Assembly (NCBI GenBank): GCA_007692485.1
Contig: REBY01000069.1
Coordinates: forward strand, 1-32,562
DNA from: Pseudomonadaceae bacterium
Lineage (GTDB): Bacteria; Pseudomonadota; Gammaproteobacteria; Pseudomonadales; Pseudomonadaceae
Length of the DNA stretch: 32,562 bases
Direction of reading: 5' to 3'
The translations under genes were made by a program, and so were the position numbers. Below, in pieces: positions 1 through 32,562 of this stretch (the first letter of the stretch is position 1; every line of letters starts with the position of its first letter). Below the pieces are notes generated by a model. That model was not told where the DNA came from. It saw only the letters and a program-made list of their open reading frames with translations, and made no database searches.

Positions 1-391
1 GTTCCAGACTCATTGTCAGGGTCTCGGTCACCAAGGTGTCGTCACCAAATCCGGTGAGAAAGCTAAAAACAATATAGTTGCCATCCTCTACACCGGGCAA
101 ACGCCTGGTTTGCTCAGTACCGACCAGGTCGCGCTTGCCGAGCTCACCGAGATTGCTTCGGGCCATGTCGATCGCTTGGGCCAAGGCGGCTTGATCCAGG
201 GAGTCACGCATGAGACTGCCCGATTGCTCCCAGGCGCTGGCATAGTCGCACTCGTCAATGAGCGCCAGCCACTGCCAGGCCGCGTCTTCACTGGCAGGAC
301 TTGCCGCACCCGCGTGCAGGCACAGCGTCAGCAGGCAGGCGAGGAGTGTGGAGGTAAGCTGACGGTGCATAGGCCGAAGATGAGTCGTCAT
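1..391 (-). CDS. DUF4019-family secreted protein, 3' end cut by window edge
   Basis: This reading frame is open from an ATG at 391 to the window edge (130 codons) and is not in the ORF track because it runs off the sequence. A second in-frame ATG at 370 gives a cleaner signal peptide (MHRQLTSTLLACLLTL...), and neither start has a convincing Shine-Dalgarno, so the start is uncertain. After the signal peptide the pattern W-x-WLALID-x-x-DYASAWE, then an LGELGKRDL block, a LPG-x-x-DGNY block and a TETLTM strand, follows the layout I know from DUF4019 proteins (one domain of about 110 residues with unknown role). The final strands are outside the window. It is transcribed away from the ferric-reductase gene. 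The family call is from pattern memory; the function is unknown. Confidence 0.7.
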   Translation of the reverse strand, partial: MTTHLRPMHRQLTSTLLACLLTLCLHAGAASPASEDAAWQWLALIDECDYASAWEQSGSLMRDSLDQAALAQAIDMARSNLGELGKRDLVGTEQTRRLPGVEDGNYIVFSFLTGFGDDTLVTETLTMSLE

Positions 392-565
392 AGAATTAGT
401 CTGCCGCTTTACCCCGGTGTGTGAGCCCTACCCCTCTCAGAAAACCGATAAACATACTGAGATAGAGCGGTTTCTTGCTACCAATGAGTTATCAATGATT
501 GGTTTCCAGGCAAGAGATTAGGCAAATAAGCTACAGCGTGCAATTGCGCGATTGTTCAGGGGTGC

Positions 566-754
566 TCAGTCTGCTTGCGGCACCAGCAAGGCATCACCCG
601 TGGCGACCAGTTTTTCTTCACCATTGCGGGTTGAGTAGAGCTCTGCTGGGGTAAATACTTGCTGCCTTCCAGGTTTCACTACTCGGGCTACTACCCGAAA
701 ATGCTCACCCACGGCGGGTCTTGAACAGCGGTCAGGGTAATACTCCGCCGCGAT
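566..754 (-). pseudogene. C-terminal remnant of a PaaI/hotdog-type thioesterase
   Basis: On the minus strand an open stretch of about 62 codons lies between a stop at 755-757 and a stop at 566-568, without a usable start. It reads ...RPAVGEHFRVVARVVKPGRQ... and ends ...EEKLVATGDALLVPQAD. This matches the last strands of PaaI/DUF4442-like hotdog thioesterases, where a typical ending is an RPAxGExF strand, a VVKPGR turn and a EKLVATG strand. The N-terminal half with the active-site region is absent, and the residues just before RPA look disrupted. The rest would have to lie where the divergent ferric-reductase gene now begins. I read it as a decayed or truncated gene. The remaining gap sequence (392-565 and 755-803) shows nothing else I can support. 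Confidence 0.5.
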
Positions 755-803
755 TCAGTTAATCAGTTTGCCCTTGAACCCGCAGGCAATTAGGCTTGAG
801 CAC

Positions 804-2123
804 ATGAGAATTCGATATCGTGTGTTGATCGCCTGGATTGCGGTGTATTTTTTCCTGACCCTGGTGCCCATAGGGTTGGCTCTGATCTTTGATCGGCCGC
901 CGGCCCGTTCGTTCGGGATTGAACTCGGCGCCATGCTGGGTTTGCTAGGCCTTGGGGTCTTGGCCATGCAGTTGGTGATCTCCGGTCGGCACCCCTGGTT
1001 TGCCGGTGGTGTTGGGCAGGACAACCTGCTGCAATTCCACCGGCAAACGGGCATTTTTGCCTGGCTGCTGGTGCTGGCTCATCCGCTCACGCTGTTGATC
1101 GCTGAGCCGACATTTGCCGATTACTTGCATCCGGGTGATGAGTTGCTGCGTGCATTGACCCTGAGTGGCGTGTTGGTTGCCACTACCTTGCTGGTGGTCA
1201 CGTCTTTATGGCGCGTTACACTGAAATTGCAATATGAATGGTGGCGTGCACTGCACGGTGTGCTGTCTTTATTTGTCGTCAGTGCAGGGCTCGGTCATGC
1301 CCTGATGGTCAGTCACTATACGGCCGGGTGGCCAATTAAAATTGCGCTCACTCTTGCTGTAGGGGCTGCGCTCTTGCTGTTGGTTGATTCCCGTCTTCTG
1401 CGCCCCTGGCGCTTGAAGGGCAAGCCTTGGACCGTTATGGAAGCAGACGCAATAGACGGTGATGCGACCCGCTTGGTGCTTGAGGCTGATAAGCATCCGG
1501 GTATCAGTTTTGCGCCCGGACAGTTCGCCTGGATCACCATAGGTGACACGCCGTTCTCCTTGCAGCAGCACCCGTTTTCAATTCACTCGGATGCCCACAA
1601 CCCCGCGCGTTTGGAATTCACCGCCAAACATGCCGGCGATTTCACGCGTTCCCTCAGTGAGGTCAAAGCGGGAAGCAAGGCTTGGGTTGAAGGCCCTTAT
1701 GGCGTTTTCACCACTGACCCGGCCAGTGAGCGGGATGCGTTTATCGTCGCGGGTGGCGTGGGTATTACTCCGATCATCAGCATGTTGCGCAGCTGCGCTG
1801 TCGAGAAAAGCACCAAGCAGTTTTTGTTGCTGTACGCGAACACCGATCAGGCATCGATATTGTTCCATGATGAACTGGAGCGGCTGTCTGCCCAGATCGA
1901 TCTCAAGGTGGTTCACATCCTGGAGGAGGCGCCAGAAGGGTGGAACGGGGAAGAGGGCATGATCGATGGCAAGTTGTTGGACAAGTACCTGAAAGGCGTC
2001 AGCGACAATACTGACTATTACGTTTGCGGTCCGCCGCCTTTGATGGATGCGGTGGAAACAGCGTTACGCCAGCGTCAGGTGCCCATCGAGCAGATCAATT
2101 CTGAACGCTTCAATCTCGTTTAA
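804..2123 (+). CDS. Ferric-reductase-like transmembrane flavoprotein (ferredoxin-reductase family)
   Basis: The product (439 residues) is a predicted membrane oxidoreductase that would pass electrons from NAD(P)H through FAD to heme or a metal acceptor in the inner membrane. The N-terminal half has about six membrane segments with paired histidines (HRQTG / LAHPL and LHGVLS / GLGHAL), the usual heme-ligand arrangement of the ferric-reductase domain. The C-terminal half has the FAD-binding HPFSI motif (about residue 255), a GPYG loop, the nucleotide-binding GGVGITP motif (about residue 320) and YVCGPPPLMDA near the end. The ORF track starts at TTG 768, but I chose ATG 804 because the membrane domain begins directly after it. 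The small ORF at 2143 follows 19 bases later. The acceptor cannot be told from sequence; COG4097-type ferric reductase is the best family call. Confidence 0.85.
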   Translation: MRIRYRVLIAWIAVYFFLTLVPIGLALIFDRPPARSFGIELGAMLGLLGLGVLAMQLVISGRHPWFAGGVGQDNLLQFHRQTGIFAWLLVLAHPLTLLIAEPTFADYLHPGDELLRALTLSGVLVATTLLVVTSLWRVTLKLQYEWWRALHGVLSLFVVSAGLGHALMVSHYTAGWPIKIALTLAVGAALLLLVDSRLLRPWRLKGKPWTVMEADAIDGDATRLVLEADKHPGISFAPGQFAWITIGDTPFSLQQHPFSIHSDAHNPARLEFTAKHAGDFTRSLSEVKAGSKAWVEGPYGVFTTDPASERDAFIVAGGVGITPIISMLRSCAVEKSTKQFLLLYANTDQASILFHDELERLSAQIDLKVVHILEEAPEGWNGEEGMIDGKLLDKYLKGVSDNTDYYVCGPPPLMDAVETALRQRQVPIEQINSERFNLV

Positions 2124-2142
2124 CCCCTGTCCTGGAGGCAGC

Positions 2143-2235
2143 ATGCTGCATCTCTTTGCAAAACACGCTGGCACGCTGATTGCGGTTGCATTGCTGGTAA
2201 CCACATTGGCAATTGCCCTGGTGCTGTTTGCTTAA
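2143..2235 (+). CDS. Small single-pass membrane peptide, 30 residues
   Basis: An ATG preceded by GGAGG at a spacing of 4 starts a 30-codon frame, 19 bases after the ferric-reductase stop. The peptide has a short polar head (MLHLFAKH) and one long hydrophobic helix (LIAVALLVTTLAIALVLF) ending in a bare alanine. The ORF track shows this frame only as part of a longer upstream-extended ORF from 2047. The good ribosome binding site, the tight spacing and the clean single-helix design support a real small protein, perhaps an accessory subunit of the upstream reductase. I recognise no family, and no homologue was checked. Confidence 0.5.
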   Translation: MLHLFAKHAGTLIAVALLVTTLAIALVLFA

Positions 2236-2327
2236 CACAGCGCGCCCGGTCTGTTGCTGGATAACCTCTTGCAGGTTGCTGTTGGGCTCGGCCAAACCTT
2301 AATGATTTCTGATAATGCGAGGGTGAA

Positions 2328-3137
2328 ATGTCTGCAACTGATGAGCTGGTGTTAGCCGAGCAACACGGGGCGACTTGTGTACTGACCTTGAACCAACCGG
2401 CCAAGCGCAATGCCTTGATCACCGAAACCTATCAAGTGATGGGGGCGCACCTGGATCGGGTATTAGCCGATCCGCATGTGGCGAATGTGGTATTGACCGG
2501 TGCTGGTGATTTCTTTTGCTCCGGGGGTGACTTGCTGGCGCTGGAAACGCGGGCAGCCTTGCCGCTGGCCGAGCGCGAGGAACGCATTGAGCATTTGCAT
2601 GCGCTGGTGCGCAAGCTCAAGTTTTTCCCCAAGCCGGTAATTGCCGCTATGGAAGGTGGTGCGGCAGGCGCGGGAGCTTCTCTGGTGTTTGCCGCGGATC
2701 TGGTAGTAGCGGCGTCGGGTAGTTATATCTCGTTGGCATATGTCAAAGCCGGCCTGGTGCCCGATGGTGGCGGTTCTGGTTTTCTTGCGTTAGCACTGCC
2801 GCATCAACTGGCGGCAGAAATAGCGTTGCTGGGTGGGCGCTTACCGGTTGAGCGCTTTGCGGCGGCGGGCGTGGTTAACCGGGTAGTTGCCCCAGGTATG
2901 GCCTTAACCGAGGCGCTGGCATTGGGCGCCACTCTGGCAGAGGGCGCGCGGGATGCGCAAACCATGATTCTGGGTTTGCTGGATGCGCCGCAGCGTGAAG
3001 CCTTTGAGCAGCAACTGGAGCGCGAAAAACAGGCGATTTCTGTTGCCTTGGGCGGTGCTGAGGCGGCAGAGGGAATTGCTGCGTTCAAGCAAAAACGGAC
3101 GCCACGCTTTCCTTTGCCAGGTAAAAAAGCTGAATAA
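2328..3137 (+). CDS. Enoyl-CoA hydratase/isomerase (crotonase) family protein, PaaG/oxepin-CoA-hydrolase-like
   Basis: This 269-residue crotonase-fold protein acts on an acyl-CoA in the cytosol. GAGGG sits just ahead of the ATG. The family signature is present: the NQPAKRNAL start, an oxyanion-hole segment GDFFCSGGD and a second one at GGAAGAGASLVFAADLV. By eye, the two glutamates used by true enoyl-CoA hydratases are replaced (E144 position by Ser, E164 position by Tyr). An Asp is present in the LVPDGGGS loop, as in PaaG-type isomerases. The protein is therefore more likely an isomerase or ring-opening-type enzyme than a classical hydratase. NCBI names such proteins 'oxepin-CoA hydrolase, alternative type', but no phenylacetate genes are nearby, so the substrate is unknown. 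Confidence 0.8.
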   Translation: MSATDELVLAEQHGATCVLTLNQPAKRNALITETYQVMGAHLDRVLADPHVANVVLTGAGDFFCSGGDLLALETRAALPLAEREERIEHLHALVRKLKFFPKPVIAAMEGGAAGAGASLVFAADLVVAASGSYISLAYVKAGLVPDGGGSGFLALALPHQLAAEIALLGGRLPVERFAAAGVVNRVVAPGMALTEALALGATLAEGARDAQTMILGLLDAPQREAFEQQLEREKQAISVALGGAEAAEGIAAFKQKRTPRFPLPGKKAE

Positions 3138-3268
3138 GAGGGTTGCGCGAGGCCTTTCTTGCATATTGCACGATGCGAATCTACCCGTATGGGTGATTTG
3201 CATGGTCTGTTTAGTGTTGCGGGTTTTTAACTTATTGAAATATAAGGGTTATTGAGCGGGAGCAAAGT

Positions 3269-3284
3269 TGGCACGCAGACTGCA
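3269..3284 (+). promoter_or_regulatory. Candidate sigma-54 (RpoN) promoter for the BON-BON-CsbD unit
   Basis: TGGCACGCAGACTGCA has the -24 element TGGCACG and a -12 element CTGCA (consensus TTGCA), with the invariant GG and GC exactly ten bases apart. Transcription would start near 3295 and leave a leader of about 50 bases before the ATG at 3347. A short inverted repeat, ACCC-GTAT-GGGT at 3183-3194, lies about 85 bases upstream where an enhancer-binding protein could sit. No activator gene is visible in the window. Other content of the 3138-3346 gap was not recognised. Confidence 0.5.
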
Positions 3285-3346
3285 ACGTATACAGTGAGAC
3301 TGCAGCAAAGAGGTTGCAGATAAACTGGAATAAAGGAGTTTGATCC

Positions 3347-3709
3347 ATGAAACAGTCAACTAAAGGTTTTGCAATTGCCACTCTGACCGCCGCTGCCCTG
3401 AGCATGGGTATGTCATCAGCCGCTATGGCTTACGATAACGATGATGGCATGCGCGATTCCGCAGGTGATGCCATGGAATCAGCTGGTCAGGCTACTTCCG
3501 ATACCTGGATCACCAGCAAGGTACGCGCCAGCTTCGTAGCTGAAAGCGAGCTGTCTGCCTTGGATATTGGTGTTGAAACCAATGAAGGTGTCGTTACCCT
3601 GAGCGGTGAAGTCTATACCGATGCCGAGCGTGACCTGGCAATTCAGGTAGCTGAAGATATCGAGGGTGTCGAAGAAGTTGCTGCTGACGGTCTGACCGTC
3701 GCTGAGTAA
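3347..3709 (+). CDS. BON-domain periplasmic protein (OsmY-like), copy 1
   Basis: The 120-residue product has a Sec signal peptide (MKQSTKGF..., cleavage probably after SAAMA) followed by one BON domain. The domain reads DTWITSKVRASFVAE, then VETNEGVVTLSGEV, then AIQVAEDIEGVEEV. BON domains bind phospholipid or envelope surfaces, and OsmY-type proteins are periplasmic stress proteins; the exact role here is unknown. AGGAG lies 9 bases before the ATG. It is the first gene of a three-gene run with a near-copy (3788) and a CsbD gene (4213), under the sigma-54-like promoter. A 44-residue block (from ESAGQAT to VVTLSG) is identical in both copies. Confidence 0.88.
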   Translation: MKQSTKGFAIATLTAAALSMGMSSAAMAYDNDDGMRDSAGDAMESAGQATSDTWITSKVRASFVAESELSALDIGVETNEGVVTLSGEVYTDAERDLAIQVAEDIEGVEEVAADGLTVAE

Positions 3710-3718
3710 TCGTATCGC

Positions 3719-3748
3719 TGGCTCGCTGCGCTGTGCGCAGCGTTGCCA
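3719..3748 (+). other. Intergenic hairpin between the two BON genes
   Basis: A perfect 8-bp stem CGCTGCGC / GCGCAGCG with a TGT loop is extended by an outer TGGC / GCCA pairing across small bulges. No T-run follows, so it is unlikely to be a terminator. It could set relative mRNA stability or expression within the unit. Confidence 0.6.
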
Positions 3749-3787
3749 GACAGCAGTTCTTTCTAATGGCTATCAAGGAGAATGACC

Positions 3788-4147
3788 ATGAAAACTTCGA
3801 CCAAGAATTTTGCTATCGCCACTATTGCAGCCACTGCATTGGGGCTGTCAGCAATGTCGGCTGCTGTGCTGGCAGACGAGCACAAAAACCGCGATAAGGC
3901 TGAAAGTGCTATGGAAAGTGCTGGTCAGGCGACTTCAGACACTTGGATCACCAGTAAGGTACGCGCCAGCTTCGTAGCTGAGAGCGAGCTTTCCGCCTTG
4001 GATATTGGTGTTGAAACCAATGAAGGCGTCGTTACTCTGAGTGGTGATGTCGACACTGACGCCCAGCGTGACCTGGCCATCAAAGTCGCTGAAGACATTG
4101 AAGGTGTTGAAGCTGTCGCAGCCGATGGTTTGAACTCGCACGAGTAA
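3788..4147 (+). CDS. BON-domain periplasmic protein (OsmY-like), copy 2
   Basis: This 119-residue paralogue follows copy 1 directly. The ORF track starts at ATG 3782, but AGGAG at 3776-3780 is only 1 base from that codon and 7 bases from ATG 3788. The 3788 start also gives the same MK-ST opening as copy 1. A signal peptide is cleaved probably after AAVLA, and the BON domain follows. The mature N-terminus (DEHKNRDKAESAM) differs from copy 1, whereas the BON core is almost the same. Differences in the core are few and partly charge-changing (GEVYTDAE versus GDVDTDAQ). It is likely co-transcribed with copy 1 and csbD. Confidence 0.88.
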   Translation: MKTSTKNFAIATIAATALGLSAMSAAVLADEHKNRDKAESAMESAGQATSDTWITSKVRASFVAESELSALDIGVETNEGVVTLSGDVDTDAQRDLAIKVAEDIEGVEAVAADGLNSHE

Positions 4148-4157
4148 TTACTCGCAT

Positions 4158-4193
4158 TGAACTCGCCGGGTGGCAACGCCCGGCTGGCGTTCA
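4158..4193 (+). other. Intergenic hairpin between BON copy 2 and the CsbD gene
   Basis: A GCCGGG / CCCGGC stem is enclosed by an outer TGAAC / GTTCA pairing with short internal loops. As with the hairpin at 3719, no T-run follows and the ribosome binding site of the next gene starts a few bases later, so a processing or stability role is more likely than termination. Confidence 0.55.
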
Positions 4194-4212
4194 GCTGAAT
4201 AGGAGAATGATC

Positions 4213-4410
4213 ATGAATAGCGATATTCTCAAAGGTAAATGGAAGCAAGTACGTGGTCGCGTCAAGGAGCGTTGGGGTAACCTGACTGATGATGATTTGG
4301 ACGTGATCGACGGTCATTCGGAACATTTGGCCGGTAAGCTGCAAGAGAAGTATGGCTGGACCAAGGAAAAGGCCCAGCAAGAGCTACGTGATTTCAACGA
4401 CAGTTTGTAA
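4213..4410 (+). CDS. CsbD-family stress protein
   Basis: This small soluble protein of 65 residues opens MNSDILKGKWKQVRGRVKERWG and continues with NLTDDDLD and a KYGWTKEKAQQEL helix, the full CsbD-like pattern. CsbD/YjbJ proteins are abundant general-stress proteins of unknown mechanism. The ORF track uses ATG 4207, but AGGAG at 4201-4205 is 7 bases from ATG 4213 and almost touches 4207, so 4213 is the better start. It is the last gene of the BON-BON-CsbD unit and is followed within 20 bases by a strong terminator. Pairing with BON/OsmY genes is common in pseudomonads and supports an envelope or osmotic stress role (inference). Confidence 0.9.
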   Translation: MNSDILKGKWKQVRGRVKERWGNLTDDDLDVIDGHSEHLAGKLQEKYGWTKEKAQQELRDFNDSL

Positions 4411-4426
4411 TCACTGGCCGTAAGCC

Positions 4427-4470
4427 CCCACAAAAAAACCCGCAGGTTAGCCTGCGGGTTTTTTTGTGGG
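4427..4470. terminator. Bidirectional intrinsic terminator between csbD and the tetR gene
   Basis: A 20-bp perfect stem has a GC-rich core (CCCGCAGG / CCTGCGGG, loop TTAG) flanked by an A7 tract on the left and a T7 tract on the right. It can therefore stop transcription from the BON-CsbD unit on the plus strand and from the convergent tetR gene on the minus strand. Confidence 0.95.
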
Positions 4471-4485
4471 CTTGGTAAAGGTTCG

Positions 4486-5124
4486 CTAGTGGCTATGCTT
4501 GCGGGTTGCGCGCAGAAACAGGTCGACGGCGGACTCTATGCGGTATGAACATTCTGCTTTGTCCGGCAATGGGCGTCCGTTCATCAGCAAGCCGGTGAAC
4601 ATGCTGCCTTTCCACATACCGATCAGTTGTTCAGCAGCCATGGCCGGATCTTCAACATTGATCTGGTCTTGCTCGATAGCGTGGCGCAGGCACTCTTCTG
4701 CCCGGCGAACAAAGGCAATGGGGCCATCCTGGTAGATCAGCTCACCGTGTGTGCCATGCCGCTCGCCATGAGCAATGACTGCCCGCATGATCTTGATGCC
4801 TTCTTCACTGGCGAGAAAGTTCAACAATTGGTGACCCAGGCGCAAGAGCTGTTCGCGCAGACCTTCCAGCGACGAAAAGGGCTCGGGACCCTGGCCAACC
4901 AAGGCGCGGTGCTGACGTTCCAGTACCGCTTTGAGCAGGCCATCGGCATTATCGAAATGTCGATACAGGGTGCTTTTGGCCACCCCGGCACGGCGCGCCA
5001 CAGACTCCATACCAAACTGTAGATCGCCCTCGGCGATGCTTTGCAGCGCATGGTCAAGAATGCGTTCGATCTTTTCTGGATCGACCGGCCGCCCGGGGCG
5101 AGCGTGGCTAGCGGGTTTTTGCAT
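4486..5124 (-). CDS. TetR/AcrR-family repressor of the adjacent RND pump
   Basis: The product is 212 residues. After a basic tail and GRPVDPEKIERIL comes the helix-turn-helix MESVARRAGVAKSTLYRHFDN (about residues 40-60), followed by a long helical ligand domain resembling the AefR-type TetR C-terminus. It is transcribed divergently from the RND adaptor and pump genes across a 102-base gap with a short inverted repeat, the usual arrangement of a local efflux repressor. Layout and length resemble MexL of the P. aeruginosa mexL-mexJK locus, but orthology cannot be settled here. The ligand is unknown. Confidence 0.88.
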   Translation of the reverse strand: MQKPASHARPGRPVDPEKIERILDHALQSIAEGDLQFGMESVARRAGVAKSTLYRHFDNADGLLKAVLERQHRALVGQGPEPFSSLEGLREQLLRLGHQLLNFLASEEGIKIMRAVIAHGERHGTHGELIYQDGPIAFVRRAEECLRHAIEQDQINVEDPAMAAEQLIGMWKGSMFTGLLMNGRPLPDKAECSYRIESAVDLFLRATRKHSH

Positions 5125-5168
5125 TATTGCACTCCATTCAAGACACGCATGATGCGCGGAAAAACTAT

Positions 5169-5187
5169 TTACGGTACGTTTCCGTTC
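5169..5187. promoter_or_regulatory. Candidate TetR operator in the divergent tetR / RND gap
   Basis: TTACGGTACGTTTCCGTTC contains the inverted repeat ACGG-N7-CCGT, roughly midway between the tetR start (5124) and the adaptor start (5227). An AT-rich TATTAT stretch lies just downstream toward the pump genes. The half-sites are short, so this is only a candidate binding site for the adjacent repressor. Confidence 0.35.
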
Positions 5188-5226
5188 TGTAATTATTATG
5201 GCATCGCCAATACAAGGTTAACAAAA

Positions 5227-6285
5227 ATGCGTCCTGTACTGCTCACTCTGCTCATGTCGACCCTACTGCTAGGTTGTGGCAACGACTCGATGTCGCCACC
5301 CGCGGATGATAACCCGCTGAAAGTCCGTGTGGTGGAATTGCAACTGGCCAGCCCACCTGAGTGGACCTTGAGTGGCAGCGTACAGGCCCGTCATCAGGTA
5401 GAGCTGGGTTTTCGCCTGGCCGGGGAGATCAATGCCCGTCAGGTACATGCCGGCCAGCGGGTGGACGCGGACCAGGTGCTGCTGACGCTTGATCCGCGTG
5501 ACGTCAGCCAACAATTGGCTTCAGCTCGTGCCGCGCTGGCGTCTGCTCGGTTGCAAGCGGAGAACGCTGAATCCAGCCGCAAGCGCTTGTTGAGCCTGCG
5601 TGAGCGTGATCTGGTGCCGGTGCAGAATTACGATGATGCGGTCACCGCAGCAGAAGCCGCGCAGGAAAGTGTACGCAGCGCCCAGGCGCAACTGGCCCAG
5701 GCGCAGACTGCGCTGGAATATGTCGAGTTACGTGCTCCGGCCTCCGGGGTATTGATTGAAGTCAGCGGTGAAGTTGGTCAGGTAGTTTCACCAGGGCAAG
5801 CGGTCGCCGTTCTTGCCTCTGAAGGTGAACACGAGATTGAAGTCTTTGTCCCTGAACGCCGTCGCCGCGGCCTACCGGAGCAGGGTGAGGTCGTGCTTTT
5901 TGGTGGTCAGCAACGCGCTCCGGCGAGTCTGCGCGAGGTTGCCGGTGCAGCGGACCCGATGACCCGCAGTTGGCGGGCGCGCTTTGCGATCGATGATGAT
6001 CCGGATAACTGGCCTTTGGGCAGCAGCGTAACCTTACAGTTGCATGGCAATGGTGAGGGCGATACGGGCTTGCAACAATTGCCGCTCAGCGCCTTGGTCG
6101 ACAAGGGGCAGGGCACCGGAGTGTGGCAGGTACGCGACGGCAAGGTTGAGTTTGTTGCGGTTGAGCTGGTCAGTACGCGTAAAGAGCAGGCCTGGGTGCG
6201 CAGCGATTTGGCCGCCGGTACGCCGGTCGTTGCTTTAGGCGTGCACTTGTTGCAAGCGGGGCAGATGGTTGAGGTGCTGCCATGA
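5227..6285 (+). CDS. RND efflux periplasmic adaptor lipoprotein (HlyD family)
   Basis: The product is a membrane-fusion protein of 352 residues linking an inner-membrane RND pump to an outer-membrane channel. The track ORF begins at 5041, but ATG 5227 has AAGG nine bases upstream and starts a lipoprotein signal peptide with lipobox LLGC (Cys17). Next come a lipoyl half (LSGSVQARHQVELGFRLAG), an alpha-hairpin rich in Ala/Gln (about residues 95-160) and the second lipoyl half (LRAPASGVLIEVSGEVGQVV). The beta-barrel and membrane-proximal parts follow. Its stop overlaps the pump start by 4 bases (ATGA), so the two are translationally coupled. Confidence 0.9.
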   Translation: MRPVLLTLLMSTLLLGCGNDSMSPPADDNPLKVRVVELQLASPPEWTLSGSVQARHQVELGFRLAGEINARQVHAGQRVDADQVLLTLDPRDVSQQLASARAALASARLQAENAESSRKRLLSLRERDLVPVQNYDDAVTAAEAAQESVRSAQAQLAQAQTALEYVELRAPASGVLIEVSGEVGQVVSPGQAVAVLASEGEHEIEVFVPERRRRGLPEQGEVVLFGGQQRAPASLREVAGAADPMTRSWRARFAIDDDPDNWPLGSSVTLQLHGNGEGDTGLQQLPLSALVDKGQGTGVWQVRDGKVEFVAVELVSTRKEQAWVRSDLAAGTPVVALGVHLLQAGQMVEVLP

Positions 6286-9200
6286 GTTTGGACCCTTTGC
6301 GTTTCAATGTGTCTGCGCACGCGGTTCGGCAACGCTCACTGACCCTCTTCTTTTTATTGCTGACTGCAGTGGTGGGGGTTTACGCGTTTTTTGCCCTGGG
6401 TCGCGCTGAAGACCCTGACTTTTCCGTGCGGGTGGTCATGGTCAGTGCGGCCTGGCCAGGGGCGACGGCAGCGCAAATGGAACAGCAGGTTGCTGACCCA
6501 CTGGAAAAGCGCCTGCAAGAGGTACGCTACTTCGACAAAATAGAAACCGTATCGCGCCCCGGCCGCGTAGATATGAAAGTTACCTTTGAGGACTTCACGC
6601 CTTCGGGTGACCTGCCGGAGTTGTTTTATCAGGTGCGCAAGCGCATGCAGGATGCCGCGCCATTGCTGCCACCCGGGGTGCAAGGCCCCTTCGTCAATGA
6701 TGACTTTGCCGATGTTTACTTTTCACTCTACGCCCTGACGGCTCCGGGCTTGCCCCCGCGTGAACTGGTGCGTGAAGCCGAGCAGTTGCGTGACCGTTTC
6801 AGCCGTGTTGATGGCGTGCAAAAGGTGCAGGTCCTGGGCGAGCGACCGGAACGCGTATTTGTTGATGTTGATCCACAGCAGGTGGCGCAACTGGGTATCA
6901 GTCCTGACCAGATTGCCGATGCCCTGGATGCTTACAATCGTCTGTTGCCGGCTGGGCTGGTAGAAACCAGCGGGCCGCGTTTGTACTGGCGGGTAGATGC
7001 AGACCTGGCTGACCTGGAAGCGATTGCCAATGTACCGCTGCGGGTCGGTGATCGGCTGATTCGGCTTGGCGATATTGCCGAAGTGCAGCGTGGTTATGAA
7101 GATCCGCCGAGCTACATGATTCGTGCCTTCGCCGAAGAGGCCGTGATGATAGGGGTGGTACTGGAGCGTGGGCGCAACGGGCTGGATGTGGGGGCCGAAT
7201 TGGCCGATTTGCATGCGCAGCTGACCGCGGGCTTGCCCTTGGGTATGGAGCTACGCCAGGTGACTAACCAGCGCGAGGCGATTACCCGAGCCGTTGAGCT
7301 GTTCCAGTACAAGTTCTTGCTGGCGGTGCTGGTGGTGATGCTGGTCAGCTTCGCCAGTATCGGGTTTCGCCCTGGCCTGATTGTGGGCATCGCGGTGCCT
7401 TTGACCTTGTGCCTGACCTTTTTGTTGATGCTGATGCGCGGGATGAACTTTGACCGCATTACGCTAGGCGCGCTGATCATTGCCCTAGGCTTGCTGGTGG
7501 ATGATGCCATTATCGCTATCGAGATGATGCTGGTGAAGATGGAGGAGGGCTGGGACCGCGTCAAGGCCGCTGCGCATGCCTGGACAGTAACCGCAGCGCC
7601 CATGTTGTCAGGCACCTTGGTGACGGTGATTGGTTTTGTACCCATTGGCTTTGCTCGTTCCGGGGTGGGTGAGTACACCGGCAATATCTTCTGGGTGCTG
7701 GCGTTTGCGCTGCTGGCTTCCTGGCTGGTCGCGGTGGTGTTTACGCCCTATCTTGGCGTGCTCTTGCTCAAGGATGTGCCCAAGGAGGTGCTCGCGCAGC
7801 AGCATGGTGCCCAATACCAGACCGCTAATTACCAACGTTTCCGCCGGCTGATTCAGCGCTGCGTGCAGTTCCGCAAAACCGTCGTATTGGGCACTGTGGC
7901 GCTTTTTGTGTTGTCGATTATTGGCATGCAAACCCTGGTGCAGAAACAGTTTTTTCCCTCCTCAGATCGTCCGGAAGTGCTGGTAGATATTCACCTGCCG
8001 GAAGGCAGCAGTATTGCTGCAACAGACGCTTTGACCCGGCGTATCGAGGCGCAACTGCGTGAGCATCCGGATGTGGTGTCCTTGTCCAGTTACCTGGGCG
8101 CCGGCGCGCCACGCTTTTTTATCTCGCTGAACCCGGAACAACCGAGCAGTAATTTCGCCAAGGTGGTGGCGATTGCCGAGGATGAACACGGGCGTAACCG
8201 CATCATGGCGGATTTGCGCGCGGCAATCGATGCCGGGGATTATCCGGAAGCGCGGGTGCGGGTGCACCGTCTGCTGTTTGGCCCGCCGGTCGTTTTTCCG
8301 GTGGAGTTCCGCGTGGTCGGGGATGATCCGGCCGTGCTGCGTCAGCAGGCGAGCCGCCTGCGTGACCTGATCAGTGACCATCCGAATATTGTCGACCCCC
8401 ACCTGGACTGGGGCGACCGGGTGCCGGTTGTGCGTTTGCGCCTTGATCCAGAGCGTTTGCGCGCGATCGGCCTGACGCCACGAGATCTGTCCAATCAGCT
8501 GCAGCTGCAATGGGGCGGTGTGCCGGTAACCGAGCTGCGTCAGGATATTCGCAGCGTGCAATTGCGCGTGCGCGGAGCCAACACCGAGTTGGGCAGTTTT
8601 GCCGACTTGCCACTGCGCACGGCCGATGGTCGCAGTATTACCCTGTCTCAAGCCGGCCTGATAGAAGTCGCCAGTGAAGACCCGGTACTTAAGCGCTATA
8701 ACCGTGAGTCTTACATCACCGTTCAGGCCGACATTCGCGGCGCCCAGCCGCCGGATGTGACCATGAGTCTGTGGCAGCAGATGGCCGATTTCCGCGCCGA
8801 GTTACCACCGGGGTATCGGGTGGATATTGGCGGTGCGGTAGAGCAATCAGCCACGGGGCAGGCCTCTATCGCCAAGGTACAGCCCATTATGCTGGCGTTG
8901 ATGTTGGTGGTGATCATGTTGCAGATGCGCACATTCTCCGGCACCTTGATGGTTCTCGCGACCGCACCCTTGGGTGTGATTGGCGCTACGCTGGCCTTGC
9001 TGATCGGTAATCAGCCTTTTGGTTTTGTGGCCTTGCTCGGCTTGACCGGTCTGGCCGGGATTCTGATGCGCAATACGCTGATTCTGACCAAGCAGATCGA
9101 CGACAATCTGGAAACGGGGATGGATCGCACCGAGGCCCTGGTCGAGGCCACCGTGCAGCGCACCCGTCCCGTATTGCTGACTGCGTTGGCGGCTGCCTTG

Positions 9201-9353
9201 GCCTTTGTCCCTTTGACCTTCGATGCGTTCTGGGGGCCGATGGCCTATGTGTTGATTGGTGGCACCTTGGTGGGCACCCTGATCACGCTGTTGTTTCTGC
9301 CCGGTTTGTACGCGCTCTGGTTCCGCGTCAAACCGGTCAGTCCAGCGCCTTGA
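6282..9353 (+). CDS. RND multidrug efflux permease (AcrB/MexK-type)
   Basis: This 1023-residue inner-membrane pump uses the proton gradient to export drugs or lipophilic compounds. One membrane helix sits at the N-terminus, followed by a large periplasmic loop. A helix group carries the proton-relay pair in GLLVDDAII (TM4); then come the second periplasmic loop and the C-terminal helix bundle. In TM10 the residue aligned by eye with AcrB Lys940 is Arg (GILMRNTLIL), as in other pumps outside the AcrB core group. No outer-membrane channel gene follows, so the pump must borrow one from elsewhere. The 3' end overlaps the convergent L,D-transpeptidase gene by 17 bases. Substrate is unknown; a MexJK-like role is a possibility, not shown. 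Confidence 0.92.
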   Translation: MSLDPLRFNVSAHAVRQRSLTLFFLLLTAVVGVYAFFALGRAEDPDFSVRVVMVSAAWPGATAAQMEQQVADPLEKRLQEVRYFDKIETVSRPGRVDMKVTFEDFTPSGDLPELFYQVRKRMQDAAPLLPPGVQGPFVNDDFADVYFSLYALTAPGLPPRELVREAEQLRDRFSRVDGVQKVQVLGERPERVFVDVDPQQVAQLGISPDQIADALDAYNRLLPAGLVETSGPRLYWRVDADLADLEAIANVPLRVGDRLIRLGDIAEVQRGYEDPPSYMIRAFAEEAVMIGVVLERGRNGLDVGAELADLHAQLTAGLPLGMELRQVTNQREAITRAVELFQYKFLLAVLVVMLVSFASIGFRPGLIVGIAVPLTLCLTFLLMLMRGMNFDRITLGALIIALGLLVDDAIIAIEMMLVKMEEGWDRVKAAAHAWTVTAAPMLSGTLVTVIGFVPIGFARSGVGEYTGNIFWVLAFALLASWLVAVVFTPYLGVLLLKDVPKEVLAQQHGAQYQTANYQRFRRLIQRCVQFRKTVVLGTVALFVLSIIGMQTLVQKQFFPSSDRPEVLVDIHLPEGSSIAATDALTRRIEAQLREHPDVVSLSSYLGAGAPRFFISLNPEQPSSNFAKVVAIAEDEHGRNRIMADLRAAIDAGDYPEARVRVHRLLFGPPVVFPVEFRVVGDDPAVLRQQASRLRDLISDHPNIVDPHLDWGDRVPVVRLRLDPERLRAIGLTPRDLSNQLQLQWGGVPVTELRQDIRSVQLRVRGANTELGSFADLPLRTADGRSITLSQAGLIEVASEDPVLKRYNRESYITVQADIRGAQPPDVTMSLWQQMADFRAELPPGYRVDIGGAVEQSATGQASIAKVQPIMLALMLVVIMLQMRTFSGTLMVLATAPLGVIGATLALLIGNQPFGFVALLGLTGLAGILMRNTLILTKQIDDNLETGMDRTEALVEATVQRTRPVLLTALAAALAFVPLTFDAFWGPMAYVLIGGTLVGTLITLLFLPGLYALWFRVKPVSPAP

Positions 9354-10908
9354 ACAGGGCGTCATCCATATTGTAGGGGTCGGGCAGAAAGCGCAGTTGC
9401 CCGTCTTCTACTTCCGTTGTCCAGTAGGCCAGTATCAGATGAATACCGGTTGGCAGATTGATTTCACCGGTGCGTCGACTTGCCAGTTGCCGCTCGATCT
9501 GGGCCTGACGTTCGGGCGTCAGATTGGCAAAGACGGCTTCGGCCAGCTCATCGGCGCGCTGTACGCGCACGCATCCTGAACTAACGCTACGATTGGCCAA
9601 CTGGAAAATATGCTGGCTGGGCGTATCGTGCAGGTAAACATGGAAAGGGTTGGGGAAGCGAAAAGCCATGCGCCCGAGCGGGTTGCTCGGGCCAGGGTCC
9701 TGACGCAGCATGATGCCTTGCGGGCGCTGCCAGTCGACCTGGGTCGGATCTAGCTCGCGACCCTGAAAGTCCAGTACGCGCAGGTTTTCCTTCTCCAGAA
9801 AAGCCAAGTCCCGGCGAATATTAGGCAGCTTGTCTTCACGCAGAATGGTCGGTGGAATGGTCCAGCTCGGGTTGAGCGTGACCCGGTTCAGGGTGGAAAC
9901 CAGCAAGGGTGTGCGCCGGGCCAGGCGACCGGTTTGCGCACGAGCTTCCCAGATGCGTTCGCCATCCTTGTACAGGCGGATATCGCCGCCGGCAATATTG
10001 ACTACCAACTGATCGCTTTGATAGAAGTGCTGCAGCCAGCGCTGGCGCTCCAGGTTGATGCGCACTTGGTGCAGCCGATCCTGACGGGATATGTTCAGTG
10101 CTTCGATCGTCGCCGGACCTACAATACCGTCAACCTGCAAGCCATAACGATTCTGTATGCTGCGTACGGCGGTTTCCAGGGTCGCATCGTAGTGCTCTGG
10201 ATTGTCCGGGTCCTCCGCGGCGGCAACCAGGTCAAGCTGAGCGAGACGTTGACGCAATGGTGGAACCCGCTCGCTGCTTTGGTCAGGGCGCAGAAAGGGG
10301 CCGTCCTCCAGTATTTCCCAGTCGGCCCGATTATCACGCAGCTCCCGGTAGGCGCTACGCAGCTCACGGTAATGCCGATGGTCGGGCCTGACTTGCTCAA
10401 TCGCTGCTGACGGTTGTTGCAGAAACTGACGGTGATCATTCAGCCACTCAACGAAGGTGGGACGGGCACCCGTTTCATGCTGCCAATAGGACTCCTGCAC
10501 CGTGTCGGGCAGACTGCCAAGCAGTAAATGCTCCAAAGCCATCAAATAACGGCTACTGATCAGCATCTCGTCGCATAGCTGGCGATAGAGGCTATCACCA
10601 TTGCTATCGTTGCTTTGCCAGTCTGCGTGATAACGATCCGGATCCAGCCCGTCATCGCGCAGCGTTGCCAGAGCTTCAACCAGAGCTGTGCGCCGAACAG
10701 GGCTTTGCCAGAGCGGTTGAAAGCCAAGTTGTGCATACAGTTGCCGCAGTGCTGCCGGGTTGCTGTCGGCGTCTGTTGGGCACAAAGGGGTCAGGTCGAC
10801 GTCCAGTTCCGCCGCGATTAGCAGGGGCAGATCATCGGCAATCACGCTGCTGGCCAACAGGGCGCTAAACGAGAAGGCGACGAACTGTTGTGTACATTTT
10901 ATGAACAA
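9337..10908 (-). CDS. L,D-transpeptidase of the YcbB/LdtD type
   Basis: This cell-wall enzyme forms 3-3 peptidoglycan crosslinks in the periplasm through a catalytic cysteine. Its order is a signal peptide, an N-terminal scaffold region, a peptidoglycan-binding domain (VRSIQNRYGLQVDGIVGPAT) and a YkuD catalytic domain with NPLGRMAFRF, an HDTPS loop and the active-site motif SSGCVRV. The order and length match LdtD/YcbB. The track ORF starts at a GTG at 11010. I prefer TTG 10908 because AAGGA lies 6 bases before it and a compact signal peptide (FIKCTQQFVAFSFSALLASSVIA) follows directly, giving 523 residues. The start stays uncertain because both candidates are non-ATG. It is divergent from a second, unrelated L,D-transpeptidase-fold gene. 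Confidence 0.88.
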   Translation of the reverse strand: MFIKCTQQFVAFSFSALLASSVIADDLPLLIAAELDVDLTPLCPTDADSNPAALRQLYAQLGFQPLWQSPVRRTALVEALATLRDDGLDPDRYHADWQSNDSNGDSLYRQLCDEMLISSRYLMALEHLLLGSLPDTVQESYWQHETGARPTFVEWLNDHRQFLQQPSAAIEQVRPDHRHYRELRSAYRELRDNRADWEILEDGPFLRPDQSSERVPPLRQRLAQLDLVAAAEDPDNPEHYDATLETAVRSIQNRYGLQVDGIVGPATIEALNISRQDRLHQVRINLERQRWLQHFYQSDQLVVNIAGGDIRLYKDGERIWEARAQTGRLARRTPLLVSTLNRVTLNPSWTIPPTILREDKLPNIRRDLAFLEKENLRVLDFQGRELDPTQVDWQRPQGIMLRQDPGPSNPLGRMAFRFPNPFHVYLHDTPSQHIFQLANRSVSSGCVRVQRADELAEAVFANLTPERQAQIERQLASRRTGEINLPTGIHLILAYWTTEVEDGQLRFLPDPYNMDDALFKALD

Positions 10909-11035
10909 AAGGTATCCTTTCTGAGTCAATTCAATCGACAACAACAGTTTGTTAACACTATTGGTGAAATTCTGGCCGGCACCGAGCATTGCCAGCAAAA
11001 AGCCTTTCACTGATCACAGTATAGACCTTGGAGTT

Positions 11036-11063
11036 TTCCATCCTCTGGATGGAAGGGGAAAAA
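11036..11063 (+). promoter_or_regulatory. Hairpin overlapping the ribosome binding site of the YkuD_2 gene
   Basis: TTCCATCC-TCT-GGATGGAA is a perfect 8-bp stem with a 3-base loop, and its 3' arm runs into the purine-rich GGAAGGGG that serves as Shine-Dalgarno for ATG 11064. Folding would partly hide the ribosome binding site, so it could control translation, for example by temperature or a binding protein. No T-run follows, so termination is unlikely. Confidence 0.5.
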
Positions 11064-11774
11064 ATGACGCATAAGCGCGTAGCCATCGGGCTGCTCATGG
11101 CTTTTTGTGGCCTGCTGGCCTTGCCTGCACAGGCCGATCGAGATCAACATCTTTTATTCAACGCTCTGGCGGCAAAAGCCCCGGAACTCAACCATAAAGT
11201 CCTCGGCAAGGCGCTCACTGCCATGCAATGCGCGATTCGCCACGGTGGCGATATAGCCGATCGACTGGCCGTCATCGATTTCTCCTTGCCATCCGCCGAA
11301 CCACGCCTCTGGCTGTTCGATATCAAGGAAAAATCCCTGCTGCTGCATGAGCTGGTCGCCCACGGGCAAAATACCGGGGACAATTACGCCGAACATTTCT
11401 CCAATATCTATGGCAGTTTTCAGTCGAGTATTGGTCTGTTTCGTACCCAGGAAAGCTATTTTGGCCGTCACGGCTATTCCCTGCGTATGGATGGTTTGGA
11501 GCCCGGGGTCAATGATTTGGCCCGTGACCGCGCTATCGTGATTCATGCGGCGGATTATGTGGACCCGGAATGGGTCGAGCGCCAAGGCCGTATCGGCCGC
11601 AGCCAAGGGTGTCCGGCTGTGCGCCCGGAAGTGGCGAAGCTGGTAGTCGATAGCCTGAAAGATGGTCAGTATATGTTTGCCTATTACCCGGACCAGGAAT
11701 GGTTGAACACATCGCTTTACCTGAACTGTGATGGCCCGGAAGCGGGTGAGCGGCTGGCACAGCTACAACGCTGA
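11064..11774 (+). CDS. Murein L,D-transpeptidase catalytic-domain protein (YkuD_2 family)
   Basis: The product of 236 residues is secreted: ATG 11064 starts a signal peptide (MTHKRVAIGLLMAF..., cleavage near AQA). The track ORF begins at 11028, but ATG 11064 has GGAAGGGG directly upstream. The mature part shows the YkuD_2 pattern SSIGLFRTQESYFGRHGYSLR, then LARDRAIVIHAADY, and the catalytic GRSQGCPAV motif with its cysteine. These proteins are presumed to act on peptidoglycan stem peptides, but they are poorly characterised. It is divergent from the LdtD-like gene, so two different wall enzymes share a control region. A hairpin covers its ribosome binding site and a terminator follows. Confidence 0.87.
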   Translation: MTHKRVAIGLLMAFCGLLALPAQADRDQHLLFNALAAKAPELNHKVLGKALTAMQCAIRHGGDIADRLAVIDFSLPSAEPRLWLFDIKEKSLLLHELVAHGQNTGDNYAEHFSNIYGSFQSSIGLFRTQESYFGRHGYSLRMDGLEPGVNDLARDRAIVIHAADYVDPEWVERQGRIGRSQGCPAVRPEVAKLVVDSLKDGQYMFAYYPDQEWLNTSLYLNCDGPEAGERLAQLQR

Positions 11775-11820
11775 GACTTTGGTCGGCTTGCATTAAAATC
11801 CGCATCTGTTAGTGTCTTTT

Positions 11821-11850
11821 AACGGCAGCCTGTTCTGGCTGTCGTTTTCT
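11821..11850 (+). terminator. Intrinsic terminator after the YkuD_2 gene
   Basis: AACGGCAGCC-TGTTCT-GGCTGTCGTT forms a 10-bp stem with one G-T pair, followed by TTCTATT. It lies 46 bases after the stop codon and before rnk. Confidence 0.6.
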
Positions 11851-11901
11851 ATTGTCCCCCTGATTATTTCTTTTCCTGATGCAAGGAGTTGTGCGTTCGC
11901 C

Positions 11902-12309
11902 ATGAACAAGTCACCTACTATTATGATGACCCGTTTGGATATTCAGCGCCTGGACAAGATCCTCGCCAGTCTGGAAGGGCCGATTGACCTGCTGGAAGCG
12001 CTGGAAAATGAAATTGTGCGTGCGGAGGTGGTCAGTCACGATCAGGTAGCAGCGGATGTGGTGACCATGAACTCGACGGTGCGCTTTGTCGATGAAGCCA
12101 GCAGTCGGGAGTTTGTGTTGACCTTGGTGTATCCGGAACGTGGCGGTGTGCCTGGCTGCATTTCGGTGTTGGCGCCAGTCGGCATTGCCCTGTTGGGTTT
12201 GCGCAAGGGCCAGAGCATCGACTGGATGGGGCCGAATGGCCGTGCGCTGAAGCTCACTATTATCGACATCCTCTATCAGCCGGAAGCCAATGGTGATTTT
12301 CATCTGTAA
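11902..12309 (+). CDS. rnk: Rnk-type nucleoside diphosphate kinase regulator (GreA/GreB fold)
   Basis: This small cytosolic protein of 135 residues has an N-terminal helical hairpin (TRLDIQRLDKILASL ... LLEALENEIVRAEVV) and a GreA/GreB-like C-terminal domain with a VYPERGGVPG turn and APVGIALLGLRKGQSIDW. Rnk binds RNA polymerase near the secondary channel and affects NTP pools and alginate regulation in pseudomonads; the anti-pausing tip acids of GreA are not evident. The track ORF starts at 11812. ATG 11902 fits the family N-terminus, although the AAGGAG at 11883 is 13 bases away, a long spacing. It is monocistronic between a terminator and the convergent fabI operon. Confidence 0.88.
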   Translation: MNKSPTIMMTRLDIQRLDKILASLEGPIDLLEALENEIVRAEVVSHDQVAADVVTMNSTVRFVDEASSREFVLTLVYPERGGVPGCISVLAPVGIALLGLRKGQSIDWMGPNGRALKLTIIDILYQPEANGDFHL

Positions 12310-12321
12310 GCGGGATAAGCC

Positions 12322-12348
12322 GATCAATTGACTCTGACCCCATTGATC
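12322..12348. repeat. Inverted repeat enclosing a TGACTCTGACCCC core (possible REP-type or transposon-end remnant)
   Basis: The 7-base arms GATCAAT and ATTGATC are perfect complements around a 13-base core. On the minus strand the core reads GGGGTCAGAGTCA, a string I associate with sequences flanking REP-associated tyrosine transposase genes in proteobacteria. It sits alone between rnk and fabI, and no transposase is present. Confidence 0.4.
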
Positions 12349-12371
12349 CCCTGCCGCGGTGACGGCAGGGG
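12348..12371. other. GC-rich hairpin between convergent rnk and fabI
   Basis: CCCCTGCCG-CGGTGA-CGGCAGGGG is a perfect 9-bp stem with a 6-base loop placed 7 bases after the fabI stop. Neither side has a T-run, so it is a weak or Rho-assisted transcription end, or an mRNA 3' end stabiliser. Confidence 0.55.
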
Positions 12372-12378
12372 AGGCAGG

Positions 12379-13173
12379 TCAGTCTTCCAGGTTGCCCATG
12401 GCGGTGGTATTGAAACCACCATCCACGTACATGATTTCCCCGGAAATACCTGAGGCCAGGTCGGAGCAGAGGAATGCCCCTGCGTTGCCGACTTCGTCAA
12501 TGGTGACATTGCGGCGCAGCGGGGTTTGCTTCTCGTTATAGGCGAGCATTTTACGGAAGCTCTTGATGCCAGAGGCTGCCAACGTCCGAATTGGACCGGC
12601 AGAGACGGCATTCACGCGGGTGCCTTCCGGGCCCAGGCTACCGGCCAGGTAACGTACACCGGCTTCGAGGCTGGCCTTGGCCATGCCCATGACGTTGTAA
12701 TTTGGCATGGTGCGCTCGGCACCCAGGTAGGACAGGGTGAGGATGCTGCCGTTACGGCCCTGCATCATCGGCCGGCCGGCCTTGGCCAAAGCGACCAGGC
12801 TGTAAGCGCTGATATCATGGGCAATACGGAAGCCGTCACGGGTGGTCACATCGGTGAAATCGCCTTCCAGCTGGTCACCCGGGGCAAAGCCGACCGAGTG
12901 TACGATGCAGTCCAGGCCGTCCCAGTGTTTGCCCAGTTCAGCGAACACCTGATCGATCTGCGCGTCATCGGCAACATCACAGGGGAAGCACAGTTCGGGA
13001 CCGGAACCCCAGCCTGCGGCAAAGCCTTCAACCCGACCTTTGAGCTTGTCATTCTGGTAGGTGAAGGCCAGTTCAGCACCTTCCCGGTGCATGGCGGCGG
13101 CAATGCCGGAGGCAATCGACAGCTTGCTGGCAACACCAACGATCAGTACACGTTTTCCGCTGAGAAATCCCAT
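12379..13173 (-). CDS. fabI: Enoyl-ACP reductase (NADH), FabI
   Basis: FabI performs the last step of each fatty-acid elongation cycle, reducing trans-2-enoyl-ACP with NADH, and is the target of triclosan. The 264-residue protein has the divergent SDR pattern of FabI: a [14 protein letters not shown] cofactor loop, a SVGFAP segment, and the active site in [15 protein letters not shown] with the YxxMxxxK-type spacing. [16 protein letters not shown], the substrate-binding loop, follows. AGGA lies 7 bases before the ATG. It starts only 3 bases after the yejF stop, so it is the last gene of the yejABEF-fabI operon, the order I recall for P. aeruginosa nppABCD-fabI. Confidence 0.97.
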
Positions 13174-13176
13174 GAT

Positions 13177-14841
13177 TCATTCCTGTTGTATTTCACTGGC
13201 CCCAGGGGCCGGGTTAATGGTGCCGGAACCGGACCGCTTGACCGGAGCAGCAAAGGCGGCCTGCAACAACTGACGGGTGTAGTCGTGTTGCGGGTCGGCA
13301 AAGACTGAACTGGCCGGGCCCTGTTCGACGATTTCGCCCTGGCGCATGACCATCAGTTGGTGACTGAGGGCCTTGACCACTGCCAGGTCATGACTGATGA
13401 ACAGATAGGTCAAATTGTGCCGTGCCTGCAAATCACGCAGCAAGGTGACCACTTGTCCTTGTACCGTGCGATCCAGGGCGGAGGTTGGCTCGTCCAGCAG
13501 GATCAGCGACGGCTTCAATACCAGTGCCCGGGCAATCGCAATGCGCTGCCGCTGGCCACCGGAAAATTCATGTGGATAGCGATGCCGGCTATCCGGGTCC
13601 AGGCCGACTTCCTTTAGCGCCTGAATGACCCATTGCTCGCGCTCCTCAATGCTGCCCATACGGTGAATCTCCAGACCCTCACTGACGATCTGGGCCACCG
13701 ACATGCGCGGGCTCAGACTGCCGAAGGGGTCCTGGAATACGACCTGGAATTGACGCCGGAAGGGTCGTACCTGACCTTGGCTCAAGCCGTCCAGCCGCTG
13801 GCCCTGGAACTCGATCAGACCCTGACTTTCAGCCAACCGTAACAAGGCCAATCCGAGAGTGGTCTTGCCCGAACCACTTTCACCGACAATACCCAGCGTT
13901 TGCCCTTGTTGCAGGCTGAAGCTGGCGTCGGTCACTGCCTTGATATGATCGACAGTTCGCTTGAACACACCTTTCTTGATTGGAAACCAGACGCGCAATT
14001 GCTCGGCCCGCAGCAGCGTTGTGGCCGTCGCATCGGCTTTGATCGGCTCGCCACTGGGTTCAGCATCGAGCAGTTTTTGTGTGTACGGGTGCTCGGGCCG
14101 GGTAAAGAGTGCTTCACATTCATTGCTTTCGACGACCGAACCCTGGTGCATGACACATACCCGATGCGCTACTTTGCGGACCAGATTCAGGTCGTGGCTG
14201 ATCAGCAGCAAGGCCATACCCAACTTTTCCTGCAACTCCTGCAGCAAGTCGAGAATAGTTTGCTGCACCGTCACATCTAGCGCGGTGGTCGGTTCATCGG
14301 CAATCAGCAGCTCGGGTTCATTAGCCAGGGCCATGGCGATCATCACCCGTTGGCGTTGGCCGCCTGACAATTCGTGCGGGTAAGCACCCAGACGTTTTTC
14401 CGGTTCCGGCAGCCCAACCAGGTGGAGCAGTTCGAGGGTGCGCGCGCGCGCTGCCTGCTTACCCAAGCCTTTGTGTAAGAGCAGTACTTCGTTGATCTGG
14501 CGCTCGACCGAGTGCAACGGGTTGAGCGAGGTCATCGGTTCCTGAAAGATCATTGAGATGCGGTTGCCGCGAATTTGCCGCAAGCGTTTTTCCGGACAGT
14601 GCAACAAGTCTTCGCCGTGAAAATGAATGCTGCCGCTTGGGTGGCTGGCCTGCGGGTAGGGGAGCAGGCGCAGGATCGAATGCGCAGTGACCGATTTGCC
14701 CGAGCCACTTTCACCGACCAGCGCCAGGGTTTCGCCGGCGCGGATATCCAGGCTTACATCACGCAGCGCTTTCACCGGGTCACTTTCACCGGTAAAGGTC
14801 ACGCTGAGGTTCTCGATGCGGATCAGGGGCGGTGTACTCAT
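13177..14841 (-). CDS. yejF: Peptide ABC transporter, fused double ATPase (YejF/NppD)
   Basis: Both ATPase halves of an oligopeptide-type ABC importer are fused in one 554-residue chain. Half 1 has Walker A GESGSGKS, signature LSGGQRQR and Walker [13 protein letters not shown]. Half 2 has [16 protein letters not shown] and [12 protein letters not shown], followed by a C-terminal oligopeptide-transporter tail. It powers import by the YejB/YejE permeases. The start overlaps the yejE stop by 4 bases (ATGA) and the stop is 3 bases from fabI, so expression is tightly coupled. The family imports peptide-nucleotide compounds such as microcin C (YejABEF) or peptidyl nucleoside antibiotics (Npp). Confidence 0.95.
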
Positions 14842-15866
14842 GCTTTCCTCGGATCGAAGGCATCGCGCAAGGCTTCACCAATAAACACCAGCAAGGTGAG
14901 CATCAGCGACAGCACGACAAAGGCTGAAATCCCCAGCCAGGGAGATTGCAGGTTGGCTTTGCCCTGGGCAATCAGCTCACCCAGTGAGGGCGCGCCAGGT
15001 GGCAGGCCAAAGCCGAGAAAATCCAGTGAGGTCAGCGTAATCACCCCGCCCGTAAGGATAAACGGGAAGAAGGTCAGGGTGGCAACCATGGCATTGGGTA
15101 GAATATGCCGGAACATGATCACGCTATTGCTGGCCCCCATGGCACGGGCGGCACGCACATACTCCAGGTTGCGGCCGCGCAGGAACTCGGCGCGCACCAC
15201 ATCGACCAACGCCATCCAGGAAAACAGCAGCATGATACCGAGCAGCCACCAGAAACTGGGTTCAACAAAACTGGCCATGATGATCAGCAGATAGAGTACC
15301 GGCAGGCCGGACCAGATCTCGATAAAACGTTGGCCAAACAGATCGATCTTGCCGCCATAAAAACCCTGAACGGCGCCGGCTACGACACCGATGATCGAGC
15401 TGAGGATGGTCAGCGTCAGGGCAAACAGCACGGAAACGCGGAAACCGTAAATCACCCGTGCCGTGACATCGCGCGCTTGATCATCGGTGCCCAGCCAGTT
15501 TTCGCGTGATGGCGGGGCGGGCGCTGGCACTTCCAGATCGTAGTTGATGCTGTCGTAGCGGTAGGGAATTGGCGGCCAGAGCATCCAGCCGTCGCCTTCC
15601 TCCAGGATCAGTTGCTGGATATAGGGATCACGGTAATTGGCCTGAATCGGGAATTCACCGCCAAACTCGGTTTCTGCATAACGCTGGAAAACCGGGAAAT
15701 ACAGTGAGTTCTCGAAGCTCATTACCAGGGGTTTGTCATTGGCGATCAGTTCCGCCCCGAGGCTGAGTACAAAGAGCACCATAAAGATATGCAGCGACCA
15801 CCAGCCGCGGCGATTGGCCTTGAAGCGGGCAAAGCGGCGTTGGTTCAGCGGTGAGAGTCTTGGCAT
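14838..15866 (-). CDS. yejE: Peptide ABC transporter permease (YejE/NppC)
   Basis: The product is an inner-membrane permease of 342 residues. The N-terminal part (NQRRFARFKANRRGWWSLHIF) leads into the first membrane helix, then a long periplasmic segment with YAETEFGGEFPIQANYRDP, typical of YejE. The binding-protein-dependent permease domain follows, with the EYVRAARAMGASNSVIMFRHILPNA loop that docks onto the ATPase. The track ORF starts at 15935 inside yejB. I chose ATG 15866, four bases after the yejB stop, because GGGAGGG precedes it and the N-terminus then matches the family length of about 341. Confidence 0.94.
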   Translation of the reverse strand: MPRLSPLNQRRFARFKANRRGWWSLHIFMVLFVLSLGAELIANDKPLVMSFENSLYFPVFQRYAETEFGGEFPIQANYRDPYIQQLILEEGDGWMLWPPIPYRYDSINYDLEVPAPAPPSRENWLGTDDQARDVTARVIYGFRVSVLFALTLTILSSIIGVVAGAVQGFYGGKIDLFGQRFIEIWSGLPVLYLLIIMASFVEPSFWWLLGIMLLFSWMALVDVVRAEFLRGRNLEYVRAARAMGASNSVIMFRHILPNAMVATLTFFPFILTGGVITLTSLDFLGFGLPPGAPSLGELIAQGKANLQSPWLGISAFVVLSLMLTLLVFIGEALRDAFDPRKA

Positions 15867-15870
15867 GTGC

Positions 15871-16944
15871 TTAACCCTCCCGGCTGGCAAAGTCGATGCG
15901 CGGATCGACCAGGGTGTATGTGATATCCCCAACAAGTTTCACCACCAGCCCGAGCAGGGTGAAAATGTAGAGGGTACCGAACATGACCGGGTAATCGCGA
16001 TTGATCGCCGCTTCGAAGCCGAGCAGGCCGAGGCCATCGAGGGAGAAGATCACCTCGATCAACAGGGCGCCGGTGAAGAACACGCTGATCAGCGCGGCAG
16101 GAAAGCCGGCAATGATCAACAGCATGGCATTACGGAACACGTGGCCATAGAGCACGCGGCTTTCCGACAGGCCCTTGGCACGGGCGGTGACCACATACTG
16201 TTTGCCGATCTCATCCAGGAAGCAGTTCTTGGTCAGCATGGTCAGGGTGGCAAAGCTGCCAATCACCATGGCGGTAATGGGTAATACCAGATGCCAAGCG
16301 TAATCTTTCACCTTCTCCCAGTTACTGAGTTCTTCCCAGTTGCTGGAGGTCAGCCCGCGTAGCGGGAACCAGTCAAAATAGCTGCCGCCGGCAAAGAGCA
16401 CGATGAGCAGTATGGCCAGCAAGAAGCCGGGAATGGCGTAGCCGACAATGATCAGCGAGCTGGTCCAGACATCAAAGGGACTGCCGTGACGCACCGCCTT
16501 GCGTATGCCCAGAGGAATGGAGATCAGATAAGTGATCAGGGTGGTCCATAGCCCCAGTGAGATAGAGACTGGCATTTTCTCGATAATCAGGTCGATGACC
16601 GGTGTATCGCGGAAAAAGCTATCACCAAAGTCAAAGGTCAGGTACCCCTTGATCATCATCCAGAAACGCTCGTGCGCTGGCCGGTCAAAGCCATACATGC
16701 GCTCAATTTCAGCGATGATGTCCGGGTCCAGGCCTTGCGCGCCGCGGTAGTTGCTGCCCGTTGCGGCATCACCCGCGGCGCTGCCTGAAATACGGCTAGT
16801 GCCACCCTCAAAGCCTTCCATTTGGGCAATCATCTGTTCAACCGGGCCACCGGGAGCGGCCTGAATGATCAGGAAGTTGATCAGCAGAATGCCGAAGATG
16901 GTTGGAATGATCAGTAGCAGACGGCGAATGATATAGGCCAGCAT
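15871..16944 (-). CDS. yejB: Peptide ABC transporter permease (YejB/NppB)
   Basis: The partner permease of 357 residues begins with the usual [21 protein letters not shown] helix. A periplasmic segment with [14 protein letters not shown] and [19 protein letters not shown] follows, as in YejB and DppB-type proteins. The core permease domain then carries the coupling loop [25 protein letters not shown]. It starts 3 bases after the yejA stop and is followed by yejE after 4 bases. The insertion [19 protein letters not shown] near residue 55 is a low-complexity stretch before the LDP element. Confidence 0.95.
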
Positions 16945-16947
16945 GGC

Positions 16948-18780
16948 TCAGTCTTCCTCGACGTCGATAATCAGGCTCTGCCCAGCCAGTGCGGCGTCTT
17001 TTTCTGGATCAACCCACCAGGTATACAGACCCAGGTCATACTCGGGCGGCTCCGGCGGGTGGGCAAACTTGTTCCAGTAGGCCACACGGTAATAGCGCGT
17101 GTGGAAGTTAGGCACAATGTAGTGACCGTCGCGCAGCACCCGGTCCAGTGAGCGGGCATGGCTAATGAGTTCTTCGCGGGATTCGGCTTCGATCAGGCCT
17201 TCGACCAACGCATCGACAGCAGGATCTTTCAGGCCCATAAGATTGCGGCTGCCGGGATTGTCGGCACTGGAAGAATGCCAGTATTCGCGCTGCTCATTGC
17301 CTGGCGAATTGGACTGGCCGTAGCTGGTCACGACCATGTCGAAATCCCGCGATCGCAGGCGGTTGATATATTGCGAGACATCGACCCGGCGCAGGTTCAT
17401 ATCAATACCCAGCGAAGCCAGGTTGCGCTTGTAGGGCAGCAGAATACGCTCGAAGTCGGCCTGCACCAGCAGGAACTCGAAGCGCAGCGGCTCACCGTCA
17501 GCGTTGACCATGCGATCATTTTCAATCCGCCAGCCGGCATCGAGCAAAAGCTGGTAAGCCTCGCGCATGCGGGGTCGAATCATGCCGCTGCCATCATTAC
17601 GCGGCGGTACCCAGGCTGGCCCAAAGACGGTATCGGGCAAATGCTCACGCCAGGGTTCCAAGAGCGCTAGCTCACTGTCGTCCGGTTCGCCCGTTGCGGC
17701 CAGTTCCGAGTTGGAAAAATAGCTATCGCTGCGGGTATAGGCATTATGGAACAGGCTGCCGTTGGACCACTCAAAATCGAACAGCAGGCTGATGGCCTTG
17801 CGCACGCGCCGGTCTTCAAAGTGGGGGCGGCGCAGGTTGAAGACAAAACCTTGCATGCCTTGTGTGTTGTTATTGACGATCTCTTCCTGAATGATACGGC
17901 CATCACGCAGTGGCGGGCTGTTATAACCTGTGGCCCAGTTGCGCGCGCTGACTTCCTGGTTGAAGTCGAACTGGCCGGCCTTGAAAGCTTCCAGTGCTAC
18001 GCCGGTATCACGGTAGTACTCGATCACAATGCGATCGAAGTTGTAGAAGCCGCGATTGACCGGCAAGTCTTTTGCCCAGTAGTCGGGGTCGCGCTCAAAA
18101 CTGATGCTGCGCCCGGCATTCACCCGGCTGATGCGATAAGGTCCGCTACCCAAGGGTGGGGCCAGGGTGGTTCGGGTGAAATCCCGTTCGGCCCAGTAGT
18201 GTTCAGGCAGTACGGGTAGTTGCCCCAGCACCAAGGGTAACTCGCGGTTACGGCCGTGATGAAAGTGAAAGGTTACGGTGAGCTCATCATCCGCGATCAC
18301 CTCTTTGACGTCACCGTAATAGGCACGATAGAAAGGGGCGCCGTCTTCCACCAGGGTGTTGAAGGTAAAGACCACATCACTGGCGGTGATGGGTTCGCCA
18401 TCATGAAAACGGGCCTTGTCACGTAAATGAAAGCGCACCCAGGTATTGTCTTCAGCGCGCTCGATGCGTTCGGCGATCAGGCCGTATTCGGTAAACGGCT
18501 CATCCAGTGCGTGAAAGGTCAGGGTGTCGTAAATTAGTGACAAGCGTTCAGCGCTGGTGCCGCGGCTGATAAAACCATTGAGCGAGTCAAAACTGCCAAA
18601 CCCCGACAGGCGCAGCGTGCCGCCTTTGGGCGCATCCGGGTTGACGTAATCGAAATGGCGGAAGTCCACCGGGTATTTCGGCGGCTCACCATACAGGGTC
18701 AGTGCGTGCTTGCCTGGCTGTGCCAGTGCCGCTCCCCCGATAAACAGTAATAACAGCCCCGTGGCCAATGTCTTCAGCAT
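16948..18780 (-). CDS. yejA: Periplasmic peptide-binding protein of the YejA/Npp transporter
   Basis: This solute-binding protein (SBP_bac_5 fold, 610 residues) delivers peptides or peptide-nucleotide compounds to YejBE. The track ORF begins at 18879, but ATG 18780 has AAGGG a few bases upstream and starts a clear signal peptide ending near ALAQPG. The YejA-specific opening ALTLYGEPPKYPVDFRHFDYVNPDAPKGG is present, as are the family motifs KARFHDGEPITASDVVFTFN and LGSGPYRI. Only one binding-protein gene is found between yejB and mltD, whereas P. aeruginosa npp has two (nppA1, nppA2, from memory). It is the first gene of the operon, and the 103-base gap to mltD holds a hairpin. Confidence 0.94.
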   Translation of the reverse strand: MLKTLATGLLLLFIGGAALAQPGKHALTLYGEPPKYPVDFRHFDYVNPDAPKGGTLRLSGFGSFDSLNGFISRGTSAERLSLIYDTLTFHALDEPFTEYGLIAERIERAEDNTWVRFHLRDKARFHDGEPITASDVVFTFNTLVEDGAPFYRAYYGDVKEVIADDELTVTFHFHHGRNRELPLVLGQLPVLPEHYWAERDFTRTTLAPPLGSGPYRISRVNAGRSISFERDPDYWAKDLPVNRGFYNFDRIVIEYYRDTGVALEAFKAGQFDFNQEVSARNWATGYNSPPLRDGRIIQEEIVNNNTQGMQGFVFNLRRPHFEDRRVRKAISLLFDFEWSNGSLFHNAYTRSDSYFSNSELAATGEPDDSELALLEPWREHLPDTVFGPAWVPPRNDGSGMIRPRMREAYQLLLDAGWRIENDRMVNADGEPLRFEFLLVQADFERILLPYKRNLASLGIDMNLRRVDVSQYINRLRSRDFDMVVTSYGQSNSPGNEQREYWHSSSADNPGSRNLMGLKDPAVDALVEGLIEAESREELISHARSLDRVLRDGHYIVPNFHTRYYRVAYWNKFAHPPEPPEYDLGLYTWWVDPEKDAALAGQSLIIDVEED

Positions 18781-18839
18781 GCCAACCCTTGTTGTTTGAT
18801 GAATCCAGCCAATCCCCCAAAGGCAGAAAGCTAACACTG

Positions 18840-18864
18840 TGCAGGGCATTACGAAAGCCCTGCA
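18840..18864. other. Hairpin in the mltD-yejA gap
   Basis: TGCAGGGC and GCCCTGCA form a perfect 8-bp stem around a 9-base loop, about 20 bases after the mltD stop on the minus strand. No T-run follows in that direction, so it may attenuate or stabilise rather than terminate. Confidence 0.5.
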
Positions 18865-18883
18865 GGTGTAATACGCCATCGCA

Positions 18884-20443
18884 TCAAGGCAGGTAAAGGG
18901 TCAACTGCTCTCCGGGTTGCAAGTGGCGGCCGAGACTGTTCCAGCTGCGAATCTTGTCGACATTGACATTAAAGCGCTTGGCAATGCTGTACAACGAGTC
19001 GCCGGACTTGACGGTATAGGTGGTTTGTTGCCGGCTGCCGGCGGCGTCAGCACTGCTGCTGCCAGGCAAACGCAAGGTCTGGCCTACTTGCAGGCTATTG
19101 CTATTGAGCTCATTGAGTTGCTTGATACTGGCTACATTGACGCCATGCTGGCGGGCGATGGTCCACAGGTTGTCGCCTGAGCGAACGGTGTAGCTGGTAT
19201 TGCCGGTGCTCGCCCCGGCAGTACTTTGGGCAGATTGGTTTGCAGCGCTTGCCAGGGCGGTGTCAGCCGGTTTTGGCAGCATCAGGGTTTGCCCGGCACG
19301 GATCATATTGCCACGCAGGTTATTGATCTCGCGAATTGCATTCAGTGAGACCTGATGACGCTGTGCGATGGTCGACAGGTTATCGCCACGGCGCACCTGG
19401 TAGGGCTGATAGTCGACCCAGGCAGTCTCTGGCAGCGCTTCCAGAGCGGCAGTAAAGCTATCAGCCTTGTCGACCGGTACGAGTAACTGATAGGCATCGC
19501 GCGGGGCAGTGATCCGCTGGTGGTAGGCGGGATTAAGCTGGCGTAATTCTCTGGGAGAAATCTCTGCTAGCTCCGCCGCCTTGTGCAGGTCCAACTGCCG
19601 ATCCAGGTCAATGGCCGCAAAGTAGGGGGCATCAGGCAATTCCGGTAGGGGTGTGCCGTATTGATCAGGCTGATCGATCACCTGGGCCATGGCCAGTAAC
19701 TTGGGTACGTAGTGCATGGTTTCACGTGGCAGGCGCAGGTTCCAGTAGTCGGTAGGCAGACCCTGCTGTTCATTACGTCTGATCGCGCGGCTAACGCAGC
19801 CGCCACCGCAATTATAAGCAGCCAATGCAAGCAACCAGTCGCCATCAAAGCGTTCATTCAACTGGCTGAGGTAGTCGAGTGCTGCCTGGGTTGAGGCGGT
19901 AATGTCGCGGCGACCGTCATACCACCAATTTTGATGCAGTTCAAAATGGCGGCCGGTAGATGGAATAAACTGCCAGATCCCTGCGGCCTGGGCGTGCGAA
20001 TTGGCCTGCGGGTTGTAGGCGCTTTCAATAAAGGGAAGCAGGGCTAGCTCTTTTGGCATCTGGCGTTCGGCCAGTTGCTCGACCACATAATGCAGGTAGC
20101 GCTCGGCGCGCGGTGCAGTCTGCTCGAAATAACGGGGGTTACGTTCATAAAAAGCCAGTTGCTGCTGGATGCGAGCCTGGTCTGACGCTTGATCCTGCAG
20201 CTGATAACCGCTGCGAATGCGCGCCCAGATGCTGTCATCGGTAACTGTCAGTTCATGCGCTGCAACAGGCTCTGGTGAAGGTTTGACATCCAGCGGGAGG
20301 GCCGGTAATTCACGCTCGGCAACGGGGGTAACGGGTTCTGTCGGCAGGCTGCTGGTGGTTTGGCAGCCGGCGAGGAAAAGCATCAGGCCAAGGGGTGCGC
20401 CGAGTCGCCAGCAAGCCCTGGCGATGTGGGTAGTGTGTGCCAT
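18884..20443 (-). CDS. mltD: Membrane-bound lytic murein transglycosylase D
   Basis: MltD cleaves the glycan strands of peptidoglycan to 1,6-anhydro products at the outer membrane. The 519-residue protein has a lipoprotein signal with lipobox LAGC (Cys27) and a catalytic SLT domain with Glu140 in LLPFIESAYNP. GIWQFIPSTGR and LALAAYNCGGG follow, then LMD-type domain sequence. Three LysM domains come last, at about 348-391, 418-460 and 476-518, each opening with a Y-x-V-x-x-GD motif. The start ATG 20443 has only a weak CGGAT upstream. It lies between gloB and yejA on the same strand. The order mltD-gloB-methyltransferase-rnhA-dnaQ is also found in E. coli. Confidence 0.96.
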   Translation of the reverse strand: MAHTTHIARACWRLGAPLGLMLFLAGCQTTSSLPTEPVTPVAERELPALPLDVKPSPEPVAAHELTVTDDSIWARIRSGYQLQDQASDQARIQQQLAFYERNPRYFEQTAPRAERYLHYVVEQLAERQMPKELALLPFIESAYNPQANSHAQAAGIWQFIPSTGRHFELHQNWWYDGRRDITASTQAALDYLSQLNERFDGDWLLALAAYNCGGGCVSRAIRRNEQQGLPTDYWNLRLPRETMHYVPKLLAMAQVIDQPDQYGTPLPELPDAPYFAAIDLDRQLDLHKAAELAEISPRELRQLNPAYHQRITAPRDAYQLLVPVDKADSFTAALEALPETAWVDYQPYQVRRGDNLSTIAQRHQVSLNAIREINNLRGNMIRAGQTLMLPKPADTALASAANQSAQSTAGASTGNTSYTVRSGDNLWTIARQHGVNVASIKQLNELNSNSLQVGQTLRLPGSSSADAAGSRQQTTYTVKSGDSLYSIAKRFNVNVDKIRSWNSLGRHLQPGEQLTLYLP

Positions 20444-20482
20444 TTAATTATCCGCAAAATGCGAAGTATCCTAGGCAGATGC

Positions 20483-20504
20483 TACCCGGGGGTCAACCCG
20501 GGTA
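20483..20504. other. Hairpin between gloB and mltD
   Basis: TACCCGGG-GGTCAA-CCCGGGTA is a perfect 8-bp stem, 5 bases after the gloB stop on the minus strand. There is no T-run, so at most it is a partial terminator. Confidence 0.5.
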
Positions 20505-20509
20505 TGTGC

Positions 20510-21286
20510 TTAGAAGCTGTCCTTCCATTGGCGAATAACAGCAAGCGTCTCTGCGCCAGCAGCTACAGGCCCGGCGTTGCGGTCGCTAGCGGCCTGCTGC
20601 ACAGCAGCTTCATTGCTGCGCATAAAGGGGTTGGTCTGCTTTTCCAGGCCAATACTGCTAGGCAGGGTAATGCGGCCGTCGGCCCGCAAGTCCTCAACTA
20701 CCTGCAAGCGCACCTGGATATCCTGGTTGTCAGGCTCGACTGCGAGAGCAAAGCGCAGGTTGGCCAGGGTGTACTCATGGGCACAAAACACCCGTGTGCG
20801 TTCCGGCAGTGCTGCCAGGCGCTGGAGGGAGTCATGCATTTGTGCTGGTGTGCCCTCAAACAGGCGGCCACAACCGCCGGCAAACAAGGTGTCACCACAG
20901 AGCAGGAAGGGGTCATCGGCGGCACAATAAAAGGCAATATGCCCCAGGGTGTGCCCTGGTACTTCAAGCACATCCAGCTCATGCCCCAGCACCTTGACGC
21001 GGTCACCATCGTCAAGACGTTGGTCAACGCCGGCAATATTCTCGTTCGCTGGACCCAGCACCTTGCATTGAGTGGCGGCCTTTAATGTTGCCAGCCCACC
21101 GACATGGTCAGGATGATGGTGGGTAATCAGAATATGCGTCAGGGTGAATTCCGGATGACGCCCCAGCCAGGTAACCACTGGCTTGGCATCGCCAGGATCA
21201 ACCACAGCAGCGCGTTGGCTTTGCTGATCAACCAGTAACCAGATGTAGTTGTCACTGAATGCGCGCAGGGGAATTAATTCGAGCAT
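20510..21286 (-). CDS. gloB: Hydroxyacylglutathione hydrolase (glyoxalase II)
   Basis: GloB hydrolyses S-lactoylglutathione to lactate and glutathione, the second step of methylglyoxal detoxification. The 258-residue protein has the metallo-beta-lactamase zinc motif [10 protein letters not shown], a further ligand region at [26 protein letters not shown], and [14 protein letters not shown] leading into the C-terminal glutathione-binding helices. The track ORF extends to 21394. ATG 21286 was chosen because the family begins with [16 protein letters not shown] and GAGG lies 8 bases upstream. It is divergent from the methyltransferase gene. Confidence 0.96.
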
Positions 21287-21409
21287 GCTGTCAGCCTCAT
21301 GGCAGGCAATTGATGGCCGGTCAGCTGGCAGGGCCATCACTGTCCGGATAAGGGTCTTATGGAGTATCTTAGGGGGCAAGCCGGCCAAGGCCAACCCCGG
21401 AGATCATGC

Positions 21410-22168
21410 ATGGCCAATACATCCATCAGTCAGTCTGACCTGATCAGCCTGTTGGGCATTGCCCGCCAATGGCTGCAGTCGCCGCCGGGCGAGATGCTAC
21501 TGGCGGCAGAGCGGGCCGCTTTGGAAAAAGCGATGGAGCGCTGTTTTGGTCAACATATGGTGACTTACGGGTTGGCTACACAGCCTTTGACCGATAACCA
21601 TCAGGCGCTACGTAACCACTGGCGTATCGATTTGACTGCCGACGGTGAAGCATTACCGGTGGATGAGGCCTATTGGCCATTTGCTCCCCAATGCCTGGAC
21701 GCAGTGCTCTTGCATCATGGGTTGGATTTTTGCCTGAGCCCGCGCAGTGTCTTGCGGGAGGCCAGCCTGACAGTGCGACCTGGCGGGCATTTACTGATTT
21801 TTGGTTTCAACCCCTGGAGCCTGTGGGGTATCAATCATCTGGCAGGGCGCGAGTGGTTCAGCGAGGCGGGGTTTGTCAGTCCGGCACGTTTGGTCGACTG
21901 GCTTGAGTTGCTCGGATTTGCAGTGGAGAAACGCCAGGGCGGGTGCTATCGTCCGCCGCTGGCCTCGGCTCGCTGGCTTGAGCGTCTAGCATGGATGGAA
22001 GGTGTTGGCAGCAAGTATCATTTACCCGGAGCGGGCTTTTATTTCATTCAGGCGCGGCGGCAGATGTTCGGTATGACCCCGCGCCAGGAACGCACTTCAG
22101 TGTTTCCGGCATTGACCTTGCCACCGCTGGTGGCAGGTAGCCGCAAGACACACAAACGGAATCAGTAA
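21410..22168 (+). CDS. SAM-dependent methyltransferase (YafS-like)
   Basis: The 252-residue product is a class I methyltransferase-type protein. Instead of a full glycine-rich motif I it shows AFCP-type spacing with [18 protein letters not shown] and the post-motif [28 protein letters not shown], the pattern of YafS/type-11 methyltransferases. The start ATG 21410 has GGAG 7 bases upstream; the track start at 21359 lacks such support. It is divergent from gloB, and its stop overlaps the rnhA start by one base (TAATG), so it is probably translated together with rnhA. The substrate is unknown; the conserved place beside gloB/rnhA in both E. coli and pseudomonads gives no direct hint. Confidence 0.85.
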
Positions 22169-22629
22169 TGACGCAGAAGATCGAAATTTTTACCGATGGC
22201 GCTTGCAAAGGTAACCCCGGCCCAGGTGGGTGGGGGGCGGTATTGCGCCTTGGCCCGCATGAGAAAAAACTTTTTGGTGGCGAGCTGGGCACCACCAATA
22301 ACCGTATGGAGCTCACGGCCGCGATCCAGGCACTGGCGGCACTGAAGAAGCCGGCCAGCGTGTTGCTGGTGACTGACTCCGAATATGTCATGAAAGGTAT
22401 TCGTGAGTGGATGCCTAACTGGAAGAAGCGCGGCTGGAAAACGGCCAGCAAGCAACCGGTTAAAAATGCCGACCTGTGGCGTGAACTGGATGCGCTGGTG
22501 CAACAACACGAGATTGAATGGCAATGGGTCAAGGGCCATAGCGGCCACCCCGGGAACGAGCTGGCGGATGAGCTGGCTAATCTTGGGGTTGAGCAGGTGT
22601 TGGCTGAAGGAGGCAAGTCACATGCGTGA
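22168..22629 (+). CDS. rnhA: Ribonuclease HI
   Basis: RNase HI cuts the RNA strand of RNA-DNA hybrids, which removes R-loops and primers. The 153-residue protein carries all catalytic acids at the E. coli positions: Asp10 in [14 protein letters not shown], Glu48 in NNRMELTA, Asp70 in VTDSEYV and Asp134 in ELADELAN, plus His124 in [11 protein letters not shown] basic handle region ([18 protein letters not shown]) is present. It overlaps the methyltransferase stop by one base and the dnaQ start by 8 bases. Co-directional overlap with dnaQ differs from the divergent arrangement in E. coli. Confidence 0.98.
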
Positions 22630-23347
22630 AGTCGTCCTGGATACAGAAACCACGGGTATTGAGCTGCGTGACGGGCACCGCATCATCGAGATCGGTTGTG
22701 TCGAGGTGGTCGGCCGGCGGCTAACCGGGCGGCACTATCACGTCTACATCAATCCGCAGCGTGAAGTGGAAGAGGGCGCTTTTGCGGTACACGGCATCAG
22801 CAATGACTTTCTCGCTGACAAACCGCTATTTGCCGATATCGTTGATGATTTTATGCGCTTTATCGAGGGTGCCCGCCTGGTCATCCATAACGCAGCCTTT
22901 GACGTTGGGTTTATCGATGCTGAGCTGCAGCGCCTCAAGCGTGGCCACGGCGTAGTAACTGACCATTGCTCGGTACTGGATACGCTAAAAATGGCGCGGG
23001 AGAAACACCCCGGCCAGCGCAACAGCCTGGATGCCCTGTGCAAGCGTTACGGTATCGACAACTCCCAACGAGACCTGCATGGCGCCTTGCTGGATGCCGA
23101 GATTCTCGCTGACGTCTACTTAACCATGACGGGGGGGCAAACTGCTCTCTCACTGGCCGGTCACGGCCAGGATGCGGATGCCGAGGGCGGGGTTACGCGC
23201 AGGCGTGCGGTGCCCGTAGAGCTCAGCCAGCAGTTGCAGGTATTGGCGGCCAATGCCAGTGAGTTGGAACAGCATGCCGAGCGTTTGTCCGCCGTCGAGC
23301 AGGCCGCTGGCTTTAACCTTTGGCAGGTGAAACCGGCAGAGGGGTGA
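22622..23347 (+). CDS. dnaQ: DNA polymerase III epsilon subunit (3'-5' proofreading exonuclease)
   Basis: DnaQ proofreads for the replicative polymerase. The 241-residue protein has Exo I DTETTG (residues 7-12), a central [13 protein letters not shown] segment, Exo [16 protein letters not shown] and Exo [18 protein letters not shown] with the catalytic His and Asp. After a variable linker the C-terminal tail ([22 protein letters not shown]) is the part that binds the alpha subunit. The track ORF runs from 22403, inside rnhA. ATG 22622 is chosen because the family starts with the [11 protein letters not shown] strand. GGAGG lies 9 bases upstream, inside the end of rnhA, and the 8-base overlap suggests coupled translation. 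Confidence 0.97.
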
Positions 23348-23442
23348 GGTTGCCAGAGTGCCTGTGACCACTAGTCTTGTTATAGTCACTTAAGGGGGCG
23401 GTCCAGGACTTGCCCGAAGCATAAATGATCAGGAGTTGATGT

Positions 23443-24255
23443 ATGCCCGAGTATCAAAGTCTCAAGGTGGAATTGAATAACAAGATTGCCCATATTCAGC
23501 TTAACCGTCCGGAAAAACTGAACGCGATGAATGCGGCTTTCTGGGAAGAAATGGTTCAGGTGTTCGACTGGGTAGATGCCACAGATGAGGCGCGGGTGGT
23601 AATTATTAGTGGTGCCGGCAAGCATTTTTCAGCCGGTATTGATCTGGCGCTGCTGGCCACGGCATCGCATGAAATGACTCAGGATATCGGCCGTAACGCC
23701 GAGCGCATCCGGCGTAATGTGTTACGGCTGCAGGCGGCGTTTAATGCCGTCGACAATTGCCGCAAGCCGGTGATTGCTGCCATTCAGGGTTACTGTATTG
23801 GCGGCGCCATTGACTTGATCAGCGCCTGTGACATGCGTTATTCCACCACGGATGCCAGCTTCTCGATCAAGGAGATCGACATGGGTATGGCAGCCGATGT
23901 GGGTACCCTGCAACGTTTGCCGCATTTGATCGGTGATGGCATGATGCGGGAGTTGTCTTATACCGGGCGCAGCATTACTGGCGAAGAAGCCGCCGCGCTG
24001 GGGTTGGTCAATCGTTGCTTTGCCGATGTGGATGCTTTGTTGGCCGGTGTCATGGCCATTGCCGAAGAGATTGCCGGCAAGTCTCCCTTGGCGATTCGCG
24101 GTACCAAGGAAATGATCCGCTATAGTCGTGATCATAGCGTTGAAGACGGTTTGAACTATATCGCTACCTGGAATGCGGCCATGCTGCAGTCGGAAGACAT
24201 GAAAATTGCTATGACAGCACACATGTCCAGGAAAAAAGCGGATTTTGCCGACTGA
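23443..24255 (+). CDS. Delta3,5-Delta2,4-dienoyl-CoA isomerase (crotonase family)
   Basis: This enzyme shifts double bonds during beta-oxidation of unsaturated fatty acids. The 270-residue protein follows the ECH1/dienoyl-CoA isomerase pattern closely: NRPEKLNAMN, FSAGIDLALL, GGAIDLISACDMRY, FSIKEIDMGMAADVGTLQRLP and YSRDHSVEDGLNYIATWNAAML. The three acids known from rat dienoyl-CoA isomerase are at matching places (Asp in GGxxD, Glu in IKEID, Asp in AADVG). A hydratase annotation would therefore be less precise. AGGAG lies 7 bases before the ATG. It is upstream of fimL with a 37-base gap, the order I recall for PA1821-PA1822. Confidence 0.9.
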   Translation: MPEYQSLKVELNNKIAHIQLNRPEKLNAMNAAFWEEMVQVFDWVDATDEARVVIISGAGKHFSAGIDLALLATASHEMTQDIGRNAERIRRNVLRLQAAFNAVDNCRKPVIAAIQGYCIGGAIDLISACDMRYSTTDASFSIKEIDMGMAADVGTLQRLPHLIGDGMMRELSYTGRSITGEEAAALGLVNRCFADVDALLAGVMAIAEEIAGKSPLAIRGTKEMIRYSRDHSVEDGLNYIATWNAAMLQSEDMKIAMTAHMSRKKADFAD

Positions 24256-24292
24256 TGTCAAGTCGGCTACAGGGAAGGCGGAGGCGAACACC

Positions 24293-25960
24293 ATGTTGAC
24301 AGGCGCAACATCACTGGACCTGGTCCTGCAGGAGCTTTCCAGCAGCTTGTCCGAGGTGGAAGATTTACTGCAGCGGTTCCTTGAGGATCGTCACAATGGT
24401 GGCCTGTTGCAACAGGCCATTGAAGGTCTGCAGCAACTTCGCGGCACACTGACGCTGATTGAATTGCGTGGCGCGAGTGTGTTGCTGGAAGAAATGATTG
24501 CTCTGGCAACGGACATACCCGAGCACGATGCCGAGCAGCATAACGATTCGTTGTCGGCGTTGTGTGACAGTTTGTTTGAACTGGAGCGCTTTCTTGAGTT
24601 CACTCGCAATCATAGCCATGAACTGCCTGAGCTGTTGCTACCGGCCACCAATAAATTACGTCAGTTACGTGGTGGTGTAGCTCCGCTGAGTGAAGATTAC
24701 TTCTTCACCCTTGATCCTCAGCGGTTGGCGCGCAAGCCCTGGCAAGGCGATGAAGCCCGTGTGGATGACCGCAGCATGGCACGGCTGCGGCAGATGTATC
24801 AGGTTGGCTTGTTGACCTTGCTGCGCGATGACGATGCCCGAGCGGCAGCACCGCTAATGCGCCGTGCCTTGCAACGCTGGATGGATGCCTTGCCGCACAC
24901 GGCAGCAAACTTGTGCTGGGTTGCCGATGCCGCTCTGGAAGCGGCTGAACAGACGCCGCTAACCTTGACTGCCGAGCGTAAGCGTCTGTTTGCGCGGATT
25001 GACCGTCAGATCAAACCTTTTCTCAAGCAGGATGCGCCTGGCGTAGATATTGATCAGGCGCTCCTGCAGCACTTGTTGTTTTTGACCGCAGTGGCTGATG
25101 CTTCTTGTGATCAGGCTACCGCTGTGCGTGAGGCTTACAGCCTGCCAAACCCCGGCTTTACTGAAGCCGAGCTGCAAGAGGCCTTTGAGCGCCTTAGGGG
25201 GCCTGGCGTAGAAGTCATGCGCTCATTGGCGGATGCATTGCGCGAAGAGCTGACTGCGATCAAGGATTTGCTTGACCTGCTGGCCCGCAACGCCGCCGGG
25301 GATATTGATCAGTCACAGGAAACCTTGCGTAATGCGCTGTATCGTTTAAGCAAAACCTTTGACATGTTACAGATGCCCCGTGAAGCAGAGGGTCTGGATG
25401 CGGCTGCCGAGCAGGTGTCGCAGTGGTCCTCGGAGAACCTGCCACAAGGGCTGGATTTGGTGGCCGATGCGGTCCTTCAGGCTGAAACAACCGCCAATAC
25501 CCTGGATAACAACCAGAGTTATTCTGCCCGCGATCACGACAGAGGTGCAGTTCAGGAACCTGTGGAGTTGAAAGAAGCCAGGATTGTGCTGTACGAGGAA
25601 TCCCAGGCGGGGTTGGCCCTGGCCAAACGCGCGGTGACTGCCTATCTGGAGTCAGGCAATGACAGCATGCATCTGATGAACGTACCGGGCTCGCTGGAGA
25701 CGGTGCGGGGTGGTTTGGTGTTCCTCGGCATGACGCGAGCTGCCGCCGTCATTCACCAAGCCAGCAACTACATTCAACACACGATGCTGGAACAGCAGAA
25801 AGTGCCGGATGCGCAACAGCTTGATGTGTTGGCCGATGCCCTGACAGGTATCGAATTCTATCTGGAATCAGCTGAGCGCTCGTCTGCCACTGCGGCGGAT
25901 GTATTGGCCATGGCCGCTGACGGCCTGGCCCAGCTGGGTTACCCGCTTACCGAGGAGTAA
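24293..25960 (+). CDS. fimL: FimL, ChpA-like type IV pilus / cAMP signalling protein
   Basis: FimL of P. aeruginosa promotes type IV pilus function and cAMP synthesis together with PilG and FimV, and it resembles the N-terminus of the chemotaxis kinase ChpA. This 555-residue, mostly helical cytosolic protein fits in length, composition and place (between the dienoyl-CoA isomerase and nudC). The Hpt-like segments have lost the phosphorylatable histidine: QQLRG (about residue 47) replaces the H-x-LKG pattern with Gln, and SLETVRGG (about 469) places Glu there. It is therefore a scaffold rather than a phosphotransfer protein. The track start is TTG 24245. ATG 24293 with GGAGG 8 bases upstream is much better. 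Confidence 0.82.
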   Translation: MLTGATSLDLVLQELSSSLSEVEDLLQRFLEDRHNGGLLQQAIEGLQQLRGTLTLIELRGASVLLEEMIALATDIPEHDAEQHNDSLSALCDSLFELERFLEFTRNHSHELPELLLPATNKLRQLRGGVAPLSEDYFFTLDPQRLARKPWQGDEARVDDRSMARLRQMYQVGLLTLLRDDDARAAAPLMRRALQRWMDALPHTAANLCWVADAALEAAEQTPLTLTAERKRLFARIDRQIKPFLKQDAPGVDIDQALLQHLLFLTAVADASCDQATAVREAYSLPNPGFTEAELQEAFERLRGPGVEVMRSLADALREELTAIKDLLDLLARNAAGDIDQSQETLRNALYRLSKTFDMLQMPREAEGLDAAAEQVSQWSSENLPQGLDLVADAVLQAETTANTLDNNQSYSARDHDRGAVQEPVELKEARIVLYEESQAGLALAKRAVTAYLESGNDSMHLMNVPGSLETVRGGLVFLGMTRAAAVIHQASNYIQHTMLEQQKVPDAQQLDVLADALTGIEFYLESAERSSATAADVLAMAADGLAQLGYPLTEE

Positions 25961-25962
25961 AC

Positions 25963-26793
25963 ATGCTGGCGCGCTTTACCCCAGCAAGCAGTTTTACCAG
26001 CCCGCAAGCCGTCACGCGTTGCCTGGTGATCAGTCAGCAACAATTTGCCCTCTATCAGGGTAGCTTTTTGCTTGATCCGGATACGGCGCGTTTTATTGGC
26101 AATGTGCAGCATTCACTGTTTCTCGGATATGTTGATGGTGAGCCTTGTGAAGTCTGGCGGTTGGAAGCGCCGGATGATTTTCCTGGGCTGAGCTGGCACG
26201 GCCTGCGTGGTCTGATTGGGCAGGTTGAAGATGTCATCTTCCGGGTCTTGGGTTTAGCCCAGCAATTGGATGGCTGGTATGACACGCATCAGTTCTGTGG
26301 GCGCTGCGGCAATCGCATGCAGACGCACGTGAATGACCGTGCCATGCACTGTGAACCTTGTGCGCAAACCCAGTACCCCAAACTGGCCCCCTGCATCATT
26401 GTGCTGATCACCCGCGGCGAAGAAGTGTTATTGGCGCGTTCACCGCGCTTCCCGTCGGGTTTTTTCAGCACTCTGGCCGGGTTTATCGAGCCCAGTGAAT
26501 CGGTTGAAGAGTCCTTGCACCGCGAAGTCATGGAAGAGGTCGGGCTGACCGTCACCGATGTTGAATACTTGGGCAGCCAGAATTGGCCGTTCCCGAATTC
26601 ACTGATGCTTGGCTTTCATGCCCGCTACGAGAGTGGCGAGATCGTTCCGCAGCCCGGCGAAATTGAAGAAGCGCACTGGTGGCCGGTCGATCAACTACCG
26701 CACATTCCGCCACGCGGCACCATTTCGCGTTGGCTTATCGATTGTTATCTGGCCCGCTTGCGTGGCCAACCAGAGCCGCCACCACCGGTCTGA
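25963..26793 (+). CDS. nudC: NAD(H) pyrophosphatase / RNA deNADding enzyme NudC
   Basis: NudC hydrolyses NAD(H) to NMN(H) and AMP and removes NAD caps from RNA. The 276-residue protein has an N-terminal beta domain and a four-cysteine zinc ribbon (CGRCGNRM ... CEPCAQ). The Nudix box follows, GFIEPSESVEESLHREVMEEVGL in full GX5EX7REUXEEXGU spacing (shown in parts), then the NudC marker SQNWPFPNS. It starts 2 bases after the fimL stop, and its GAGGAG ribosome site is inside the fimL 3' end, so the two are coupled. Confidence 0.96.
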   Translation: MLARFTPASSFTSPQAVTRCLVISQQQFALYQGSFLLDPDTARFIGNVQHSLFLGYVDGEPCEVWRLEAPDDFPGLSWHGLRGLIGQVEDVIFRVLGLAQQLDGWYDTHQFCGRCGNRMQTHVNDRAMHCEPCAQTQYPKLAPCIIVLITRGEEVLLARSPRFPSGFFSTLAGFIEPSESVEESLHREVMEEVGLTVTDVEYLGSQNWPFPNSLMLGFHARYESGEIVPQPGEIEEAHWWPVDQLPHIPPRGTISRWLIDCYLARLRGQPEPPPPV

Positions 26794-26806
26794 AACGGAG
26801 TTCATC

Positions 26807-27454
26807 ATGTCTATGCAATTTGCGGGTCTGGCCGGGGTGCTGCTACTTCTGGCCGTTCTTCTGGTGGCAGTCATTGTTCGCCTGGGTTGGCGCCTGGCCT
26901 GGCTTTTGCCGTGGCTGCGTGGTCAGGTCATTACCCTGTTGCTTGCGCTGACCCTATTGCTTGGCCTGATTGCCTGGGATGTGTCGCGCTATCAAGCGCT
27001 GCCGCAGGAAGGCCGCCTGTTCACCGTTGAGGTGCGCAGCACTGAAGCAGGCTATGACCTGCGTCTGCAGCATGCAGGGCAAACCAGCGTGTATCCGCTT
27101 CAGGGCGACCTTTGGCGGCTGGATTTGCAAGTGCTGCGTTGGCAAGGTTTGGCCCATGCGATTGGTTTACAAGATGGTTACCGGCCATACCGTGTGAGCG
27201 GGCGCTTTCTGATGCTTGAGCGACAACTGGCTGGGGCAACTCAACTGCCATTGCATAACACGCCGGCCTGGCGGGATATCTGGTATTGGCTGGATGGGGG
27301 CAGTGGTAATGCTTGGCTGACGGCGGATGCCTTTAGCATCAACTTTATGCCGCTGGCAGATGGTGCGCGCTTTGCTATTGAAGCGGGCCCGACCGGTTTG
27401 ACACCCGTGCCGTTGAATACGCAAGCGATGGATGCGCTGAAAGGTCAGCCGTAA
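26807..27454 (+). CDS. Uncharacterised inner-membrane protein with two N-terminal helices
   Basis: I do not recognise a characterised family. The 215-residue product starts at ATG 26807 (GGAG 6 bases upstream, 13 bases after nudC); the track ORF from 26609 runs through nudC in another frame. Two hydrophobic helices (about residues 6-30 and 40-62, the second LLALTLLLGLIAWDV) anchor it. The remaining 150 residues form a soluble beta-rich domain, rich in Arg/Gln/Trp, probably periplasmic. It shows repeated strand-like segments (RLFTVEVR, YDLRLQHAG, GRFLMLERQL). The same position in P. aeruginosa holds a hypothetical protein (PA1824, from memory). It probably ends the fimL-nudC transcription unit. 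Confidence 0.75.
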   Translation: MSMQFAGLAGVLLLLAVLLVAVIVRLGWRLAWLLPWLRGQVITLLLALTLLLGLIAWDVSRYQALPQEGRLFTVEVRSTEAGYDLRLQHAGQTSVYPLQGDLWRLDLQVLRWQGLAHAIGLQDGYRPYRVSGRFLMLERQLAGATQLPLHNTPAWRDIWYWLDGGSGNAWLTADAFSINFMPLADGARFAIEAGPTGLTPVPLNTQAMDALKGQP

Positions 27455-27497
27455 AACGCAGAAGGACCCGTTGGAAAGGGGTGGTGGACGGGGCAGG

Positions 27498-27528
27498 TGA
27501 CCGGCTGCAAGCGCCGGCCACCCGGTCA
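27498..27528. other. Inverted repeat between the convergent membrane-protein and SDR genes
   Basis: TGACCGG and CCGGTCA are perfect complements 17 bases apart, and a competing inner stem CCGGC / GCCGG (loop TGCAAGC) lies within. It sits directly at the 3' ends of two convergent genes, but no T-run is present on either strand. Confidence 0.45.
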
Positions 27529-27532
27529 GTTA

Positions 27533-28300
27533 TCAGGCCAGCATACCGCCGTCAACAGTCACGGTAGTACCAGTGGTGTAGCTGGAAGCATCGCTCACCA
27601 GATACAGCACAGTCCCAGCCATTTCGGTCGGGTCGGCTGCACGGCGCAGCGGAATGCGCTGCAGGGCTTGCTTCATGATGCTGTCATTGCTGGTCAGCGC
27701 CGAGGCAAACTTGGTGTCGGTCAGGCCGGGCAGCAGGGCGTTGCAGCGAATACCAAACTGGGCGCATTCACGGGCAAACACCTGAGTCATGTTGATGACC
27801 GATGCTTTGGTCATCGAGTAGATGCCCTGCATGTCGCCAGGTACGCGGCCGTTGACCGAGGCTACGTTGAGAATCACACCACTCTTGTTCTCACGCATCA
27901 GTTTGCCGGCTTCGATCGACATGAAGAAGTAGCCGCGAATATTCACGTCTACAGTTTTCTGGAAAGCGCCCAGGTCGGTATCCAGCACATTGCCGAAGTA
28001 GGGGTTGGCAGCTGCGTTGTTAACTAGGATATCCAGCTTGCCGAATTGCTCGCGAATGGCCGCAACCGTGTTGGTAATCTGCTCCATCTCACCGATGTGA
28101 CAACCCATGGCGCTGGCTTTGCCGCCAGCAGCCACAATGGCGTCAGCCACTTTCTGGCAGTCTTCAACCTTGCGGCTGGAAACGATTACGTGGGCGCCTT
28201 GCTGGGCCAGCAGCTTGGCAATGGCTTCGCCGATGCCACGGCTGGCACCCGTTACCAGGGCTACTTTACCGTCGAGGTCAAACAGTTGGGTCTTTTGCAT
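27533..28300 (-). CDS. Short-chain dehydrogenase/reductase (SDR)
   Basis: This 255-residue NAD(P)-dependent oxidoreductase has the classical SDR layout: cofactor motif TGASRGIG (about residues 18-25), NNAAANPYF, the catalytic Ser in NVASVNG, YSMTK with the catalytic Tyr and Lys, and a C-terminal VTVDGG. Arg in the SSRKVE stretch after strand 2 suggests NADP(H) preference. AAGGA is 7 bases before the ATG, and it starts 24 bases after the phosphotransferase stop, so both are probably one operon under the 29429 promoter. The substrate is not visible; 3-oxoacyl or 3-hydroxyacyl compounds are plausible because of the neighbours (inference). Confidence 0.9.
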   Translation of the reverse strand: MQKTQLFDLDGKVALVTGASRGIGEAIAKLLAQQGAHVIVSSRKVEDCQKVADAIVAAGGKASAMGCHIGEMEQITNTVAAIREQFGKLDILVNNAAANPYFGNVLDTDLGAFQKTVDVNIRGYFFMSIEAGKLMRENKSGVILNVASVNGRVPGDMQGIYSMTKASVINMTQVFARECAQFGIRCNALLPGLTDTKFASALTSNDSIMKQALQRIPLRRAADPTEMAGTVLYLVSDASSYTTGTTVTVDGGMLA

Positions 28301-28324
28301 GGGTAATTCCTTGTTCTTGGTGGA

Positions 28325-29392
28325 TTACAGCGTTGATTGATCAATAACCTGCAGGCTCATTTGCTCCAACAGCGTGTTCATGCCGATAAAGGCGGCAAAG
28401 CGCTGGTCCTGGGTCTGGCCGTGGTAGTAGCGATAGTAGATCTGCTGGACGATGCCGGCCAGGCGGAACAGACCGTAGGTGTAGTAATAATCCAGATTGT
28501 TGATTTCGATACCCGCGCGTTGCGCGTAGTAATCGGCAAACTCCTGCCGTGTCAGCATGCCGGGCGCATGGCTGGGCTGGCGGCGCATGGCTTGAACCGG
28601 CGCGGGATCATCTGCTTGAATCCAGTAGGCCAAGGTGTTGCCCAGGTCCATCAAAGGGTCGCCGATGGTGGTCATTTCCCAGTCCAGTACACCGATAATT
28701 TTCATCGGGTTGTCGGGATCAAGGATCACATTATCGAAACGGTAGTCGTTGTGCACCAAGCCAGGCTTGTGGTGATCGGCCGGCATTTTATCACGCAGCC
28801 AGGCCATAACGGGCTCCCAATTCGGGGCATCCGGGGTGATTGCCTTGTTATAGCGCTTGATCCAGCCTTCGATCTGGCGCTCGACATAGCCCTCGGGTTT
28901 GCCCAGGTCACCCAGGCCGCAGGCTTCATAATCCACATTGTGAAGATCAACAAACTTGTCGATAAAGCTTTTGCATAGCTCGCGGGTGCTGGCTTCATCC
29001 AGCCCCAGCTCCGGCGGCAGATCGGCGCGTAAAATGACTCCGTTGACCCGCTCCATCACATAGAACTCGCAACCCAGGACAGATTCATCCGTGCAATGGG
29101 CATAGGCTTTCGGGCAGTAGGGAAAGCCATCGTTCAATTGATTGATGATGCGGTACTCACGCCCCATGTCATGCGCTGACTTGGCCTTCACGCCAAAAGG
29201 CGGGCGGCGCAGAACGAATTCTTGCTCCGGATAGGCAACCAGGTAGGTCAGGTTGGAAGCGCCACCGGGGAACTGGCGGATCGTCGGAGTGCCTTGCAGG
29301 CCCTCAATTTGGGTTTTCAGGTAGCGGTCTACTGCGTCTGCATCCAGCTCTTCGCCGGCGCGAATCTGGCTCGCCTGGTCTGTGAGAGTCAT
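28325..29392 (-). CDS. Phosphotransferase family protein (APH / ACAD10-ACAD11-type kinase domain)
   Basis: The 355-residue cytosolic kinase-like protein has the APH fold: IRQFPGGASNLTYLV as the ATP loop, the catalytic HNDYRFDN (Asp of the Brenner-like motif) and the metal-binding VLDWEMTTIGDPLMDL. Proteins of this subgroup are stand-alone relatives of the kinase domain of ACAD10/ACAD11, which phosphorylates 4-hydroxyacyl-CoAs for degradation. A role in hydroxy-acid or lipid catabolism is likely, and aminoglycoside resistance is unlikely. AAAGGA lies 5 bases before the ATG. A promoter and a PsrA-like palindrome are just upstream, and the SDR gene follows. Confidence 0.88.
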   Translation of the reverse strand: MTLTDQASQIRAGEELDADAVDRYLKTQIEGLQGTPTIRQFPGGASNLTYLVAYPEQEFVLRRPPFGVKAKSAHDMGREYRIINQLNDGFPYCPKAYAHCTDESVLGCEFYVMERVNGVILRADLPPELGLDEASTRELCKSFIDKFVDLHNVDYEACGLGDLGKPEGYVERQIEGWIKRYNKAITPDAPNWEPVMAWLRDKMPADHHKPGLVHNDYRFDNVILDPDNPMKIIGVLDWEMTTIGDPLMDLGNTLAYWIQADDPAPVQAMRRQPSHAPGMLTRQEFADYYAQRAGIEINNLDYYYTYGLFRLAGIVQQIYYRYYHGQTQDQRFAAFIGMNTLLEQMSLQVIDQSTL

Positions 29393-29428
29393 GGCTGTCC
29401 TTTGGGGTCGTTGTTTGAATAGTCGGCT

Positions 29429-29457
29429 AATCTAATTCAGCTATGCCTTTGTAACAA
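29429..29457 (-). promoter_or_regulatory. Candidate sigma-70 promoter of the phosphotransferase-SDR operon
   Basis: Reading the minus strand, TTGTTA (29452-29457) and TAGATT (29429-29434) are separated by 17 bases, and the ATG lies about 37 bases downstream of the -10. Each box matches consensus at four of six positions. Confidence 0.5.
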
Positions 29458-29460
29458 GAT

Positions 29461-29474
29461 CAAACGAGCGTTTG
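29461..29474. promoter_or_regulatory. PsrA-like operator upstream of the phosphotransferase operon
   Basis: CAAAC-GAGC-GTTTG is a perfect inverted repeat that matches the published PsrA pattern (G/C)AAAC-N2-4-GTTTG. It lies 3 bases upstream of the candidate -35 box. PsrA is a TetR-family regulator in pseudomonads that responds to long-chain fatty acids. The regulator gene is not in the window, and another TetR protein could use a similar site. Confidence 0.5.
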
Positions 29475-29585
29475 AAACCCGTTATCAGTCAGCGTGTTGT
29501 TGCTGAATTGGCTGGGTTGATACGGTGGCAGAGTTCGTTGGGCAGGGCAAGGCGGGCGGAGCGGGGAGGTGACAGGCGTGAAACA

Positions 29586-29612
29586 GGGCGCCGACAGCGT
29601 GGGTCGGCGCCC
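29586..29612 (-). terminator. Intrinsic terminator of the SCP2 gene
   Basis: GGGCGCCGAC and GTCGGCGCCC form a perfect 10-bp stem with a 7-base loop, 7 bases after the SCP2 stop on the minus strand, followed by TGTTT. The 29475-29585 stretch between it and the next operator shows nothing else I can support. Confidence 0.65.
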
Positions 29613-29619
29613 CGGCAGA

Positions 29620-29937
29620 TCAACCAGCGGGGAAGAGTTCGCCCAGCTTCATGGCCTGCATGATGTCGCCTTCGGCGCGCAGCTTGCCAGACATGAATGC
29701 CTGCATGCCATCCGTTTCACCGGTCATGATGCCTACCAGCGTTTCGCTGTCCATGATCAGGGTAACGGTCGGATTGGCGGCTTCGCCAGTGCTTACGGCG
29801 CAAGTGCCATCCTTGACGGCTACATTGAAGTTGTCGTCATCTTCGACGTTGAACTGGAATACGATATCCAGGCCTTGAGCGGCAGCAGGGTTGAAGCGGG
29901 TGTCCATATTGCTGACGATATCGGCAACAGTAGTCAT
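29620..29937 (-). CDS. SCP2 sterol-carrier-domain protein
   Basis: This 105-residue single-domain SCP2 protein presumably binds fatty acyl-CoA or similar lipids in the cytosol. The pattern is complete: a helix MTTVADIVSNMDTRFNP, a beta sheet DIVFQFNVEDDDNFNVAVKDG, VTLIMDSETLVGIMTGE, and the closing SGKLRAEGDIMQAMKLGELFP. The track start 29943 is TTG. ATG 29937 is preferred, although the AAGGA is 10 bases away. Stand-alone SCP2 genes beside acyl-CoA enzymes suggest lipid handling. It is divergent from sohB, with its own promoter (TTGACA-17-TAATCT). Confidence 0.92.
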   Translation of the reverse strand: MTTVADIVSNMDTRFNPAAAQGLDIVFQFNVEDDDNFNVAVKDGTCAVSTGEAANPTVTLIMDSETLVGIMTGETDGMQAFMSGKLRAEGDIMQAMKLGELFPAG

Positions 29938-29985
29938 GAGCAATCCATCCTTATTGTGTGGGGTGTGAGCATAAGCACAGTGCCG

Positions 29986-30014
29986 AGATTAGGAGCCTCT
30001 CTGCCTGCTGTCAA
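29986..30014 (-). promoter_or_regulatory. Sigma-70 promoter of the SCP2 gene
   Basis: On the minus strand a perfect -35 box TTGACA (30009-30014) is followed after 17 bases by TAATCT (29986-29991). The leader to ATG 29937 is about 40 bases. Confidence 0.65.
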
Positions 30015-30020
30015 TAAATA

Positions 30021-30038
30021 TTCATACGATCGTTTGAA
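30021..30038. promoter_or_regulatory. PsrA-like operator in the divergent SCP2 / sohB gap
   Basis: TTCATACGATCGTTTGAA is a near-perfect palindrome (one mismatched pair) with core CATAC-GATC-GTTTG, which fits the PsrA pattern with one change. It is placed 6 bases upstream of the SCP2 -35 box, nearly the same geometry as the 29461 site. It also lies about 80 bases ahead of the sohB start, so it could affect both genes. Confidence 0.45.
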
Positions 30039-30118
30039 TTTAACCTGAAGCCTGCTGTTGTCACCTGCGTGAGCTGTTCCTGTATGCTTGTTAAATCGTT
30101 TAGACAAGGAGATACCCG

Positions 30119-31138
30119 GTGGAATGGTTGGGTGATTACACACTGTTTATGGCCAAGGCAGCGACTGTGCTGGTTGTGGTCTTTTTGATTGTTTCATTGC
30201 TGGCTTCACTGAAGGAGCGACAGCGGGCCAATGAGGGCACCTTGCAGGTACACCGGTTAAATGACCGGCTGGCCAATATGACTGAGACGCTGGGTGCCGA
30301 GGTGCTCGACAAGCAGGCGTACAAAGCCATGCACAAAGCCCGCAAGCTGCAAGAGAAAAGTCGCGCCAAGGGCGGCAACGCTGCACCACGAGTATTTGTT
30401 CTGACGTTTCATGGCGATATCAAGGCCGGGGCGCTAGAGCACCTGCGTCATGAGGTGACCGCAGTGCTTGAGTTGGCCCAGCCCAGTGACGAGGTTGTCG
30501 TGCGGCTGGAAAGTGCCGGTGGGATGGTCCACGCTTATGGTCTGGCTGCTTCGCAATTGGTGCGTGTGCGCGATGCGGGTATTCCACTGACTATCTGTAT
30601 CGACAAGGTGGCAGCCAGTGGCGGTTACATGATGGCGTGTATCGGCAACCGCATCATGGCAGCGCCTTTTGCCATGCTAGGGTCGATCGGCGTTGTCGCG
30701 CAGTTGCCCAACTTCAATCGCTTGCTGAAAAAACACGATATTGATTATGAAATGCTTACAGCGGGCGAGTACAAGCGGACGCTGACGCTGTTTGGCGAAA
30801 ACACCGATCAGGGCCGGGAAAAGTTCAAGCAGGATCTGGAAACTATTCACCGCCTGTTCAAGCGTTTTGTCAGTGACTATCGCCCGGCATTGGATATTGA
30901 CCAGGTTGCCACCGGTGAAGTCTGGTTCGGGGCTGATGCCCTGGAGCAAAAGCTGGCTGATGAACTCAAGACCAGTGATCAGTATCTAACCGAGCGGGTC
31001 CGGCAGGCGGATGTATTTGAACTGCGTTACGTGCAGCGCAAAAAGCTGCAAGACAAGTTGGCCGGTGGAACCGCCTCGGTGGTTGACCGTTTGTTGCTGA
31101 CCTGGGCGTCACGCTTTCACAATCAGCGTTTTTGGTAG
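30119..31138 (+). CDS. sohB: SohB-type inner-membrane S49 peptidase
   Basis: SohB is a signal-peptide-peptidase-like serine protease with its active site facing the periplasm. The 339-residue protein has an N-terminal helix (VLVVVFLIVSLLASL), a basic helical linker with EKSRAKGG and an S49 domain. The catalytic Ser is in KVAASGGYMMA and the Lys in GEYKRTLTLFG. The N-terminal SohB extension before the S49 domain is present. The start is a GTG (30119) with AAGGAG 7 bases upstream, which fits better than any internal ATG. It is followed after 9 bases by the reductase gene. Confidence 0.92.
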   Translation: MEWLGDYTLFMAKAATVLVVVFLIVSLLASLKERQRANEGTLQVHRLNDRLANMTETLGAEVLDKQAYKAMHKARKLQEKSRAKGGNAAPRVFVLTFHGDIKAGALEHLRHEVTAVLELAQPSDEVVVRLESAGGMVHAYGLAASQLVRVRDAGIPLTICIDKVAASGGYMMACIGNRIMAAPFAMLGSIGVVAQLPNFNRLLKKHDIDYEMLTAGEYKRTLTLFGENTDQGREKFKQDLETIHRLFKRFVSDYRPALDIDQVATGEVWFGADALEQKLADELKTSDQYLTERVRQADVFELRYVQRKKLQDKLAGGTASVVDRLLLTWASRFHNQRFW

Positions 31139-31147
31139 GAGAGTCAT

Positions 31148-32134
31148 ATGTCTGAATTCAAGGCGTTGCTGGTCAGCGAAACCGATGGTCAGTATCAGGC
31201 TGCAGTCACCACGCGGAAGATTGATGATCTGCCCCCGGGTGAAGTACTGATCCGCGTTAAGTACTCCTCACTGAATTACAAGGATGCCCTGTCTGCCAGC
31301 GGCAACAAGGGCGTTACCCGTACCTTTCCGCATACGCCGGGGATTGACGCCGCCGGGGTCGTCGAAGCGAGCTCGGTCAGTGACTTCTCGGCTGGCGATG
31401 AGGTGATCGTTACCGGTTACGATCTGGGCATGAATACCAGCGGTGGCTTTGGCCAGTATATTCGGGTGCCGGCAGACTGGGTGTTGCGACGCCCTCAAGG
31501 CCTGAGCCTGCGTGACAGCATGGTGCTGGGTACAGCCGGCCTGACAGCCGCTCTGTGTATCGACAAGCTGGAGCACGCTGGACTGGCACCAGGTCAAGGT
31601 CCTGTGCTGGTGACCGGTGCTACAGGAGGCGTAGGGAGTATTGCTGTGGCTATGCTCAGCGCCAAAGGCTATGAAGTGGCCGCTTCTACCGGTAAAGCGC
31701 TGCAAGCTGATTTTTTGCGCAAGCTGGGTGCCAGCCAGATTGTCGATCGCAGTGCACTTGAAAGTGGTAAAGACAAGGTGTTGCTCAAGGACCAGTGGGC
31801 CGGGGCCGTGGATACCGTCGGCGGTGATATTCTGTTCAATGTGGTCAAATCCTTGCGTTATGGCGCCAGCGTGGCGTGTTGCGGCCTGACGGCTGGTGGT
31901 CAGTTCAGTGCCAGTGTATTCCCGTTCATTCTGCGCAACGTCAACTTGCTGGGTATCGATTCGGTCGAGCAGCCACTGGTGGTCAAGGCCTCGATGTGGG
32001 ATTTGCTGTCGGTGCAATGGAAGACGGATCTGCACAACCTTGAGCGTGAAATCAGCCTGGATGCGTTGCCAGCAGAAATCGAGAAGATCCTCGCCGGTAA
32101 GATGGTAGGGCGGATTGTGGTCAATTTGGGTTAG
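31148..32134 (+). CDS. YhdH/AcuI-type acrylyl-CoA reductase (quinone-oxidoreductase-like MDR)
   Basis: This 328-residue zinc-free medium-chain dehydrogenase uses NADPH to reduce acrylyl-CoA-like substrates to propionyl-CoA. Seen are RVKYSSLNYKDALSASGNKG, the TFPHTPGIDAAGVV segment, GFGQYIRVPADWVL, the coenzyme motif VTGATGGVGSIAVAML and GLTAGGQFSASVFPFILRNVNLLGIDSV, all typical of the YhdH/AcuI subfamily. No structural zinc cysteines are present. GGAG lies just before the ATG. It sits 9 bases after sohB and 3 bases before a small membrane protein gene, so the three probably form one operon. AcuI function is inferred from family only. Confidence 0.92.
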   Translation: MSEFKALLVSETDGQYQAAVTTRKIDDLPPGEVLIRVKYSSLNYKDALSASGNKGVTRTFPHTPGIDAAGVVEASSVSDFSAGDEVIVTGYDLGMNTSGGFGQYIRVPADWVLRRPQGLSLRDSMVLGTAGLTAALCIDKLEHAGLAPGQGPVLVTGATGGVGSIAVAMLSAKGYEVAASTGKALQADFLRKLGASQIVDRSALESGKDKVLLKDQWAGAVDTVGGDILFNVVKSLRYGASVACCGLTAGGQFSASVFPFILRNVNLLGIDSVEQPLVVKASMWDLLSVQWKTDLHNLEREISLDALPAEIEKILAGKMVGRIVVNLG

Positions 32135-32137
32135 GAC

Positions 32138-32470
32138 ATGGCTTTTCAATTTCTGCCCATCATCAAGGTCGTCGCGCCCTATATTGCCCAGGTCGCGACG
32201 GCTGCGATTCCGGCTTTTACCGCCAAGCCGGACACAGCAAAAAGCGACCCTATTCTGGCCAAACAGATTGAAGAGCTGCAGGCTGCAGCTACCCAGAATG
32301 CCGAATCGATTCACCTGCTGGCGGAAAATCTGCAAACCACCATACAGGGGCTTGAAGCGGCAGCTATTGAGTCCCGTCGGCAAGCCCGGCTGTTCAAGAT
32401 CTGGTTGGGGGTTTCTTTGGGCGGTTCAGCTATAGCTGTGATTGTAGCTGGAGTGGCGCTGCTGAATTGA
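32138..32470 (+). CDS. Uncharacterised coiled-coil protein with C-terminal membrane helix
   Basis: I recognise no characterised family. The 110-residue product starts with a weakly hydrophobic helix (FLPIIKVVAPYIAQVATAAIPAF), continues with a heptad-like coiled coil (about residues 42-82, KQIEELQAAATQNAESIHLLAENL...) and ends with one strong membrane helix (WLGVSLGGSAIAVIVAGVALLN). Such a layout suggests an oligomeric inner-membrane scaffold with its coil in the cytosol. It starts 3 bases after the reductase stop and is thus co-translated with it. A hypothetical gene stands at this place in P. aeruginosa as well (PA1834, from memory). Confidence 0.75.
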   Translation: MAFQFLPIIKVVAPYIAQVATAAIPAFTAKPDTAKSDPILAKQIEELQAAATQNAESIHLLAENLQTTIQGLEAAAIESRRQARLFKIWLGVSLGGSAIAVIVAGVALLN

Positions 32471-32562
32471 AATTGGGGCGTATTGGAGTACTTTTATAGT
32501 TTGTGCTCGGGTGTGTTGGTTGCCACCTGCCCCGGACACGCTACGAGCCGTCCCTGGGGCTC
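32471..32562. other. Window-edge intergenic stretch, possible start of a dispersed repeat
   Basis: No gene is visible. The last bases include GAGCC-GTCCCTGG-GGCTC, a 5-bp stem hairpin, and the wording CACGCTACGAGCCGTCCCTG resembles dispersed intergenic repeats I recall from marine gammaproteobacteria. The window ends before this can be judged. Confidence 0.3.

Follow-up and report, generated by a model that had tools for sequence, protein, structure and literature searches.

How is the transcription of a small group of lipid-related genes controlled when two short palindromes of the same form stand in front of its promoters? The window analysed here, a stretch of 32,562 nucleotides, forms one contig in a Halopseudomonas-like genome of 2.8 Mb and encodes on its minus strand a sterol-carrier-protein-2 family protein (SCP2), which is present in 148 of 149 genomes of the family, and a phosphotransferase-SDR gene pair running from 29392 down to 27533. 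The divergent neighbours of SCP2 are sohB and a reductase gene. In its phosphotransferase the window comes nearest, among named loci, to a sediment gammaproteobacterial MAG (96%) and to Halopseudomonas genomes (84–85%). A first-pass annotation of the window attributed both palindromes to PsrA, a TetR-family sensor of long-chain fatty acids. Is PsrA their owner? Which genes does each site serve, and would the regulator repress or activate them?

Two palindromes upstream of putative minus-strand promoters

The window contains CAWACN4GTTTG without mismatch at only two places, CAAACGAGCGTTTG at 29461–29474 and CATACGATCGTTTG at 30023–30036. As had been noticed at first reading, both palindromes are real, and each is followed on the minus strand by a plausible sigma-70 promoter (Table 1). 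The 18 bases around the first are TTCAAACGCTCGTTTGAT. An 18-base palindrome had been described at the second, and it is present with one mismatched pair (TTCAAACGATCGTATGAA). The two sites had also been placed at equal distances from their -35 boxes, which a like-for-like count does not bear out. From the end of the 14-mer there are 3 nt to the -35 of the phosphotransferase promoter and 8 nt to that of the SCP2 promoter, and from the end of the 18-mer there are 1 and 6 nt. The distances appeared equal because one site had been measured from its 14-mer and the other from its 18-mer. Spacing is conserved inside each promoter family, and the two families are about half a helical turn apart.

Table 1. 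Operators, promoters and genes of the locus, in window coordinates
Feature	Position	Strand	Basis or remark
Operator 1, candidate PsrA palindrome before the phosphotransferase-SDR pair	29459..29476	-	1 mismatch to TTCAAACN4GTTTGAA
Operator 2, candidate PsrA palindrome before SCP2, in the sohB gap	30021..30038	-	1 mismatch to TTCAAACN4GTTTGAA
Phosphotransferase-SDR promoter, TTGTTA-17-TAGATT	29429..29457	-	plausible sigma-70, read from sequence
SCP2 promoter, TTGACA-17-TAATCT	29986..30014	-	plausible sigma-70, read from sequence
SDR oxidoreductase (PRK07035 equivalog)	27533..28300	-	NF005446, 464.7 bits, above cut-off
Phosphotransferase (APH fold), predicted ACAD11/LvaA-like hydroxyacyl-CoA kinase, putative PA1829 counterpart	28325..29392	-	PF01636
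SCP2 (sterol-carrier-protein-2 family), 105 aa	29620..29937	-	PF02036, E 3e-19, scored on a 107-aa reading
sohB protease, divergent neighbour	30119..31138	+	NF008745 equivalog
YhdH/acrylyl-CoA reductase family protein, 3' of sohB	31148..32134	+	TIGR02823, above cut-off

Could such palindromes have arisen by chance, with no regulatory role? A loose scan of the window with the 14-mer and 2 mismatches does give many matches (67, against 47 expected). The longer pattern behaves differently. Genome-wide scans were pattern searches in which the reversed pattern served as control, and TTCAAACN4GTTTGAA with up to 2 mismatches was found at 11 places in the genome of the window, against 1 for the control. 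At up to 1 mismatch only five places remain in the genome, and operators 1 and 2 are among them. Chance is further opposed by the fixed position of operator 2 across the order and, for operator 1, by constant spacing in all eight genus genomes that have the phosphotransferase gene, and we regard it as extremely improbable. A chance origin of operator 2 in particular was ruled out by the reversed-pattern control together with its conservation.

Known PsrA targets are represented in the genome-wide set. Among the 11 places are psrA, fadBA, two fadE-like genes for acyl-CoA dehydrogenases, and the nlpD-internal rpoS box; four are weak, being located in coding sequence (two, C31 and C45), upstream of an HSD17B4-like SDR gene (C130) and between genes (C177). 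When 21 genomes from the genus were scanned for the 18-mer at up to 1 mismatch, 19 had 1–5 places, and the control had 0–1.

A near-identical double operator block, AAACGTATGTTTCAAACGTCTGTTT, is common to the promoters of psrA and of one fadE-like gene, where it overlaps or follows the -10 (L071, G000:C90:5522-5539; L080, G000:C143:6775-6792). The site before the HSD17B4-like SDR gene, GTCAAACAGTCGTTCGAA (L079, G000:C130:11861-11878), precedes the apparent start codon region of that gene by approximately 45–60 nt, and the gene may be a further PsrA target.

Conservation of the two sites

On the SCP2 side, TTCAAACN4GTATGWW or a close form is found 7–8 nt before TTGACA at 77 of the 80 named loci from Pseudomonadaceae, and the three remaining loci do not include the sohB-SCP2 gap. 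Elsewhere in the order, the families examined likewise have the site in this gap. When 94 distinct sohB gaps from the Pseudomonadales were compared, the site was present with up to 2 mismatches in 78, and in 73 of those 78 TTGACA or a close form follows at 6–9 nt, most often at 8. In most named Pseudomonadaceae loci a histidine-phosphatase gene (e.g. L102:3658-4368) is inserted between the sohB-gap promoter and SCP2; its product has 236 aa in P. aeruginosa PA7, and PA1831 of PAO1 is annotated gpmA. This gene is absent from the genome of the window and from several relatives, where the site is directly before SCP2, and it was not seen in the examined families of the order outside Pseudomonadaceae. 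Whether or not it intervenes, the operator stays with the promoter. Operator 2 is among the most strictly conserved PsrA-type sites in this analysis, and it is probably the original point of control at this locus throughout the order.

The site could in principle work in both directions and also serve the divergent sohB-reductase pair, as the first-pass annotation had suggested, since it is in a shared gap whose genes are divergent across the order. The distances argue otherwise. The start of sohB is anywhere from 53 to 239 nt from the site over the distinct gaps, whereas the distance to TTGACA on the SCP2 side is fixed, and operator 2 is assigned to the SCP2-side promoter for this reason. Control of sohB and the reductase gene from operator 2 is therefore unlikely.

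The phosphotransferase side has a different history. All eight genomes of the genus with the phosphotransferase gene have the site at up to 3 mismatches with identical spacing to the -35, and of five named Halopseudomonas-like loci four have it at up to 3 mismatches and one at 4. Among named loci outside the genus the position of operator 1 shows only background in 74 of 75. The TTG...TTAGATTA block (-10) is conserved in relatives with or without operator 1. The simplest reading of this pattern would be a lineage-specific gain of operator 1 in Halopseudomonas. Conservation in orthologous promoters, which had been proposed as a check on both sites, was found across the order for the SCP2 site, whereas for the phosphotransferase site it did not extend beyond the genus.

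PsrA as the probable owner

The genome of the window encodes one PsrA-family protein (PF17939, E 4.5e-31). Its gene adjoins lexA and a nagZ-like gene, an arrangement familiar from Pseudomonas. Over residues 3–57, helix-turn-helix included, the protein is identical to PsrA of P. aeruginosa (2FBQ). The published PsrA site is TTCAAACN4GTTTGAA (PMC13104628), and a motif C/GAAACN4GTTTG/C has been described together with repression of fadBA5 and PA0506 (PMC5722320). With the Pseudomonas operators of psrA, fadBA5 and fadE (PA0506), the sites of the window share CAAACN4GTTTG with TTC/GAA flanks and a regulator whose DNA-binding region is identical.

The site also varies together with the operator of psrA itself. 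Among 40 genomes, the psrA promoter has a PsrA-type site in 27 of the 28 that have the SCP2-side site and in 1 of the 12 that do not (Fisher p=6e-8, with each genome counted as independent; the losses fall in about 4–5 lineages). The two exceptions are G070, which keeps the psrA operator without the SCP2-side site, and G011, in which the reverse is seen. G002, which is 99% complete, has no detectable PsrA and the SCP2-side site is missing. The family genomes under g13 and g18, and some of those under g9 and g11, keep PsrA but have neither the psrA-promoter operator nor the SCP2-side site, which suggests that PsrA has been rewired in these lineages.

Similar palindromes are often bound by TetR regulators, and an AefR-like TetR gene is located inside the window (4486–5124), so another member of the family with a look-alike motif, AefR-like or of the PvrA type, has to be considered. 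Such an owner is quite improbable. Site presence follows the operator of psrA, and the AefR-like gene adjoins an RND pump and has no copy below 2 mismatches in its flank. The published PvrA motif is GGTCA (PMC11890623). As owners, the AefR-like protein was ruled out for want of a good motif copy beside its gene, and PvrA by its different motif.

On account of the genome-wide motif set, the identical helix-turn-helix, the conservation of operator 2 and the co-variation with the psrA operator, both palindromes are very probably PsrA operators from which the protein would be released by long-chain fatty acids. The attribution to PsrA made at first reading is in this respect strongly supported. 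A PsrA dimer would occupy TTCAAACN4GTWTGAA directly ahead of the -35 box in the SCP2 promoter and in the phosphotransferase-SDR promoter. Long-chain fatty acids would bind PsrA, which would leave the DNA, and the SCP2, phosphotransferase and SDR genes would then track the fatty-acid supply.

The direction of this control is less certain. Operators 1 and 2 are upstream of the -35, whereas the psrA and fadE-like operators of the same genome are at or past the -10. If the transcription start is assumed to be 7 nt past the -10, the SCP2-side 18-mer spans approximately -59 to -42. This resembles the PsrA footprint of -59 to -35 at rpoS, which is reported to be positively regulated (PMC13104628), and PsrA might likewise act here as an activator from a site centred near -50, in which case fatty acids would lower expression. 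The rpoS box inside nlpD is a TTCAAACN4GTTTGAA site upstream of a promoter, and it is found in the present genome too (CTCAAACGACAGTTTGAA). It differs in that rpoS encodes a stress sigma factor and is reported to be activated, whereas operators 1 and 2 stand before lipid genes. PsrA is a repressor of most fatty-acid genes (PMC5722320). In addition PA1829, the apparent counterpart of the window phosphotransferase, is among oxylipin effector genes (PMC6377657); the direction is unstated in the main text of that paper, and its membership fits release of a repressor better. Activation of the rpoS type is a substantial possibility, though repression relieved by fatty acids seems somewhat the better choice.

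In this genome 456 bp separate the rpoS box (L003:1499-1516) from the apparent start codon of rpoS downstream of it. Because of this distance, the review that numbers the -59 to -35 footprint from the ATG (PMC13104628) probably meant the transcription start.

The phosphotransferase and a possible link to hydroxy fatty acids

What might these genes do under a fatty-acid sensor? Nearly the whole phosphotransferase can be aligned with the ACAD11 kinase domain (8v3v, E 8e-46), and the catalytic Asp and Asn are conserved, with LVHNDYRFDN aligned to D220 and N225 of ACAD11. ACAD10 and ACAD11 phosphorylate 4-hydroxyacyl-CoAs, and P. putida uses the related LvaA to break down levulinic acid (PMC12440821, PMC11342911). 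With a match to the whole kinase domain and the catalytic residues kept, the protein is predicted to be an ACAD11/LvaA-like hydroxyacyl-CoA kinase. Its likeness to LvaA comes by way of the ACAD11 comparison, and, unlike in the LvaA system, an LvaC-type acyl-CoA dehydrogenase is absent beside the gene in the window. A role in the breakdown of hydroxy fatty acids may be proposed from these resemblances. The equation with PA1829 is drawn from the gene order of PA7 and from how PA1829 and PA1831 are annotated.

The authors who listed PA1829 among the oxylipin effector genes called the responsible regulators unidentified (PMC6377657). Could PsrA be one of them? In such a scheme PsrA would carry the action of hydroxylated oleic acids (oxylipins) to the PA1829 operon, and SCP2, the ACAD11-like kinase and the SDR would pass hydroxy fatty acids on to beta-oxidation, controlled from an operator that has persisted across the Pseudomonadales. 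We consider this whole scheme speculative and rather doubtful. If the attribution of the sites to PsrA is right, PsrA would directly control a widespread but little-studied lipid operon and so give the SCP2 carrier, the ACAD11-like kinase and the SDR a physiological context, and the question of which regulator links oxylipins to PA1829 would become directly testable (PMC6377657).

These genes had been thought to stand outside the classical PsrA picture, and the open literature that was searched agrees, RegPrecise target lists aside. It held no statement on PsrA control of the PA1828–PA1832 operon or on PsrA and a sterol carrier; a listing in RegPrecise or in Kazakov 2009 is possible. Within that literature the SCP2/phosphotransferase operon would modestly extend the set of targets of a regulator that is already known.

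Elsewhere in the window, the AefR-like TetR gene is divergent from and overlaps an RND efflux operon encoding a membrane fusion protein and an AcrB-type pump (4486–9353), and a tandem pair of similar BON-domain proteins is encoded at 3347–4147.
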